This document shows, in pieces, positions 1-64,000 of a DNA stretch of 64,000 bases. The notes below the pieces were generated by a model. It was not told the DNA's origin, did no database searches, and saw nothing but the letters and a program-made list of their open reading frames with translations. Made by a program: the position numbers and the translations under genes. Origin of the DNA: Candidatus Raymondbacteria bacterium RIFOXYA2_FULL_49_16 (GTDB lineage Bacteria > Fibrobacterota > OXYB2-FULL-49-7 > XYB2-FULL-49-35); the NCBI GenBank assembly GCA_001789205.1, contig MFYT01000008.1, forward strand, positions 62,001 to 126,000, in the 5' to 3' direction. Within the stretch, counting starts at the first letter, position 1, and the number at the start of each line of letters is the position of its first letter.

Positions 1-1905
1 CGGGAAATAGACAGTTATTTTCCTTTGTATATAACTAAAAAAATCGCGGACAAGTATATTATTCAGCAAACCCTTGAAAATGGGGAAAGCATCCAACGGA
101 CGGTTTTCTTGCCCGATTCAATAGCCGGTATGTTCAAGGAACTATACCAGGAACGCTTTGCCCAAAACCTTATAGAAAAATATGTGGGAAGCGGTCCTGC
201 CGGCGCCTATAAAAATCTTGGTATTAGCGAATTTGCATGCCTCAACGACCAAGAAAAGATGGAACAGCGGCGCGCTTTTTTCGTCCTTACTCCCGACCAA
301 AGAAAAACCGTGCGCAATGTCCAAATTGGCGTCCAGTCATTATATGGCGTTCCTGCCCTTGACGAGCCATCTGGTCCATTTTTTTCCAGCCTGCTCGCAA
401 GAAAGTTGCATGAGGGCGACATCACCCAGATCCTTCTGCCAGTCTTTGATATGGCAACTTTTTCACTTATGTATCCAATGGTGCGCATTGTTAATGCGCC
501 TTTCCAGCAAGATCCGTCAACGGATAATTTCCAATCGCTTCTTTTTATCGCGTTGAAATCGGGCATTGCACCCGCTCAATATGGTCTCATGCGCAAGGAT
601 TGTCCCAAGGTCCTCAAGAACGGCATGTATGCCGACATAACAGAGCACATCGCTAATTGGGACCAGTTCAAATATTTTCCAAAGTTCGTCATGTCCGAGA
701 TTTCATTGAATGGAGACAGATACTTTGGTATTCCCGACAGGGTCATTAATACTGATGCGGTTCAATATAGACGCGACTGGCTCGAGGAACCGGGAATTAT
801 TGAATGGTTCCAAAAAAAGGGATGGATTCATCCAAAGGACAAAAGACCCTATATCCCATTTGACTGGAGCTACGACGATTTTCGGACCATTGTTAGTCTT
901 ATCACAAAGAACGATCCGACCGGCAAACGAAAAGGAATGGCCGATGCGCCAAGCGATTTTATGTACCTATTTGCCTATTCACTTTTTCATCTTGTACCCG
1001 AACAGTTGTTTAAACCAAATCCCACGCAAAAAACAACATGGGTGTTTTTTGATGACAACCCCGTATTTCGGAATGGTCTCGAAACCATTAATACTATGTT
1101 TTGGAAAGAGAAAAGCATACGTGCCGGTGTTGAAATCAGCTATAGCGCTGCTCAGAGCGATTTTCTTGGAGGCAGATCGGGAATATGCAATACAACCTGC
1201 AGATCTGTACTGTGGAATTCGCTCATGAACAAATACGCGTATTTTGGCAAAGAAAAATCATACGGTGAGGTTGTTGGTCTTACCTCATATCCCGGTTGCG
1301 GGCGCTTTCCAAACCTTACTCCGGCTGACTGCAATATTATAGGGTTTAATTCCTACCTAAAACCCGATCAACTCCAAGCTGCGGTCGAATTCATGAAAGA
1401 CGCGTATTACGGCGAAAGCTTTAACAACGATCTTTTTTTTAAAGTAAGGGAAAACCGAACATTGGGCAGTGAAAGCACCATCTACAGAGATGCGCTTGCC
1501 TCCCCCTACAAACTTGATACTTCTAAAATTCGAGTCAATTTTTACGATATTTTTCCCGCGAATTACATTGAATTTTTTGATTATATAAAGGAATCCCAAT
1601 ATATTCCAGCCGAACCAAAAATAGAAAATTTCGGCCTATACGAGCCACCAAAACGCGAACTGCAGGATGAGGTGTTTAAGCGTATGTTTCAGAAGGTTTT
1701 TATGGATTCAGTGGTCGACTACGACCGTATTATCAAGGAAACCGCCAGCTATTGCAACACGGTTATCTTGAATTTTAAAGATGATGGCATGGTAGAAAAA
1801 CTCGATGCATATTACCAGGCAATGCTGGAATATTATAAGAAACATGTTCCTGAATATTATCCTATATACAAAGAACGGTTTGAGAAACATCTGAAATTTT
1901 GGTGA
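1..1905 (+). CDS. ABC transporter sugar-binding protein, 5'-truncated by window edge
   Basis: Extracytoplasmic solute-binding component of a carbohydrate ABC importer, judged from its resemblance to large type-1 binding proteins and from the two MalF/MalG-type permeases that follow. The reading frame is open back to base 1, so the true start and any signal peptide lie upstream; the TTG at 25 is only an in-frame codon. 634 residues are visible, longer than the usual 400-450 of this family. The segment around residues 235-260 of the visible part (GIPDRVINTDAVQYRRDWL) is the typical pocket region in which a ligand-contacting Asp/Arg-Asp stretch precedes the hinge. The substrate cannot be read from sequence. 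The next gene starts 9 bases after the stop. Confidence 0.75.
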   Translation, partial: REIDSYFPLYITKKIADKYIIQQTLENGESIQRTVFLPDSIAGMFKELYQERFAQNLIEKYVGSGPAGAYKNLGISEFACLNDQEKMEQRRAFFVLTPDQRKTVRNVQIGVQSLYGVPALDEPSGPFFSSLLARKLHEGDITQILLPVFDMATFSLMYPMVRIVNAPFQQDPSTDNFQSLLFIALKSGIAPAQYGLMRKDCPKVLKNGMYADITEHIANWDQFKYFPKFVMSEISLNGDRYFGIPDRVINTDAVQYRRDWLEEPGIIEWFQKKGWIHPKDKRPYIPFDWSYDDFRTIVSLITKNDPTGKRKGMADAPSDFMYLFAYSLFHLVPEQLFKPNPTQKTTWVFFDDNPVFRNGLETINTMFWKEKSIRAGVEISYSAAQSDFLGGRSGICNTTCRSVLWNSLMNKYAYFGKEKSYGEVVGLTSYPGCGRFPNLTPADCNIIGFNSYLKPDQLQAAVEFMKDAYYGESFNNDLFFKVRENRTLGSESTIYRDALASPYKLDTSKIRVNFYDIFPANYIEFFDYIKESQYIPAEPKIENFGLYEPPKRELQDEVFKRMFQKVFMDSVVDYDRIIKETASYCNTVILNFKDDGMVEKLDAYYQAMLEYYKKHVPEYYPIYKERFEKHLKFW

Positions 1906-1914
1906 TAAAGAATC

Positions 1915-3042
1915 ATGTGGGAACCAAAACCGGTTACAACCGATAAAACGTATTTTTTTAGAAAGTTCATGTTCCGCTGGGGCATCAGCGCGCCCGGACT
2001 GTTTGCCCAGATTGTTTTTGGATGGATGCCGCTTATTGTCTCTATCCTTATGGCGTTCCAAAACTTTAATTTCCACAAGTCAGAATGGTGTGGACTTGAT
2101 AATTTTAAAGCCGTATTAAACGACCCAATTGCCACCCCCTTTTCGTTAACGAATGCTGAAGAGCATTTTAAATCTTCAGTAAGTTATTATACGGAAACCC
2201 ATATAGCCGCGCCAAACACCTTTCTCAGCGGATGGTATAAAGTACGGTCATTTTATTTTGGCATGGGCATTGCGTGGCGTAATACTATTTATTATACCAT
2301 TCTGATACTAGGACTTACCTTCCTCATGCCCATCTTTGTGGCAATATTTCTCATGGAAATGCCGCCCTGGCTTATTCGGATCATGATGCTTATGTGGTTT
2401 GTGCCGATTTCCGATATGGCCTCGACAATTATTTTAAAATATTTTTATAATGTCGATTATGGTCTTCTAAATGGTCTTATTAAAAATTTCTACGATTTTA
2501 TTGGTAAGCCAGAGGCCATCCGTATCTTCCCACGGTGGTTGAATTCACCTGACCTTGCCATGCTCTGCATTGTTTTGCCGCAATTAATCATGTATATGCC
2601 GGGCCTTGTATATATTACTTCTCTCCAGGGTATTCCGCAAGACCTGTACGATGCTGCTGAAATTGATGGTTGCGGATTTTTCCAAAAAATATGGCACGTA
2701 ACGCTTCCCCGGTTACGGCCGGTTATCGCCACTATGCTTGTGATAAATCTTATTTCTGCATTTCAGGTGTTTGGAACAATTATGATTATGACCCAAGGCG
2801 GACCGGCGAATAAGACGATTTCTCTCGCATATTATGTCTATAAACTCGCATTTGAATATGTTGAAGTCGGGAAGGGAAATGCGCTTGCGGTTATGTTTTT
2901 CCTGTTCCTTATCACACTCACTTTCATACAAAGAAAACTTTTCCCCGAAGATATCGACAGCGCAAGGCAAGAAGGTTCAATTAAGAAGTTTTTTAGAAAG
3001 AGGAAAGAGCGCTATGCCGCTAATACCGCAAATAGGCCGTAA
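1915..3042 (+). CDS. Sugar ABC transporter permease, MalF type
   Basis: Inner-membrane permease subunit, 375 residues. Hydrophobic segments lie near residues 25-47, 120-145, 155-180, 215-235, 275-300 and 320-340. The cytoplasmic EAA loop that docks the ATPase is clear (YDAAEIDGCGFFQKIWHVTL, near residues 240-260), with the conserved Gly and the following LPRLRP. An insertion of about 60 polar residues between the first two membrane segments is the MalF-like periplasmic loop. It follows the binding protein by 9 bases and overlaps the second permease by 29 bases, so the three genes form one operon. No ATPase gene is seen nearby. Confidence 0.88.
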   Translation: MWEPKPVTTDKTYFFRKFMFRWGISAPGLFAQIVFGWMPLIVSILMAFQNFNFHKSEWCGLDNFKAVLNDPIATPFSLTNAEEHFKSSVSYYTETHIAAPNTFLSGWYKVRSFYFGMGIAWRNTIYYTILILGLTFLMPIFVAIFLMEMPPWLIRIMMLMWFVPISDMASTIILKYFYNVDYGLLNGLIKNFYDFIGKPEAIRIFPRWLNSPDLAMLCIVLPQLIMYMPGLVYITSLQGIPQDLYDAAEIDGCGFFQKIWHVTLPRLRPVIATMLVINLISAFQVFGTIMIMTQGGPANKTISLAYYVYKLAFEYVEVGKGNALAVMFFLFLITLTFIQRKLFPEDIDSARQEGSIKKFFRKRKERYAANTANRP

Positions 3043-4033
3043 TCATATCCGCATCCGGACATTGGTTATTGGTATTTCGCTTTTTCTTTGGGCTGGAATA
3101 ATCATGCATCTTTTTCCTTTCTGGTGGATGCTGGCGACTTCCTTCAAGGCCACGGCTGAAGTATATTCAAATCCCGCTGGTTTTTTCCCAAAGGAAGTTT
3201 CTTTTGCTTCTTATAAACTTCTGTTTGGCACGCTGACAGGTTCAAAGGCCCTTGCTGCTGGTTCCATTTTCCAATATCCTATGACGCTGTATATAAAAAA
3301 TTCTCTCATCCTTTCTTTTACTACCATAGCCATCCAGATCCCCGCAACGCTCCTTCTTGCATATGCTTGCTCCCGTCTTCACTATCCTATTGCCCGTAGC
3401 ATAATTTTCTATCTTTGTGTTGCAACAATGATGATTCCTTATCAAGTGAAAATGATCCCGGTGTTTCTCATGCTTTCACATTTTCCATGGCCAACTGACT
3501 ATATTCCTTATATTCCATTCACCAGCATCCAGTTTCCCTCATTCTCCCTGATTGGGAGTTTTTGGGGAATTATTCTACCAATCACATTCAATGGATATAA
3601 CTTCCTGATCATGAAAAGCTCTTTTGATACAATTGACAAAGGATATATTGAAGCTGCCCGTATGGATGGCTGCAGCGAGTTTGGTATTGTGACGCATATT
3701 ATCCTTCCATTATCAAGGCCTGTTATCGCCTTTGTCAGCTATCAGGCTTTTATTATGTCCTGGAATAATTTTCTTGGGCCCTGGATCATTCTCCAAAACG
3801 TACAGCAAAAATGGCCTCTTGCCGTTATTATTTATCAATTGCAGGCATTTCTCACTGCAGCTAGTTCTTCACAGGCAACAAGCGCTTCAGCCGAGGCTAT
3901 GCGAGCGGCTGGCGCCGGATACAATGCCCTCATGGCCCTTGCACTTATTGAATGTATTCCCGTATTCACGATGTTTGTGTTTTTCCGCGAACAGATCATG
4001 AAAGGCGTGAAAATCCAAGGTCTCAAGGCCTGA
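3014..4033 (+). CDS. Sugar ABC transporter permease, MalG type
   Basis: Second inner-membrane permease, 339 residues. The start is placed at the ATG at 3014 because AGGAAAGAG lies just upstream and because the first membrane segment (LVIGISLFLWAGIIMHLFPF) then falls at the N-terminus; a longer frame upstream would sit inside the preceding gene. The EAA loop reads YIEAARMDGCSEFGIVTHII followed by LPLSRP. The last residues (EQIMKGVKIQGLKA) match the usual MalG-family end. It overlaps the MalF-type gene by 29 bases and should form a heterodimer with it. The TM5-TM6 loop carries an Ala/Ser-rich stretch (near residues 280-305) that is longer than normal. Confidence 0.88.
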   Translation: MPLIPQIGRNHIRIRTLVIGISLFLWAGIIMHLFPFWWMLATSFKATAEVYSNPAGFFPKEVSFASYKLLFGTLTGSKALAAGSIFQYPMTLYIKNSLILSFTTIAIQIPATLLLAYACSRLHYPIARSIIFYLCVATMMIPYQVKMIPVFLMLSHFPWPTDYIPYIPFTSIQFPSFSLIGSFWGIILPITFNGYNFLIMKSSFDTIDKGYIEAARMDGCSEFGIVTHIILPLSRPVIAFVSYQAFIMSWNNFLGPWIILQNVQQKWPLAVIIYQLQAFLTAASSSQATSASAEAMRAAGAGYNALMALALIECIPVFTMFVFFREQIMKGVKIQGLKA

Positions 4034-4038
4034 CGCCT

Positions 4039-5304
4039 GTGCTTCTGCAGCTGCTTTTTATACCACTTTTTTTATTTTCCAGCAGAGTATTTGCGAATGA
4101 ACAGGATGCCATGACTGCCTTCATCGTAAAAGAGGCGCTTGTTTTTTCGCGAAACAACCTGCCGGGAACGTTACCTGATTCTATGGTTCTGGTAAAAACC
4201 GGCGGGCGCAAGGGTATGGTCAAAGACACCTTGTGTATTCCCCAGGATATATGGGGCTTCAAGACCACTAACAATTACAGCCTGCATTTTTACACTGTAT
4301 TTGTTATTGCGTTCAATACGTTGTTCCAATTAGTTGAAGGTGAAAGAACCGCACGGGACTTTTTTTTCTGTGCTGGAAAAGCTTCAGATTTTGCCCTCAA
4401 GTACCTGAATACATTCGAAAAAGACAGGATGGTCAACGATCTGCTTATGTATAATTACGTATACCAGCCATATATGACGGCGTGCAGGCAGATCATAATC
4501 AGTCGCGATTTCAAAGATAGCAGCAGAACATATTGCTGCATGCTGAAATCAGCGCTTGCATACCGATGTGATACTTCCATGGTCGACGAGTGGATTTCCA
4601 CGACAAAATATGTCGATTATGGCATTACCCGTGTTGCACAAAAGCCAATAGGGTGGAAAAAATATGAAATAACAGTGGCGCTCAGAAATTTCGGCTCCAT
4701 GGCAGTGCCTTTTGAGGTCCTTCTCGACTTTGATGGAGGGGATACCCTGCTTAAAGTAGCGTCATTTACCGGAGACACGGCCCTTACCATACGGATGAAT
4801 CAGAGTTTGCTAAAGGTGCTTCTTGATCCGAAAAAACGCCTCTTCGATGTCAAGGAAGATAACCAGCAATATATTTCCTGGGAGTTCACGAGTAAAAGGC
4901 GTGTGTACAAAACCCTGACCCTTCTTCTCTGGGATGCCCTTGCTTCATTATCCGCTTTTGTTCTTTTATTGTTCCTTGGTATTTTTATTCACCCATTAAC
5001 AGAGGTTTTCTATAAAAGAAACCCGCTTTGGACAGGCATATATATTTTTCTGTTCACTGGGATTAAATTATCTCTCCCGTACATGCTGTATGGGTTCAAT
5101 ATGTGGGGTTTTGTTTATATAATGCACCTTATTTATTATTCGGCCAACATGGTCTGGATTGGGGGCGCAGGGGCAGGAGTGTTTTTCCTGATCTATTTTC
5201 TGCTCAAAAAAGATGGTGTCAGGTTCATCAGGCTTGAAACATACATGAAGTATATCGCAGTCTCGGTTTTTCTCAATCCTATTGTCGGTTCTTTTGGCTT
5301 TTAA
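4039..5304 (+). CDS. Membrane protein with N-terminal signal and beta-sandwich-like domain, unknown function
   Basis: Not recognised as a named family. A GTG start at 4039 is chosen because AAGG lies 10 bases upstream and it opens directly into a signal peptide (LLQLLFIPLFLFSSRVFA, cleavage likely after VFA). About 200 soluble residues follow. Next comes a stretch with the pattern seen in the Ig-like domains that follow M1-type peptidases (ITVALRNFGSMAVPFEVLLD ... LLDPKKRLFDVKEDNQQY), then four or five membrane helices to the C-terminus. No HExxH is present, so it is not a peptidase. It begins 5 bases after the permease stop and probably belongs to the transporter operon. A role in sugar sensing or uptake would be inference only. 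Confidence 0.6.
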   Translation: MLLQLLFIPLFLFSSRVFANEQDAMTAFIVKEALVFSRNNLPGTLPDSMVLVKTGGRKGMVKDTLCIPQDIWGFKTTNNYSLHFYTVFVIAFNTLFQLVEGERTARDFFFCAGKASDFALKYLNTFEKDRMVNDLLMYNYVYQPYMTACRQIIISRDFKDSSRTYCCMLKSALAYRCDTSMVDEWISTTKYVDYGITRVAQKPIGWKKYEITVALRNFGSMAVPFEVLLDFDGGDTLLKVASFTGDTALTIRMNQSLLKVLLDPKKRLFDVKEDNQQYISWEFTSKRRVYKTLTLLLWDALASLSAFVLLLFLGIFIHPLTEVFYKRNPLWTGIYIFLFTGIKLSLPYMLYGFNMWGFVYIMHLIYYSANMVWIGGAGAGVFFLIYFLLKKDGVRFIRLETYMKYIAVSVFLNPIVGSFGF

Positions 5305-5318
5305 GGTTGGGCAGAGTC

Positions 5319-5789
5319 TCAGGTTCCCGGATGGAGCTTTTCTTCTTCCTGAAAGATTGCCAGTACATCGGAGGGGGTTTTTGCGGTGAGTAACTCTTTT
5401 TTAAATTTATCATGCCTTAAAAATCGGGCTATTTTTGCCAGCATACGTATATGCAGTCCGGCAACATCCTTTCGAGAAAGGAGCATAAAAAAAAGTTTTA
5501 CCGGTTTTCCGTCCATGGATGAAAATTCTATTTCGTTCTCTGAAATACCAAACGACATCACTAGTTTTTCCTTGATATCCACTTTTGCGTGCGGGATGGC
5601 GACCCCTTCTCCGATTCCCGTGCTTGAGATGGCTTCTCGATCCATGATCGCCTTATAAATATCATCTGATGACAACGGGCAGTCTTCTAGCGGAAGCGCT
5701 GAGACAAGTTCCTGGATTACGCTATTTCTATCCTGAGATACAAGAGGAATTTTTATGGATTGGGGTATTAAAACCTCAGTTATCTGCAT
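5319..5789 (-). CDS. PTS EIIA domain protein, PtsN/fructose type
   Basis: Single-domain phosphocarrier of the mannitol/fructose EIIA family, 156 residues, the normal length for PtsN. The phosphorylated histidine is H67 in GEGVAIPHAKV, and the following segment with MDGKPVKLFFMLLS fits the family core. No EI, HPr, EIIB or EIIC gene is close by, so a regulatory (PtsN-like) role is more likely than sugar transport, although that is inference. It lies 50 bases downstream of the Wzi-like gene on the same strand and is probably co-transcribed with it. Its stop is 14 bases from the convergent end of the transporter operon. Confidence 0.88.
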   Translation of the reverse strand: MQITEVLIPQSIKIPLVSQDRNSVIQELVSALPLEDCPLSSDDIYKAIMDREAISSTGIGEGVAIPHAKVDIKEKLVMSFGISENEIEFSSMDGKPVKLFFMLLSRKDVAGLHIRMLAKIARFLRHDKFKKELLTAKTPSDVLAIFQEEEKLHPGT

Positions 5790-5839
5790 GTCTGGTGCTC
5801 ATGTTTGAAACCTTTAATATAATTTTTCTCATACCATAC

Positions 5840-7504
5840 TTACCAGTAAATGTCTATGACTGCGAGGGCTGATCGCTCGTTATTGTTGGTGAGTTCTTGG
5901 GTACCGTAGAGACGGATGTTTAGCAGGCGAGTGGCTCGTAACGAGAAATCGATGCCAATGATAGAAGTCGATTGATAGTTTTTTCCAAGAAAATATTTTG
6001 TGTTGTACTTTTCAGCTGTTAAACCAGCGGGAGGTATTAAATAATGAATGTCAGTTATCGCATCGCCTGGGTTGCCTTGTCCTTTGCGGCTGTGTTGAAA
6101 AAGCACATGGGAATTAAGCTTTTGACTGGGGCGTATGCCCAGGGAAATAGTGAGTGCGTCAGCATTGGGCCCGAAGTTCGCACCCAGTGATTCTCCGTAA
6201 TGGGTATATCGATGGCTCTCTCCAAAAAAATGAGTATATACCCATGGTTCAATCCGTGTGTATTCAACGCATATATCCATATCTGGATATAGTACTGGAA
6301 TAATGAAACGGCCCCCGCCGGTAAAAGCCCATTTATTGGACCACCAGTCATCAAAGAAGGATACTGGAGAGATAAGGTCGTCCAGAAAGAGCTCGATATA
6401 CAGTTTTAGATTCCGAATGGTGGTGCTTGTGACATCAAAGGAGAGAGCCATATTGTCACGATCACCGCTGTAATGCTGGGCAAAGTAATAGGGAATAAAA
6501 GGAATCGAATAAATAAGATCAAAATTTCGGGTTTGAAATGTGGTTCCCGGATGTAACGTATCGCCATCGTTTGTGTTATCACCATACACGACCATTTCAT
6601 TGACACCCACCGTTACCTTTTTCGGCAAAACACATTCAAGCCTATGCGCGTACAGATATTTTTTTTGGTATTTGTATCCTTTGAGCATATTTATGGTATG
6701 TATATAATGAAAACGCCAAAAATCGGTTTCCGCCTTGAGTGTTCCCATGGGAGGGGTGTTGCCTGAAAGGGCAAGCTGGACAAATTCTCCAGGCCCCCAA
6801 CGCATGCGATCCACTGCCAATGAGAGCAAAAACCTGTTTTTACGGAAGAAAATCCCGGAAGTGAAGGTATCCCATGATTTTTTATTTGTAGAGTCTTGGT
6901 TTCCGAATACGTTGTATGGATAACCGTGGATTGGGTTGTAGTCATGGCTGAAATACTTGTTTTCCGAGTTCAATTCGCTTGCGACCTGAATCTCATTTTG
7001 AACCAATATCCCATGAATTGAACCGTATATGCCGCCATAAAAACATCCGGAGATGAATTCTTCGCCGCTAGCAGACACGTAACCTGCAGAATCCCTGAAT
7101 CCAAGATCGATTTTGAGAAAATCGTCCTTGTTCCCCGATGCGGTTCTATTGTAGAAAAAAATATGTTTCTCATCATATCTCACTGTTGGGTCCAGTTCCG
7201 CAAGATCAAAGGAGAATTCCTTTTTATAATAAGCAAGTTCCTGTTTCTCCACAATACTCAGGCGGCAGGATTTGTTTTTTTTTGTGCAGGCTTCAATATC
7301 TGAGATAAACATGGCTATCTGACTTCTGGTATAGGGTTTTGAATTAACGCCCTGAAAATCGATTGCATATCGGGTTACTATACGTTCAACAAAATCATAA
7401 ACTGGGTTACCAAGCTGAACAGTCCCTGAAGAAGGTATTTCTCCCCATCCTAGAATGGCTAGAAAGAGTAGCATCGCGCAGAATTTAATGCAATAATTGA
7501 ACAT
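5840..7504 (-). CDS. Wzi-like capsule assembly outer-membrane barrel protein
   Basis: 554 residues with an N-terminal signal peptide (hydrophobic core CAMLLFLAILGWG). A helical domain of about 100 residues is followed by alternating amphipathic strands ending in aromatic residues, a typical barrel. The family signature of Wzi-type proteins is visible near residues 225-245: a strand ending DRMRWGPGEFVQLALSGNTP. In known members this barrel binds surface polysaccharide, so a role in attaching or exporting a surface glycan is likely. The C-terminus ends in IYW, a normal barrel end recognised by BAM. A -10-like TATATT lies 15 bases upstream of the ATG. Confidence 0.75.
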   Translation of the reverse strand: MFNYCIKFCAMLLFLAILGWGEIPSSGTVQLGNPVYDFVERIVTRYAIDFQGVNSKPYTRSQIAMFISDIEACTKKNKSCRLSIVEKQELAYYKKEFSFDLAELDPTVRYDEKHIFFYNRTASGNKDDFLKIDLGFRDSAGYVSASGEEFISGCFYGGIYGSIHGILVQNEIQVASELNSENKYFSHDYNPIHGYPYNVFGNQDSTNKKSWDTFTSGIFFRKNRFLLSLAVDRMRWGPGEFVQLALSGNTPPMGTLKAETDFWRFHYIHTINMLKGYKYQKKYLYAHRLECVLPKKVTVGVNEMVVYGDNTNDGDTLHPGTTFQTRNFDLIYSIPFIPYYFAQHYSGDRDNMALSFDVTSTTIRNLKLYIELFLDDLISPVSFFDDWWSNKWAFTGGGRFIIPVLYPDMDICVEYTRIEPWVYTHFFGESHRYTHYGESLGANFGPNADALTISLGIRPSQKLNSHVLFQHSRKGQGNPGDAITDIHYLIPPAGLTAEKYNTKYFLGKNYQSTSIIGIDFSLRATRLLNIRLYGTQELTNNNERSALAVIDIYW

Positions 7505-7518
7505 ATAATTGTTTATTA

Positions 7519-7524
7519 AATATA
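7519..7524 (-). promoter_or_regulatory. Putative -10 element (TATATT) of the Wzi-like gene
   Basis: TATATT on the minus strand, 15 bases upstream of the start codon. The same element followed by T or A occurs upstream of four other minus-strand genes in the window. No good -35 is apparent. Confidence 0.3.
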
Positions 7525-7589
7525 CATTTTTAACATTGGTTTTAAAATGGTTTCTTCTGGATTATGATAAATGCTATCTTTAAAAAGCA

Positions 7590-9881
7590 ATGCGAAACGT
7601 TGTCTATATTCTTTTTTTTTACACCTGGACTTTTTCCGCGGATTTAATGCCCAGTCCCGCCCTTACGGACAATGCGCTTGCAACAGTAGTCAATCCGGCC
7701 GGGTTGGGCAGCTACCGCCGTCCTAATTTTGTACTGAATACTGGGTTTACCTCGGCAGATCGTTTCACTTTTACGGGTTCCCTGGGTGGACTTGGCCTGG
7801 GTCTTGACGGGGATAGCGTTACCACGCGTTACCTCCTTTCTAATGGTTTCAGAATCAGGAATAATCTCTATGCGGGAATTCGAACAGCGTATTCAACCAT
7901 CCGTAACAAAGGTGGAACGTATCAAATGGATTGCGGTTTTTTATACAGACCATTGCACTTGTTGTCCATTGGTTTGGTAACCGAGAATTTGTTTACCGGC
8001 TGGAGTTCAACCCCCCTTTCAATTTCTACCAGTGTTGGATTGCAGCCGTTGGATTTTGTTTTTCTCCATGTGAATGGCAGTTATAGAGACGGTGTATTAA
8101 CCGATCCACGACTTGGCGTTGAAATATTGCTTGATGGAATGGCGCTATTCGGTAGTGCTAATCCACAGCAAGGCACCTATTCCGCTGGAATTTCTCTGAG
8201 TCTTGCGCACGTTGAATCTGGCATTTTATATCCCTTGAACAAACACGGTAAAGGTTTGGTATCCCTGTCGATGAGCCAAGATCGTAAAGCCGCTCTTTTT
8301 GAGCCGCAGAAATGGCCTGCAGTTATATCCATCGAAGGTACAATCCAGGATATCGAACCCGATTTCAGCCTCTTGGGCGATTATTCCGTCATTCCGTTGG
8401 CGCAGCTCCTTGCTCAGCTGCGCAATGCAGCACGCGACAACGATGTAAGTACGGTTATACTTAAAGTTGGGTCTATTTCCGCGGGACTGGGTGTTGTAGA
8501 GGAGCTAAGGAACGCCATACTCGAACTGCGCATTTCCGGAAAACGAGTCATCTGTTATCTTGAAAATGCGGAATTGCTTGAATATTATCTTGGGTCAACG
8601 TCGGATCAGATTGTTGTTGCGCCGCTTGGTGAATGGGCTATAGCAGGGATCCGTTCCGAAGTACTGTTTTTCAAAGGTGCAATGGAGAAGCTTGGCATAC
8701 GCGCTGAGTTTGAACGTGTAGGGAAATACAAGTCCGCGATCGAACCGTATACACAAGATAGCATGAGCAGTGCATTTCGGGAAAACGAAACGGAATTGCT
8801 GAAATCGATCTACGATCAGATTGTTGACGGGATTGCCACTGCCCGTGATCTTGAAAAAGATTCCGTAACTGCCATGATTGACCGGGGTACGGTCCGTCTC
8901 GGCGAGGCAATAAACCAGAAATTGATAGACGACATAGGATATTTCAGCGACCTGGTTGCGGAATATTCTCCATCGGGCGAAGAAAAATATATAGATCTTT
9001 CGAGCAGGACATATTATAAAACTGGCTGGGGAAAAAGGAGAAAAATCGCGCTTGTTCATGCAACAGGGACCATTATTTCCGGGGAATCGTTTTCTGATTT
9101 TTTCTTTGGCGAAAACTTTATGGGCGCAGAGACAATGGCTGATATTTTCAAGGAAATCCGGCAGAATGATGAAATAAAAGCAGTGTGCATTAGAATCAAC
9201 AGTCCTGGAGGTTCCGGTACAGCGTCGGATATTATCTGGCACGAGATAGAAAAACTAAAAGAGGCAGGAAAGGCCGTGGTTGTTTCAGTCGCTGATATGG
9301 CTGCTTCGGGTGGCTATTACATGGCTTGCAATGCCGACACTATTGTGTGCAATGCAGGCTCAATAGTTGGCAGTATCGGGGTTTATTCTGGGAAATTCGT
9401 CCTCAAGGGTTTATACGACAAAATTGGTCTGAAAAAGGAAATAGTTAAATTCGGGAAGAATGCTGATGCCTTTTCTGACTATGCGGACTTCACGGATGAG
9501 CAGCGGCTTGCACTGCAGACTTCTGTCCACGATTTTTATGATGAGTTCGTTTCCCGGGTAGCCCAGGGTAGGCGAATGTCAAAGGAAAAGGTGGATTCTT
9601 TGGGTAGGGGCAGGGTTTTCACCGGAGCACAAGCAAAAGAATATGGTCTTGTTGATGTTATCGGAGGCCTTTCCGATGCCATTGATATTACCAAGCGAAT
9701 GGCTGGGTTTTCTGATGAGGAGACCCCTGATTTTGAGGTATTTCCGAAACGGAAGGGGTTTTTTGCAACCATTTCTGAAGATGGGACCGCAAAAGTAAAA
9801 AAGAATTTTTTGCGCGCTTTTTCTGAATTGAGTGCGGGAAAATATCTGGCTATTTTACCTTGGAAAGTGCGAATCGATTAG
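7590..9881 (+). CDS. sppA: Signal peptide peptidase SppA (67K type) with barrel-like N-terminal domain
   Basis: Serine/lysine protease of family S49 that degrades cleaved signal peptides at the membrane. 763 residues, against about 600 for E. coli SppA. Residues 1-17 look like a signal peptide. Residues 20-230 are Gly/aromatic-rich alternating strands beginning with a PorV-like VVNPAGLG motif, unlike any part of normal SppA. Residues 245-470 form the first S49 repeat with the catalytic lysine K381 (VGKYKSA). Residues 485-710 form the second repeat with the nucleophile S573 (ADMAASGGYY). Both catalytic residues are kept, so activity is expected. The extra domain could place the protease at the outer membrane. 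Divergent from the Wzi-like gene, 85 bases apart. Confidence 0.88.
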   Translation: MRNVVYILFFYTWTFSADLMPSPALTDNALATVVNPAGLGSYRRPNFVLNTGFTSADRFTFTGSLGGLGLGLDGDSVTTRYLLSNGFRIRNNLYAGIRTAYSTIRNKGGTYQMDCGFLYRPLHLLSIGLVTENLFTGWSSTPLSISTSVGLQPLDFVFLHVNGSYRDGVLTDPRLGVEILLDGMALFGSANPQQGTYSAGISLSLAHVESGILYPLNKHGKGLVSLSMSQDRKAALFEPQKWPAVISIEGTIQDIEPDFSLLGDYSVIPLAQLLAQLRNAARDNDVSTVILKVGSISAGLGVVEELRNAILELRISGKRVICYLENAELLEYYLGSTSDQIVVAPLGEWAIAGIRSEVLFFKGAMEKLGIRAEFERVGKYKSAIEPYTQDSMSSAFRENETELLKSIYDQIVDGIATARDLEKDSVTAMIDRGTVRLGEAINQKLIDDIGYFSDLVAEYSPSGEEKYIDLSSRTYYKTGWGKRRKIALVHATGTIISGESFSDFFFGENFMGAETMADIFKEIRQNDEIKAVCIRINSPGGSGTASDIIWHEIEKLKEAGKAVVVSVADMAASGGYYMACNADTIVCNAGSIVGSIGVYSGKFVLKGLYDKIGLKKEIVKFGKNADAFSDYADFTDEQRLALQTSVHDFYDEFVSRVAQGRRMSKEKVDSLGRGRVFTGAQAKEYGLVDVIGGLSDAIDITKRMAGFSDEETPDFEVFPKRKGFFATISEDGTAKVKKNFLRAFSELSAGKYLAILPWKVRID

Positions 9882-9885
9882 CTGT

Positions 9886-10068
9886 TTAGGCGTAAAAATC
9901 CACGTTCTGCCCCTGATTTGGGGAAGAAGGCGGTATTTTAGGTATGGAGTTAATGAGGGCCTGCGCTTCTGATGTATATACTTCATTTGCTTTTGATGCA
10001 ACTTTAGTTGCAATACCCGAATTTACATACCCGGTATTCAAAGCGTTTAATAATGAATTTATTTCCAT
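9886..10068 (-). CDS. YjfB-like putative motility protein, 60 residues
   Basis: Very small protein beginning MEINSLLNALNTGYVNSGIA and ending NQGQNVDFYA. The opening amphipathic helix and the closing G(Q/N)xVDxxA tail match the small YjfB-like putative motility family, whose exact role is unknown. An in-frame ATG exists 15 bases upstream (10083), but the sigma-28 promoter at 10090-10116 would start transcription at about 10084, leaving that ATG leaderless; the ATG at 10068 also matches the family N-terminus. It is convergent with sppA, with stops 4 bases apart. Confidence 0.7.
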   Translation of the reverse strand: MEINSLLNALNTGYVNSGIATKVASKANEVYTSEAQALINSIPKIPPSSPNQGQNVDFYA

Positions 10069-10089
10069 AAGAAAATATCTCATTATTAA

Positions 10090-10116
10090 GTATCGGCTTA
10101 AATGGGGCTGACTTTA
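10090..10116 (-). promoter_or_regulatory. Sigma-28 (FliA) type promoter
   Basis: On the minus strand TAAA (10116-10113) is followed after exactly 15 bases by GCCGATAC (10097-10090). The sigma-28 consensus is TAAA, 15 bases, GCCGATAA, so 11 of 12 specified bases match with perfect spacing. It lies 22 bases upstream of the YjfB-like gene, itself a predicted motility gene, which makes chance unlikely. Confidence 0.8.
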
Positions 10117-10199
10117 ATAAAATAATCACCAGTTAAAATAATGCATAACAACATGATTAATAGCAAGATGAGAGTTATAGTTAAAGTTAAGCAATAACA

Positions 10200-11189
10200 A
10201 TGAAGCGCGCTTTTTCTTCAGAATTTGATTTTATAAGTACACTTAAAAAAAAAATTTGGTCTAATAAAGATAAAAATCTGATAGCCGGAATTGGGGATGA
10301 CTGCGCAGTTCTGGATTTTGGTTCAGCTGAGTATCTTTTAGTTACTACTGACACGTTTAATGAGGAAATCCATTTCAAACAAAGGTATTTATCGCCCTAC
10401 GAGGCTGGTTTTAAAGCAATGTCAGGGGCAATGAGTGATATTGCCGCAATGGGAGGTGTTTGTCGCTATGCCCTTGTCTCATTGTCTGTTCCGTTGAAAT
10501 TATTGAATGGGTTTTTGGTGGATTTTTACCGAGGGATGCAAGGTCCATTAAAAAAGACAGGGGCCTTGCTCATCGGAGGTGATACTACTCGTTCAAAACA
10601 ATATTTTTCAGCTTCAATTACCATACTAGGCCTAACCCAAAAAAGAAGAATAGTACTTCGTTCCGGGGCACAACCTGGCGATAAAGTATTCCTAACCGGT
10701 TTAACGGGCTATTCGCATGCGGGTCTTCTGTTGCTAAAGAAAGGTACTCCTTTTCAGGGATCCGGCTTAAAAAGGGCCTTAAAAAAGCATAAGAGCCCTG
10801 AATTCAGGCATGATATGGTGAAAAAAATATTACAAATGGATCCTACTGCAATGATCGATATAAGCGATGGTCTATCATCGGAGCTCAACCATCTAGCGCA
10901 TTCATCGCAAGTGTCTATTATTATTGATTATACAGCTTTGGATCATGATCCAGTACTCAGAAAAATCGCCCAAGCTTTACATGTCCCTGTTTTGACACTG
11001 ATTATGAACAGTGGGGAAGAATATGAGTTGCTTTTTACCTCCTCCAAAAACAATGAAAAAGCCGGTTTTTTAGAAATTGGTGCTACTTGCAAAGGAAAGC
11101 CAGGAGTATGGATAAGAAAAGATAAAACACTCTTCCCTGTTAAATCTGGCGGATATGATCACTTTGCCGTGACTGGGCAAAAGACTTGA
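10200..11189 (+). CDS. thiL: Thiamine-monophosphate kinase
   Basis: Phosphorylates thiamine monophosphate to thiamine diphosphate with ATP, the last step of cofactor synthesis in the cytosol. 329 residues, normal for ThiL. Motifs in order: IAGIGDDCAVLDF (28-40, metal-binding Asp pair), ATG-binding TTDTFNEEIHF, a second Asp cluster in MSGAMSDIAAMGG (about 74-86), LIGGDTTRS, MIDISDGLSSELNHL and NSGEEYELLF. No other thiamine genes are nearby and no TPP riboswitch is seen in the 116-base upstream gap. Confidence 0.95.
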   Translation: MKRAFSSEFDFISTLKKKIWSNKDKNLIAGIGDDCAVLDFGSAEYLLVTTDTFNEEIHFKQRYLSPYEAGFKAMSGAMSDIAAMGGVCRYALVSLSVPLKLLNGFLVDFYRGMQGPLKKTGALLIGGDTTRSKQYFSASITILGLTQKRRIVLRSGAQPGDKVFLTGLTGYSHAGLLLLKKGTPFQGSGLKRALKKHKSPEFRHDMVKKILQMDPTAMIDISDGLSSELNHLAHSSQVSIIIDYTALDHDPVLRKIAQALHVPVLTLIMNSGEEYELLFTSSKNNEKAGFLEIGATCKGKPGVWIRKDKTLFPVKSGGYDHFAVTGQKT

Positions 11190-11251
11190 CCTATACTCGC
11201 CCCATATAAGATTTTTAATCGACTGATCCTGGTTTAGCCGCGATTTTAAAT

Positions 11252-13120
11252 ATGAAACGCCGCCCCCTGAAAAAAGTCGGAGAAATTCTTATTGAACGAG
11301 GGGTCATTACCCTTGAACAGCTTGCCAAAGGGCTTGAGGAACAAAAGCGTGTTAGCGCCTCTCTGGGAGCATCTCTGATCCGGCTTGGATACGTTGACTA
11401 TAAAACGCTCGAAAAGGTCCTTGGCGATGAATTGGAGAAACTCGAATATAAGAAACTTGGGGAGATGCTGCTTGAAAATAAAGTCATTTCCACGCTCCAA
11501 CTTGCTGAAGCGCTTTCAATTCAGAAAAAAGAGGAGAAAAATAAGCATATTGGTGAAATTCTGATTGAAAGGAAATATCTCACCAGCCAGCAGTTGTTTG
11601 ATGTCCTCAGTCTGCAGTTTGATGTTAAAAGCGTTGAATTGGATAATTTCCTGTTTAAAGAAGAGGCGCTCAACCTTTTGCCATATGAACTAATGTGCGA
11701 ATTGAAGGTGATCCCACTTCAGAAAACACCAACGCACGTATTGATTGCAACTGCGGACCCCTTCAATTTCAATTTAATGAAACAGGTTGAACGGGTATTA
11801 AAAATGGCCGTAGAACCTGTTTTTGCGAAATCAGAGAGCATTTCCTTGTCATTGCAGAAACGATTTTCTGTCACCATCGGGGGCGAAGCATCACCCTCTC
11901 TCAGGGATATTGCGCGACAGTCCGGTTCTGGCGAGAAAAAGGATGATCTTCGCAATCTCGTTCATATGATAATAGAACAGGCTATTACGGAGAACGCAAG
12001 CTTCGTCCATATAGAGCCTTCCGGCAGTGGTTACAGCATACGTTTTAGAATCGATGGCAAACTTCATGTAGAGAGTCCGGTGCAAGGTCAGCTTGCCGAT
12101 GATTTGGTCGACCACCTAAAAGAGACCGCCAATCTCAGCACGGCAAATCGCAGGACAATGCAGACCGGACATTTTCTTTTTCCTATTGGCGGCCGCAGCA
12201 TCGCGTGCAAGCTAACCTCTATCCCTGTGTTGACTGGTTTTGAAACTTTCAGGGAAAAACTTGTTGTGAAAGTGCTTCAACAGACCGGTATGCTCCAGCG
12301 TCTTGATGATGTTGGATTTTATATCGCGGTGCTCGAAAAGTACCAAACGCTCCTGAAAACACGGCAAGGGGTTGTTCTCGTGGTTGGCCCTGCCGATTGC
12401 GGCATCACCACTACTCTGTACGCTTCACTGAGGCATATCAACGATACGGGCCAGCATATCGCTACGATAGAGAAAACTATCGATTGTTTCATTGAAGGGG
12501 TTACACAGACTCAGATAGACCAGGTTCGGGGCCTTGGATTTAAGGAAATGCTGAAATCAACCCTGATTGAAGATGCGGATGCCGTGATGATCGGACGTGT
12601 TGATGATGCGGAAATTGCACGGCTCGCACTCCAGATTGCGATGTCTGGCAGGATGATCCTTGCGGGCATGGCATGTTCCGATGCTACATCGGTCTATGCG
12701 ATGCTCAAGGAAAAAGGGGTGGAAAACTATCTGCTTTCTGCGGGAATTTCAGGGATTCTTGGACAGCGTCTGGTCCGGAAGATATGCGGCCAATGCAGAG
12801 AGTCGTTTACGCCGCCCTCCGAACTCATCGATGGCCTTGGACTGCGTCATAATACCGCATTTTTCAGGGGACGTGGATGCCCAGCATGCAATTTCTCCGG
12901 ATTTAAAGGCAGAATAGGCTTGTTTGAACTCTTTATTCCCGATGAAACGTTGAAACATTCCATAGCGACGGGTCTTTCAGCGGAAGAGATCAGGAGAATT
13001 GCGGTACACAACGGCATGAATACGCTTCGTATGGATGGATTGAAGAAGGCCCTGGAAGGCATTACGACCATTGAACAGGTGCTTGGCACTACACCAAAAG
13101 ATTCGGATCTGCCATTTTAA
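11252..13120 (+). CDS. PilB/GspE-like protein with degenerate ATPase motifs and tandem MshEN domains
   Basis: 622 residues with the architecture of a type IV pilus/type II secretion assembly ATPase. The N-terminus has two or three MshEN-type repeats (about 1-50, 60-110 and 110-205), which in other members bind c-di-GMP. The C-terminal half has the PilB fold and a tetra-Cys zinc site (C512, C515, C543, C546). The catalytic motifs are lost. Walker A reads GPADCGITTT, with I385 in place of the essential Lys. The Asp-box TIED is TIEK (K408). Walker B GEIRD is GRVDD (R449). The His-box HTND is ACSD. The fold and zinc site are kept, so this looks like a binding protein rather than a pseudogene. Next gene uvrD is 8 bases downstream. 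Confidence 0.88.
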   Translation: MKRRPLKKVGEILIERGVITLEQLAKGLEEQKRVSASLGASLIRLGYVDYKTLEKVLGDELEKLEYKKLGEMLLENKVISTLQLAEALSIQKKEEKNKHIGEILIERKYLTSQQLFDVLSLQFDVKSVELDNFLFKEEALNLLPYELMCELKVIPLQKTPTHVLIATADPFNFNLMKQVERVLKMAVEPVFAKSESISLSLQKRFSVTIGGEASPSLRDIARQSGSGEKKDDLRNLVHMIIEQAITENASFVHIEPSGSGYSIRFRIDGKLHVESPVQGQLADDLVDHLKETANLSTANRRTMQTGHFLFPIGGRSIACKLTSIPVLTGFETFREKLVVKVLQQTGMLQRLDDVGFYIAVLEKYQTLLKTRQGVVLVVGPADCGITTTLYASLRHINDTGQHIATIEKTIDCFIEGVTQTQIDQVRGLGFKEMLKSTLIEDADAVMIGRVDDAEIARLALQIAMSGRMILAGMACSDATSVYAMLKEKGVENYLLSAGISGILGQRLVRKICGQCRESFTPPSELIDGLGLRHNTAFFRGRGCPACNFSGFKGRIGLFELFIPDETLKHSIATGLSAEEIRRIAVHNGMNTLRMDGLKKALEGITTIEQVLGTTPKDSDLPF

Positions 13121-13128
13121 AGTACTCT

Positions 13129-15315
13129 ATGGAAATGCACAACGTACTGAACGAGAAACAACGCGAGGCAGTATATACTGATGCAGGACCCCTGCTTGTC
13201 TTTGCCGGCGCCGGGAGTGGAAAAACGCGTGTTATTACGCATAAAATTGCGCGAATGATTTTCGAACATAATGTCTCACCCTACCGGATCATGGCTCTTA
13301 CGTTTACGAATAAGGCTGCCAGGGAAATGGTTGAGAGGATTGAAAACCTTGTCCATGTCTCCGCCAAGGGAATGTGGATAGGTACCTTCCATTCCCAGTG
13401 TGCACGGATTCTCCGCAGAGAGAAAGTGTATGGAGGTGTATTCACAATTTATGATACAGATGATCAAAAGAAATTGCTTAAGAACATCCTTGCTGATCTA
13501 GGGCTTGGCGACAGCAAAAGATTTTCCCCAAACGATGTACAACACAGAATTTCCAGTCTGAAAAACCGGCTGATTACGCCGGTCATGTTCCGGGATGCGG
13601 TGACCAACACCTTTGATGAACTGTTCGTACGCATCTATGCAGAGTACGAACGCCGGCTCTCTGCAAGTCAGGCATTGGATTTTGATGACCTGATCTTCAG
13701 AGTTATTGAACTTTTTAAAGGCAACAACGAGGTATGTGAAAAATACCAGGAAAACATATTGTATCTTCTGGTCGATGAATACCAGGATACCAACCTGGCG
13801 CAATACGAACTGATCAAAATCCTAGCTTCGCGGCACAGGAACATCACGGTCGTCGGCGATGACGACCAGGCAATATACAGCTGGCGCGGCGCGGATATTC
13901 GGAATATACTGGAATTTGAAAAAACTTTTCCTGACGCACATATTGTAAGGCTTGAACAGAACTACCGTTCAACAAAAACCATACTCGATGCCTCAAACAG
14001 TCTCATTAGGCGGAATAAGGAACGAAAAGAGAAATCATTATGGACAGAAAATGAGGGAGGCGAGAAGGTAGACCTCGTTTATGTCGTTGACGAACGGGAC
14101 GAAGCGGCCTATATAGCCCGGCAGGCGCAAGGATCAGACGGGCCTGGAACAGCTGTCTTTTATCGTACCAATGCGCAGTCCCGGTCACTTGAAGAGGCTT
14201 TCAGAAACAATGGAATTCCCTATGTCATTGTCGGAGGTCTTCGGTTCTATGAACGCAAGGAAATCAAGGATGTTCTGGCATATCTGCGACTTATCGTAAA
14301 TCCCGCTGACGATATCAGTCTTGAACGCATAATCAATGTGCCGCGCAGGGGTATTGGCGAAAAGACCATGGACGAGCTGCGCCGGTATGCTCGTGAGAAT
14401 AATCAGGTGCTTTTCCAGGCGGTCCAGAATTATGGACGCCTGACCGGATTAACCCAGCGCGAACGGGACGCCGTAGCGGGTTTTAAAAACAGGTTTGAGG
14501 ATTTCCAGGCATATCCGCGGGACGACCTGAAAAGGTTTGTTTCAGATATTGTTCGTGACAGCGGATATCTTCAATTTCTCGAGCAATCGTCTGAGGAGGG
14601 AGTGGCCGAACGACTGGAGAACGTAGGGGAATTGATCACTGCGGTCCAGGAATACTGCGACCGGACACCAGAGGCAACACTTGAAGGTTTTCTGGAGGAA
14701 GTCTCGTTGATCACCGATATCGATACACTCGCAGATAATGGCGGGAGTCATGTAACGCTCATGACGCTGCACTCATCGAAAGGGCTTGAGTTTGACCGCG
14801 TATTTGTTACCGGAGTCGAAGAAGGGTTGCTCCCTCTGATCAGGGATAATGACGAAAACGATACGGAGGAAGAGCGTCGCCTTATGTATGTCGGTATGAC
14901 GCGTGCCAGAAAAAAACTCTGTCTCATTCACGCAGCCTTCAGATCTCGCTATGGAAGCAGCAGTCAGGCGGTACCGTCATCATTTTTGGATGAGATCTCA
15001 TCAGAATGTTTACGGAAAATCGATAACACAGGCGGACGGTTTCGCGAATTGGCTTCGGCGTCAGGCGGGAGTGCGTATGGCGCCGGACACAAAAGACATC
15101 CTGGAGAAGTTATACCCTTGTTTGAGAATTTTTCCCAGGTTGAATCCACGTACCGGAAAGGCCAGAAAATATACCACCCCATCTGGGGGCCGGGCATGAT
15201 TCTCAGTGTCAGCGGATTCAATGAGAATATGAAAGCTGAAATAAAATTTCAGAACGCTTCCATTAAAAAAGTCATGGTCAAGTATGCACGTCTGGAATTC
15301 GTTGGTGATGAATGA
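13129..15315 (+). CDS. UvrD/PcrA-type superfamily 1 DNA helicase
   Basis: ATP-driven 3'-5' DNA helicase for repair and replication-fork maintenance. 728 residues, normal for UvrD/PcrA. All SF1A motifs are visible: Q-motif LNEKQREAV, Walker A GAGSGKT (27-33), Walker B VDEYQDTN, motif III GDDDQAIYSWRGAD, motif IV LEQNYRST, motif V TLHSSKGLEFDRVFV and motif VI RRLMYVGMTRAR. The C-terminal 50 residues (KGQKIYHPIWGPGMI and following) form the Tudor-like tail that contacts RNA polymerase in PcrA. The ATG at 13135 is an alternative start. It overlaps nothing and sits between the PilB-like gene and gatC. Confidence 0.95.
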   Translation: MEMHNVLNEKQREAVYTDAGPLLVFAGAGSGKTRVITHKIARMIFEHNVSPYRIMALTFTNKAAREMVERIENLVHVSAKGMWIGTFHSQCARILRREKVYGGVFTIYDTDDQKKLLKNILADLGLGDSKRFSPNDVQHRISSLKNRLITPVMFRDAVTNTFDELFVRIYAEYERRLSASQALDFDDLIFRVIELFKGNNEVCEKYQENILYLLVDEYQDTNLAQYELIKILASRHRNITVVGDDDQAIYSWRGADIRNILEFEKTFPDAHIVRLEQNYRSTKTILDASNSLIRRNKERKEKSLWTENEGGEKVDLVYVVDERDEAAYIARQAQGSDGPGTAVFYRTNAQSRSLEEAFRNNGIPYVIVGGLRFYERKEIKDVLAYLRLIVNPADDISLERIINVPRRGIGEKTMDELRRYARENNQVLFQAVQNYGRLTGLTQRERDAVAGFKNRFEDFQAYPRDDLKRFVSDIVRDSGYLQFLEQSSEEGVAERLENVGELITAVQEYCDRTPEATLEGFLEEVSLITDIDTLADNGGSHVTLMTLHSSKGLEFDRVFVTGVEEGLLPLIRDNDENDTEEERRLMYVGMTRARKKLCLIHAAFRSRYGSSSQAVPSSFLDEISSECLRKIDNTGGRFRELASASGGSAYGAGHKRHPGEVIPLFENFSQVESTYRKGQKIYHPIWGPGMILSVSGFNENMKAEIKFQNASIKKVMVKYARLEFVGDE

Positions 15316-15328
15316 AAGGGATCGTATC

Positions 15329-15613
15329 ATGGGTGTTACACGGGACGATGTTGTAAAAATAGCGGGATTGTCCCGACTGCGTCTGGAAGAGGGCGAGATC
15401 GACACGTATATGCGCGATCTGAACGCCATTCTCAGATATATCGAACAGCTTAATACGCTCGATGTCGCGGCTGTTCAGCCTATGGAGTCGGTATATTTTT
15501 CACCTGACAGATGGAAGGCGGATATACCTGTTGATGAAAGGCGGGGAACCGACCGTCTTCTTAACGGGCCAGAAATAGACGGCGCTTTTTTTGTTGTACC
15601 CAGGGTCATATAA
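15329..15613 (+). CDS. gatC: Aspartyl/glutamyl-tRNA amidotransferase subunit C
   Basis: Small stabilising subunit of the GatCAB complex, which converts mis-charged Asp-tRNA(Asn) or Glu-tRNA(Gln) to the amide. 94 residues, the usual length. The N-terminal VTRDDVVKIAGLSRLRLEEG helix and the later VQPMESV and C-terminal FFVVPRVI are family hallmarks. The ATG at 15329 is preferred because AAAGGG lies 8 bases upstream. gatA and gatB are not in the window. Because asnS is present (47907-49292), the complex is probably needed mainly for Gln-tRNA(Gln). Confidence 0.92.
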   Translation: MGVTRDDVVKIAGLSRLRLEEGEIDTYMRDLNAILRYIEQLNTLDVAAVQPMESVYFSPDRWKADIPVDERRGTDRLLNGPEIDGAFFVVPRVI

Positions 15614-15616
15614 AAT

Positions 15617-16363
15617 ATGAAAATATATGCGGTTATTCCGGCACGTTATGCCTCAACACGTTTTCCCGGAAAACCGTTGTGCCTTCTTTGCGGCAAACCC
15701 ATGATTCAGTGGACATATGAAAGAACCGCATGTCTCAGGGTACTTTCGGACACTCTAGTCGCCACGGATGACACACGCATTGCACAATGTGTACGTAATT
15801 TTGGTGGCAAGGTGGTCATGACAAGATCATCTATAAAAACAGGTACCGATAGGGTGGCCGCAGCATTGCACGGGAAACACTATGATTGGGTGTTCAACAT
15901 CCAGGGTGATGAACCCTTGATCAATTCTGGCCTGTTAACGGCGATGGTTCGCAAAACTGCCGCAATAACTCCGCCCGCCATTATTACGGCCGTACGAAAA
16001 ATTGAGCATCAGGATGACCTGGAAAATCAGAATGTGGTAAAAGTTGTCTTGACACAGGATGGCCGTGCACTGTATTTTTCGCGTGCATCGGTTCCAGATA
16101 CCAGACGTTCGAAGCGCAGCGGAAGCGCAGTTTTATACCGGCATATTGGCGTATACTTGTTCCATCGGACAGCGCTTGATCGCTTTATACGCCGCGGCGC
16201 GACCGCGCTCGAGAAAGTTGAACAGCTCGAGCAATTGCGCGCGCTTGAAATGGGTATACCCATTTATGCCGTCAAGACCGGTTATTCTCCACACGGAGTC
16301 GACGTACCGGCCGATGTTGCTGTTGTTGAACGATATATTAGAAGGTATGTTTACAAAAAATGA
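15617..16363 (+). CDS. kdsB: 3-deoxy-manno-octulosonate cytidylyltransferase
   Basis: Activates KDO with CTP to CMP-KDO for the inner core of lipopolysaccharide. 248 residues, normal. The N-terminal nucleotide-binding loop IPARYASTRFPGKPL, the DDTRI segment, FNIQGDEPLI (metal site) and HGVDVPADV near the C-terminus identify it. It shows that the organism makes KDO-containing LPS. It starts 3 bases after gatC and overlaps the ComEA-like gene by 17 bases. Confidence 0.96.
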   Translation: MKIYAVIPARYASTRFPGKPLCLLCGKPMIQWTYERTACLRVLSDTLVATDDTRIAQCVRNFGGKVVMTRSSIKTGTDRVAAALHGKHYDWVFNIQGDEPLINSGLLTAMVRKTAAITPPAIITAVRKIEHQDDLENQNVVKVVLTQDGRALYFSRASVPDTRRSKRSGSAVLYRHIGVYLFHRTALDRFIRRGATALEKVEQLEQLRALEMGIPIYAVKTGYSPHGVDVPADVAVVERYIRRYVYKK

Positions 16364-16730
16364 ACTGGCCTTTTTGGCCTTTGTGGTTCTTTGCACTATT
16401 GCGGGTGGTGTTATTCTTGTGACAAAAGGACCGGTTCTCCAGCCGGTGCTTGCCGTCCTAAAGAATGAAAACGCTTCAGCGCCCTGCGCGGAGAGCATTG
16501 AGCACTCGGAGTCCGCTTCGGAAACAAAGAGCATGCAACAATGTGTGAATATAAATACGGCTCAGGTATCGGAATTGGTTTTGTTACCTGGAGTAGGACA
16601 AAAGACTGCTGAAAATATTGTTGCCTTTCGGAACAAACATGGCAGATTCTGGAATATGAATGATGTAGTAAGCGTAAAAGGGGTAGGAAAGAAAAAACTT
16701 GAAAAGCTAAAGCACCTCATCACATTTTAA
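16347..16730 (+). CDS. ComEA-like helix-hairpin-helix protein
   Basis: 127 residues: one N-terminal membrane segment (about 7-27), a polar linker of about 40 residues, and a C-terminal double helix-hairpin-helix (VNINTAQVSELVLLPGVGQK ... VSVKGVGKKKLEKL). This is the ComEA layout. ComEA binds incoming DNA outside the inner membrane during transformation. The start ATG at 16347 was chosen so the membrane segment lies at the N-terminus; its ribosome site is weak and an ATG at 16311 is possible. Clustering with pilus genes fits a DNA-uptake role, which is inference. Confidence 0.8.
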   Translation: MFTKNELAFLAFVVLCTIAGGVILVTKGPVLQPVLAVLKNENASAPCAESIEHSESASETKSMQQCVNINTAQVSELVLLPGVGQKTAENIVAFRNKHGRFWNMNDVVSVKGVGKKKLEKLKHLITF

Positions 16731-16736
16731 GGTATA

Positions 16737-17753
16737 ATGGTTGTTATGGCTGAACCAATAATGGAGTCCATTCTCGGTATCGAAATTTCAGAGAATGCGG
16801 TAAAACTGATACAACGGTCCCTGGTGACCCAGACTATCGATGTGGTTCATAGCGAGCCGCTATCACCTGATCTTTCTGCCAAACCCGCATATCTAGCCGA
16901 AGTATTCAGGAAGATATTAAAGCAATATAGACGGCAATTGAAAACCAAAAACGCCGTTGTTTCCATTCCTTCATACATGTCTTTTGTTTCCATTGTTCCT
17001 ATCGATCCCGAGGATTCGGATATCGACAGCCAGGTAGAATGGGAAATCGAACAACAGAGCGTTGGAAAACCCGGCAATTCCCTTAATTTTGATTATACGG
17101 AACTTACTGATTACCAGCCGGTTTCAATAGGGGAAGGTCCGAATGCAGGAGATTCTGATGCTGAAAATATTGGAGCCGTTCAGGAGAAAGCATCGCACAA
17201 ATACTATTTAGCGGCAGGCGCCTCGCGAGAAAGAATCGAAGCAATTACCAATGCCTTGAAAAAAGCCAAAGTGCGGCCATTGATCATGGATGTGGATATT
17301 TTAGCGCTGGCCAATGTTTTTGAATTCTCCTATCCGGAAGATCAATTGGAGTTTATCGGCATTATCCATGTTTCAGCCGATAAGGTGTCAGCAATTCTCG
17401 TGAGAAACGGCACTTATGTGGACAGCTTTATCAGGGTCGTGCTTAATCAAGGCGACATTGCCGGTCTGAAAAAACTCGGTCAATCTATTCAACGTGAATT
17501 TGAGAATCGCGCGTCAAAATCAATCGGTGGGGGAGTGGTAAAGAAAATTATGCTCGCTGGGGAGAATGTTTTGAATGCCGGTTATCGTGAGGCCTTGAGT
17601 TCAGGTTTTTCCAAACCTGTGGAGGTCTTGGATCCTTTCAGACGGATCACCATCCAGGCAAAAATTGAAAAGAATGTTAGTCAGCTCGGTCCTGCATTTG
17701 CCGTCGTTGTCGGCCTTACCCTCCGAACACCAGACGGGGCTGGCGATGATTAA
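16737..17753 (+). CDS. Type IV pilus assembly protein PilM-like
   Basis: Actin-like (ASKHA fold) cytoplasmic protein of the pilus alignment complex, 338 residues. The phosphate-1-type strand (SILGIEISENAVKLIQ), the segment VVSIPSYMSFVSIVPI, a DSQVEWEIEQ helix and LIMDVDILALANVF match PilM. An acidic, Ala/Glu-rich loop at about residues 130-150 is an insertion. An ATG at 16746 is an alternative start. The PilN-like gene overlaps its end by 8 bases, the normal pilM-pilN order. No pilO, pilP or pilQ follows. Confidence 0.82.
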   Translation: MVVMAEPIMESILGIEISENAVKLIQRSLVTQTIDVVHSEPLSPDLSAKPAYLAEVFRKILKQYRRQLKTKNAVVSIPSYMSFVSIVPIDPEDSDIDSQVEWEIEQQSVGKPGNSLNFDYTELTDYQPVSIGEGPNAGDSDAENIGAVQEKASHKYYLAAGASRERIEAITNALKKAKVRPLIMDVDILALANVFEFSYPEDQLEFIGIIHVSADKVSAILVRNGTYVDSFIRVVLNQGDIAGLKKLGQSIQREFENRASKSIGGGVVKKIMLAGENVLNAGYREALSSGFSKPVEVLDPFRRITIQAKIEKNVSQLGPAFAVVVGLTLRTPDGAGDD

Positions 17754-18654
17754 AATAAACCTGCTCCATACAAAAGTTCACGACAGGCGGAAACGACGTT
17801 TTCCTATAAAGGTCTTTCTTGCCCTTGCTTTGTTTATTGCCGCTGGATATGCGTTATTTCAGGCCAACCATATTTATTCTGAGAAAAAAGGAATGAAGGT
17901 GGTCAAACGCCAACGCATTGTCAATCTGAAACGCGATTGTACTCCGTTTGATGTTGTCGAGGAAACTGTGGATGACATTCATGGCGGACGATTTAAAGTT
18001 AAAAACCTTAATCGTCTGAGTTCACCGGCGCACTTATCAGTCAATGAGAAAAAATTATACGAACGATTATACGTCAATACTGTTTTTGATGCGTTGAATT
18101 CTGCGATAAAGCCTGGGATGGGGTTTAATACAATTTCTATAGACAATTACGGTAATTTATTTGTCTATGGTATCACCAAAACCAGGGAAGAAGCCGAGGC
18201 GTTCCGTGCAGATCTTGAAAAGCAGGAATGTATCCTAAACGTTGAGGAACTCCAGTTTAAGGATGTTTTTAGGGAAGACCGGCTCCTGTTTGCCCTGAAG
18301 GGTTTTCTCAGCTACAACGTCATTGAAAAATATTACGAGGATGATACGTGGGAAAAGAAGGAAGTAATCAGTGCTAGCAAGAAAACAGTTCTCGAAAACG
18401 TTATCGTTGTGGGACAAGGTGAGGGCGTTTCCCGATTCCGAAACATTGAATGGGGTGATTTCGAAGAATATGGCACTGATAAAAAGCATACTGTCCGCTT
18501 TCAAATAGAGTCGGCCTATCCCGCTCTCATGGGGTTTATCAAGCATCTGTATCGAGTTAACTACCAAGTCGGGTATTCCCAGATAAATCTTACTTCAGTT
18601 GGGAACCAGAAAATTCTTGCTGCCATTGAAATGTATATTTATTCGAAAAATTGA
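17746..18654 (+). CDS. PilN/PilO-like inner-membrane protein
   Basis: 302 residues. It starts MIKINLLHTK, the short cytoplasmic PilN peptide that docks on PilM, followed by a basic stretch and one membrane helix (VFLALALFIAAGYALF, about 26-42) and a periplasmic domain. It is about 100 residues longer than PilN. The last 70 residues (VRFQIESAYPALMGFIKHLY, then a strand pattern) resemble the ferredoxin-like end of PilO. So it may combine both roles; that is inference from pattern only. It overlaps pilM by 8 bases and is followed 1 base later by rsmD. Confidence 0.65.
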   Translation: MIKINLLHTKVHDRRKRRFPIKVFLALALFIAAGYALFQANHIYSEKKGMKVVKRQRIVNLKRDCTPFDVVEETVDDIHGGRFKVKNLNRLSSPAHLSVNEKKLYERLYVNTVFDALNSAIKPGMGFNTISIDNYGNLFVYGITKTREEAEAFRADLEKQECILNVEELQFKDVFREDRLLFALKGFLSYNVIEKYYEDDTWEKKEVISASKKTVLENVIVVGQGEGVSRFRNIEWGDFEEYGTDKKHTVRFQIESAYPALMGFIKHLYRVNYQVGYSQINLTSVGNQKILAAIEMYIYSKN

Positions 18655-18655
18655 C

Positions 18656-19204
18656 ATGGATGTCCGAATATCCGGTGGCTTTCTGAAAGGGCGGCGAATC
18701 ACTGGAGGACCAAGCGGCCCATTCCGTCCGACTACCGACAGAAATAGGCAGATGGTATTCAATATTTTGGGAACAGATGTTTCTAACAGCAGTTTTTTAG
18801 ATCTTTATTCCGGATCTGGTGCTGTTGGGCTCGAGGCGCTAAGCAGAGGAGCCGGACATGTCACTTTTATCGACAATGATTTCGGTGCGGTTCGTTGTCT
18901 CGAACAATGCATATACGCATTGGGTCAGTCAAAATCATGCCGCATTATATGTGATGATGCCGCTGTTTTATCAAAGCTATCCGGACTACCGAACGTGTAT
19001 TCCCTCATTTTCCTCGATCCGCCTTATGACTTTTTTCCTGTTCCCAATATGCTGCAAATAAGCGAACTTCTGTCTCCAGGCGGCATCCTTATCTTTGAAC
19101 ATGCTTCGCGCCATAAACCAAAGGGCGTCCCTAATCTTTCCTTACTGTTTGAACGGAATGCGGGGGAATCAATGTTCACTTTTTTTAGAAAGGACGCATC
19201 ATGA
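18656..19204 (+). CDS. rsmD: 16S rRNA (guanine-966-N2)-methyltransferase
   Basis: SAM-dependent methyltransferase of the small ribosomal subunit RNA, 182 residues. It has the RsmD N-terminus (RISGGFLKGRRI, then RPTTDRNRQMVFNIL), SAM motif I FLDLYSGSGAVGLEALSRG and the catalytic motif IV DPPY. The start at 18656 lies directly after the preceding stop. Its TGA overlaps the coaD ATG (ATGA), the classic rsmD-coaD pair found in many bacteria. Confidence 0.95.
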   Translation: MDVRISGGFLKGRRITGGPSGPFRPTTDRNRQMVFNILGTDVSNSSFLDLYSGSGAVGLEALSRGAGHVTFIDNDFGAVRCLEQCIYALGQSKSCRIICDDAAVLSKLSGLPNVYSLIFLDPPYDFFPVPNMLQISELLSPGGILIFEHASRHKPKGVPNLSLLFERNAGESMFTFFRKDAS

Positions 19205-19689
19205 CTAAACGGATTATATACCCGGGTACGTTTGATCCCGTAACCAACGGCCATCTCGACATCGTAGATCGCGCGTTGGATATGTTCGGATCACTTGAGA
19301 TAGCTGTCGGAGAAAACCCTTCAAAAACAACATTGTTTTCACAAGCGGAACGGGTTGCGCTTCTTGCTGACAGTCTTGGCGATAGAAAAAACATTCAAAT
19401 CCGCCAATTTAGCGGATTGCTTGTCGATTATGCCGGAGCGCATGAACATGCGATCCTCATACGGGGATTGCGTGCAGTATCGGATTTTGAATACGAGCTG
19501 CAAATGGCTATGATGAACAGACGGCTGAATCCACTCGTTGAGACTATTTTTTTAATGCCTAATTATCGTCACATTTTTCTTAGTTCATCCATTATTAAGG
19601 ACGTAGCCCGTCACAAGGGCGATATTTCTCCGTTTGTTCCTGAGAAGGTAAACCAAGCACTACGGAATAAATTTCAAGAAGGCGCTTGA
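19201..19689 (+). CDS. coaD: Phosphopantetheine adenylyltransferase
   Basis: Fourth step of coenzyme A synthesis: transfers AMP from ATP to 4'-phosphopantetheine. 162 residues, normal. The nucleotidyltransferase motif YPGTFDPVTNGHLDIVDRA carries the TxGH-like (T/NGH) signature, and the substrate-binding RGLRAVSDFEYELQMAMMN and C-terminal HIFLSSSIIKDVA are intact. Start overlaps rsmD stop by 4 bases. Confidence 0.97.
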   Translation: MTKRIIYPGTFDPVTNGHLDIVDRALDMFGSLEIAVGENPSKTTLFSQAERVALLADSLGDRKNIQIRQFSGLLVDYAGAHEHAILIRGLRAVSDFEYELQMAMMNRRLNPLVETIFLMPNYRHIFLSSSIIKDVARHKGDISPFVPEKVNQALRNKFQEGA

Positions 19690-19701
19690 ATATATTTCCC
19701 A

Positions 19702-20505
19702 ATGGATAATTTCAATGTCTTTTCCATGAAAAAACAGGCCCCTGGGACTATCGGGATTATCGCGGTATGTGCTGCCATTTTTTTAATCCAAATAGTATTC
19801 CAAGGCATGGGAAGCAATATCATAGTCGAGGTTATGGCGCTTCATCCCGTATTTTATGCTTCTCGTTTCTACCAGTTGCTGAGCTATGGGTTTGTTCATT
19901 CGGGCTTCCTGCATTTTGGTTTTAATATGATTGTCCTGCTTTTCGTGGGATCGGGGATTGAAGCGGTAATCGGTACCAGGAAATTTCTTGTATTTTATTT
20001 GTTTTTAATCGTAATGTGCGGAATAGTGACATTGGTGTATTTCACGATTTCTCCATGGCCACTTCACACTGTCTTGGGAAGCTCCGGAGCCCTGTGCGCC
20101 CTTCTGATGATTTATTGGAGTCTTAACCCCCTTGCATCTGTTCTATTATTTTTTATCATTCCTATGCCTATACGGTATTTCATGTTCTCGATTATCGCCT
20201 TTGATTGTGTTGGAACCATCATTCCGATAAAAACGGGTCTTGCCCATGTAACGCATCTCGCCGGGTATGCGTGTGGCGCTGCATTTGTAAAACGCCAGTT
20301 TTTTATCAACACAATGAGCCGGTTGTTTCGAAGAGGCGTTCATCAAGACAGCAGAGGGCGCATTATACACGGGCAATTCGATAAAAAGCGGCATTATACG
20401 GAGACCATAGATCCAATCCTTGAAAAGATTAGCCGGGAGGGAATTGAAAGTTTGAACAGAAGGGAACAGGAAATTCTAGAGAAGGCCGGCAAAAAAAAAG
20501 AGTGA
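19702..20505 (+). CDS. Rhomboid family intramembrane serine protease
   Basis: 267 residues with six or more membrane helices. The catalytic serine is S128 in VLGSSGALCALL and the partner histidine H185 in HVTHLAGYACG. The HSGFLHFGFNMIVL segment (about 66-80) is the conserved HxxxN loop. After the last helix, about 60 cytoplasmic residues end with a helical ISREGIESLNRREQEILEKA motif that is common in rhomboids of FCB bacteria. Substrates are unknown. rdgB starts 4 bases downstream. Confidence 0.92.
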   Translation: MDNFNVFSMKKQAPGTIGIIAVCAAIFLIQIVFQGMGSNIIVEVMALHPVFYASRFYQLLSYGFVHSGFLHFGFNMIVLLFVGSGIEAVIGTRKFLVFYLFLIVMCGIVTLVYFTISPWPLHTVLGSSGALCALLMIYWSLNPLASVLLFFIIPMPIRYFMFSIIAFDCVGTIIPIKTGLAHVTHLAGYACGAAFVKRQFFINTMSRLFRRGVHQDSRGRIIHGQFDKKRHYTETIDPILEKISREGIESLNRREQEILEKAGKKKE

Positions 20506-20509
20506 GTGC

Positions 20510-21109
20510 ATGTATAAGAATACTATTATTATAGCTACAAGAAACAATAATAAGGTCACCGAAATCAAGGAAATTTATTCAAAACTGCCATATGAATTTA
20601 CATCAATCGAGGCCTTCCCAGGCATGCCGGAGATCGTTGAAGATGCTGACACCTTTGAAGGTAATGCGCTAAAAAAAGCGTTGGCAGTCTTAAATTTTAT
20701 TAGAGAATTCCCCGTGCTGGCGGACGATTCGGGACTTGAGGTCGACGCTTTAAATGGAGCTCCAGGGGTCTTCTCTTCTCGTTTCAGCGGAGGTTCCTCT
20801 CGTAATAATAATCTGATGCTTCTTGAAAAAATGAAAAGCGTGCTCTGGGAAATGCGGACCGCCCGTTTTAGATGTGCCGCAGTTTTTATAGTACCGGGTA
20901 GAAAACCCACGATCTCACACGGTACAATTGAAGGAAGAATCGGTTTTGAAGAACGAGGGGAAGGAGGGTTCGGGTACGATCCCCTTTTTATACCCATAGA
21001 CAGCGAAAAAACGTTAGCTCAAATGTCTTCCCTTGAGAAAAACCGGCAAAGCCACCGCTTTAAAGCGTTCACGAAATTGAGAAGCGCGATATTTGCAGAG
21101 GGTGCTTGA
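20510..21109 (+). CDS. rdgB: XTP/dITP diphosphatase (HAM1/RdgB)
   Basis: Cleans the nucleotide pool by hydrolysing dITP, XTP and related non-canonical nucleotides to monophosphates. 199 residues, normal length. Motifs: IATRNNNKVTEIKEI (N-terminal SHR-like nucleotide site with TRN), FEGNALKKA, FPVLADDSGLEVDAL (metal-binding Asp pair), GAPGVFSSRFSG, GFGYDPLFIP and SHRFKAF. The tRNA-Arg gene starts 42 bases after its stop with no promoter visible between them, so read-through transcription is possible. Confidence 0.96.
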   Translation: MYKNTIIIATRNNNKVTEIKEIYSKLPYEFTSIEAFPGMPEIVEDADTFEGNALKKALAVLNFIREFPVLADDSGLEVDALNGAPGVFSSRFSGGSSRNNNLMLLEKMKSVLWEMRTARFRCAAVFIVPGRKPTISHGTIEGRIGFEERGEGGFGYDPLFIPIDSEKTLAQMSSLEKNRQSHRFKAFTKLRSAIFAEGA

Positions 21110-21151
21110 ATCTGACTTTGTTCATTATTATCTTTATGGCGTTATAAAATT

Positions 21152-21225
<74 letters not shown>

Positions 21226-21245
21226 TTTTTATCTTACCTATTTGG

Positions 21246-21740
21246 CTATTTTCCGATAGGCGAGTCGCTGGGACGGTACATTCCATGTTGCTCTTCTGAT
21301 TTCTCCCGATCCACGTTCTCCTCAAGACCTTCCGTAAAACTTTTATCAATCTGAATCGGCTTGAAATTGGGGTCGGTCATATCAAGAATATATACAGCCT
21401 GGGGATTATCGAGCCAACCTTGGACATCCGCAGCTTCAAAGACATAGTTTGCCTGGCGTTTCCCGGTCTTGTCCATGTTAGCGACCTGATTTTTATCAAC
21501 CCAGCCGACTTTTCCATTGGAAAGCCGGACCTTCATCAGGTTGTCCTCTGTTTCCATGACTTCCATATACTCATCCTTCTTTGCCACATAAATAGGCTTT
21601 TCATAAAGCTGGCGAACCTTGTTCATGAAAATTTTCACGTCGTTCTCTTTTGCAAGAACAATTTGCTCTTTCGCAAAGGACATTGAAAACCACAAACATA
21701 CGATCGTTATTCCAAGAACAATTCTAAGATAAGCACACAT
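21246..21740 (-). CDS. Secreted SH3-like domain protein
   Basis: 164 residues with a signal peptide (about 1-23, ending FAKEQ). Residues 35-85 read as a bacterial SH3-like barrel: IYVAKKDEYMEVMETEDN, then LMKVRLSNGKVGWVDKNQVA, where GKVGWV is the characteristic strand. The C-terminal 60 residues are polar and acidic. Such proteins are periplasmic or cell-wall linked and bind peptides or murein; the partner here is unknown. Convergent with tRNA-Arg. A TATATT element lies 39 bases upstream. Confidence 0.72.
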   Translation of the reverse strand: MCAYLRIVLGITIVCLWFSMSFAKEQIVLAKENDVKIFMNKVRQLYEKPIYVAKKDEYMEVMETEDNLMKVRLSNGKVGWVDKNQVANMDKTGKRQANYVFEAADVQGWLDNPQAVYILDMTDPNFKPIQIDKSFTEGLEENVDREKSEEQHGMYRPSDSPIGK

Positions 21741-21778
21741 ATCCAGACTCCTAATAGAAATGTTATTTCAGCCAAATC

Positions 21779-21785
21779 AATATAG
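21779..21785 (-). promoter_or_regulatory. Putative -10 element (CTATATT) of the SH3-like gene
   Basis: CTATATT on the minus strand, 39 bases upstream of the start; the same 7-mer precedes the EF-G-like and FapA genes. The rest of the 242-base gap to the next gene is AT-rich and shows no other clear feature. Confidence 0.35.
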
Positions 21786-21982
21786 TACGCTATGTATAAT
21801 TATAAAAAAAATACTTAAAAAAAGCAAGTTTCCTGGTGTGGATAGGATTTTCCAAGCAGTCGAAAGGCATATAAACCATTGACTTTAAATAGTGTTATGT
21901 TTTATTTATACCTTTAAAGCATCGACATTCTTTATTGCAGAATTTTAAAGAATTGTTGTAAGATAACAGAAAGGGGTTGTTT

Positions 21983-23332
21983 GTGGTAAATAGAATGTAT
22001 TCATTTCTCATTACCCTTGCAGTTGTAACCAGTATCCTATACGCTACGGAAAGCCGTATTGAGAGCATGGGTAAGCGTGACATCTTTTTTAGGGATGATA
22101 TGCAAGTGTTTAAAAATCCTGCGACTATTGGTATCTTCGGAAATTTTGTCATGGGGACCATGGGATTTGTCAACGATGCAATCGACACCTCGATTGTTCC
22201 AGAACGTTCTTTCGACAGCGCCATGGTTTTTGTTGACAGCGACAACGATAGCGTATCTGTCTCTGTTCCCTATACGGTTTATGATACTGTTTACGGAAAA
22301 AGGACCGATGTTCCTACGAACCAATGGTTTGGCGTTGTTTATAATTATCAACTTTCAAAGACATTGGGTGTATTCGGCGGCGCCGCTTTCAATAGAGATA
22401 ACGAACTTGACCTTTTTTACGATAGTTTGCGTACCGTCATTCAGACAGAATGTCTGACCAAGTTGGCTCTTCCGGAAAAAACAGCTTTTCCTGAAGTCAG
22501 AGGGAAAATGGATCTTATGCTAGGAGCTGCCTTGCAGGGACTGAATGTAGGCATTGGATTTTCTAAGGCGTCCCAAGACTTGAAATTTATTTATGATAGT
22601 ACAGAATACGGGTCGGATGTCTCTCTTACCTCTTTGAGCCTTGGCATGGAAACGCAGGCCGGAACGCATAGCATTGAAGCATATGCGCGATTAAGCATGA
22701 TTTCCTATTCGAATTCTACGCCAGATTCTGCTATTGACATGCCGGCGACTACAGATAATTCATTGGAAATTGGGGCTCGGGGATTCATCAAGACTAACTT
22801 AAAGGGAGGTATTGTTTTTGTTCCAGCTTTAACCATCGCGAAGAATGCTTTGTTTAACAGGACATATTCACGGTATTCTGGAGGTGTAGGGATGAATCTC
22901 CGGCTCGATGGAGGATTGTTTTGGGCAGGGTTGGAAGGGGAATATTTTATCAACACGAAAGATAGTACTTCATACGACTCAGCTGCAAATGTTGAACGTT
23001 CAGGGTATGGTGCGCACTTCAATTTTGGCATTGAAAAATCACTGATCTGGAAATGGCTTATCGTACGGGTGGGTGGAAGCAAATATATCGGCATACGGAC
23101 AACCAAATCCGCTGGAAATTCACTACGCGAATGGGTCGAAAATACTGCGGATGATGGCAGTAGTGATGATGTCCTTGGTTTTGGTATTGGGTTGAATTAC
23201 CAGAGTCGGCTCAGGTTCGATATAACATTGAACGAGGCTCTGCCATACTTTAATCCATTCAGCAATGGGCTTCAAAATTCGACGAATGGTGCTCATATGG
23301 TCCTTCGAATTTCATCAACCTTTAGTCTGTAA
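21983..23332 (+). CDS. Outer-membrane beta-barrel-like protein, first of a tandem paralogous pair
   Basis: Unnamed family. The GTG at 21983 is preferred: AAAGGGG ends 6 bases before it, whereas the TTG at 21977 directly abuts that site and the ATG at 21995 lies 18 bases away. A signal peptide follows (core FLITLAVVTSILYA). The mature N-terminus ESRIESMG and the later KNPAT motif recur in the neighbouring paralogue (TEARIESMG, KNPAT). The rest is alternating strands with many Gly and aromatic residues, ending in VLRISSTFSL, a barrel-type C-terminus. 449 residues. Function unknown; the NPA motif near the start recalls FadL/PorV-like barrels, which is weak evidence. Confidence 0.7.
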   Translation: MVNRMYSFLITLAVVTSILYATESRIESMGKRDIFFRDDMQVFKNPATIGIFGNFVMGTMGFVNDAIDTSIVPERSFDSAMVFVDSDNDSVSVSVPYTVYDTVYGKRTDVPTNQWFGVVYNYQLSKTLGVFGGAAFNRDNELDLFYDSLRTVIQTECLTKLALPEKTAFPEVRGKMDLMLGAALQGLNVGIGFSKASQDLKFIYDSTEYGSDVSLTSLSLGMETQAGTHSIEAYARLSMISYSNSTPDSAIDMPATTDNSLEIGARGFIKTNLKGGIVFVPALTIAKNALFNRTYSRYSGGVGMNLRLDGGLFWAGLEGEYFINTKDSTSYDSAANVERSGYGAHFNFGIEKSLIWKWLIVRVGGSKYIGIRTTKSAGNSLREWVENTADDGSSDDVLGFGIGLNYQSRLRFDITLNEALPYFNPFSNGLQNSTNGAHMVLRISSTFSL

Positions 23333-23346
23333 TAGGGGAGGCTATC

Positions 23347-24600
23347 ATGAAATTTATATCGGTAATAAGCATAATTGTCGTCCTCGCCAGTACAAGCTTT
23401 GGGACGGAAGCACGTATTGAATCCATGGGAAACACACCTGATTTCATCAAAGATGAGGTTTCCGCTATCAAGAACCCGGCAACAACTTTCGGGTTCGGCA
23501 ACACACTTTTAGGATCACTTGGAAAAGAAACCAAACTTGGTGATAGCTGGGTTCGCAAGGAACAGTGGTTTGGGGGATGGGCGATATATCCTATTTCTCC
23601 GACCATGAAATTGAGTGTTGGGGCCACTTTAAATAAGCCATTCGAAACAACACAACAATATGAAGCGGTGAGCGAAAGCGGTTTTTTTACTGTTTTTGAT
23701 AAGTGGAACTACAGTCCAACAAGCACTCGGGTAAATTTTCTTGATGTGCTTGGAATGGGGACACCCTATGGTAATGTTTATATGTTTGCTGGTGTTTCCA
23801 TCAAGGACATGATTAGTCTCGCCCTTGGAGGACGCTATGCAGGGTATAAACAGGAGAGTAATGATGAAAACAAGTATATATCAATTCAGGGGGGGAATCT
23901 AGGCCTTGTCTACAATATTCTCAATCAGCATCAGTTTGAAGCTTCGATTAATGTTGACCGTTTTGTATTTGAGGGCAAGGACGAGTCAACATCCCCTGAA
24001 ATTTCAGTATCTTCGTCCGATTTAAACTTTGATATAAACGCTCGTTTGTTTTGGACAATGTCGAGGATGAATTCTGTGGTTCCAATGTTCAGCTTCAAAA
24101 CTACCAATATTCTTGGTATAAGCACTTCCGATGTTGGTGGGGGAATTGGATTCAATCGGACTCTTTATAAAGGCCTCATTTGGGTTGGCGGCAAATACTT
24201 GTATTACTCAGCAGAATTTCCCGAACGTATTGGCGGAGAGGCTATTTACTCTCCGAGTACAAACCAAAGCCTTGTAGAAAACACAAAAGAAAGTTCTCAT
24301 AAGATCATTGCCAGCTTTGGCGTTGAGAAGAAAATGCTTTGGGATTGGTTTACCATTCGAGTCGGCGGCAATAAAGTCTTTGAATATTTGACTAAAACCG
24401 ATAAATCAGATAGAATTCTTGAAAAAGGTTTGTTCGAGAGGGATGTTGATGCCGTAGCCTGGGGCGTTGCTTTGGGCACCAAGGATGATGCGCTAAGGTT
24501 TGATATCACCGTAAGCGAAGAGTTCCCTTATAGTAATATTTTTGCAGGGGGAGACGAAGGCATTATGCTGGTTAGAATTTCAGCAGCTTTGAAATTCTGA
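23347..24600 (+). CDS. Outer-membrane beta-barrel-like protein, second of a tandem paralogous pair
   Basis: 417 residues with a signal peptide (FISVISIIVVLASTSFG). It shares with its neighbour the mature start (ARIESMG), the KNPAT motif, a QWFG segment, a late W-W/F-x-I/V-RVGG-x-K motif (LWDWFTIRVGGNKVFEY here, IWKWLIVRVGGSKYIGI there) and a closing RFDIT strand. The ATG follows a good site, AGGGGAGG, with 14 bases between genes. Ends LRISAALKF, a typical barrel terminus. The two genes clearly arose by duplication and are co-transcribed up to the hairpin terminator at 24637. Function unknown. Confidence 0.72.
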   Translation: MKFISVISIIVVLASTSFGTEARIESMGNTPDFIKDEVSAIKNPATTFGFGNTLLGSLGKETKLGDSWVRKEQWFGGWAIYPISPTMKLSVGATLNKPFETTQQYEAVSESGFFTVFDKWNYSPTSTRVNFLDVLGMGTPYGNVYMFAGVSIKDMISLALGGRYAGYKQESNDENKYISIQGGNLGLVYNILNQHQFEASINVDRFVFEGKDESTSPEISVSSSDLNFDINARLFWTMSRMNSVVPMFSFKTTNILGISTSDVGGGIGFNRTLYKGLIWVGGKYLYYSAEFPERIGGEAIYSPSTNQSLVENTKESSHKIIASFGVEKKMLWDWFTIRVGGNKVFEYLTKTDKSDRILEKGLFERDVDAVAWGVALGTKDDALRFDITVSEEFPYSNIFAGGDEGIMLVRISAALKF

Positions 24601-24629
24601 AATAGAAATAAGCTAAAATAATTTATATA

Positions 24630-24664
24630 AAAAAAAACGGCGATGCATATACATCGCCGTTTTT
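24630..24664 (+). terminator. Rho-independent terminator, bidirectional
   Basis: Perfect 9-bp stem ACGGCGATG / CATCGCCGT around a 6-base loop, preceded by a run of A and followed by a run of T. The A run makes it work on both strands, serving the barrel pair (+) and the convergent EF-G-like gene (-). Confidence 0.92.
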
Positions 24665-24686
24665 AATTTAAATAATCTAGAAACAG

Positions 24687-26690
24687 TCAATCTTCGGTTG
24701 GCGCCTTTTTCCCGTATTTTTCAATTACCTTCTGTGCTTGCTGGGAAGGAACTATTTCATAGTTCGAGAAGGTCATCTCAAATGTTCCCCGTCCCTGGGT
24801 AAGAGCTTTCAGGTCAATTGTGTACCTCAGTATTTCAGCATAGGGAACATGGGCCTTAATAAGGGTAAGGCCATTTCCAAGCGATTCAAGCCCTTCAACA
24901 CGGCCACGACGCTGATTTAAATCACCCATTACATCACCAGTATATTCGTCAGGGATAAAAACTTTAAGCTCGTATATGGGTTCAAGAAGAATCGGGCTGG
25001 CCTGTTTCTGGGCTTCCTGGAATGCGCCTCTCCCAGCTGTCCGAAAGGCCATTTCATTTGAGTCTACTGGATGGTACTTGCCGTCCAGGACCAGTGTACG
25101 GATATCGACCACAGGGAAACCAGCAAGAGCCCCATGTTCCATAGCAGCAATCACACCCTTTTCAACCGCAGGTATAAACTGTTTCGGAATGTTGCCCCCG
25201 ACAACTTTATTGAGGAATTCGTATTTCTCACCCCGTTTCATTGGCTCAATATCTAAAATGACATGGGCGAATTGGCCAGCGCCTCCTGTCTGCTTCTTAT
25301 GCTTATAATCCCCATGGGCTTTTCGCTGAATTGTTTCACGGTACGGAACTATCAGTTCGACTTCTTTTACCTTTACTTTAAATTCACGGTCCAGTTTTTT
25401 TAGAACTAATGAGGTTTGGGTGTCCCCAACACCATAGAAGATAGTCTGTTTAGTTTCAGGATCTCTACGAATATGCATGATCGGGTCATCTTCAACGATT
25501 TTTGAAAGTCCATTGGCCATCTTATCTTCAGTACCTTTTACTTCGACCTCAATGGCCACTGCGTGGCATGGTTTTGGATAGGGAAGGGTGATGTCACACG
25601 CGCTGCCGATTGAATCCCCTGCCTTGGGTGCATTGATTTTAACAAAAGTGGCAATATCTCCGGATACGGCCTGGGTGATGTCTTCGAGTTTTTTTCCAAA
25701 GATGTGAGCTATTTTTCCTTTTTCATTTTCCCCGGTTCTGCTGTTTGGAAGTGATGTGTCGGAGAGAATTGACCCATCAAAAACCTTGAAATAGGAAAGC
25801 TTTCCTATAAAGGGATCATTAATTGTTTTGAAAATAAGAGCTGATGGCGTTCCGGAATTTTTCACCTTAGGCTGTGGCGCTGCACTGATGATAAGATCGA
25901 GTAATTGTTGGATCCCGATATTCTTTGTAGCGCAACCGCACAGTACGGGGATAATAGTATTTTCCTTGAGACCAAGGCTGATCCCTTTCAGTATTTCTTC
26001 TGAAGAAAGTTCTCCTGATTCCAGGTATTTATTCATAAGACTTTCATCGGTCCCGGCAATGTTTTCCATAACAGCAGACCGTAGCGATGTAGCCTCATCC
26101 TTAAGATCCGCCGGTATCTCAACTGTTTTGTCTTCAGTATATGCCTTCATGCTGATCAGATCAACAACACCTTTAAAATTTATCTCAGCGCCGATCGGGA
26201 TTGTAATTGGGATAATTTTATCAGCGCCAAACTTGGCCTTCAATTCCTCGAAAACCTTTTGATAGTTTGAGTTTTCCCTATCAAGTTTATTGATGAAGAC
26301 AAGTCGCGCATTACCCGAATGCTCTGAACGCTGCCAAGTTTGAAGCGTCTGAACTTGGATTCCCGAAGCGGCACACACAACAGAAATTACCGTTTCGGTT
26401 ACTGCCAAACCGCTTATGACATCGCCGATGAAATCAGGAAACCCAGGGGTGTCTACAAGATTAATTTTGCCATTTTTAAGCGCGATGCCGGCAACGGATA
26501 GGTTAATCGAATTCTTGCGCTCAATTTCAAACTGATCCCAATCCATTACAGAGTTTCCGTTGTCAACGGATCCCTGTTTCGCAATGGCTTTTGCCTGAAA
26601 AAGCATTGCTTCGGCAAGACTAGTCTTGCCCGAAAGCCCGTGACCGATAAGGCATACATTTCTAATCTGGTCTGTAGGATATTCTTTCAC
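24687..26690 (-). CDS. EF-G-like translational GTPase (FusA2 type)
   Basis: 667 residues with all five EF-G domains, slightly shorter than canonical EF-G. G1 is GHGLSGKTS rather than GHVDHGKT; G2 is KNSINLSV; G3 is DTPGFPDF; G4 is NKLD. These variants are typical of the EF-G-like paralogue found beside a normal fusA in many bacteria, whose exact role (translocation backup or ribosome recycling) is unsettled. Domain IV keeps the YKHKKQTGGAGQFA and HPVDSNEMAFRTAGRGAF motifs. It follows the PBP gene by 81 bases and has a CTATATT element 36 bases upstream. Confidence 0.9.
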   Translation of the reverse strand: MKEYPTDQIRNVCLIGHGLSGKTSLAEAMLFQAKAIAKQGSVDNGNSVMDWDQFEIERKNSINLSVAGIALKNGKINLVDTPGFPDFIGDVISGLAVTETVISVVCAASGIQVQTLQTWQRSEHSGNARLVFINKLDRENSNYQKVFEELKAKFGADKIIPITIPIGAEINFKGVVDLISMKAYTEDKTVEIPADLKDEATSLRSAVMENIAGTDESLMNKYLESGELSSEEILKGISLGLKENTIIPVLCGCATKNIGIQQLLDLIISAAPQPKVKNSGTPSALIFKTINDPFIGKLSYFKVFDGSILSDTSLPNSRTGENEKGKIAHIFGKKLEDITQAVSGDIATFVKINAPKAGDSIGSACDITLPYPKPCHAVAIEVEVKGTEDKMANGLSKIVEDDPIMHIRRDPETKQTIFYGVGDTQTSLVLKKLDREFKVKVKEVELIVPYRETIQRKAHGDYKHKKQTGGAGQFAHVILDIEPMKRGEKYEFLNKVVGGNIPKQFIPAVEKGVIAAMEHGALAGFPVVDIRTLVLDGKYHPVDSNEMAFRTAGRGAFQEAQKQASPILLEPIYELKVFIPDEYTGDVMGDLNQRRGRVEGLESLGNGLTLIKAHVPYAEILRYTIDLKALTQGRGTFEMTFSNYEIVPSQQAQKVIEKYGKKAPTED

Positions 26691-26725
26691 TTATACCTCC
26701 GCATGATAGAGAAAATAGAAAAGCA

Positions 26726-26732
26726 AATATAG
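26726..26732 (-). promoter_or_regulatory. Putative -10 element (CTATATT) of the EF-G-like gene
   Basis: CTATATT on the minus strand, 36 bases upstream of the ATG; a good ribosome site (GGAGG) lies between. The 7-mer recurs before the SH3-like and FapA genes. Confidence 0.35.
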
Positions 26733-26771
26733 TAATTTGATCTTTTCTGGAACAAATGAAATGTCATTGGG

Positions 26772-29144
26772 TTACATCATGTATATATTAGTCCCTTTTT
26801 TTTTCTTATCTCCCTCTGGTTCGTCAGTTGGCTTCTCTTCATTTTTTCTCTTATAAATCCCAAAGGGATCAATATTGTTCTTATCAAAGGTACGTTGCAC
26901 TCTATGGTCAATGGTACAAATATCGGGTTCGGTACCTATAACAAATACTTCGTTATAGGTACTGTCGCAATCGTCTTTCGCAAGCATATGAGATTCTTTG
27001 CAGATATTCTGAGTAATAATGCCCATGGGCTTTTCAAAATCAATGGTCGGTATTTTCAGAGAATCATATGCATACAACATGAATTCAGTCCAAGCAGGCA
27101 GGGCAGCACTCGAACCGGTCTTCCCTTGCCCTAGCGAGCGTTTCTCATCAATACCGATCCAAACCCCGCAGGTCATAATAGGAGTAAAGCCGATAAACCA
27201 TGCGTCAGTATATTCATTAGTCGTGCCTGTTTTACCACCTGCGGGCCAGGTTACGCCCTTAGCCGACGCAGCATAGGCAGTGCCATTTGTAATAACCGAA
27301 CGGAGCATTGATGACATGATATAAGCCGTTTTGGGATCGAGTACTGTATGGGAAATCGGACGATGGGTTTCTACGACATTGCCCTCCCGGTCAAAAATAT
27401 CTTCGATGAAATAGGGTTCTGCCCTTACACCATTGTTCGCAAATGCGCTGTACGCGGAAAACAGTTTGAGCGGGATGACCTCGCAGGACCCTATGGCAAG
27501 AGATGGAACAGGGGAAAGGTGGCTTTTATTTAGGCCCATATTCACAGCATAGTTGATAACCGTAGCGGTCCCGACTTTCTGTTGAAGTTTGATGGCAATC
27601 GTATTAATAGATAAATATAGGGCTCGCCGTAAAGTCGTAGGCCCATTGAATTCTCGGGTATAATTTTCTGGCCGCCATTCTCCTTGGATCGGATCATATA
27701 TAGAGAAAGCTTGGTCTAGCATGACCGATGCGGGAGTATACCCGTTATCCATGGCGGCAGTATAGATAAACGGCTTAAAGGCCGATCCCGGCTGCCGGAA
27801 AGCCTGAACGACTCTGTTAAATTTGCTTTTTTCAAAATTGTACCCTCCGATAAGCGATTGGATCGCGCCGGTTTTATTATCCAATACGCAAAACGCTATC
27901 TGGACTTTTCTATACTTGAGTGAATCGTGAAGTGCTGGCCTTATTATTTTCCTGACCATGACTCCAGTAGAATCTTGTACCATTTCCGAGGAGGAGTACT
28001 TATTTCTGAAAAGTGTATCGCATTGTTTGACAATAGAATCAAGATGTTCCAGAATGGTCATAGTAGTCATCTTGTAGCGTTTTTCAAGTTCAAGCTCGCG
28101 GATAAATTTATTATTCAGTGATATCTGAAGACTGTCGACCCAATCTGTACAGATATTCTCAGCTTTCTCTTGGTATAGATTATTAAGGGTAGTATGAACG
28201 GAGAATCCGCTGTTGTATAGGGTCTTTGCCCCATATTTTTTTTCCAGGTATTGGCGTACCATTTCCACATAATAGGGGGCTTTTCCAGCCTTTTCCGCCA
28301 ACTCGACCACGACAAGGGAAGATGACGCCTCATTTTCGTACTCTGCCTGGGAAATATAACCTCCATTAAGCATGGCGCGTAACACAATATTTTTACGTTT
28401 TTCAGTGTTTTCTTGATATAGATCTGGCCTGAAGTATTCAGGTCTTTGAACTATGGCCGCGAGAGCCGCAGCTTCGGAAATGGTTATGTCGCAAAGTGAA
28501 TTTTTCCCAAAGTATTTCTGAGCCGCTGCTTGGAAGCCATAGGTTCCGGCGCCCATATACATCTGGTTCATATAAAATTCAAGGATATCTTTTTTTGTAT
28601 ATGTTTTTTCGATTTGAACTGCGGTCATGAGCTCCTTAATTTTTCTTTTTAAGGTTCTTTCACGTCCAATAGTAGAATAAAGATTGCGTGCCAGCTGCAT
28701 TGAAAGGGTGCTTCCTCCACGGATGTTTCCTTTAAGAAACACTCCCTTTAAAATATCGGGAACAGTATATACGTCTAGACCCCAGTGATACCAGAATCGA
28801 TTATCTTCGATCGCAATAATTGCATTGTATACATGAAGAGGCATATCTTCAAGTGAGCGCCATATCCGGCGCTCAGTGTAGAACTCTTTCAGAAGAGTGT
28901 TATCTGCGGAATACACTTTGGTAATGAGGTTTGGCTGAATATTTTCAAGTTGAGATATCGACGGAAGCTCGTTCTTTATGCCATTGAATAGCAATACAAT
29001 AATGATGGATACTAATGCAAATAATGAAGTCGCAATTATGGCTGAAAAAACGATAGTTTTTTTTAGAGACAGATTTTTATTTGGTTTAAAATTAAACTGG
29101 AAGTAGCTGCTTTCGGGGGATTTAAACATTTTATCGTTTGGCAT
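26772..29144 (-). CDS. Class A penicillin-binding protein, PBP1A type
   Basis: Bifunctional glycosyltransferase/transpeptidase that polymerises and cross-links peptidoglycan in the periplasm. 790 residues: a cytoplasmic basic N-terminus, one membrane helix (about 30-52), the GT51 domain with EDNRFWYHWGLD and GGSTLSMQLARNLY, then the transpeptidase domain with the SxxK serine in RQPGSAFKPFIY, the SxN motif SIN and KTGTTNEYTDAWFIG. All catalytic motifs are intact. The last 30 residues are rich in Lys and Glu and probably disordered. Divergent from the TPR protein at 29338. Confidence 0.95.
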   Translation of the reverse strand: MPNDKMFKSPESSYFQFNFKPNKNLSLKKTIVFSAIIATSLFALVSIIIVLLFNGIKNELPSISQLENIQPNLITKVYSADNTLLKEFYTERRIWRSLEDMPLHVYNAIIAIEDNRFWYHWGLDVYTVPDILKGVFLKGNIRGGSTLSMQLARNLYSTIGRERTLKRKIKELMTAVQIEKTYTKKDILEFYMNQMYMGAGTYGFQAAAQKYFGKNSLCDITISEAAALAAIVQRPEYFRPDLYQENTEKRKNIVLRAMLNGGYISQAEYENEASSSLVVVELAEKAGKAPYYVEMVRQYLEKKYGAKTLYNSGFSVHTTLNNLYQEKAENICTDWVDSLQISLNNKFIRELELEKRYKMTTMTILEHLDSIVKQCDTLFRNKYSSSEMVQDSTGVMVRKIIRPALHDSLKYRKVQIAFCVLDNKTGAIQSLIGGYNFEKSKFNRVVQAFRQPGSAFKPFIYTAAMDNGYTPASVMLDQAFSIYDPIQGEWRPENYTREFNGPTTLRRALYLSINTIAIKLQQKVGTATVINYAVNMGLNKSHLSPVPSLAIGSCEVIPLKLFSAYSAFANNGVRAEPYFIEDIFDREGNVVETHRPISHTVLDPKTAYIMSSMLRSVITNGTAYAASAKGVTWPAGGKTGTTNEYTDAWFIGFTPIMTCGVWIGIDEKRSLGQGKTGSSAALPAWTEFMLYAYDSLKIPTIDFEKPMGIITQNICKESHMLAKDDCDSTYNEVFVIGTEPDICTIDHRVQRTFDKNNIDPFGIYKRKNEEKPTDEPEGDKKKKGTNIYMM

Positions 29145-29337
29145 ATGGGAATAAAAATAGTTATCACCAAGTTTGAATGTAAAGTCATATACATGGAAAG
29201 TACGTACAAATATTCAAACATAATCATCGCAATGAAATAATTTGAATATAGGTTTTAAAAGCACGTTTTCCTTCGCATAAAAAATGTTTAAAACAGTACT
29301 AGATAATTAATTATATTTATATTACTAAAGGCAAACA

Positions 29338-31047
29338 ATGTATATTGATAAATCAAGTAAGTCAACTCTTCTGAAATTCCGGCAGAATCCTGCTGACCAA
29401 CGTATTCAGACTGAAGTCAACCGGATGTACTGGGATGCGATTTATAAATTAGTTCGTGAATCAGCAGGTGCGGGAAAGGCGTCCCGGCTCGATCTTTCCG
29501 CACACGCGCTTCTTTTTGATTGCGGGATACTTGATTTTGACCTTATAGACGGTGGCAGAAAGCAGGCGGAATCCTTTATTGCTGAAAATAAATCCGTACC
29601 AGATAAGAATATTTATACATTCAGCGAGTGGCTTGCGCGGGAATATCAACGCGCTCTGAGCTTTGATAAAAAGGATGAGTTACGCCAGGAGATTAAGTTG
29701 CTTGACTCTCAGATATATCGTAAATGGGACGAAATAAAGGAATTTCAGAACGAGAGACGATCGTTTTTTTCTTCAAAACTCGACGGTCTTTCCGGCAAGG
29801 GAAGAATGTATGCGAATCCCCTTGCGGTCATGGATAGATTTTATCAGATCGAGAATGCCGAACAGCTTTTTTACGATATTTCCGTGGCCCAGAAAGAGAT
29901 TGCAGGAGGGAAATTCCTTGATATAAGCGCGAAACGCGAACTCGTCCAGAAGAACACCGAACAGCAGAAGCTAAAGACCGCGTTTTCAAATCTGTTAAAT
30001 GAAACTATGGATTTTGAATCTGTGAAAGAGATGCAGGGGTTCGGGGATTCGATCACAGTATTGACCGGGGAAGTAATTGAGCTGGAAATCGCAAAGAGGA
30101 AAATGGATGTAAATCTGGAGAAAATAAATGCTGAATCAGCAAACTTTTCTCCTCAGGAGATTGAGGCGCGGATCAATGAAATTATCGATTATCTCAGGGA
30201 ATTAGTGACATTGTCGAGTAAACGTGTGCACGCCATGTCTCTCTCGGTAACCGCGCTCATATCTGTACCGGCGACAAAAATGTCAGTTAAAACAGTGTTA
30301 GAGAAAATTAGCGAGTTTGACCCAAAAGTTTTTAAGAATGAAAGGGTCAAATACATGGGCATGCCAAATTTTGTCATTGTGCCTGGCTATGGAAAATCAC
30401 TCTACGACTGGAAAAACAACGCAATTATTATTCCTTCACTTTCATATGGAAAGCTAGACGAGTCTATCTTTTATGGAGTTATTGAATACAAGCTCGATGC
30501 CGACGAGGATAAAGTCCTGTTGATGGAGTATAATAAAATTGAGGAAAACAAGGGGATCAAATCACATCTGCGTCTAAAGGAAAAGTTTTCGAAAGACTAT
30601 GTCGTTTATATGAGCCAGGAAACCCGTGGCTACAAAGTACTCCCCAAAGATACCCGGGTATTTTTCAACAGGGAAATATCTCCAGTCAGATACGAAATAA
30701 AGATGCCTCTTGAATATGACCCTGTGGCCATGTCACAGGAAGCCTTTGTGGATCTCAAACAACAATTGCAAACGCACGTTAAAAGCGGTCAGGGGTCAGC
30801 GGAACATTTTTATGGCATGGGAATTATTGACGGTTATTACGAAGCCTATGATGCGGCAATTGAAAATATGAAACAAGCGCTGACTCTGCAGCCCGATTTT
30901 CTCGACGCCCTGTATAATCTTGGTATTGTGTATATGAAAAAACACATGCGCAAAGAGGCTGCGCAATGTTTCACAATGTATATACAGAAAACCCCCCAGA
31001 GTTGGTGGACATCTGTTTGTCAAGAATACCTTACAAAACTGCGTTAG
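29338..31047 (+). CDS. Large coiled-coil/TPR protein of unknown function
   Basis: 569 residues, no signal peptide and no membrane helix, so probably cytoplasmic. Residues about 95-300 are highly charged and helical with heptad-like spacing, suggesting coiled coils. Residues 300-480 look globular with beta strands. Residues about 490-560 contain two TPR units (YGMGIIDGYYEAYDAAIENM, then YNLGIVYMKKHMRKEA). I do not recognise the family. The ribosome site AAAGG precedes the ATG. trpS follows 11 bases later. The 193-base gap upstream is AT-rich and must hold divergent promoters, but no convincing boxes stand out for this gene. Confidence 0.7.
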   Translation: MYIDKSSKSTLLKFRQNPADQRIQTEVNRMYWDAIYKLVRESAGAGKASRLDLSAHALLFDCGILDFDLIDGGRKQAESFIAENKSVPDKNIYTFSEWLAREYQRALSFDKKDELRQEIKLLDSQIYRKWDEIKEFQNERRSFFSSKLDGLSGKGRMYANPLAVMDRFYQIENAEQLFYDISVAQKEIAGGKFLDISAKRELVQKNTEQQKLKTAFSNLLNETMDFESVKEMQGFGDSITVLTGEVIELEIAKRKMDVNLEKINAESANFSPQEIEARINEIIDYLRELVTLSSKRVHAMSLSVTALISVPATKMSVKTVLEKISEFDPKVFKNERVKYMGMPNFVIVPGYGKSLYDWKNNAIIIPSLSYGKLDESIFYGVIEYKLDADEDKVLLMEYNKIEENKGIKSHLRLKEKFSKDYVVYMSQETRGYKVLPKDTRVFFNREISPVRYEIKMPLEYDPVAMSQEAFVDLKQQLQTHVKSGQGSAEHFYGMGIIDGYYEAYDAAIENMKQALTLQPDFLDALYNLGIVYMKKHMRKEAAQCFTMYIQKTPQSWWTSVCQEYLTKLR

Positions 31048-31058
31048 GAACAGAATAC

Positions 31059-32036
31059 ATGAAGAAGCGCCTTTTCAGCGGAATCCAACCGAGTGGAGAT
31101 ATCCATATAGGTAATTATCTTGGTGCATTGAAGAATTGGGTGGCAATGGCTAGGCAATACGATTCCATCTTTTGCGTTGTCGACTATCATGCGATTACCA
31201 TTCCTTACGATACCGCAGGTTTCCGGTCGCGTATACTCCATACAGCGGCAATGCTCATGGCTGTTGGTCTGAAACCTGAAGAATGTAAAATATTTGTTCA
31301 ATCACACGTTCCAGAACATACGGAATTGTGCTGGGTGCTCAGTACCGTCATTCAGATGGGACACCTAGAACGCATGATCCAGTACAAGGAAAAATCAAAA
31401 CAACATGCTGAAAATATTAATGTCGGTCTCTTTACATATCCTGTTCTTCAAGCCGCGGATATTTTGATCTATAAAGCTGAAGTGGTGCCGGTTGGAGAGG
31501 ATCAAATCCAGCATATCGAACTCTCACGGGAAATAGCGCGTAAATTTAACACGCGTTTTGGTCCAATTTTTCCTGAACCTCTTGAAAAGGTATCTGCCGG
31601 GGCTAGAATTATGGGTCTTGATGGACAGGCTAAGATGAGCAAAAGTCTCGGCAACACTATCGCGCTTACTGATACGCCTGAAATAATCCACCAGAAATTA
31701 AAAACCGCGGTAACTGATGTAAACAGAAAACGAAGGTCCGACACTGGCAATCCTGACGTGTGTAATCTTTTTACGTTGCACAAATATTTTTCCGGCAGCG
31801 AAACAGTAGATGAAATCAACAAGGAATGCCGGAATGCCGGCATAGGCTGTATAGATTGCAAAACCAAATTGGCCGCACACATGTCGGCCGAGCTGAACCC
31901 AATACGTGAACGGTATAATGCGATAGTCTCACATACAGAAGATGTGGTTGGGCATCTTGAGTCAGGGGCCAATCAATGCAGGGAAATGGCCCGACAAACC
32001 ATGGGTGAGGTGCGTTCCGCCATTGGTATCCGATGA
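31059..32036 (+). CDS. trpS: Tryptophanyl-tRNA synthetase
   Basis: Class I synthetase that charges tRNA(Trp). 325 residues, normal. The HIGH motif appears as PSGDIHIGNYLGAL and the KMSKS loop as AKMSKSLGN. The start ATG at 31059 is set by TAGGAACAG 6-13 bases upstream and by alignment to the family start (KKRLFSGIQPSG). Its TGA overlaps the next start (ATGA), so it is translationally coupled to the TldD-like gene. Confidence 0.97.
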   Translation: MKKRLFSGIQPSGDIHIGNYLGALKNWVAMARQYDSIFCVVDYHAITIPYDTAGFRSRILHTAAMLMAVGLKPEECKIFVQSHVPEHTELCWVLSTVIQMGHLERMIQYKEKSKQHAENINVGLFTYPVLQAADILIYKAEVVPVGEDQIQHIELSREIARKFNTRFGPIFPEPLEKVSAGARIMGLDGQAKMSKSLGNTIALTDTPEIIHQKLKTAVTDVNRKRRSDTGNPDVCNLFTLHKYFSGSETVDEINKECRNAGIGCIDCKTKLAAHMSAELNPIRERYNAIVSHTEDVVGHLESGANQCREMARQTMGEVRSAIGIR

Positions 32037-33388
32037 TCGAAGAAATTCACCGATTCACAAGGAATTCGCCTTCTGATTTTCTTGAGATACGTCTCGAGGA
32101 AGTCTCTAAAACTTATTGTACCTTTCAGGGACAAGAGCTAGAAGAAGCCGGTCATACAGAAACATCAGGAGGATGTGTCAGGGCGTGTCACCGTGGCGGA
32201 TGGGGATTTTCCTCTTTTACCCTCCTAAAGGATCTTCCGAGGGCAGTCGATGAGGCTGTCAGACAGGCCGCCTATACGGGAACCGGAACAACGCGTCTAC
32301 AACCTCCAGAACCAGTTGCAGACCGCTATATACACTGTCCTGAACCCTGTCCAGATAGCGTTTCTTTGGACGATAAGATCGGTATAGCGTCCTCCTATAA
32401 TTCAATACTTCTGGCGCATCCACGTATTGTGACGTCCCGTGTTTCCTATCTCGATAGAATGCGGCATGTTTATTATGCGTCCTCATTCGGGATAAGAATA
32501 GAACAGTCCCAGTTTTTTTCCGGCATCACTTTTTCTGCAATGGCGCGCGATGGCATGAATGTACAGCGCGCCTATCATTCAACGGGAGATCATCGTGGTT
32601 TCTCTAACGTTCTTGGACTCGAATCAAAAGCTGAGGAAATAAAACAACGTGCCATAGATCTTTTGGGTGCCAGAAAAATACCGGGTGGCCGTCATGCCGT
32701 TCTCCTTGATCCCAAACTTGCAGGGGTATTCGCTCACGAAGCGTTTGGACATATGAGTGAGGCTGATTTTATTTACGAAAATCCTCATATTGCGAACAAA
32801 ATGAAGATTGGCGTACCCTTTGGACCTTCATTTCTCAATATTGTCGACCGGGGAGACTTGCTGGCTGAATGCGGAGGATATGCGTATGACGATGAAGGAG
32901 TAAAAAGTAGAGAAAACTATCTCATACGGGAAGGGTCGCTTTCGGGACATTTGCATTCCATGGAAACCGCTTCAAAAATGGGTGAGCCCCTTTCCGGCAA
33001 TGCGCGGGCCATCAGCAATCGATTCAAACCAATTGTTCGCATGTCATGCACCTATATCGAACCTGGAGATCACCGGTTTGATGATCTAGTCTTACGAATG
33101 GATGATGGCATCTATGCGGTGGGTATGCTTGGAGGAAACACGGACCTAGAACAATTCACTTTCTCAGCAGAGTATGCCTACCGGGTTAAAAATGGTAAAC
33201 GTTGTGAACTCTTGCGCGACGTAATTCTGACAGGCAACCTATTTGAAACGCTGAAGAATATTACCGCATTGGGAAACGATGTGACCCTTTTCGGAGGTAT
33301 GGGAGGGTGCGGAAAAGAAGGGCAGTCTCCGCTTCCGGTGAGCGACGGCGGACCACATGTACTTATCTCCAGTGTTTTAATCGGATAG
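32033..33388 (+). CDS. TldD/PmbA family metalloprotease, TldD-like
   Basis: Cytoplasmic zinc protease family that trims peptides such as modified RiPP precursors and the CcdA antitoxin. 451 residues, normal. The metal motif HEAFGHMSEADFIY is of the TldD (catalytic) type. The C-terminal NITALGNDV ... GGCGKEGQSPLPVSDGGPHV is the family signature. In E. coli TldD works as a heterodimer with TldE/PmbA; no partner gene is in the window. No RiPP-like precursor is visible nearby. Coupled to trpS (4-base overlap) and followed 5 bases later by a small gene. Confidence 0.9.
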   Translation: MIEEIHRFTRNSPSDFLEIRLEEVSKTYCTFQGQELEEAGHTETSGGCVRACHRGGWGFSSFTLLKDLPRAVDEAVRQAAYTGTGTTRLQPPEPVADRYIHCPEPCPDSVSLDDKIGIASSYNSILLAHPRIVTSRVSYLDRMRHVYYASSFGIRIEQSQFFSGITFSAMARDGMNVQRAYHSTGDHRGFSNVLGLESKAEEIKQRAIDLLGARKIPGGRHAVLLDPKLAGVFAHEAFGHMSEADFIYENPHIANKMKIGVPFGPSFLNIVDRGDLLAECGGYAYDDEGVKSRENYLIREGSLSGHLHSMETASKMGEPLSGNARAISNRFKPIVRMSCTYIEPGDHRFDDLVLRMDDGIYAVGMLGGNTDLEQFTFSAEYAYRVKNGKRCELLRDVILTGNLFETLKNITALGNDVTLFGGMGGCGKEGQSPLPVSDGGPHVLISSVLIG

Positions 33389-33393
33389 CAATT

Positions 33394-33645
33394 ATGTTCC
33401 AGAACAGCACGGGAATTTATGATCACCTCGTTACACTCGCTCAATCCTTGCATATTGAAGTAACGGAAGATATGCTTGATGGAAGCAAAGGTGGTTTGTA
33501 TCTTTTTAAGGGTAAACGAACACTCGTGATTAACAAACCCCTTCCTCTTGATCAGAAGATTGACATGCTTGTCGAGGTGTTGAAGAATGAAGATCTGTCC
33601 AATACATATATGCTGCCTGTTGTCCGGGACTTATTAGGAATGTGA
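33394..33645 (+). CDS. Small conserved-looking protein of unknown function
   Basis: 83 residues. The ATG at 33394 is the first start after the tldD stop, and the stop abuts the next gene start directly, so the gene sits in the operon. Central segment GGLYLFKGKRTLVINKPLPL reads as a beta-hairpin, flanked by helices at both ends; no signal peptide, no metal ligands. It is too short to assign. Its position between two intact genes without gaps argues that it is real. Confidence 0.6.
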   Translation: MFQNSTGIYDHLVTLAQSLHIEVTEDMLDGSKGGLYLFKGKRTLVINKPLPLDQKIDMLVEVLKNEDLSNTYMLPVVRDLLGM

Positions 33646-34509
33646 ATGACGAAAGTAAAAATCGGTTTAGTCGGTTCAGGGCATTTTGGCAGATACCATA
33701 TCCAGAATCTGCTTGCGCTTCATGATTATTGCGATATTATTGGAATTAACGATATCGACGTACAACAGGGGCAGAGTGTTGCCGGAAAATATGGTCTCAC
33801 ATTCTATGATGACTGTCATCGGTTATTCCATGCGGTTGATGCTGTTATCGTTGCGGTAAATGCTGCGTCACATGCAGGGGTTGCTGAAAAGGTCATTGAT
33901 GCGGGCAAGCATCTTTTTATAGAGAAACCGATGACCGCAAACGCCGCTGAAGCCCGCCATCTTCTTCAGAGGGCGGAAGCTGGAAGCGTTAAGATTCAGG
34001 TTGGGCATATTGAACGGTACAATTCTGTTTTATATAATTTTTTCAATGAACCTTTGCGTGACGCAATCGTGATTATTACCAGAATATCACCCTTTTCGCC
34101 TAGAGGAACTGACGTTTCAGTTGTCCATGATCTCATGATCCACGACCTGGATATATTAAATTCTGTTCTAAACGAAAGTCCATGTGCAATAACCGCTTCC
34201 GGCGTTCGTGAGAAATCACTGTTTTTAGATTCTTGTATTGCGCATTTAACCTATTCTGCTGGTCTAACGGTCACTATAGAGGCCAGTCGGATATCCGATA
34301 GCAGGATCAGAAAATATTGCGGTATTTTCCAGGGAAAACATAAGGAGGTTGATTTAGACAGTCAATCTGGATTAGAAAATCCCTTAAGGAATGAATTGCA
34401 ATCTTTTTTAGAGACGATCTCCAATAAAGCTCCAATCACAGTAGACGGTAGCAATGGATTGCGCGCTGTGGAGCTCGCAGACGCGATAGTCAGAGCCTCT
34501 TCCCACTAG
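33646..34509 (+). CDS. Gfo/Idh/MocA family oxidoreductase
   Basis: NAD(P)-dependent sugar dehydrogenase family, 287 residues (short for the usual 320-380). It has the Rossmann loop GLVGSGHFGRYH (4-17), the catalytic lysine in FIEKPMT, and VGHIERYNSVLYNFF, resembling the HxERxNP region of UDP-GlcNAc 3-dehydrogenases (GnnA-like). A later HDLMIHDLDI motif is the usual HxxDxLL-like segment. An aminosugar-nucleotide substrate is therefore possible, but the GnnB aminotransferase partner is not visible. It abuts the preceding gene and the TonB receptor-like gene follows 11 bases after the stop. Confidence 0.82.
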   Translation: MTKVKIGLVGSGHFGRYHIQNLLALHDYCDIIGINDIDVQQGQSVAGKYGLTFYDDCHRLFHAVDAVIVAVNAASHAGVAEKVIDAGKHLFIEKPMTANAAEARHLLQRAEAGSVKIQVGHIERYNSVLYNFFNEPLRDAIVIITRISPFSPRGTDVSVVHDLMIHDLDILNSVLNESPCAITASGVREKSLFLDSCIAHLTYSAGLTVTIEASRISDSRIRKYCGIFQGKHKEVDLDSQSGLENPLRNELQSFLETISNKAPITVDGSNGLRAVELADAIVRASSH

Positions 34510-34520
34510 TGGTTGTACGC

Positions 34521-36506
34521 ATGAAACGTCATTCTCTAAAGATTATTTTCATACTTCTCATGTTTCATTCCGGATATTCGGAATTATTTGAGAGAATTGG
34601 TTCTACCTATATAATAACCCGTGAACACATACGTGAAATGCATGCGATAAATTTATATGATATTCTCGAAAATGTTCCGGGTTTAATGGTTGAACGGAAT
34701 GGATTTGCAAGCACTTTAGCTGATCTTAAAACACTCACGACTCAAACCTACCGCGAAGAAGCCCAGGTTATCCTTGAAATCGATGGAGCCTCGGTTTCAA
34801 TGCCCAATGCAGATAGAGTATATTTGAACAACATATCCATCAACGATATAGAACGGATTGAAGTACATAGTGGCGGAAGTGGACTGTTTGGCGGAAAGAT
34901 CTGTGTTAAGATATTTACAGCAAATTCATTCATATCTGATCCTCAGTCTCATTTTTATTATGAAACAGGGCCATTTGATCTAAACGTACTTCATTTCAAT
35001 TTTCAACGCAGGATAGGTGCGCAGACTGGAATGTATCTATCAATGGAAAAAAGTTATATGCTGGAAGGCCTTGGGATGGTTCATAACCAGGGCGCTCCCT
35101 ACCAGTACAGTCAGCCTGGTCAGATTGTTGATATCTACAGAGCGTTTCTCGGTCGTCCTGATTCGTTATATGTGTCAGATGGATATGCATTTGAGAGTTT
35201 TAACAGAAATTGGACAATCAAGTTGCATACAATAGCATTACCCGGTGTTAGCGTGGGCGTTGGATATCAGTATTCACGTGATTATCAAGATGATTATCGG
35301 GACAATCTTCTCCAGAATGGAGCGTATTTGAACTTTGGATCATGGCACGCCTCGGACAAGTTACGTCTTGATGTCCAGAGTCATTCAATCGGTGATTTTA
35401 CTTTTTCGGGACAAGGATTCTCCGAGATATCACGGATTACTCTTGTCAAAGATCCTTATAACGAGAATGAAATGGATACTTCCTCTGGGCGGCAGGGGAT
35501 CAATGCCTATGGGGGGTATCTTCTCATTAACTACAATCAGGATATTATCAAGGGATCAATGAAGTACGAATCCCGAATGAACGAGTTCTATAATTGTGAG
35601 AATGCTCCGCGTGTGCATAATGATGCTCTCGAGATGACCGCTTCTCTCACTCCTAGTGTTGGGAAAATCCCCGGCGTTATTAACATGAAAAATACGGTAC
35701 GCCGTGACAGTAGATACGCTTCGGCTACTCTGATAAATAATAGGGTGCTTTTTTCCCCATCTCTGGACATGCGCCTATATCTCCCAAAAGGTTTTACTTT
35801 CGATGCAGACTATGGATGCGACAGGAGATACCTTTATTTTAGTTCAATGTATTTTACCAATCCGAAGATTCGCCATTTGCCGCAACAACCAGTTACATTC
35901 GCTTCGACAAAGGCATACACGTTATCGTGTGGTCTTGGGTATCGGACAGGTCGAATAGACGTATTATACAGGATATCTGATGTGTTTACAAAGTCTCCGG
36001 CTATCCTGCAACCATTCTCCGATGATAGTCTTGGACCAGCTTGGTTTTTTTCATCGCATTCCTTATCATTTATTTCACAGATCGGGCATACGGTAACTCT
36101 CGGATATTCGGGGAATACCTTTTCTGATCAGGCTTCCTTAGTTTTCGTACAGGAAAACCTGTCATATTTTAAATATGGCCTTAAATCAAATAATTCGTTC
36201 TATTTCAGGAATGTTTTCAGGGCGTCAAAGGTATTTTCTGAAGGCAAGATGCGTGGCCGTTTGGGCCTTTATACAATCGGGAGACCTGATATTTATTGTA
36301 TTGATTTTTATAATGAGAATAACAATAATTTATCTAAGCGGGGACGTTTCCTGTCATTCAATTTGGAATTGGAGTTTCGTATAAAGATGTTCACCTTCTT
36401 CAGCCGATTGGAAAATATAAGCAACCAGGTCATCTCGTATCAACCGGGTTATTATTTGCCTGGCCCGCTTATCCGATGGGGCTTTGATTGGAGCTTCGGT
36501 AATTGA
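34521..36506 (+). CDS. TonB-dependent receptor-like outer-membrane protein
   Basis: 661 residues. Signal peptide (IIFILLMFHSGYS), then a plug domain (about 30-140) with ITREHIREMHAINLYDILEN, VPGLMVERNG and the closing INDIERIEVHSGGSGLFGG, then a long barrel of alternating strands ending WGFDWSFGN. It lacks the usual carboxypeptidase-like leader and no TonB box is evident. The barrel is small for a siderophore receptor, closer to BtuB size. The ATG at 34521 is preferred to a GTG at 34509. It overlaps the amidase start by 4 bases. Ligand unknown. Confidence 0.78.
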   Translation: MKRHSLKIIFILLMFHSGYSELFERIGSTYIITREHIREMHAINLYDILENVPGLMVERNGFASTLADLKTLTTQTYREEAQVILEIDGASVSMPNADRVYLNNISINDIERIEVHSGGSGLFGGKICVKIFTANSFISDPQSHFYYETGPFDLNVLHFNFQRRIGAQTGMYLSMEKSYMLEGLGMVHNQGAPYQYSQPGQIVDIYRAFLGRPDSLYVSDGYAFESFNRNWTIKLHTIALPGVSVGVGYQYSRDYQDDYRDNLLQNGAYLNFGSWHASDKLRLDVQSHSIGDFTFSGQGFSEISRITLVKDPYNENEMDTSSGRQGINAYGGYLLINYNQDIIKGSMKYESRMNEFYNCENAPRVHNDALEMTASLTPSVGKIPGVINMKNTVRRDSRYASATLINNRVLFSPSLDMRLYLPKGFTFDADYGCDRRYLYFSSMYFTNPKIRHLPQQPVTFASTKAYTLSCGLGYRTGRIDVLYRISDVFTKSPAILQPFSDDSLGPAWFFSSHSLSFISQIGHTVTLGYSGNTFSDQASLVFVQENLSYFKYGLKSNNSFYFRNVFRASKVFSEGKMRGRLGLYTIGRPDIYCIDFYNENNNNLSKRGRFLSFNLELEFRIKMFTFFSRLENISNQVISYQPGYYLPGPLIRWGFDWSFGN

Positions 36507-38506
36507 GACGCTTTGCATGCCGCGCTTTTTGCGTTTTATTGGCTGTGTGGGGAATTTTGTATTGCCTATCCTGCACGGCAACGCACGATAACGCATGGTA
36601 CCAACCGATAGCGTTTCCTCCTTTTCCGGATACAATTTCCACATATTTGAAAGAATTGTCTGTTGTCATTGATCCCGGACACGGAGGAGCGTTCACCGGC
36701 GCAGTTGGAAGATCCGGTCTCAAAGAGAAAGATATTAACCTGAAAGTAGCGCAATTGTTAAAGGTAAAACTCGATAGGGTAGGGGCAAAGACCTATCTTA
36801 CACGTGATAAAGATATCGATTTTCTTCCGCAGCCAGGTATGCATCCACGCGAAGACCTGTTGCGTAGAACCATAATGTGCGATTCCCTGGATCCGGATTT
36901 GTTCATTTCCATCCACCATAATGCTGACGAGAAAGGTGATAGGCAGCTCAATATCGCGAAGATATTCTACAAGCTTGATGATACTGGCCCATCTTTCGAC
37001 GCTGCGCTTTCGCTGACGCACAGCTTTTCAAAATATCTCGGACTTGGTACCGGGCGCCTCATGGAAGGCAATTATTTTGTTCTTCGGAACGTCCACACTG
37101 CCGCAGTGCTTGGTGAACCAAGCTATTTATCCAATCCGGAAATGGAGCGTCTGCTCAATACAGAAGAGGCTCTCGATCTTGAAGCAGAGGCGTATTTCAG
37201 GGGAATTGTTGAATGGAGCATTAAAGACATTCCCCGGATAATGAGCTTAACTTATGATTCTGTCCGGTCATTGGCAATCGCAACTATACAAAGCAGAATT
37301 CCAATTGACACCGTTTTGACCTTCCTGACCCTCGATGGCAGCGTGCTGGCTGGTCGGCTAAATCAAGCCATGTTTACCGCATCTATTCCTTTCCCTCTGA
37401 AAAATGGCATGCACTGCATTGAATTTGTGGCCGCAAATAGCAATGGCAATGTTTCTACCAGGTCCATAAAAAGATTTATTATTGACCGTAGTCCTGCATC
37501 GATACAACTCTTTTGCCGACAGCCAAATGGTCATGAGGGGGCGCTCGCGGTGATACGTGTATCAGTTACGGACTCATTCGGTCTGCCAGTCCGTGACAGC
37601 ACACTCATTCAGGCAAGTTCAGGGACAAGCGCATCAACCTCAGATGGTACCGCAACATTGTATCTGCCTTATGGTAAAAAAAACCAGATTAAAATCAGCT
37701 GTGGGAAGCTGTACAATTCAATTGAAATTGGGGTCGATGATTCCCTTGATCGTCCTTTTCAGGGGTTCGTTTATAGTAACACTAGGAATCCTCAAAATGT
37801 TACTATTGCGATCGGAGAGTCGCTTTGTACCAGTGATGAAAATAGTTTTTTTGCTATTAGTTCGCATGATTCTGTCTTATATGCACTTGTTCACGCAGAT
37901 GGATATATGGATACTACTTCTATCTTGCGCAAAGATATCATCAATCATTTATCGCTTCATCCGTATGAAAACGGTGTGCTCCATGGCAAAAGAATCGTAA
38001 TCGATCCTGAATTTGGAGGAGTGGAACCCGGAGGTTTGACACGCACTGGAATACGGGCGTCTGATATTACCCGGGAAATAGCGAACAGGCTCAAGGTCCT
38101 GCTTAAACAGGCAGGAGCGGAGCCTGTGCTAACTCGCAGTGGTGACCATTCGATATACGTCCAAGAACGCATCCGAAAGGCAGAACAGCCGCCCGCAGAC
38201 TTATATATTCAGGTGAAAGCGGATAGTGTTGTTAATAAGCCCTATATTGGATATTATCCCAATAGCAGATTCGGTGGACTTGCTGCCGATTGCATTTCTG
38301 AGTCCATGGATACGGGAAGCCCATGCCGTATTGATAAAATTGTCAATTACGTCCTCCAACAAACGCAATGCACAGCGCTGAGTGTTTCCTTAATCCCGCT
38401 TAATTCGAATGAACCATTAAACCAGAAAACAATATCGACCGCTGCTGAATCGATCTATCGTGGAATAATCTGCTTCTATAAAAGACTTCAGGAACATGGA
38501 AAGTAA
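36503..38506 (+). CDS. N-acetylmuramoyl-L-alanine amidase with a second, degenerate amidase domain
   Basis: 667 residues. A TTG start with GGAG 9 bases upstream opens into a signal sequence ending LSC, so it is probably a lipoprotein (C24). Residues 52-240 form an Amidase_3 domain with all ligands: H60 in DPGHGG, E75, H138 in ISIHHNAD and E205 in GEPSYLSN. Residues 330-480 look like Ig/carboxypeptidase-regulatory strands. Residues 495-660 form a second Amidase_3 copy in which DPGHGG is DPEFGG (F504), the Glu is A519 and HH is QV (570-571), so it cannot bind zinc. It probably cleaves septal or cell-wall murein; the dead copy may bind substrate or self-regulate. Confidence 0.88.
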   Translation: MRRFACRAFCVLLAVWGILYCLSCTATHDNAWYQPIAFPPFPDTISTYLKELSVVIDPGHGGAFTGAVGRSGLKEKDINLKVAQLLKVKLDRVGAKTYLTRDKDIDFLPQPGMHPREDLLRRTIMCDSLDPDLFISIHHNADEKGDRQLNIAKIFYKLDDTGPSFDAALSLTHSFSKYLGLGTGRLMEGNYFVLRNVHTAAVLGEPSYLSNPEMERLLNTEEALDLEAEAYFRGIVEWSIKDIPRIMSLTYDSVRSLAIATIQSRIPIDTVLTFLTLDGSVLAGRLNQAMFTASIPFPLKNGMHCIEFVAANSNGNVSTRSIKRFIIDRSPASIQLFCRQPNGHEGALAVIRVSVTDSFGLPVRDSTLIQASSGTSASTSDGTATLYLPYGKKNQIKISCGKLYNSIEIGVDDSLDRPFQGFVYSNTRNPQNVTIAIGESLCTSDENSFFAISSHDSVLYALVHADGYMDTTSILRKDIINHLSLHPYENGVLHGKRIVIDPEFGGVEPGGLTRTGIRASDITREIANRLKVLLKQAGAEPVLTRSGDHSIYVQERIRKAEQPPADLYIQVKADSVVNKPYIGYYPNSRFGGLAADCISESMDTGSPCRIDKIVNYVLQQTQCTALSVSLIPLNSNEPLNQKTISTAAESIYRGIICFYKRLQEHGK

Positions 38507-38525
38507 TAAGGAGGAGAGAAACGTA

Positions 38526-39962
38526 ATGTGTACGACAAAAGAGATTATAGGTAAATTTACACTATTTGAGGAGAAAATGAGGTCTGAGAAACTTCCGCAA
38601 CTGGTTTTAGATACATTCAAATATTATTATCTAAAACTAGCAAAAGGGGAGACGGGATATATTTATTCCAAAGACATTCTGCCGTTGGTACCTTCTGACG
38701 TGCCTTCAGCTGATCAGGAACTTCAGACATATGATAAAGAAGGGGCTTCAGTACTGGGAAAAACTGCCGTAATAAAACTGAATGGGGGCCTGGGTACTTC
38801 TATGGGGTTGGATAAGGCTAAATCTTTAATTGTTGTTAAAGATGGCTTTTCTTTTTTAGATATATCTATTAAAAAAACATTCTTTTTGAGGGAAAAATAT
38901 GGGGTTGAGATTCCTATTATCCTCATGAACAGCTTTAATACGGATACAGATACTATCGAACACCTGAAAAAATATCCTGGGATCCAGATTCATGACATTC
39001 CTGTAAGGTTCCTTCAGCACAAATATCCAAAAGTCTTACAGGAAACCCTAGAACCCGCCCGATATCCTGAGAACCCCAGATTAGAGTGGAACCCACCAGG
39101 TCATGGAGATATATATAGCGCTTTGGTTACCTCTGGCATACTAGAACGTCTGCTTCGCAGAGGATTCCAGTATGCGATGCTATCAAACGCTGATAATTTA
39201 GGGGCTGTTTTAGATACTTGCATTCTCGGATATTTTGCCAAAAAAAATGTTTCTTTTATGATGGAGGTGGCAGACCGGACTGAAATGGATAAAAAAGGCG
39301 GATTTCCGGTAAAAACAAAATCAGGAAAGCTTATTTTATGGGAAACAGCGCAATGTCCTTCTGACGAAATTGATATGTATATTGATACAAATACGCATCA
39401 CTATTTTAACGCCAATAATCTCTGGATAAACCTGAAAAAACTCAATGACATATTAAAAAAGAAAGGGAATATTTTAGGACTACCCCTGATAAGAAATACC
39501 AAAACAGTGAACCCGAAAGATAAAACCACAGCAAAAGTGTTTCAAATAGAAACGGCAATGGGTGCGGCAATAGCAGTGTTTGAAGATTCAGCCACCGTGA
39601 AAGTGTCCAGAAAGCGGTTTGTTCCAGTAAAAAAATGTGATGAGTTACTTATTCTTTTATCAGACTATTTTAAATTAACCAATGAATTTGATATTATAAA
39701 AAACCCTGAAAGAAGTCATGAGACAATTATGGCTCAATTGGATGAAAAGTATTTTGGCCAAATAGAAGATTTTTTAAAACGATTTGAAAACGGAGTGCCT
39801 TCATTGGTCCAATGTGAAAAACTGAAAATATCTGGAGATGTAAGATTCGGGCGAAATATTTGTATTCGAGGCAAGGTGGAAATAATCAATCAAGGGGAAA
39901 CTCCATATTACATAAAAAACAATACGATCATAGATAAAAATATAACAATAAATGACGCATAA
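38526..39962 (+). CDS. UTP-glucose-1-phosphate uridylyltransferase, eukaryote-type UDPGP family
   Basis: Makes UDP-sugars from UTP and sugar-1-phosphate. 478 residues, belonging to the eukaryote-like UDPGP family rather than the bacterial GalU family of about 300 residues. The nucleotide loop KLNGGLGTSMGLDKAKSL, PPGHGDIYSAL, SNADNLGA and the VADRTEMDKKGG segment are intact. AAGGAGG lies 11 bases before the ATG at 38526, which decides this start over an ATG at 38496. It is the last gene of the trpS operon and is followed by a hairpin terminator at 40006. Whether the sugar is glucose or an N-acetylhexosamine cannot be told by eye. Confidence 0.9.
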   Translation: MCTTKEIIGKFTLFEEKMRSEKLPQLVLDTFKYYYLKLAKGETGYIYSKDILPLVPSDVPSADQELQTYDKEGASVLGKTAVIKLNGGLGTSMGLDKAKSLIVVKDGFSFLDISIKKTFFLREKYGVEIPIILMNSFNTDTDTIEHLKKYPGIQIHDIPVRFLQHKYPKVLQETLEPARYPENPRLEWNPPGHGDIYSALVTSGILERLLRRGFQYAMLSNADNLGAVLDTCILGYFAKKNVSFMMEVADRTEMDKKGGFPVKTKSGKLILWETAQCPSDEIDMYIDTNTHHYFNANNLWINLKKLNDILKKKGNILGLPLIRNTKTVNPKDKTTAKVFQIETAMGAAIAVFEDSATVKVSRKRFVPVKKCDELLILLSDYFKLTNEFDIIKNPERSHETIMAQLDEKYFGQIEDFLKRFENGVPSLVQCEKLKISGDVRFGRNICIRGKVEIINQGETPYYIKNNTIIDKNITINDA

Positions 39963-40005
39963 TATATATTATGTAAACATCACTATGGTTGAATCTTCAT
40001 TTAAC

Positions 40006-40046
40006 AAAAAAGGGATCTGCAGCATTTAATGCAGTATCCCTTTTTT
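40006..40046 (+). terminator. Bidirectional hairpin terminator
   Basis: AAAAAAGGGAT / ATCCCTTTTTT arms enclose an inner CTGCA / TGCAG stem and an 8-base loop. It ends the UDPGP transcript (+) and, 1 base after the discriminator base, also the tRNA-Glu transcript (-). Confidence 0.88.
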
Positions 40047-40047
40047 A

Positions 40048-40119
40048 TAGTCCCAAGGGGAATCGAACCCCTATTTTAGCCTTGAGAGGGCCATGTCCTA
40101 ACCGTTAGACGATGGGACC
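40048..40119 (-). tRNA. tRNA-Glu (anticodon CTC)
   Basis: 72-base cloverleaf on the minus strand. Acceptor GGTCCCA/TGGGACT (one G-U pair), D-stem GTCT/GGAC, anticodon stem TGGCC/GGCTA with loop CTCTCAA, anticodon CTC reading GAG. T-stem AGGGG/CCCCT with T-loop TTCGATT. Discriminator A, CCA not encoded. The HD-GYP gene ends 44 bases upstream on the same strand. Confidence 0.95.
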
Positions 40120-40163
40120 AAGACTTCTCAAAATAATAAATTTATTACGGTCAAAACACTAAT

Positions 40164-41468
40164 TTAATCTTTAAATCTGCTAAGAATTTCGATAAATTGT
40201 TTTTCTGAGGAAATAAAGGCATCAATAATATCAGGGTCAAAATGTTTTCCTGCTTCATTTAAAATGAGTTCTTTGGCCATTTCGTGAGACATGGCGTCTT
40301 TCCGGTAGCATCTTTTCGATGTAAGGGCGTCATAAACGTCCGCAAGGGCAACAATACGGGCAGAAAGAGGTATCTCCTCCCCGCTCAATGCCTTATGCCC
40401 ATCAATACCAAGTGTCGGCAATCGTTCTGGTGAATAGTTTGGATATCCAGTTCCATCCCATTTCTGATGATGATTATACGCAATTTCTTTACCTAGGGTC
40501 AGAAATGATTGAAAGGAAAGCTGCCTTTCAATATCTTTTAAAGTATCACCACCATAGATTGTATGAAATTTCATAATCTCAAATTCTTCGTTTGTGAGTT
40601 TCCCCGGCTTTTTTAATATTTTGTCTTCGATTCCGACTTTTCCGATATCGTGCAATGGAGCAGAAATGAAAATTTCGTCTACATATAAGTCGGTTATATA
40701 ACCTTTGTATTTAGGATGATGGGTCAGTATTCGTGCGATAATCTTAGAATAATGCGCCATGCGGAGTACATGGTTACCTGTTTCGGGATCCCGATATTCG
40801 GTTATTTTTGAAAGCCCTAGTATGGAAACCCTCTGAATTTCATCTCTTTCTTTTGTTCTTTTCGATATCTCCTGCTGTAATGTTTCATTATAGTTGGTAA
40901 GAATTTCTTCAAATTTCTTTTTCTCTGTTATGTCAATAAGTGTTCCTTGAATTCTTGTGCCAGTGGTTGCGTCTATAAATTTACACGACATGCGCCCCCA
41001 CCAGAACTCGCCCTGCTCATTACGAAATTTTATTTCAAGGCTGTTAATCGTCTTCTTTTTTTTGACCATTTGAATGAATTCCGGGCGTTGGTATTCGTGT
41101 CCCCAATACCTTTCAGGCAAGAATTCATCGCAGAGCAGTAATTCGACCGTTGTCCCAAATAGATCGGCCATGGCTTGGTTAACATACAGCATGCTTCCCA
41201 TACTAAATTTGGGTGTTCCAATGAATATGCCCGTAAGGGAACTATCCAAAATAGATTTTTCCGTAAGATCATCTTTTGATGAGGTTATCAGGAATATTGC
41301 CAGGTATGTTACCCCGGCTACGCCGCCGGCAACAACGATAGAGAGTATTATGAGATGAATTGGTGTAAAAAGGTTAAACAGGTCAAGAAATATCGAGAAT
41401 AACAGCAATAACAAGAACGCCGCAACTGCAGCGATTGACGTTATTTTAATTATTAATCGATGAGCCAT
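40164..41468 (-). CDS. Membrane PAS-HD-GYP c-di-GMP phosphodiesterase
   Basis: 434 residues. Two membrane helices (about 9-30 and 35-62), a PAS domain (about 70-195, closing RIQGTLIDITEKKKFEEIL), a coiled linker, then an HD-GYP domain (about 215-425). The metal-binding HD is in APLHDIGKVGI, with HTIYGGDTL and the diagnostic HHQKWDGTGYP. All key residues are present, so it should hydrolyse c-di-GMP to GMP. The PAS domain is cytoplasmic and its signal unknown. c-di-GMP targets in the window could include the MshEN domains at 11252 (inference). Confidence 0.93.
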   Translation of the reverse strand: MAHRLIIKITSIAAVAAFLLLLLFSIFLDLFNLFTPIHLIILSIVVAGGVAGVTYLAIFLITSSKDDLTEKSILDSSLTGIFIGTPKFSMGSMLYVNQAMADLFGTTVELLLCDEFLPERYWGHEYQRPEFIQMVKKKKTINSLEIKFRNEQGEFWWGRMSCKFIDATTGTRIQGTLIDITEKKKFEEILTNYNETLQQEISKRTKERDEIQRVSILGLSKITEYRDPETGNHVLRMAHYSKIIARILTHHPKYKGYITDLYVDEIFISAPLHDIGKVGIEDKILKKPGKLTNEEFEIMKFHTIYGGDTLKDIERQLSFQSFLTLGKEIAYNHHQKWDGTGYPNYSPERLPTLGIDGHKALSGEEIPLSARIVALADVYDALTSKRCYRKDAMSHEMAKELILNEAGKHFDPDIIDAFISSEKQFIEILSRFKD

Positions 41469-41535
41469 AGCCTTCTTACCATAAAATACATTAATTTACC
41501 CATAATTGCCGACAAGTTTTCCATTGCATTGGTCA

Positions 41536-41952
41536 TCACTGCCTATCAAGAAAATCGTTGACGGAACCTGTTGTATTGAGATCAATGATCAAGTTCAAAA
41601 TATCGTCAGCTGAAACTGGCAGGATTCTGCAACTTTTTCCGGACGCATTTGGCGTTTCACATTTAATTTTCAATGTTTTTCTTTTAAGGACTAGAGGCGA
41701 AAATATCTCTATTCCTTTTATCTTTTTTTCCCCATGCAGCTTTTCAAGAATAGAGAAAAGATCTAGGAAAAGGCCGCCTTTTCCTTTCTTGTGATCAGCA
41801 TGTGTGCTAGAAATATGGATTGTTCGGGAGTTATGATGCAACAAAAGGGCATGGCATTCCGGACAGTTGAGAAGAATAGTAGTGAACTTTTTGTGCAGTT
41901 GAATATTGTTTTTCTGTGAGCAAGCTGGACAGGCGAAGGTAAGGAGCATCAT
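41536..41952 (-). CDS. Zinc-ribbon protein of unknown function
   Basis: 138 residues. An N-terminal zinc ribbon (FACPACSQK ... LLNCPECHAL, two CxxC knuckles about 20 residues apart) is followed by a basic segment and a C-terminal domain of about 70 residues with alternating strands and helix. I do not recognise the family. Its start overlaps the end of the FmdB-type gene by 1 base (TAATG arrangement), so the two are co-translated, pairing two zinc-ribbon proteins. Confidence 0.65.
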   Translation of the reverse strand: MMLLTFACPACSQKNNIQLHKKFTTILLNCPECHALLLHHNSRTIHISSTHADHKKGKGGLFLDLFSILEKLHGEKKIKGIEIFSPLVLKRKTLKIKCETPNASGKSCRILPVSADDILNLIIDLNTTGSVNDFLDRQ

Positions 41953-42212
41953 TATTTTATTTTTTCAGATGGAGACGCAGGAATGCTTTCTTTCTTTGCC
42001 GGCTCGGCGTTCTTATGCTCCCCTTTTTTCTTATAATCATTAATATAAAACCCGCTACCTTTGAAAATAAGCCCAGCCCCACCGCCGACAGAACGCGTTA
42101 CCGTACCGGTACATCCCTTAAAAATGCATGTTTTCAAAGGTTCCTCTGAAATTTTTTGCCAAACTTCAAATGTTTTTCGACAGGTATTGCATGAATATTC
42201 ATATGTAGGCAT
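41952..42212 (-). CDS. FmdB family zinc-ribbon protein
   Basis: 86 residues. The N-terminus MPTYEYSCNTCRKTFEVWQK, the second knuckle CIFKGC and the central GGGAGLIFKGSGFYINDYKK are diagnostic of the FmdB/CxxC_CxxC_SSSS family of putative regulators. In this copy the second pair is CxxxxC rather than CxxC, a small departure. The C-terminal tail is Lys/Glu/Ala-rich and probably disordered. The molecular role of the family is not known. Divergent from the OmpA-type gene. Confidence 0.9.
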   Translation of the reverse strand: MPTYEYSCNTCRKTFEVWQKISEEPLKTCIFKGCTGTVTRSVGGGAGLIFKGSGFYINDYKKKGEHKNAEPAKKESIPASPSEKIK

Positions 42213-42311
42213 TTTTTCTCCTTGAATGAAGACAGTTAAAAAATATATTTATTAATCATAATAATATAATTTTTAACTTTATGTTTCACAAGGTCTTACG
42301 CCGAATTCAAA

Positions 42312-44042
42312 ATGAGGTTCTCTATGAATTCTAGACAATTTTGTCTTCCCGCAGGATTAATTCTTTTTAGCTTCTTTTTTAACGCAGGTTTGGCGCAGGA
42401 AATAAGCCCAGACCCATCCCTACTCGGCGATCCCCTGTATGCACGTGCTCAGAGGGCCAATGCATCCTTTAATTTTCAGCCTGATCGGAAATATGGCATG
42501 CTGGATGTGACAACCAATACCGAAGGAGGCCTTTTCTATATAGGAACCTCGTTTGTCGACCAGCTCCCAATCAAGGGTTTGAAGTTGCCTGCGGGTAAGC
42601 AAGACTATGTTATTATCGCGCCAAAACATGAAACGATAACTGGAACAATAGAAATAATTCCCAGCAGCCAGACCAACGCCATCAACGTTTTTTTACCTGT
42701 TAAAAAAGGAATAGTGACGATTAAGACAAATCCCTATGGGGCGGCAGTATATATCGGGTCAAGTTGTGTCGGAATTACTTCGGAAGGCGGGCTTGTGCTG
42801 AGTGATCTAAACGAGGGTAAATACCGAGTGCGAATAGAAAAAAATGGATTTCAGCAACAGGAAATCGGCATAGGTGTTGTTAACGGTGAAAAGATCGGCG
42901 CATCTGTTTTTCTCCGAGAATTGTTTGGCAGTGTTTTAGTATCATGCAACGCCGGGGAAAGCTTTGTGTACATCAATAAAATATACTGGGGCCGTGCGCC
43001 GATAACTGTGGGGAATCTGAGTCCTGGAAGGGCTGTTGTCAAGATTGAGAGCAATAATTACAAACCTTTTGAAAAGACCATTTTTATTAATCCGGGAAAA
43101 GTTACGATTGTTACGGAAAAGCTTACCAAAGACCGTTCGTTCAAGGACCAAGGACCCTATGGCGCTCTTAATGGGAACTGGGGTGATAAAGACGGTGATG
43201 GCATACCCAATGATGAAGATACGTGTCCTGAAGATCCAGAGGATGTGGACAACTTCAAGGATTCTGATGGGTGTCCTGATCCGGACAATGACCTGGATGG
43301 TATAAGTGATATTAATGAACCTGAGAACAAATATAGAGATATGCCTGAGGATTTTGACGGTTACAAAGATTCCGACGGTGTTCCTGACCCGGATAACGAT
43401 GGCGATTATATACCTGACAGCCAGGACCTATGCATCAACGTTCCTGAGGACCGTGACGGCTTCGAGGACTTGGACGGTTGCCCGGAGACCGACAATGATA
43501 GTGATGGCGTACCGGATTCCGTAGACATGCTTCCCAACGATCCTGAGGATATGGATGGATTTCAGGATAAGGATGGAGCTCCTGATTTCGACAACGATGC
43601 AGACGGGATTAAAGATTTCCTTGATCGTTGTCCGGGAGCGCAGGAAATTTTCAACAATTTTCAGGACGATGATGGCTGCCCGGATGAAAGGGTCAACAAA
43701 CCGACAGGCGGATTCTATAAACGCATCCTATATGTTCCCGATCAAGAGTTTTCTGATAACATTTTTGCTGAGCTTGATTCAGCTTATAATATTCTGCAGA
43801 TCTTTCCTGACCTTAAATTCGAGATTTCCGTTCACAGTGACAACAGGGGTAATAAAACCAGAAAGATGGAAGAAACACAGGAACGTGCCCAAGTTATCCA
43901 ACGATATTTCGACTACCGTTTGGTTGTAGACAAGTCTCGATACTCGGTGCTCGGACGCGGTGGCGCCGATCCACGTGCAAGCAATGTTTCAGAAGATGGC
44001 AGAGCTAAGAACACGCGCATTGATATCAAATGCGTGCGATAA
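42312..44042 (+). CDS. OmpA-family protein with PEGA and thrombospondin type-3 repeats
   Basis: 576 residues. Signal peptide ending GLAQ (29). Three PEGA-like beta domains follow, at about 62-125, 133-200 and 205-270. Residues 290-460 are about five TSP type-3 calcium-binding repeats rich in DxDxDG (for example DKDGDGIPNDEDTCPEDPED). The C-terminal OmpA domain (about 470-575) anchors to peptidoglycan, with GRGGADPRASNVSEDGRAKN the conserved end. There is no N-terminal barrel, so it is more likely periplasmic, spanning between murein and the outer membrane. An ATG at 42324 is an alternative start. Convergent with the HEAT-repeat gene, 5 bases apart. Confidence 0.9.
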   Translation: MRFSMNSRQFCLPAGLILFSFFFNAGLAQEISPDPSLLGDPLYARAQRANASFNFQPDRKYGMLDVTTNTEGGLFYIGTSFVDQLPIKGLKLPAGKQDYVIIAPKHETITGTIEIIPSSQTNAINVFLPVKKGIVTIKTNPYGAAVYIGSSCVGITSEGGLVLSDLNEGKYRVRIEKNGFQQQEIGIGVVNGEKIGASVFLRELFGSVLVSCNAGESFVYINKIYWGRAPITVGNLSPGRAVVKIESNNYKPFEKTIFINPGKVTIVTEKLTKDRSFKDQGPYGALNGNWGDKDGDGIPNDEDTCPEDPEDVDNFKDSDGCPDPDNDLDGISDINEPENKYRDMPEDFDGYKDSDGVPDPDNDGDYIPDSQDLCINVPEDRDGFEDLDGCPETDNDSDGVPDSVDMLPNDPEDMDGFQDKDGAPDFDNDADGIKDFLDRCPGAQEIFNNFQDDDGCPDERVNKPTGGFYKRILYVPDQEFSDNIFAELDSAYNILQIFPDLKFEISVHSDNRGNKTRKMEETQERAQVIQRYFDYRLVVDKSRYSVLGRGGADPRASNVSEDGRAKNTRIDIKCVR

Positions 44043-44047
44043 CGCCC

Positions 44048-45898
44048 TTACGCGATTTTCAGTGTTTTGATAAAGGATGGAAAGAAAAGAGGGATCTCTG
44101 ATCCGGTTGGCGCATGTCGCAGAATATTTTCAAGTTTAGAAACTATTTTCTGAACTTTAAAAGTTGTTAATAAGCGAGCTGCTCGTATTACGATAAATTC
44201 GTTTTCGTTTTCCAGCGCCCGGATCAATAGTGCAGTGGAGGCTGGTCCTAAATTTCCTAACGCAAGTTCCGCATCCCTGCGAACGCTCCAGCAGGGATCG
44301 CCTAATGCCTCGACGAGGGCTTTTGCCGCCGTTGATTTTCGTAACTGTCCAAGAGCGGTGCATGCAGTTGCACGTACCTGATACGAAGGATCTTTCAGAG
44401 CCTGCATAAGAGCAGTAATGGTTCTTCCCGACACTTCGCCATATCCGAGTATTTTAATGCTTTGCGCTCGGATGAGTTCATTCCCCTGTTTCGCAAGATC
44501 TAACAGCATGTTTGTTATGGTTTTATCAACAGTCAGGTTCAATCTCATGCGTAGACGATCTATGGTACGAAGCGCTTCAAGTATCACATAGTTACTGCGT
44601 TCATTCTTTAATGTATCAGACACAAGGGCAAGCGCTGATTTGTCGCCAATCTCCGCTAAAATAGCCAATGTACTGCTGCGCGCCCATACAGCGGTGAATA
44701 TTTTTTCAAGCGATTCTTGCGCAACAACATTCTCAGGGTCGGTCCCATTCATCTCTATCTCTTTGAGCGCAGGGATGACGCGAGGGTCCTTCAATTCGCC
44801 AAGGACTCTGATGTACCTCAACCGTAAACGTGTAATCCGGCAACTGGCAAGCGCATGCAAAAATGGGTCAGGTGCAATAAGATTTACCGCGAGGATATCC
44901 TCAAAATAATCCTTCACCCCTTCATTGATCTTTGAGAGGGCATTGATGGCTTCCTGTCGTATGGTATAGTAATTACTTCCAAGGTTGTTCAGGAGCACGA
45001 GAATGGCGCGTTTATCTTTTAACTCTCCAAGACACCTGATCGCATTGGAACGAAAGATTCTGCTTCTATGCTGGCGCATTATTTTGATAAGATGGGTGGT
45101 GCTTTCCTGCCCTATTTCAACCAACGCTTTGATTGCCAGGCCCACAACTTTTTCATCGTGTTCATCGAGACTGGTAATGAGAGCTTCGATTGTCCGTTGA
45201 TCATGCAGTTTGATAAAGGTCTCAAGCGTCCTGTGTTTGATGGCTTTATTCGGATCGTCGAGAAGGGCTATAAGATGAGGAAGGAAATTTCTATTTCCCC
45301 GGATACCAATCACCTCTATGATACCAAGACGTACCTGATCGCTCCTGGATTCAAGACATTCATTAATCAGCTCATCACTCAGACCATCCATAGTGCTCAA
45401 TGTGGTAATTATTTTACGATGCAGTTCCTCGTTTGGCAGTACAAGAATCCTGGTAAGAACTTTAATGGCTGCGGCATCTTTTCGTTGAGCAAGCTTGTCT
45501 ACTTTACCGCAGAGCGCGGATAAAGCGGCATTCCGAATATTCCAATTTTCATCTGCGAGCAGCGTAACAAGAGGGTCGAGCATGTCTGCGGGGCCCAGCT
45601 TATCTAGAAATTGAACAATGGCCCACCGTACATTGGAATCTGATGAGTTGATAATTTTCGGTTTTAGGATATGGACAGTACCCTCACCGGCTTCAAGCCT
45701 GATGAGAGCGTGTATTGCCGCCCGCACCACATCGTACTCTTTATCGTTGAGCGCTTTGATGAGAAATAATATGCCTTCACCGCGAAGACTTTTTTTCTTT
45801 TCGCACAATCCTCGTATCGCGTAGAGAGACCTGATTCTGGAAGTGCTGTCGGCGCCTTCCTCAAGTTGAGTGGTAAAGGTACGCAGCATCGGGTCCAT
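44048..45898 (-). CDS. HEAT-repeat protein
   Basis: 616 residues built almost wholly of HEAT/PBS-lyase-type repeats of about 31 residues, such as GTVHILKPKIINSSDSNVRW, VIPALKEIEMN and KALVEALGDPCWSVRRDAEL. At least twelve units can be counted. No signal peptide or membrane helix, so a cytoplasmic scaffold is likely. Such proteins bind other proteins; no partner can be named. It is the last gene of the long minus-strand block, 5 bases after the Cys-rich protein. Confidence 0.85.
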   Translation of the reverse strand: MDPMLRTFTTQLEEGADSTSRIRSLYAIRGLCEKKKSLRGEGILFLIKALNDKEYDVVRAAIHALIRLEAGEGTVHILKPKIINSSDSNVRWAIVQFLDKLGPADMLDPLVTLLADENWNIRNAALSALCGKVDKLAQRKDAAAIKVLTRILVLPNEELHRKIITTLSTMDGLSDELINECLESRSDQVRLGIIEVIGIRGNRNFLPHLIALLDDPNKAIKHRTLETFIKLHDQRTIEALITSLDEHDEKVVGLAIKALVEIGQESTTHLIKIMRQHRSRIFRSNAIRCLGELKDKRAILVLLNNLGSNYYTIRQEAINALSKINEGVKDYFEDILAVNLIAPDPFLHALASCRITRLRLRYIRVLGELKDPRVIPALKEIEMNGTDPENVVAQESLEKIFTAVWARSSTLAILAEIGDKSALALVSDTLKNERSNYVILEALRTIDRLRMRLNLTVDKTITNMLLDLAKQGNELIRAQSIKILGYGEVSGRTITALMQALKDPSYQVRATACTALGQLRKSTAAKALVEALGDPCWSVRRDAELALGNLGPASTALLIRALENENEFIVIRAARLLTTFKVQKIVSKLENILRHAPTGSEIPLFFPSFIKTLKIA

Positions 45899-45903
45899 GG
45901 GTT

Positions 45904-46404
45904 TTAAATCCTCTCAACAATACCCTGGCAGCCATTGACTAGGTCGACAGAAATTGTTTCATAGGTGCAATCAATGTTAGCCAGAATCAGCACTGCTGCC
46001 CTGAAACACCCGATGCGTGCACATGTAAGGTCTTTAACCCCTACATCTTCATCCATGAGGTCTTTGCAGCTTTTCATGTACGGGCATACCATTACTTTTA
46101 TTTCAACTGAATTTGGGTTAATTTCCGTTATCTCGACTTGGCTTGCGTCTTTCAATAGCCCTGCGCGGACCGAAAATTCGATATAGTTCTGAATGGCTTC
46201 ACGGATAGATTTTGCTTTTTTTATAGTGATGCCGAATTCATCATCCATGAGGCGAAGATAGTCTTCTGTCGCGTGTTCATATGAACGCATGCAGAATTTC
46301 TTTGGACGCATACCATGAAAATCGCGGGCTGTTTTTTCCATTGCGGTAAGCCAGATGCGTACGAGAGCCCATCCTGCCTGTTCCTGGGTAACTTGCTGCG
46401 CCAT
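45904..46404 (-). CDS. Cys-containing protein of unknown function
   Basis: 166 residues, soluble, helical N-terminus and a C-terminal half with a conserved-looking cysteine cluster: VMVCPYMKSCKDL (about 107 and 113), LTCARIGCFRAA (about 127 and 132) and later Cys in IDC and NGC. The spacing CPYxxxC ... CxxxxC suggests a metal or thiol site, loosely like V4R-type or ATC-hydrolase-like domains, but I cannot assign it. It has a good site (AAAGGAGC) and lies between ackA and the HEAT protein in the same orientation. Confidence 0.6.
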   Translation of the reverse strand: MAQQVTQEQAGWALVRIWLTAMEKTARDFHGMRPKKFCMRSYEHATEDYLRLMDDEFGITIKKAKSIREAIQNYIEFSVRAGLLKDASQVEITEINPNSVEIKVMVCPYMKSCKDLMDEDVGVKDLTCARIGCFRAAVLILANIDCTYETISVDLVNGCQGIVERI

Positions 46405-46429
46405 TCGGTGCGCTCCTTTCTATGTTCAA

Positions 46430-47824
46430 TTATTTCAGATTCATGGCCTTGAGCTGGTATTCAATGGCGCGCGAACTGACTGATTTTTGTGATTGCTTCT
46501 TGAATTCCACACTCAAATCATTCATTGAAATCGTAGGATTGTTGATCCACAACAGGACAAGATTTCTCATATCTTTCGAATCGAGCTTTAGCAATTCGTT
46601 TTCTGTCTCACCAGGATCAGCTTTCTTCTGGTCATCTTGCATTTGTTCTATGATCTGACTAGCATCGCGCGCGATGGTCAGTTCCTCATTTGTTTTTATA
46701 ACAAATACTTTTGTTTTCCCGGTGCCAATAACCTCTTCACTCTTTCCATTCAGAATAGAATCGATTTTTATACCTATGCATTCCATGTTTTCGCATACTT
46801 TTTCCCGAACTATTGCAGCATTTTCACCAATACCACCGGTAAAAACCAATGCGTCGAGTCCTCCCAGCGCGGCCATATAAGCGCCAACGTATTTTTTTAT
46901 CCTGTAGCAGAAAATGTCAATAGCGAGCTGACTCAGGTGGCTGTTATCTTTTGCTGCCTCAATGATCTCACGCAGATCGTTGGATGTCTCAGAAATCCCA
47001 AGAAGACCGCTCTGTTTGTTCATGAGGCTGTCAATTTCCTTGAGAGAAAGCTTTTCCCTTTCCATGAGGTACGGTATTACCGCCGGATCAATATCGCCGC
47101 AGCGGGTGCCCATAATAAGACCTTCGAGCGGAGTGAAACCCATCGAAGTATCGATAGAGACTCCCCCCTTGACTGCGGCAATACTTGAACCGTTTCCGAG
47201 GTGGCACGTTATAATCTTTGTCCGGGCTTTTGGTTTTTTCAGCAGTTCTATTGCCCGGTTCGCAACATATTTATGCGAGGTGCCGTGGAATCCATATCTG
47301 CGTATGCCAAATTTCCGGTAAATGGCATAGGGTAAGCCGTATATGTAGGCTTCTTCAGGCATGTTGTGATGGAACGCTGTATCGAAAACCGCTATCTGCG
47401 GTATACCGGGAAGCACTGTTTTACAGACTTCAATGCCTTTCAAATTATGAGGATTATGCAAGGGGGCAAATTTGCAGAACTCCCGTATGCAGGTCTCCAC
47501 TTCCTCGCTGATGAGAACCGAATCTGAAAATTTTTCACCGCCATGAACCACACGATGGCCAATGCCGTCTATTTCTCTTTTATCTTTAATGACACCCGTT
47601 TTGGAAGACAACAGAAGGTTTATGATATGTTCGATCGCCTGATTGTGATTCAGAATCTCGTGCACTTCCTTGATTTTACTGCTGTGATGTGGTTCGTAGG
47701 TAAGCAGTGCGCTGGCTGTGCCGATTTTTTCTATGGCGCCTTTGCAGATGAGCTCTTCTGTACGCATCTCGATGAATTGAAATTTTATAGAGGAGCTGCC
47801 GCAATTCAGGACAAGTATCTTCAT
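46430..47824 (-). CDS. ackA: Acetate kinase with a C-terminal extension
   Basis: Interconverts acetate plus ATP and acetyl phosphate. The core (about 1-392) is complete: LVLNCGSSSIKFQ, HRVVHGGEKF, FDTAFHHNMP, RRYGFHGTSHKYV, CHLGNGSSI, MGFTPLEGLIMGTRCGDIDP, FTGGIGENAA and TNEELTIARD. The protein is 464 residues, about 65 longer than usual. The extra part (393-464) is a charged linker and a helical domain (MRNLVLLWINNPTISMNDLS and onward) that looks HTH-like. No phosphotransacetylase gene is adjacent. It lies in the block headed by two-component genes, which matters because acetyl phosphate can phosphorylate response regulators. Confidence 0.95.
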   Translation of the reverse strand: MKILVLNCGSSSIKFQFIEMRTEELICKGAIEKIGTASALLTYEPHHSSKIKEVHEILNHNQAIEHIINLLLSSKTGVIKDKREIDGIGHRVVHGGEKFSDSVLISEEVETCIREFCKFAPLHNPHNLKGIEVCKTVLPGIPQIAVFDTAFHHNMPEEAYIYGLPYAIYRKFGIRRYGFHGTSHKYVANRAIELLKKPKARTKIITCHLGNGSSIAAVKGGVSIDTSMGFTPLEGLIMGTRCGDIDPAVIPYLMEREKLSLKEIDSLMNKQSGLLGISETSNDLREIIEAAKDNSHLSQLAIDIFCYRIKKYVGAYMAALGGLDALVFTGGIGENAAIVREKVCENMECIGIKIDSILNGKSEEVIGTGKTKVFVIKTNEELTIARDASQIIEQMQDDQKKADPGETENELLKLDSKDMRNLVLLWINNPTISMNDLSVEFKKQSQKSVSSRAIEYQLKAMNLK

Positions 47825-47906
47825 GATATATTCCTTTTGCTGATTCCAAAAGACTATTGGACACTATAACTATTATTTATTATCCAAATTAAAGTCAAAG
47901 AAATAA

Positions 47907-49292
47907 TCAAAAATCCGCGTTCTTCGGAGTACGAGGGAATGGGATGACATCCCGAATATTTTCCATTCCGGTTATTCCCAGCATCGCCCTTTCAAACCCT
48001 AGTCCGAATCCGGCATGCGGCACCGAGCCATATCTCCTCAGGTCCAGATACCACCAATACTTTTCGGGATCCAACCCTTTTTGAATAATCGCCTGATTAA
48101 GTAGATCGTATCGCTCTTCACGTTGGCTGCCGCCAATAATTTCACCAATCCCGGGAATAAGCACATCCATTGCTCTCACCGTTCGTCCATCATCATTCTG
48201 ACGCATGTAAAAAGCCTTGATCTCTTTTGGGTAATCGTAAATGATCGTCGGTCCTTTTACTATCTCCTCAGTGAGGAAACGTTCGTGTTCGGACTGGAGA
48301 TCGGAACCCCAGGAGATTGGGAAATTAAAATTAGTCCCAGATTTCTCGAGAAGGGCTATGGCGTCAGTATATGATATTGTTTCAAAGCGCTTTACGATGG
48401 TTTGCTCAAGCGTTGCAAGAAGGCCGGGGCGAATATGTGTGTCAAAAAAGTCCATCTCATTGGGGCATTTATGCAAAGTAACCTGGAGAATCGATTTTAG
48501 AAACTGTTCTGCCAGATTCATGAGGGCCGGAAGGTCGAAGAAAGCCGCCTCGGGTTCCACCATCCAGAACTCAGCAAGATGACGCGTTGTGTTTGAGTTT
48601 TCCGCTCTGAAGGTGGGCCCAAAAGTATAGATTTTCCCTATCGCCGTAGCATATGCCTCACCTTCGAGCTGACCGCTGACCGTTAGATTGGCAGGTTTTC
48701 CAAAAAAATCATGAGTAAAATCAATCTGCCCAGCCTGCATGGGAAGGTTCATGAGATCGAGGGTGGAAACCCTGAACATTTCACCAGCACCCTCGCAGTC
48801 ACTCGTGGTGATAATTGGGGTATGCACATAGTAAAACCCATGTTCATTGAAAAATGAATGTATTGCATAGCTGAGCGCATGACGTACTCGTGCCACAGCG
48901 CCAAACGTATTTGTCCGTGCCCGTAAATGCCCTATTGTCCTTAAAAACTCGAAAGAATGCCGTTTTTTTTGGAGAGGATAGGATGTATCACAGTAACCGA
49001 GAACAGTGATTTCAGTCGCACGTATTTCAACCGGCTGCCCCTTTCCCATTGAGGAGACTAATTTGCCGCGAATGGTAACGCTTGTCCCAGTTGTAATTGA
49101 TTGAATTTCGTTTTTATAGTTTGGGAGCGCCTCATCAGCTATGACTTGTATGTTCTTGAGGCAAGAACCATCGTTAACTTCGATAAAGGAGAAGCCACCC
49201 TTAGACCCCCGATGTGTTCGCACCCATCCGGAAACGAAAATTTCCTGTTCATACGAATTGGATTTCAGAAGCTGCGCGATGGTTGTATTCAT
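47907..49292 (-). CDS. asnS: Asparaginyl-tRNA synthetase
   Basis: Class IIb synthetase charging tRNA(Asn). 461 residues, normal. N-terminal OB-fold anticodon domain (about 15-105), then the catalytic core with motif 2 [20 protein letters not shown] and motif 3 [16 protein letters not shown]. The Asn-specific sequence after motif 2 (EPEAAF) separates it from AspS. It ends [11 protein letters not shown], the usual AsnS C-terminus. A 44-residue membrane protein gene ends 4 bases upstream. Confidence 0.96.
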
Positions 49293-49296
49293 ACTG

Positions 49297-49431
49297 CTAG
49301 AAGAAATGTTTCATTCCTTTAAAAAGAACAAATACCATGACGAGTACAGCCGTGATAATGAGTACGTAGAGTACTTTATTGATGCAAGCAATGGTTTGGC
49401 CAGGTTTTCGTGGAAGTTCGCGATTCCTCAT
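49297..49431 (-). CDS. 44-residue single-pass membrane protein
   Basis: A very short frame overlapping the 3' end of the RmlD-like gene by 56 bases. It has an excellent ribosome site (GGAAGGAGAG, ending 4 bases before the ATG). Residues 1-10 are basic ([10 protein letters not shown]) and residues 18-38 form one hydrophobic helix ([17 protein letters not shown] within it), so the N-terminus should stay inside. Its stop lies 4 bases from the asnS start. The strong ribosome site and clean membrane pattern support a real gene. Function unknown. Confidence 0.55.
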
Positions 49432-50302
49432 ATTCTCTCCTTCCTAATGCAATAATATACTTTTTTGTATCGGTACAGGTCAGGTTACAGACATATTTAA
49501 TCAGACTATTATCCATGCTAAGATCTTTCTGCATTGGCGACCGTGATTCGCTATCTGACATCATAATTTCTTCATAGGGAATCTCCGTCAGTCCTAACCC
49601 TTCGCAAAGCCACTGTCCCATCCCAACACGATTGATGCGCTGATCGCCTCCCGCATGCAGAGTCCCTATGAAATCGTCGTTTATTAGGCTGATAATCATG
49701 GATACTAGATCGTCAATAACAATGGGCGTACGGTACTGATCAGAGAAAAGTGGAAAGATGACGCGTTTGTTTACATTGCCAAGCATCCACTCAATAAAGC
49801 CACGGGTCCCTCTTGGGTCTCTACCAAGGATAAGGGCGCTTCTGATGATAGCATAATTTTGGGCGTATTGAGACACGTACCCCTCTCCTTCAGCTTTGGT
49901 TTTCCCATATACCGATATGGGGTCAGGAACATCATTTGGAAGATAGTAGCTTCCTTTCCTGCCGCTAAAAACCATGTCTGAAGAAAGATGTATTAATCTG
50001 CATGTTGATGCACACACTTGCGCGAGATTCTTCACGCCTATGGCTTGTACTGCATAGGCTGTATCCGGATGTTGTTCGCACACAGCGACTGGGAGACAGG
50101 TCAGATTGATCGCGCATGCGGGATTTGTTGCAGCGAAAAGGTTCTCAATCGACCTATTATCTGAAACATCTACTGTTGTGGCTCCGCTCATCGGCGTATG
50201 AAATACCGGCACAAGAATGCATTCATGGCAATGGCCAGCATTCTTCAGAATGTGTTGACCGAGGAAACCACCCACACCTATCAACAGTACATTCCGTTTC
50301 AT
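49376..50302 (-). CDS. RmlD-like dTDP-4-dehydrorhamnose reductase/SDR family protein
   Basis: 308 residues, extended short-chain dehydrogenase fold. Rossmann loop LLIGVGGFLGQHIL (a GxGGxxG variant), the catalytic LSSDMVFSG (Thr/Ser position) and YGKTKAEGE (Tyr and Lys of YxxxK), and a substrate-binding second half (PIVIDDLVSMIISL, GTLHAGGDQRINRVGMGQWL). It fits RmlD-like reductases that finish deoxysugar nucleotides. An RmlC-like gene is at 63321, but far away. Its start overlaps the TPR/AgmX-like gene end by 4 bases. Confidence 0.85.
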   Translation of the reverse strand: MKRNVLLIGVGGFLGQHILKNAGHCHECILVPVFHTPMSGATTVDVSDNRSIENLFAATNPACAINLTCLPVAVCEQHPDTAYAVQAIGVKNLAQVCASTCRLIHLSSDMVFSGRKGSYYLPNDVPDPISVYGKTKAEGEGYVSQYAQNYAIIRSALILGRDPRGTRGFIEWMLGNVNKRVIFPLFSDQYRTPIVIDDLVSMIISLINDDFIGTLHAGGDQRINRVGMGQWLCEGLGLTEIPYEEIMMSDSESRSPMQKDLSMDNSLIKYVCNLTCTDTKKYIIALGRREYEESRTSTKTWPNHCLHQ

Positions 50303-51891
50303 TCTGCTTTTTTAAAGACAATGGGATAGGTGATGGTTTGGGATGGATATTTGTCCTCAATTTGCGGAAAAGTCCAAGCTCTAACAAGTTCGAGTATTTT
50401 CCTTTGAAATTCAGCATCTTGGATGTCTGAGTCTTCTTCGATTCTGACATGACTAACGGCCCCGGAAGCCTCAATCGCAAAGGAGACTTTCAATGTTCCC
50501 TGAAAGTCGGCCCCACGTTTCAAAATGGTGTTGTACATTGCTTTAAGCGGAGGTATCTTTTTCATGATCTCACGCTGAATAAATGACGGTTTGCGCAATG
50601 GATGCATATTTACATCAAGGACTTCCTGGGCGACTTCTTTTTTACTCACCTTAAGCGCTAGGGCCTTTTCCGCCGCCTTAACCTCTTCTTGGGCCGCTTT
50701 TTCACCGGACAAATCAATGTTTTGAATCAGGCTAAGAACATCCATATCCCCCTTGCTAAGGGCTTTTTTGACTTCTTCGCGTTCTTGAAGGCGTATTTTA
50801 TCCGTAGCTTTGCTCTCCTCCATGATGTCCGAAAACGTGCTTAATTCATCAAAGAAGTTCTCGTCGCGATATTCCTTGAGTCTATTAAAAGCAATTTGTG
50901 AAATCTGCTTATCTCGCTCATAAAATTCTCCGATAATGAGAATTCGTCTGTTCGCATCTTTAGCCCAAGAAGAAATAGGCGCCTTTTCGATTGCCGTCTT
51001 GTAGTTTTCGATAGCGAGTCCATTTTCGCCAAGTTCCTCGTGGCAGCGTCCTTTGAGAAAAGCAACCTCGGCGAAGTCATTATCCGAACGTGATTTCTTT
51101 TCGATATCCGCGAATACCGCGATTGCGTTTTTATAGTCCATTAATAGGTAAAGCTTCTTGCCATATTGTATATTTCTGATTCCTTCTTTTTGAATTACCT
51201 TAAGGGAATCGTCCATCGTATTCAGGAAGTCGAGTAATTTCCAGGAGACCATGGCGGTTTCGGAATCCGGAAACCTGCCAATAATCTCTTCATACGAAGA
51301 ACGCGCCTTATCAAACTCGCCGTTCATTGACTCGCAAAAACCTTTGTGAAGTATGATATAGCTTTCTTTCTGTGGTGAATGTTTACGGGCCTTTAGGATG
51401 GAAAGATAGATATCAAGGGCTTTTTTATATTTTCGGTTGCGTTCATAAAAGTAAGCGACTTCAAGTTCCTTGTCGTCTGTTTCAACCCTCGTCTCATTAA
51501 TGATCTCTTTTCCCATAAATAGCCTGATAGCGTTGACTCCAATTCGTACAACCGGGTACACATGATTCCACGCGCTTTTCTCCTGTGGTTTATCGCGAAG
51601 AAAGTCGCCTGCGATAATAGCCATGACTTTTGATTCAACGGCATAGTCTTCGGTGTTGTCTGAACCGCGTTCCATACGCCTTTTAATAATAGAGTATTTG
51701 GCGAGCATGTTGAGACTGTTGTTGAGGTCTTGCTGGTGAGAAACTTCGTAGAGTATCTTGTCAAGCTCCTGAAAACGGACATCAATAATTGACATGTTGA
51801 ACAGAACACTGAAGGAAATAATGGTGACAATAAGAAGGACCGGGGGAATCAGGGACCATTTGAGATTAGATGTCTTCAGAGTCGGGCTCAT
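50299..51891 (-). CDS. TPR protein with AgmX/TonB-like C-terminal domain
   Basis: 530 residues. One N-terminal membrane helix (about 13-32: LIPPVLLIVTIISFSVLFN), then TPR units (about 145-320, e.g. YFYERNRKYKKALDIYLSIL and AEVAFLKGRCHEELGENGLA), a charged coiled region, and a C-terminal domain (about 440-530) with VSFAIEASGAVSHVRIEEDS and VRAWTFPQIEDKYPSQT, matching the AgmX/PglI or TonB C-terminal type. This layout suggests a periplasmic protein spanning toward the outer membrane. It follows the GGDEF-like gene by 6 bases and overlaps RmlD by 4. Confidence 0.78.
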   Translation of the reverse strand: MSPTLKTSNLKWSLIPPVLLIVTIISFSVLFNMSIIDVRFQELDKILYEVSHQQDLNNSLNMLAKYSIIKRRMERGSDNTEDYAVESKVMAIIAGDFLRDKPQEKSAWNHVYPVVRIGVNAIRLFMGKEIINETRVETDDKELEVAYFYERNRKYKKALDIYLSILKARKHSPQKESYIILHKGFCESMNGEFDKARSSYEEIIGRFPDSETAMVSWKLLDFLNTMDDSLKVIQKEGIRNIQYGKKLYLLMDYKNAIAVFADIEKKSRSDNDFAEVAFLKGRCHEELGENGLAIENYKTAIEKAPISSWAKDANRRILIIGEFYERDKQISQIAFNRLKEYRDENFFDELSTFSDIMEESKATDKIRLQEREEVKKALSKGDMDVLSLIQNIDLSGEKAAQEEVKAAEKALALKVSKKEVAQEVLDVNMHPLRKPSFIQREIMKKIPPLKAMYNTILKRGADFQGTLKVSFAIEASGAVSHVRIEEDSDIQDAEFQRKILELVRAWTFPQIEDKYPSQTITYPIVFKKAE

Positions 51892-51897
51892 GGAATT

Positions 51898-53220
51898 TTA
51901 TGATGCCCTTCGGTCGAGAGCGTAGCTGCTCCCCTCGATCCTTTTTGCCACCTTTTTCATTTCCGCAGCAACAGAAATAAGTTCAACGTGAGAATTAAAT
52001 TTTCTAAAATGGTTCGAAACCACAGCCAAAGAGATGGTCATGATTGCAAAACGCATGCGTTCTCCCTGACGAGAGATGGAATCGATATAACCATTTTTCG
52101 CATCGGTTTCGTTATAAAACTGAGTAATGTCATGGTCAAAAAGGGACGTGATGCCCTTGCATGTTGATTCCCATAGAGTAAATGGAACAACAACGACAAA
52201 ATCGTCGCCCCCTTCATGGCCTATAAATATCTTATCGTCCTTGAAGCTTTTTGCCGCTTCTATGAAGCAGTCGCGAGTATATAAAATTACATCATCGCCC
52301 CTGGTGAATCCGTATTTATCGTTGTATGCCTTGAAGTTATCTAAATCGGAATAGACGACCGCGATCTCCTCACCATTCTGAAGCCGCTGATCGATCTCCT
52401 GGGCAATGGAGATATTACCCGGTAGCCCTGTGAGAGGATTCGCCCCCCTGTCCTGTTCGCGCATGCGTTCAAGAGCAACGGTCATTTCGTTGAAAGAGAT
52501 TGCCAGTTCACCGATTTCATCGTTTCTGATGATATTTACCCTTGCTTGGAGCTCTCCCTGCGCAATCCGATGCGTCGCTTTTGAGAGTTCGAGTATGGGA
52601 TTTATAATAGTGCGTAAAAGCACAACCGCTGAAATGATGTGTAGGAAAATCACAAGGATGGCTATTATAATACATTGCCTGATGAGATATTTCATTTTCT
52701 CATCAACTTTTTTTATAGAGAGAGCCGCTTTTACGACAACGGTTTTATCGACTCCGTAATTCACGGGAATATATAAATTAATAACATTCTTAGAACGCTC
52801 CATGTCGTGATAGAAAATCCGATTCTCGAAGCTGTTTTTCTGAATAGACTTAATAACTCCCGATACTTCCTGCTTTGTGGGTTTTCGCACCTTCCCAATC
52901 GGTTTATTGTTAAAATATTCGGCGAGAATTTCACAATCCTCTTTAAACAGGGTAAAGCTTTTTATTCCCAGGTATCGGAGCTCTTTTTCAATTGTTTCTA
53001 TAGTTTCAGCGTCGATACCCTGCTTTTCTTGGAGTACCGCGTCCATTTTTATCCGGATATTAATGCTTTTACTCTCACTTTCAAGGATGGTGTTTTCGGA
53101 AATAAGATCGAGCTGGTTCTCAAAAATCATAAAGGTAAAGAGAGAGACATTAAGTATAGTTAAAATGAGATACGAAACCGTTGATTTGAATACTATAGAA
53201 CTGCGTTTTAGTCTAAACAT
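51898..53220 (-). CDS. Membrane HAMP-GGDEF protein with GGDDF signature
   Basis: 440 residues. Membrane helices at about 10-30 and 180-202 flank a periplasmic sensor domain. A HAMP domain follows (about 203-256, INPILELSKATHRIAQGELQ) and then a GGDEF-type domain. The substrate region (YSDLDNFKAYNDKYGFTRGD) is well kept, but the signature loop is GGDDF instead of GGDEF, so the catalytic Glu is Asp; activity may be weak or lost. No I-site RxxD is evident just before it. A TATATT element lies 26 bases upstream of the start, so it may have its own promoter. Confidence 0.88.
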   Translation of the reverse strand: MFRLKRSSIVFKSTVSYLILTILNVSLFTFMIFENQLDLISENTILESESKSINIRIKMDAVLQEKQGIDAETIETIEKELRYLGIKSFTLFKEDCEILAEYFNNKPIGKVRKPTKQEVSGVIKSIQKNSFENRIFYHDMERSKNVINLYIPVNYGVDKTVVVKAALSIKKVDEKMKYLIRQCIIIAILVIFLHIISAVVLLRTIINPILELSKATHRIAQGELQARVNIIRNDEIGELAISFNEMTVALERMREQDRGANPLTGLPGNISIAQEIDQRLQNGEEIAVVYSDLDNFKAYNDKYGFTRGDDVILYTRDCFIEAAKSFKDDKIFIGHEGGDDFVVVVPFTLWESTCKGITSLFDHDITQFYNETDAKNGYIDSISRQGERMRFAIMTISLAVVSNHFRKFNSHVELISVAAEMKKVAKRIEGSSYALDRRAS

Positions 53221-53245
53221 AAATAATTGTTTATAAATCCTTTTA

Positions 53246-53251
53246 AATATA
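53246..53251 (-). promoter_or_regulatory. Putative -10 element (TATATT) of the GGDEF-like gene
   Basis: TATATT on the minus strand, 26 bases upstream of the ATG. The surrounding sequence (AAAATGTATATTTAA, then AACAATTAT before the start) is nearly the same as upstream of the Wzi-like gene at 7504. Confidence 0.35.
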
Positions 53252-53293
53252 CATTTTCACATGAGAAAGCAACATGTTTTTCGTAAGGAATGC

Positions 53294-54679
53294 CTATTGC
53301 GGGAGCGAATCTTCGACATCGTTTTCAATTGCCACACCTTCATATTCATTAAGCTTGTTCCGGAGAGTGCGGATCGATATTCCTAAAATCTCGGCAACTT
53401 TGGTCTTATTATTTTTATAATATTCAAGTGTTTTATAGATCAGTTGTTTTTCCATCTCTGCTATGGTTGTCCCAGGAACAATAGCGTTTGTCCCTCCCGT
53501 ACGCAAGGATTCTGTAAGGGTGAATACCTCTGGTTGCAGAATGCCAGTACGGGTAAGAACCACCGCCCGTTCAATGGCGTTTTCAAGTTCTCGTACATTT
53601 CCCGCCCAGTCATATTCTTTTAATGCCTTCAAAGCATTGTCCGCTATTCCGGTAACCATGAGCCCATTCTCTTCGTTGAAAGTTCGTATAAAGTGATCTA
53701 CCAGCAGAGGGATATCGTCCTTGCGCTGGCGTAGCGGAGGCAGGTGGATGGGTATAACATTCAATCTAAAATATAAGTCTTCCCTGAATTTTCCTTTCGC
53801 TATCTCGGATTTCAACTCCCGGTTGGTGGTGGCGACAATCCGGACATCCACGGGAATGGGCAGTTCAGCGCCAATTTTATTTATTTCTTTTTCCTGCAAA
53901 ACACGGAGCAGTTTGGCCTGAGTCATAAGAGGCATTTCACCGATTTCATCCAGTAGAATAGTGCCACCGTCCGCAAGCTCAAATTTTCCCCTCGTTTTTC
54001 TGAGCGCACCAGTAAAAGACCCTTTCTCGTGCCCAAAAAGTTCACTCTCGATAAGGGTGTCGGGCATGGCGGCGCAGTTTATTTTAATAAAAGGCAAACG
54101 GTTTCGTTTGCTGTTCAAATGGATACCCCGAGCTATCAATTCTTTTCCCGTACCACTCTCGCCAGTAATGAGAACTGTTGAGTTGCTTTGAGCTACCGTT
54201 ATCACCAGTTTATTAATTTCGTCCATGGCCCGGTTTTTCCCAACATAACTATACCTTTTGAACTGCTCTTCACGCAGCGCCTTATTTTCGTCTTGTATCT
54301 CTTTTATTTGCAGACACTTAATGACTTTTATTTCGAGCGCCTTTAACATGGTGGTTTCACCTTTTTCGAGATAGTCGGTGGCTCCCAACCGCATGGCTTC
54401 AACAGCATTTTCAATGGTACCATAAGCTGTCACAATGATAAAGGGCGTTGTGGATCCATCATCTCGGATTTTGCGCAGCAATTCGACGCCGCTCATGCCA
54501 GCCATTTTCATGTCGGACAAGATAAGATCGACTTCCTCTTCTTTCAGTAAATCGCAAGCCTTTTCACCGCTATCAGCTTCAAGAATCCGGTAGCCGGCTG
54601 CCATGCGGCCAATCGCCGTAGAAAGCATTGTGCGCATATTTATGTCGTCATCGACAATAAGAATCCTATAAGATTTCAT
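53294..54679 (-). CDS. NtrC-family sigma-54-dependent response regulator
   Basis: 461 residues in three domains. Receiver (about 1-120) with acidic pocket VDDD and phospho-Asp in LILSDMKMAGMSG. AAA+ domain (about 145-380) with Walker A GESGTGKE, the sigma-54 loop as GSFTGA, Walker B GGTILLDEIGEM and the arginine finger region FREDLYFRLN. Fis-type HTH at the end (KTKVAEILGISIRTLRNKL). It should activate sigma-54 promoters. The histidine kinase ends 15 bases upstream. Its targets are unknown; I found no clear GG-N10-GC promoter in the window gaps. Confidence 0.96.
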   Translation of the reverse strand: MKSYRILIVDDDINMRTMLSTAIGRMAAGYRILEADSGEKACDLLKEEEVDLILSDMKMAGMSGVELLRKIRDDGSTTPFIIVTAYGTIENAVEAMRLGATDYLEKGETTMLKALEIKVIKCLQIKEIQDENKALREEQFKRYSYVGKNRAMDEINKLVITVAQSNSTVLITGESGTGKELIARGIHLNSKRNRLPFIKINCAAMPDTLIESELFGHEKGSFTGALRKTRGKFELADGGTILLDEIGEMPLMTQAKLLRVLQEKEINKIGAELPIPVDVRIVATTNRELKSEIAKGKFREDLYFRLNVIPIHLPPLRQRKDDIPLLVDHFIRTFNEENGLMVTGIADNALKALKEYDWAGNVRELENAIERAVVLTRTGILQPEVFTLTESLRTGGTNAIVPGTTIAEMEKQLIYKTLEYYKNNKTKVAEILGISIRTLRNKLNEYEGVAIENDVEDSLPQ

Positions 54680-54694
54680 CCTTGTACCTCTCTC

Positions 54695-55942
54695 CTAACC
54701 TGGAAAATGAAGTGAAAAGATACTCCCCTGGCCTTCTGTGCTTAGTACCTTGATTTCCCCATTGTGTAATTCCATGATCTTTTTAACAATGGAAAGCCCA
54801 AGCCCAGTCCCTTCAGTGGCTTTTGTTGTAAAAAACGGAAAAAACAATTTTTCAATGTGCTCCTTCTTTATTCCCAGCCCGGTATCAGCTATTTCAACAA
54901 CAACAATCCGGTCTGTGCGAATGCCGTTCAAATACAGCTTTTCCCGGCCTTCGGACTGTTTGGCGGTGACGGTTACCGTAATTGCGCCCTGGTCCGGAAT
55001 TGCCTGCGCCGCATTTTGCACTAGATTGATAAGGACCTGTTCGATTTTCTCAGGGTCAATTCTAAGAACTACCGGATGCGGGGGAAAGGCCCTTGAAAAG
55101 ACGATTTTCTCAGCATTGACCATACCAATGCTAATAAAATCGAGTACTTGGTTTATTTGAGTGCAGATATCAACTTCGCACGACTGCAGAGACAGCGGTC
55201 TGGTATAAATAAGCAGATTGCTTACTATCTTATTGAGCCGCGAGATGCTGTTGATTATTTTTTTTACCAGATCGAGTTTGGGAGGGTCTTTTTCAAGGTC
55301 GTGTTCGAGCATGGCAGTAAATCCCGCAATTGCGCCAAGCGGATTCCTTATTTCATGGGCCACGTGCGCTGACATTTCACCCATTGCCGCAAGGGTCTTG
55401 TTCCTCTGAATCTCCTCTTGCATCTGTTTGACTTCCGAAAGATCGCTGAGAACCTCAAGGGCGCCCAATGCTTTTCCATCGTTGTCTTCGAGCAGGGAGG
55501 TGGAGTATGCCACGGGCACCGGATGTCCTTCCTTGTGAATGATACTCTTCTCGGAAGGAGGAAGATGCTGGCCAGTTTCGAGAGTATGCAGGAGCGTCTG
55601 GTCGCCGGGAATCTCTTTTCCGAGTATTTCCGAATAGTTCTTTCCAAGAACATCTTCTGATTTGAACCCGGTCAATATTTCCGCCCCCCGATTGAAACTC
55701 GTGATCTCTCCGGAGGTGTTCACAGCAACAACAGCATCGGTAAGGCTATGGAGAATGTGTGAAAGCAGTTTGTTTTTTCGATCGAGTTCGATATTAACCC
55801 TGCTAAAATCGGCCTGCATTTTATTGTATGCGTCTTCGAGCCGCCGTGCATTTGCCTCGAAATGATGGAAGGCGTCAAGAAGCACTTGTATCTCAGTTTT
55901 GCCTCCAGTGCGTTCGATTTGCGCGGTGATCTTCTGGCTCAT
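54695..55942 (-). CDS. PAS-containing sensor histidine kinase, cytoplasmic
   Basis: 415 residues with no membrane segment. A coiled N-terminus (about 20-65) is followed by a PAS domain (about 66-180, LTDAVVAVNTSGEITSFNRG), HisKA with the phosphorylated His in AHVAHEIRNPLGAIAGF, and an HATPase domain with N-box INLVQNAAQAI and G-boxes DTGLGI and EGTGLGLSI. It resembles FlrB/AtoS-type kinases that partner NtrC-like regulators, and the regulator follows directly. It is coupled to the upstream FlgN-like gene by a 4-base overlap, which suggests its signal may be flagellar assembly (inference). Confidence 0.95.
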   Translation of the reverse strand: MSQKITAQIERTGGKTEIQVLLDAFHHFEANARRLEDAYNKMQADFSRVNIELDRKNKLLSHILHSLTDAVVAVNTSGEITSFNRGAEILTGFKSEDVLGKNYSEILGKEIPGDQTLLHTLETGQHLPPSEKSIIHKEGHPVPVAYSTSLLEDNDGKALGALEVLSDLSEVKQMQEEIQRNKTLAAMGEMSAHVAHEIRNPLGAIAGFTAMLEHDLEKDPPKLDLVKKIINSISRLNKIVSNLLIYTRPLSLQSCEVDICTQINQVLDFISIGMVNAEKIVFSRAFPPHPVVLRIDPEKIEQVLINLVQNAAQAIPDQGAITVTVTAKQSEGREKLYLNGIRTDRIVVVEIADTGLGIKKEHIEKLFFPFFTTKATEGTGLGLSIVKKIMELHNGEIKVLSTEGQGSIFSLHFPG

Positions 55943-56307
55943 ATGGCCTGCGAACCTTCCTGCAGACCGGCCAGCACATTCTCAAGTTTTGTATTGGCAA
56001 CAAGTATATCAGATAAGATGGTCTTGATTTTCGCAAGCATTGCCTTGAGAGTCTCGGCTTCGACTGTATGCAGATCATTTTTCCGTCGATCCCACCCGAT
56101 CTTATGCGGGGTGATTTGATCGTCGAGTTCTTTGATCAGGTCGAACGCCCGGTTGCGTGCTGAAAGAATCTGGATAATCGGGTATATTGCAGCTTTGCCG
56201 CCATTTTCTGTGAGTCCGGAAGAAAGATTTTTCAGGAGTTCTTTATAAATTTCGTATTGCTTGCTGTAGTTCGCGAGTAGCAGACCGACCAAATCGCCGT
56301 CGTTCAT
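55939..56307 (-). CDS. Small helical protein, FlgN/FliT-like
   Basis: 122 residues, all helical, starting MNDGDLVGLLLANYSKQYEI and containing long amphipathic helices with AMLAKIKTILSDILVANTKL near the end. The overall pattern (two or three long helices with regular Leu spacing) resembles FlgN-type flagellar export chaperones, but no diagnostic motif is seen. The ATG at 56307 overlaps the upstream stop by 4 bases and its own stop overlaps the kinase start by 4 bases, so the three genes are tightly coupled. Confidence 0.6.
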   Translation of the reverse strand: MNDGDLVGLLLANYSKQYEIYKELLKNLSSGLTENGGKAAIYPIIQILSARNRAFDLIKELDDQITPHKIGWDRRKNDLHTVEAETLKAMLAKIKTILSDILVANTKLENVLAGLQEGSQAI

Positions 56308-58223
56308 TTGAGAATGTCCCGATATTGATTTTCCCATATGGCATCGTCGCGTCGCCATTTTGCCTGCAATGCCCAATAGTCATCGGGAAAAGAATTTATC
56401 AGCGCATCAAACGTCTTGATCGCTTTATCGTATTGTCTGCCATTCCGATAAATATTGCCCATCTGATACAAGGACCAGGCGACATTTTTTGATTCGGGAA
56501 ATCTGTCAGCGGCAATTTTATAATATTTAAGCGCATATTCCATGTTTTTTACGCTATAGTAATAATCGCCAAGGCGGAAACATGCTTCCATGACCGCCGG
56601 AATGTTGCTGGCGGTGTCGGTGGCGGCCCTGACAAAATATTCGATACCCCGATTGGATCCTTGACGCCGATAACACTCCCCTATCTTATAATAGAGGTCT
56701 GTTTTGTTCCCGTGGTTGTTTTCCTTGCCAAGCGCTTTTAAATAATATTTTAAAGCATTCTCGCTGTCGTTGCGCAGGAAAGCGATGTTTCCCAATTCGG
56801 TGTTAATAAACGCATAATAGGAAGTTGAGGGCGATTTTATTAAAAAGGCTTCATACACCCCAACGGCATTGTCCAGGGCCTCTTTTTCAACAAGCACGTG
56901 GCCCCTGAGCACTTCGGCATGGCCAGCAACATCGCCGTTTGAGAATTTCTGCCGTACCAGATCAAGATAGGTTACTGCTTCGTCCCACAGACGCATGGCA
57001 GAGTATACCAGGCCGATATTGTATAGGGCGTTATCTGTCAGGGAGTTTTTTGGGTTATCTCTATATATTTCCTTTAGATCGGTTAAGGCGGCATCGTACC
57101 GGCCATCAAGAAATTTATCAAGGGCACCCAGCATTTTCCGGCCGGTAAGACTTAGAGTATCCTCAACAATAAATGAGAATACGCCCGTGGTCTTAAACTT
57201 AAACGGTGAACAAGGCTCTTTTAAATCGGTTGCTGGTTTGGCCCCCATTTTAAGCAAGGCATCAACCTTTTGTTGCGCTGTGGTTCGTTCCGGTCCATCC
57301 GGAGAGGAACTGAGCACAAGGCCGAATTCTCTAAGGGCATCCTGTTTTTTCCCCATTTCCTCGTAAATTAGACCCAGATAGAAATGGGCTGCATAGCTTT
57401 TTTCTGCATACGCGGAGCCCCGTTTCAGGTTGAACAAGGCTTTTTCTGGCTCATTGTTGTAGTACCGTATAAGGCCGCCATAGTAGTACGCGCCCGCATG
57501 ATCAGGATTGTTTTTAAGAATATCACGTACTGCCTTGAGAGCGTTCCCGTACAGACCGTTGTTGTAAAACTCGATCACGGGTTTCAACACAGGGTCGTTA
57601 GAGACATCAGTATGCTGTGTATTGACGACAAGAGTAAAGGCGTCCCCTGCCGGGAGTTTTCTGGGCTGAGGAGCAATTACTGCCGGTTTTTCAGTGTGTA
57701 TTGCGGGCTTCTCAGGAGCCGCCGCACTTTTAGGTGTGGTGGAAACAGTTTCGGCGACAGCCTGCACTGGAGCAGCAACTGGGGCAGAAGGCCGCTCGCC
57801 CCTTATGAGGCGAAGTGTTTTCCGAATTTCGTCTTCAGCAGCGACTTTTTTTAGGGAGTCTGTCTCAATGGTGCAATAGTCGCGCATAGTTTGGACGGAT
57901 TTCTCAAGTTCACCGTTTTTCCCATACGCATCGGCCAATGCTTTAATAATTTCAGGATTTTTTGGGTCGACCTTGGCCGCTTTTTTAAAATTATATATAC
58001 TCAAAGCATATTTTTTCTGAGCATCCCACGCCTGGCCTGTCTTTAAATACGACGGCGCATGGTCGGGATACACAGTAAGCATTTTCCTGAATTCCTCTAT
58101 TGCCCGATCATATTGCTGCTCATTGAAATATTTCAGGCCGACTTTATAATGAATGATATCTATGGCCTCTTCAGAAAAACTGAAAATGGGCAACGTACAT
58201 AAAATTAACAGGATTGGGAGCAT
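56304..58223 (-). CDS. Secreted TPR-repeat protein
   Basis: 639 residues. Signal peptide (LPILLILCTLPIFSFSEE). N-terminal TPRs (about 25-130, VGLKYFNEQQYDRAIEEFRK), a Pro/Ala-rich linker (about 145-205), then many more TPRs through to the end (FYNNGLYGNALKAVRDILKN, YNIGLVYSAMRLWDEAVTYL, YQMGNIYRNGRQYDKAIKTF). Such proteins sit in the periplasm or outer membrane as assembly scaffolds. It heads the block with the FlgN-like protein and the kinase and has a candidate TATAAT box upstream. Confidence 0.85.
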   Translation of the reverse strand: MLPILLILCTLPIFSFSEEAIDIIHYKVGLKYFNEQQYDRAIEEFRKMLTVYPDHAPSYLKTGQAWDAQKKYALSIYNFKKAAKVDPKNPEIIKALADAYGKNGELEKSVQTMRDYCTIETDSLKKVAAEDEIRKTLRLIRGERPSAPVAAPVQAVAETVSTTPKSAAAPEKPAIHTEKPAVIAPQPRKLPAGDAFTLVVNTQHTDVSNDPVLKPVIEFYNNGLYGNALKAVRDILKNNPDHAGAYYYGGLIRYYNNEPEKALFNLKRGSAYAEKSYAAHFYLGLIYEEMGKKQDALREFGLVLSSSPDGPERTTAQQKVDALLKMGAKPATDLKEPCSPFKFKTTGVFSFIVEDTLSLTGRKMLGALDKFLDGRYDAALTDLKEIYRDNPKNSLTDNALYNIGLVYSAMRLWDEAVTYLDLVRQKFSNGDVAGHAEVLRGHVLVEKEALDNAVGVYEAFLIKSPSTSYYAFINTELGNIAFLRNDSENALKYYLKALGKENNHGNKTDLYYKIGECYRRQGSNRGIEYFVRAATDTASNIPAVMEACFRLGDYYYSVKNMEYALKYYKIAADRFPESKNVAWSLYQMGNIYRNGRQYDKAIKTFDALINSFPDDYWALQAKWRRDDAIWENQYRDILK

Positions 58224-58250
58224 TTTTTACCCGCTGGTTAACGTGTTCAT

Positions 58251-58270
58251 AACTTATTATAAAATAAGTT
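58251..58270 (-). promoter_or_regulatory. Promoter-like palindrome upstream of the TPR/kinase operon
   Basis: Perfect 8-bp inverted repeat AACTTATT / AATAAGTT around a 4-base centre, containing TATAAT (58261-58256, minus strand), about 33 bases upstream of the start at 58223. It may be a -10 region overlapped by a repressor site; no good -35 is seen. There is no T run, so it is not a terminator. Confidence 0.35.
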
Positions 58271-58328
58271 CTTTACGTTGAACAGACAAGTTTATTTAAG
58301 ACGTTAGAAAATGGTGACTTAGGAAGGA

Positions 58329-59723
58329 TTATATGGCAATGATGTTCGCCCCTTTTACCATGAATGTGCAGGAAAGGTTTTTTCCCTCGTTTAAAAATAT
58401 TGAAGTTGTATTTGTGGCAAGTTTTACGCCGGGAAAAACCTTGGTCCTTACCGTAACCTGCGGATGTGTTTCTTCTCCAAGCTTTGCATTTATTTTCTCT
58501 TCTTCCTGTTCTTGCTTGGTTATTTTTTCATATTCGTCTGTAAGTTGCGTTTTCAGACCTTTAAGCGTTTGCTGCTCTGCGTCTAAAAGCTCGCGATTGG
58601 AACCGACCGCTTGCTTGACGCACGCAAACAGTTTCCTTCTGATTTCAGAACACTTTTGGTTTCCCTTTGCTTTAAAGCTTCCCAATTCAGCCAACCTTTT
58701 ACGCAAAACAGTATCGATGCCGAAATATATATCCGTATAGACACCTCCTTCAGACCCTAACGTGCGGGCATCCACTTTGTTGAATGCATATGTCTCACCG
58801 CCAACAATGACGCCTTTTTTCCAAACGTAAATTGAATCGCCGGCCTCAAGTTTCGCATTCACACATTCGTCCTGCACTGTAATATTTCCCAATGCCCTGA
58901 CATGCTGTCCGTTTATGTAGAGCGCCTCAATATTCGCCTGGGCAAAGACGATATTTTTCATATTTCCAGTGATTCCGCCCTGTACGACAAGATTGCCTCC
59001 GCATTCTATACGCGCATCTTCAATATTTCCTTTAACAAAGATATTGCCGCCTGCAACAACGCTAAATCCTGAACGGATGCTACCATTTATCCGGATTGAC
59101 CCTGAATGACTAATGTTACCGGTGGAGAAATCCACATCACGGTCAATGACATGCTCCTCAAACACATTGACCACGCTTCCTGTTTTGACTACATTTCCAG
59201 TTTTTAAAGCAACAAGCAGCAGCTGATCGTCAGTGGATATTCCCGTGTTGAGTCCCTTGGGTAATTCAACCATTTTAACCAAAGGAATGGGAATCGGTTC
59301 GCCTTTGACAGTACGGCCGGCACGACCGAATTTCCCAGGGATTTTCTTCGCAATTTTATCCCCAGCGGCAATCGGGATAATCAATTGAAGGTCTTTTACA
59401 TCTACGCTTCCGCTGTTCAGGACCTTTGGTTGGCCTGTTTTTTCAAAATCGATAAAGTATTCGATTCGGTTTTCAACAGGCAATTCGGCGGAAGAACCCC
59501 GTGCGATGACATAGACGACAGAAGGGTCGCGCGATGATTCGCGCGCACGGCGGATTTCTGCCTCGGAAATGCCGTACACGATTCCGATGGAATCAAGATA
59601 CGCCATGATTTCCTCAACCGCAGGCATCGCGGAAGGATCGGCGTCTTTATTAAATTTTAAATAGACCTCCATTGCATCGTCGGAGGTCCAAATGGTGACT
59701 TTTTTAAGCAGCAATTGGGCCAT
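58329..59723 (-). CDS. FapA (DUF342) polymerising-type protein
   Basis: 464 residues. An N-terminal domain (about 1-170) is followed by a right-handed beta-helix of the FapA kind (about 180-330) with repeated short strands (DFSTGNISHSGSIRINGSIR, VVAGGNIFVKGNIEDARIEC, GGNLVVQGGITGNMKNIVFA), then a coiled coil (about 340-410) and a C-terminal strand domain. FapA proteins are called flagellar assembly protein A and appear in motile bacteria; the biochemical role is unclear. Divergent from the NusG_II gene. A CTATATT element lies 29 bases upstream. Confidence 0.9.
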   Translation of the reverse strand: MAQLLLKKVTIWTSDDAMEVYLKFNKDADPSAMPAVEEIMAYLDSIGIVYGISEAEIRRARESSRDPSVVYVIARGSSAELPVENRIEYFIDFEKTGQPKVLNSGSVDVKDLQLIIPIAAGDKIAKKIPGKFGRAGRTVKGEPIPIPLVKMVELPKGLNTGISTDDQLLLVALKTGNVVKTGSVVNVFEEHVIDRDVDFSTGNISHSGSIRINGSIRSGFSVVAGGNIFVKGNIEDARIECGGNLVVQGGITGNMKNIVFAQANIEALYINGQHVRALGNITVQDECVNAKLEAGDSIYVWKKGVIVGGETYAFNKVDARTLGSEGGVYTDIYFGIDTVLRKRLAELGSFKAKGNQKCSEIRRKLFACVKQAVGSNRELLDAEQQTLKGLKTQLTDEYEKITKQEQEEEKINAKLGEETHPQVTVRTKVFPGVKLATNTTSIFLNEGKNLSCTFMVKGANIIAI

Positions 59724-59751
59724 GTAAATATACCGGTGTATTTTGTGAATT

Positions 59752-59758
59752 AATATAG
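59752..59758 (-). promoter_or_regulatory. Putative -10 element (CTATATT) of fapA
   Basis: CTATATT on the minus strand, 29 bases upstream of the ATG; third copy of this exact 7-mer in a promoter position in the window. Confidence 0.35.
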
Positions 59759-59803
59759 TATTTTATATTTCTTACGAAAAGTCATATTTATCACGGGAAA
59801 GGC

Positions 59804-60193
59804 ATGCTATCCGCGTTTTCTCTCCATCCACGACCCCTAGATTATATAATTCTAACACTGGTCCTGGCATTCTCAGGATTTTCGCACCTCTATTTGCCCT
59901 CAGGCAGTTCGTCAAAAACATGCTATATCTTCAAGGATGGGATGCCTTATGAGCGATTTTCCCTGGACGCAACATCCGGACACCTATGTGACACCATTGT
60001 AACGGCCTCAGGAACCATTATTTTTGAAACAAGCGAACGGGGAGTCAGGGTCGTCCAGTCTTCCTGTAGAAACAAAACATGCATTAACCGAGGATATATC
60101 AAAAATCCCGGTGAGTCCATTGTGTGCGTTCCTAACCATTGCATGGCAATCATAGAATCCAAAAAAAAGGTATTTGATGCAATCTCCGAATGA
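59804..60193 (+). CDS. NusG domain II-containing membrane-anchored protein
   Basis: 129 residues. One membrane helix (about 14-33) and an extracytoplasmic NusG_II-type domain. The family signature SSCRNKTCINRGYIKNPGES followed by IVCVPNHC is complete (four Cys). This family is usually found next to Gx transporter and ApbE-type genes linked to flavin or redox functions; here the Gx-type gene follows with an overlap. The ribosome site AAGG lies just before the ATG. Confidence 0.88.
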   Translation: MLSAFSLHPRPLDYIILTLVLAFSGFSHLYLPSGSSSKTCYIFKDGMPYERFSLDATSGHLCDTIVTASGTIIFETSERGVRVVQSSCRNKTCINRGYIKNPGESIVCVPNHCMAIIESKKKVFDAISE

Positions 60194-61277
60194 CATAATG
60201 AAAACGCGCCGCCTTTCCCTGCTTCTTGCCCTGGCCGTAGCGGCAAATATACTGGAATTATTCATTCCTTCCCCGCCTTTTCTCCCCTGGTTGAAAATTG
60301 GCATTGCCAATGCCTTTACCATGGCCGCCATACGCATGTATGGGCCCTGGGCGGGTATCCAGATGACGGTGTTGAGGACATTTATTTCCGGTTTTATTTC
60401 AGGAATCCCGGCAACGTCTCTGTTAATCGGTGGTTCAGGAGGGGTATTTTCAGCTTTGGTGATGGGATGTCTCTGGCATTTCTTCGGAAGCAGCGGGCTG
60501 TTATCGCTTATTGGTCTTGGAATCGCCGGATCTTTTTCCCATACAATGGCCCAGTTATGCGTCGTATACGCCCTATTTATTAAAAATGCCTATATTTTCT
60601 GGCAGATACCCATATTAGGACCAGTATCTGCTGCAACAGGCACCCTGACAGGCATACTTGCGCTTTATACCTGCCAGTTTTTAGAAAATCACGAAGTGCC
60701 GGAGGCAGACCCTTTCCCAGGTGTCCATCATGCCTATTCCATCCGGCCATTAATTAAGCTTTTCATCCTTGTTCTGGGTACCGGCGTGTTTTTCTGGGTA
60801 TCTTTGCTTAAAATATTTGTTTTATCTTCCCTATTTTTGTGCATTGTTCTTTTCTTCCAACGCAGGTCGCGAACACTGGCATTGTCCCTGCGGTTTGTAC
60901 CCCTGTTCCTACTTACGTTCGCGTTGAATGTGTTCTCTGAACCAGGCCATTTTTACACAACCATTCCTTTTATTACCCACGAAGGTGTTTATAAAAGCTC
61001 GTTTCTGATGTGCAGGACGCTTTCGATCATGCTACTTTCCTTTGCTCTTTTTACGCGGCAGGATTGTGAATTGCTTTTTACCTCGATTATGCGTGCGGTT
61101 CCATCGCTCTCCCATTCCATGGAGGTTGCTCTTAGAGGAACAGCGGCACTTCCATCCGTCATCAGTATTTTGAAAGATTTCTATCTGCGCTCTCCGCGTA
61201 AGGGTTTTATTATGCGAATCAGGTATTTTCGAGAAGGATTTGCAGGCGCGCTAGCGGATGTTCTAAAGATTGTTTAA
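60177..61277 (+). CDS. Gx-type (HepS1-like) membrane protein fused to an EcfT/CbiQ-like domain
   Basis: 366 residues from the ATG at 60177 (AAGG 6-7 bases upstream); an ATG at 60198 is also possible but lacks a ribosome site. Residues about 10-170 match the Gx transporter/heptaprenyl diphosphate synthase component I family, an ECF S-component-like membrane fold (NILELFIPSPPFLPWLKIGI, GSGGVFSALVMGC). Residues about 190-366 form a second membrane unit like ECF T-components (LFLLTFALNVFSEPGH; RTLSIMLLSFALFTRQDCEL; VALRGTAALPSVISILKDF). Such parts normally are separate proteins; no EcfA ATPase is visible. It overlaps the NusG_II gene by 17 bases. Confidence 0.8.
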   Translation: MQSPNDIMKTRRLSLLLALAVAANILELFIPSPPFLPWLKIGIANAFTMAAIRMYGPWAGIQMTVLRTFISGFISGIPATSLLIGGSGGVFSALVMGCLWHFFGSSGLLSLIGLGIAGSFSHTMAQLCVVYALFIKNAYIFWQIPILGPVSAATGTLTGILALYTCQFLENHEVPEADPFPGVHHAYSIRPLIKLFILVLGTGVFFWVSLLKIFVLSSLFLCIVLFFQRRSRTLALSLRFVPLFLLTFALNVFSEPGHFYTTIPFITHEGVYKSSFLMCRTLSIMLLSFALFTRQDCELLFTSIMRAVPSLSHSMEVALRGTAALPSVISILKDFYLRSPRKGFIMRIRYFREGFAGALADVLKIV

Positions 61278-61283
61278 CGCGTC

Positions 61284-62129
61284 TTACCGCACTGTAAGAA
61301 ATGAAACCACCTCCCGGAACACACGGTCATTCTCATAGTCGTGAGGCACGATATGATTGGCTTTTTCGAGCCAAACAAATCGTTTATCGGAAGAGGCCAA
61401 TAGAGAATACATTTTCCGTGAGGCCGCAGGGCTTGTGGTTTTGTCTCTTCGACTATGAATAAAGAGAGCGGGATTTTTAATTGTATGCATTTCTGACCGA
61501 ATAACTTTGACCAGTTCAAGTGCCTGATTTATTGATGACAGCGCGTAATGATAGTATGCAACATGCCGTGCACGCGCGTCCGGATTTGAACAATTGCCGG
61601 AATACTTCTTTTTAAGATGACGCAATACACGTCCAATTGTATACACTAAAACTTCTTCAGGAACCAGATGAATGGGGTTGTAGGCGATCCTGAAGAACGG
61701 GCTGAGCAACACCAGTTTTCCCGCGCGATGGTTCGCGGCACAGTGCAGGGCCAATGCAGCGCCCATGGAAAAACCGGCCAGATGAACTATTTCGGAAGTG
61801 GTGCTCAAGGACGTAAATGCTTCCTCGAGCGCCTGATACCATTGGAGCCAGGTACAGGCATCAAGGTCCGTGGGTTTAGTACCATGGCCTGGAAGGAGTA
61901 TGCCCTTAACAGTGTATCCTGAATTGTTGAGATGGAGACCGAGTGTGCGGAGATCACGGGGAGTACTTGTGTACCCGTGGACCATGAGTACTGCTTCCTT
62001 GCTATTACCCTGGAAATAGAAAGGTTCAGCCCCGCATATGATCCCGTTTTCCGACCTTTTGTGAAAAGAAATCTCTTCCTGGAGAAGGCTATATGGCCGC
62101 CGGAAATATGTATTTTCCTGCTGAACCAT
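61284..62129 (-). CDS. Alpha/beta hydrolase, Est30/monoglyceride-lipase-like
   Basis: 281 residues. Canonical fold with LMVHGYTSTPRDL (oxyanion region), GHGTKPTDL, the nucleophile S121 in LAGFSMGAALAL, the acid Asp in FIHSRRDKTTSP and the His in KANHIVPHDYE. The GHG and HGYTSTP pattern matches Est30-type carboxylesterases acting on short acyl esters or monoglycerides. It follows the CheY-like gene by 10 bases and ends 6 bases from the convergent Gx-type gene. Why it travels with chemotaxis genes is unclear. Confidence 0.9.
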   Translation of the reverse strand: MVQQENTYFRRPYSLLQEEISFHKRSENGIICGAEPFYFQGNSKEAVLMVHGYTSTPRDLRTLGLHLNNSGYTVKGILLPGHGTKPTDLDACTWLQWYQALEEAFTSLSTTSEIVHLAGFSMGAALALHCAANHRAGKLVLLSPFFRIAYNPIHLVPEEVLVYTIGRVLRHLKKKYSGNCSNPDARARHVAYYHYALSSINQALELVKVIRSEMHTIKNPALFIHSRRDKTTSPAASRKMYSLLASSDKRFVWLEKANHIVPHDYENDRVFREVVSFLTVR

Positions 62130-62139
62130 GATGCAAGGC

Positions 62140-62523
62140 CTATTTCCTGGGTTTCGGCGATGACAAGTGGGCGGAAATCTCGGCTAAAAGGCGTTTAATA
62201 TTCAAGGGCTTGCGGTGCATTGACAGGCATCCATGCTTTTTGCATAGGACTTTGATATGGTCGCTTTCGAGGCCTGTTGTGACAATTACCGGAATTTCTT
62301 TTTGAACCACCAGGTGTTTGTTTTTCTCAAGGAATTCAAAACCATTCATACGAGGAAGCGCCAGATCGAGTATGATAAGACTTATTTTTTCCTGGAGAAG
62401 GATCTCCTCCGCGGCCTCAGCTTGCTCCACTCCAATATAGTTGCATGATTTTTCTGTTTCGCGGGCCAATAATTCCCGGAGCGCATCATCATCTTCGATG
62501 TGAAGAATGGTTGTGGTTTTCAT
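62140..62523 (-). CDS. CheY-like single-domain response regulator
   Basis: 127 residues, receiver domain only. Acidic pocket in ILHIEDDDALREL, phospho-acceptor in LIILDLALPRMNGFEFL, Thr in VIVTTGL and Lys in HRKPL are all present. It overlaps the CheZ-like start region by 4 bases (ATGA), so the two are made together; CheZ is the known phosphatase of CheY, which supports a chemotaxis role. Lacking a DNA-binding domain it must act by protein binding. The C-terminal LSSPKPRK is a basic tail. Confidence 0.93.
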   Translation of the reverse strand: MKTTTILHIEDDDALRELLARETEKSCNYIGVEQAEAAEEILLQEKISLIILDLALPRMNGFEFLEKNKHLVVQKEIPVIVTTGLESDHIKVLCKKHGCLSMHRKPLNIKRLLAEISAHLSSPKPRK

Positions 62524-63092
62524 TGCTCATGCCGGTATTTTTTTACCAAATCGTCTATATCGGCCTGCTCCTCCTTTTTGTCGGCAAAGATGGCATGAGG
62601 GTTAAATGACTGCGTATCGATTTCCGTATGGTCGCTGGGCCTGGAAAAATTTTCGAACGTAGCCAAAATGCCCGAAAGCTCTTTTTCCACATTCATGAGC
62701 AGCGAGGTCACATGCCGTATCTGCTGGGAAGTGATATCCTGGAATTGCAGGGTTTCAAGAACCCGGATATGCTGTTCCTGGTTTTTGTCGATAATGGCCT
62801 TCAAACCATCGAAAATTTCACGATACTCCTCTTTTCCGGCAAGGTCATTCTCCAGTTTAATAATAAGTTCGCCCGCTTGCTTATCGCTTTCGCTCAGATT
62901 GTCGAGGATATCCATGAGTTGCGATGTGGCTGATTCTGTTTCACTATTGACTGTATCGAGCTTGGAAAAGGCCGCAGGAATATCCTCAGAACTTCTGGTA
63001 ACGTGGCCCCGAATCGATGAGATGTTTTCAACCAATGCTGAAACATTTTCAACCAGGCCCTTCAATTCAAGTCCAAGATTTATGTTTTTCAC
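62520..63092 (-). CDS. CheZ-like chemotaxis phosphatase
   Basis: 190 residues, long helical hairpin protein. The active-site motif LQFQDITSQQIRHV holds D119 and Q123, equivalent to the D143 and Q147 pair of E. coli CheZ that dephosphorylates CheY. The C-terminal QADIDDLVKKYR resembles the CheY-binding tail QxDxDDLL of CheZ. N-terminal helix (about 10-60) is coiled-coil-like. It overlaps the CheY-like gene and the small gene upstream by 4 bases each. The name CheZ-like is kept because overall identity to proteobacterial CheZ appears low. Confidence 0.85.
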   Translation of the reverse strand: MKNINLGLELKGLVENVSALVENISSIRGHVTRSSEDIPAAFSKLDTVNSETESATSQLMDILDNLSESDKQAGELIIKLENDLAGKEEYREIFDGLKAIIDKNQEQHIRVLETLQFQDITSQQIRHVTSLLMNVEKELSGILATFENFSRPSDHTEIDTQSFNPHAIFADKKEEQADIDDLVKKYRHEQ

Positions 63093-63328
63093 GATAAAAG
63101 CCTTTTACGCAACCCCGCCAATCCATCAGCGACGGATGATATCTTTGGCCCGACTTCCCTGGTAAAAACTTCATTTACCGCAGCGATAAACGAGGCGACT
63201 TCACGGGTTTTTCCGGCCATTACAGCAACAGCATTACTGTCAAATTTCGAAAAATCAGTTTCGGCAACCCGTTGGAGGATGCTTTTCTGAAGTTGCAGCT
63301 TGGACAGATTGAATTGGGCTTCAGCCAT
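63089..63328 (-). CDS. Small protein of unknown function in chemotaxis cluster
   Basis: 79 residues from the ATG at 63328. That start is chosen because it follows the RmlC-like stop region by an 8-base overlap, and no better site exists for the longer frame. It begins MAEAQFNLSKLQLQKSILQR and is mostly helical with a basic end (LAGLRKRLLS). No signal peptide. I do not recognise it. Tight coupling (4-base overlap) to the CheZ-like gene suggests a linked role, which is inference. Confidence 0.55.
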   Translation of the reverse strand: MAEAQFNLSKLQLQKSILQRVAETDFSKFDSNAVAVMAGKTREVASFIAAVNEVFTREVGPKISSVADGLAGLRKRLLS

Positions 63329-63776
63329 CTTTGCGGCCCCAGTCGTATGGAATCTCCTGTGAATGAGGAGGAATCCGGTATTCGTCCGGAGCATTATAGT
63401 TGTACGCTTCAGAAGGAACACTAAGAACAAGGGATTCGGTCTCTGAAATGCATTTCCAGCCATGGTAGCAGTTGACCGGAATTTTAATCAGGCTGGGATT
63501 GTGCACACCTATAAAAAACTCATTCACCTCGCCTTTTGTGGGTGAATCGGACCGCGCATCGAAAATGACCAGTTTAATCATGCCTGAAAAACAACAGACG
63601 TGGTCGTCCTGGAGCTTGTGATAATGCCAGGCTTTCACAACACCAGGATAATTAGTTGTCATGTATACCTGCCCGAACTTTTTGAAAAAGGGGTCGTCGT
63701 TCCGCATTATTTCCATGAGTCTGCCGCGCTCGTCGGTAAGAACTTTTAGTTTTTTAACTATGACGTCTTTAATCAT
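63321..63776 (-). CDS. RmlC-like dTDP-4-dehydrorhamnose 3,5-epimerase family cupin
   Basis: 151 residues, shorter than the usual 180. Cupin strands with GRLMEIMRNDDPFF (deoxysugar nucleotide contact region), GVVKAWHYHKLQDDHVCCFS (the conserved H, with K at the catalytic neighbourhood) and NCYHGWKCISETESLVL. It fits the short RfbC-like family seen next to NAD-dependent epimerase genes. It ends with an Asp/Tyr-rich PYDWGRKDG tail. pyrE lies 16 bases upstream. Confidence 0.82.
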   Translation of the reverse strand: MIKDVIVKKLKVLTDERGRLMEIMRNDDPFFKKFGQVYMTTNYPGVVKAWHYHKLQDDHVCCFSGMIKLVIFDARSDSPTKGEVNEFFIGVHNPSLIKIPVNCYHGWKCISETESLVLSVPSEAYNYNAPDEYRIPPHSQEIPYDWGRKDG

Positions 63777-63791
63777 GATGTGTTCCCTGGT

Positions 63792-64000
63792 TTATTTAAT
63801 AAAGGCACGAGAGCCAGGTTTTATCAGGGGCACTTTTGCCTCCTGGCACAGCGGACAGTTATTTGCGTCATAGGTAACAACATCCATTGCCATGAGTGAA
63901 TGAAGTGGTACGGGAAACGTAACCGTTCCCCGGCTCCTGTCGACTATAACAGCAACTCCGGCAAGGACCCCGCCCTGCTTCTCGACGACTGCGCACACCT
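63792..64000 (-). CDS. pyrE: Orotate phosphoribosyltransferase, C-terminal part
   Basis: Only the last 69 residues are in the window; the frame is open to base 64000. The segment VCAVVEKQGGVLAGVAVIVDRSRG matches the strand after the PRPP loop, and the end NCPLCQEAKVPLIKPGSRAF is the Cys-type C-terminus of the longer PyrE class found in many FCB and delta-type bacteria. PyrE makes orotidine 5'-phosphate in pyrimidine synthesis. It heads the visible part of the pyrE-rmlC-chemotaxis operon. Confidence 0.82.
   Translation of the reverse strand, partial: VCAVVEKQGGVLAGVAVIVDRSRGTVTFPVPLHSLMAMDVVTYDANNCPLCQEAKVPLIKPGSRAFIK

Follow-up and report, generated by a model that had tools for sequence, protein, structure and literature searches.

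What becomes of a PilB-type protein once the catalytic residues of its motor have been replaced? The window, by which we mean the whole stretch of 64,000 nucleotides that was analysed, raises this question through a forward-strand frame (11252-13120) that runs uninterrupted over 622 codons. We refer to its 622-residue product as X and to its source genome as G000. A sequence-only reading had described X as a PilB/GspE-like protein with altered catalytic motifs, an intact zinc site and retained MshEN domains, and had proposed that it is a conserved non-catalytic relative that may sense c-di-GMP or regulate a genuine PilB. The features of X and of its neighbourhood are given here, one per line; near-invariant residues are those at the 171 columns where conservation among 62 intact orthologues reaches 95% or more.

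10200..11189, + strand: thiL, upstream neighbour in the conserved block (TIGR01379 255 bits, synteny)
11252..13120, + strand: X, putative pseudo-ATPase orthologue of the Fibrobacterota PilB-type ATPase, 622 aa (open frame, T2SSE 242 bits, phylum synteny, AlphaFold)
11252..11617, + strand: two tandem MshEN-type modules with four 24-residue half motifs, residues 1-122 (NF053729, two stretches)
11618..11869, + strand: MshEN C-terminal subdomain, residues 123-206 (PF05157 50 bits)
11942..12286, + strand: N2 domain, residues 231-345 (19/39 near-invariant residues lost)
12287..12769, + strand: RecA-like motor core, residues 346-506, catalytic motifs gone (41/75 near-invariant residues lost)
12386..12415, + strand: degenerate Walker A, GPADCGITTT at residues 379-388, family Lys replaced by Ile385 (motif reading, orthologue alignment)
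12464..12475, + strand: degenerate Asp box, TIEK at residues 405-408, Lys at the Asp408 position (motif reading, orthologue alignment)
12593..12607, + strand: degenerate Walker B, GRVDD at residues 448-452, Arg at the catalytic Glu449 position (motif reading, orthologue alignment)
12671..12682, + strand: degenerate His box, ACSD at residues 474-477 in place of HTND (motif reading, orthologue alignment)
12770..13117, + strand: tetra-Cys zinc site and C-terminal region, residues 507-622, well conserved (1/21 near-invariant residues lost)
13129..15315, + strand: pcrA/uvrD-type helicase, beginning 8 bases past the X stop (synteny)
15284..15613, + strand: gatC-like gene of the conserved block (synteny)
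15617..16363, + strand: kdsB of the conserved block (NCBIfam, synteny)
16059..16730, + strand: comEA-like helix-hairpin-helix protein; the listed frame overlaps kdsB and the real start is probably later (PF12836 71 bits)
16737..17753, + strand: pilM (PF11104 70 bits, TIGR01175 63 bits)
17665..18654, + strand: pilN-like gene, real start probably near 17747 (43% identity to the gene at the same position in G001)

Every motif quoted in the sequence-only reading was confirmed, as were the pilM, pilN-like and ComEA-like neighbours. Descent and fold place X among the PilB/GspE traffic ATPases, given its T2SSE domain (PF00437), PilB fold and gene order. By its motifs X does not qualify as an active PilB, the Walker A Lys, Asp box, catalytic Glu and His box all being replaced. 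The tetra-Cys site that defines the zinc-binding subgroup of PilB/GspE is complete (C512, C515, C543 and C546), as had been claimed, and these cysteines are invariant in 65 of 65 aligned sequences, degenerate copies included. Against NCBIfam models, X scores 329 bits for GspE (equivalog cut-off 630) and 328 bits for PilB (TIGR02538, cut-off 676), although intact syntenic orthologues from the phylum also miss the latter cut-off (565-604 bits), so that it does not by itself discriminate an active PilB. The c-di-GMP (MshE) motif domain, NF053729, is matched at 90 bits over two stretches (cut-off 38).

Is X a member of a recognizable family in this phylum? A search of Fibrobacterota found matches to X in 146 of 151 genomes, most best matches sharing 31-38% identity along almost the entire protein. 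The gene order thiL–X–pcrA–gatC–kdsB–comEA–pilM–pilN–rsmD–coaD, whole or in part, is common to most of the 20 loci examined. Most Fibrobacterota thus have, within one conserved block, a PilB-type ATPase to which X is orthologous. The branch leading to X is long in the ATPase tree and very long also in a tree of X proteins; constraining X to group with the remaining X proteins was not rejected and gave a likelihood slightly above that of the free tree (p-AU 0.54). Sampling near the window is sparse, its family being represented by one genome and its class by two among those compared.

In G002 and G007 the X orthologue may be the main PilB, because a pilT–pilC operon is present there with no adjacent pilB; G027 encodes a separate PilB above the NCBIfam cut-off within a pilB–pilT–pilC cluster. 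The only genome of the same order that was compared, the draft genome G001, has no X at the locus and retains pilM/pilN and PilT. Because G001 lacks X there yet keeps pilM and pilN, X is dispensable in that lineage position. In G029 and G065 thiL lies so near pcrA that X cannot fit between them, and four genomes of genus g12 contain no match to X or to its ATPase relatives.

Within the block around X, a few further observations were made. The pilN-like product is 43% identical to its G001 counterpart, PilM only 27%, and a Pfam search with the pilN-like gene returned no match. Third-position GC is lower in thiL (0.34) than in X, pcrA, kdsB, sppA and pilM (0.44-0.50). Scans for promoters and terminators found sites no more numerous than in shuffled sequences. 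PilM/PilN-like genes are retained also in G022 (L324, 6418-8309), where neither an X-related ATPase nor a FliF match was found. Recruitment of PilM/PilN to the flagellum, described in Campylobacterota (PMC11870540), was considered; it would be possible in G000, which has FliF, but is not needed to account for these genes, as G022 keeps them with neither found.

We then asked how widely the catalytic residues have been lost. At the columns of the combined alignment that correspond to K385, D408, E449 and H474, all 62 reference orthologues carry K, D, E and H respectively, which rules out a family-wide loss. The motifs were intact in each of the first 29 orthologues read, a set that left out family f7, and in the next batch except for two f7 genomes, G067 and G021. 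The G067 copy reads GPQASGRTTT, TIEK, VSESGD and RAGD at the four motifs; that of G021 reads GPKGGGKSTT, TIENP, ISSIQE and PRFD. Because the latter still has its Walker A Lys, it may have retained ATP binding. Each copy is open over more than 620 codons, is flanked by thiL and pcrA, and retains the four cysteines. The loss is therefore neither unique to G000 nor explicable solely as a single decayed copy; it extends beyond one genome in frames that have been kept, as would be expected of a natural pseudo-ATPase lineage. The description of X as a conserved non-catalytic relative accordingly holds as regards its own sequence and the f7 copies, but not for the family as a whole.

The universal presence of these residues in intact orthologues also bears on whether X could still be an ATPase that uses replacement residues. 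Gly379, Pro380 and Gly384 of the P-loop remain, together with a Thr at Ser/Thr position 386 and Glu407 of the Asp box. With the Walker A Lys, catalytic Glu, Asp408 and His box all gone, we regard such activity as very improbable.

The losses appear to have separate origins. In a tree of the neighbouring PcrA (a single gene, analysed with a 'quick' method), G000 and G001 group together (support 100) far from G067 and G021 (99), which are nested in another order; the long branches of the X proteins make their own tree a weak guide. From this separation it follows that the catalytic motifs were lost at least twice in Fibrobacterota. One shared loss for G000 and f7 is disfavoured by the same distance, though TIEK occurs in both X and the G067 copy. 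The f7 loss is probably older than the split between its two genera, because the X proteins of G067 and G021 pair with support 97 and have eight identical replacements at near-invariant columns.

To place X among the other secretion and pilus genes of its host, we surveyed the G000 assembly (5.43 Mb in 112 contigs, 100% complete, 0.63% contamination). The genome encodes three further GspE/PilB-type proteins with intact motifs (on contigs C42, C23 and C27) and one CpaF-type ATPase (C100). All three intact proteins sit in T2SS-like operons, with pseudopilin-like genes, a T2SSF protein and a secretin nearby on the contig. No PilT (TIGR01420) scored above cut-off in this draft genome, the sole exception among ten searched, and no PilC-type protein was found in it outside the T2SS-like operons and Tad loci, where all of its T2SSF proteins lie. 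Two components expected of a type IVa pilus system, the PilT retraction ATPase and the PilC platform protein, were thus not found in G000; a 2016 survey had counted two to three PilT genes in each of the Fibrobacteres genomes available to it (PMC4704652). A general tie between loss of catalysis and loss of PilT was rejected, because the f7 genomes retain both PilT and PilC.

These results leave the earlier suggestion that X regulates a genuine PilB unsupported in G000: the search for an intact pilB elsewhere in the genome returned GspE-type ATPases in secretin/pseudopilin operons of their own, and no PilT/PilC-type partner. A related possibility is that X joins an active GspE/PilB in mixed rings and tunes that motor, the active sites between subunits being completed partly in trans. 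Interactions between paralogous ATPases have been reported and hetero-oligomers proposed (PMC11656802), and G000 offers three intact candidate partners. Each of these, however, has its own T2SS-like operon and is only 32-35% identical to X, in which the conserved Arg positions R320, R329 and R340 are moreover replaced, and we judge mixed rings improbable.

Two other arrangements in this genome were recorded. The T2SS-like operons on C23 and C27 (L067 and L068) are closely similar, and their GspE proteins lie on short sister branches. A secretin and two pilin-like genes on C72 (L138, 9905-12806) have no GspE-type ATPase alongside, whereas their orthologues in G001, G007 and G021 adjoin one.

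If catalysis has gone, is X merely decaying? Of the 171 near-invariant columns, 73 are lost in X, 50 in G067 and 60 in G021, and in each copy the losses concentrate in the N2 domain and motor core: 60/114 there versus 13/57 elsewhere in X (p=1.5e-4), 41/114 versus 9/57 in G067 (p=0.004) and 50/114 versus 10/57 in G021 (p=4e-4). The N-terminal modules are mostly spared; the tandem MshEN modules of X have lost 6 of 23 near-invariant residues. The C-terminal region of G021 has lost 6 of 21. The motor of X is 0.33 identical to orthologues that are 0.71 identical to one another, and over residues 507-617 the corresponding values are 0.47 and 0.56. The same positions tend to be affected, with 24 lost in all three copies where 14.1 are expected (p=1e-4), and 23 versus 15.8 expected within the N2 domain and motor alone (p=0.002). 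No copy has a stop. In simulations of neutral decay to equal damage, which apply random substitution to an intact orthologue and ignore indels and selection before the loss, stops averaged 6.8-13 and were never zero. The stop-free frames thus argue against long neutral decay; they do not prove present function.

One could nevertheless suppose that X is under relaxed constraint, has no selected function now and, its role as a motor having become superfluous, is slowly disappearing. The loci and genomes without X described above, its very long branch and the failure to find PilT and a PilC-type partner in G000 all fit this account. It sits poorly with frames free of stops and frameshifts where neutrality predicts 7-13 stops, with damage centred on the catalytic domains in three copies, and with the same state in two f7 genera whose X proteins form a supported clade; overall we consider it unlikely, though it is the most serious of the competing explanations. 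That the motifs are an artefact of assembly or contamination is scarcely credible. Although the assembly is a draft of 112 contigs, it is scored 100% complete and 0.63% contaminated, X stands in the ancestral gene order on a 192-kb contig, and sequencing errors would not be expected to give dozens of substitutions scattered over a frame that stays open. The sequence-only reading had held that a normal Walker A Lys in orthologues would point to a single decayed copy or an assembly error. Such a Lys is universal among the 62 reference orthologues, and both outcomes are nonetheless disfavoured, because there are three open frames in at least two independent lineages with damage centred on the catalytic domains and no stops.

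Structure prediction is consistent with a retained architecture. An AlphaFold2 model of X built from 30 aligned sequences (mean pLDDT 83.9, pTM 0.58) has pLDDT values of 84-95 over the greater part of the motor core and generally higher than 90 in the C-terminal region, and its best PDB match by Foldseek is Thermus PilF (5oiu; TMt 0.93, rmsd 2.1, E 1e-42). X is thus predicted to keep the complete PilB fold, comprising MshEN-like modules, N2 domain, RecA-like core and zinc/C-terminal region, with the proviso that the alignment consisted mostly of active relatives, which such a model would tend to resemble.

Does X read c-di-GMP? MshEN domains bind this nucleotide via two 24-residue motifs that depend on their Arg, Leu, Gly and Gln positions (PMC5013675), and in the GSPII-A module of Thermus PilF minor departures are part of the reason why binding is lost (PMC12002112). 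The MshEN domains are kept in X as regards fold and profile match, with several contact positions altered. The second motif of module 1 ends with Glu where Gln is expected. Module 2 has Lys in place of both turn glycines; its second motif begins with His, which replaces the second stacking Arg, and its linker exceeds the usual five residues by two. A relaxed motif, RLGxx..G..xxxxLxxxLxxQ, matches only the first of the four half motifs of X; intact orthologues too miss some. In module 2 of G067 both motifs match this consensus, and in G021 one does. A c-di-GMP role is therefore weak for X, whose MshEN motifs are degraded, and binding by it appears doubtful, while the f7 copies, with N-terminal modules nearly intact, plausibly still read the nucleotide. 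MshEN-like stretches were seen also in an 889-codon frame of G000 (L069, near 5066 of C85) and an 887-codon frame of G001 (L074, near 8837 of C702), neither a T2SSE ATPase by the searches run.

Taken together, the retention of X at full length in its ancestral place suggests a job other than powering pili. We propose, with a probability of roughly 0.6, that X is a pseudo-ATPase kept as a non-motor scaffold, adaptor or conformational signal on the PilM/PilN platform. A vertically inherited PilB-type ATPase would have become a protein for which ATP hydrolysis is probably impossible, judging from its motifs; it would dock on the PilM/PilN inner-membrane platform encoded in its own block and, once docked, act in one of these capacities. 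We infer such a non-motor subunit because pilM and pilN lie in the X block and because of three precedents: PilF of Thermus attaches to PilMNO by way of PilM (PMC6325625), Myxococcus xanthus PilB K327A has no ATPase activity and still drives EPS production (PMC5544727), and Walker-dead PilT of Vibrio cholerae still supports PilU-driven retraction (PMC11656802). Weighing against the proposal are the dispensability of X in G001, the failure to find PilT and a PilC-type partner in G000, and, for the G021 copy, its Walker A Lys and its six C-terminal losses. A broader account, in which a motor turned into a stable non-catalytic PilM/PilN scaffold or signal on at least two independent occasions in the phylum, with c-di-GMP reading in f7 and no type IVa motor left in G000, is offered more tentatively, at somewhat less than even odds.

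In a literature search of incomplete coverage, no naturally occurring PilB or GspE pseudo-ATPase was met with, and the ATPase-independent roles of PilB that it found concern engineered mutants only. If our reading is right, a natural lineage that dropped its catalytic residues and retained the remainder of the protein would show that a second role of PilB can be selected on its own, and X and the f7 copies would be natural separation-of-function proteins with which to test that role.

Several known systems bear comparison with X. PilB, the type IV-A pilus assembly ATPase (TIGR02538), agrees with it in domain order, fold and tetra-Cys site; X differs in its missing catalytic motifs, its score of 328 bits and the lack of a PilT/PilC-type partner found in G000. 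V. cholerae MshE has the same architecture of 24-residue c-di-GMP motifs, with contact positions present there of which several are replaced in X (PMC5013675). Thermus thermophilus PilF, the best structural match, likewise carries several N-terminal GSPII/MshEN modules, but it is an active ATPase with three modules, whereas X lacks the catalytic residues and has a tandem pair of MshEN-type modules. M. xanthus PilB K327A is a single-residue laboratory mutant and X a natural protein with dozens of changes; that mutant, lacking the Walker A Lys, builds no pili and yet functions in EPS regulation. Walker-dead PilT acting with PilU is engineered and belongs to a retraction system whose PilT was not found in G000, but it is a motor-family protein that contributes without hydrolysis, as we propose for X.
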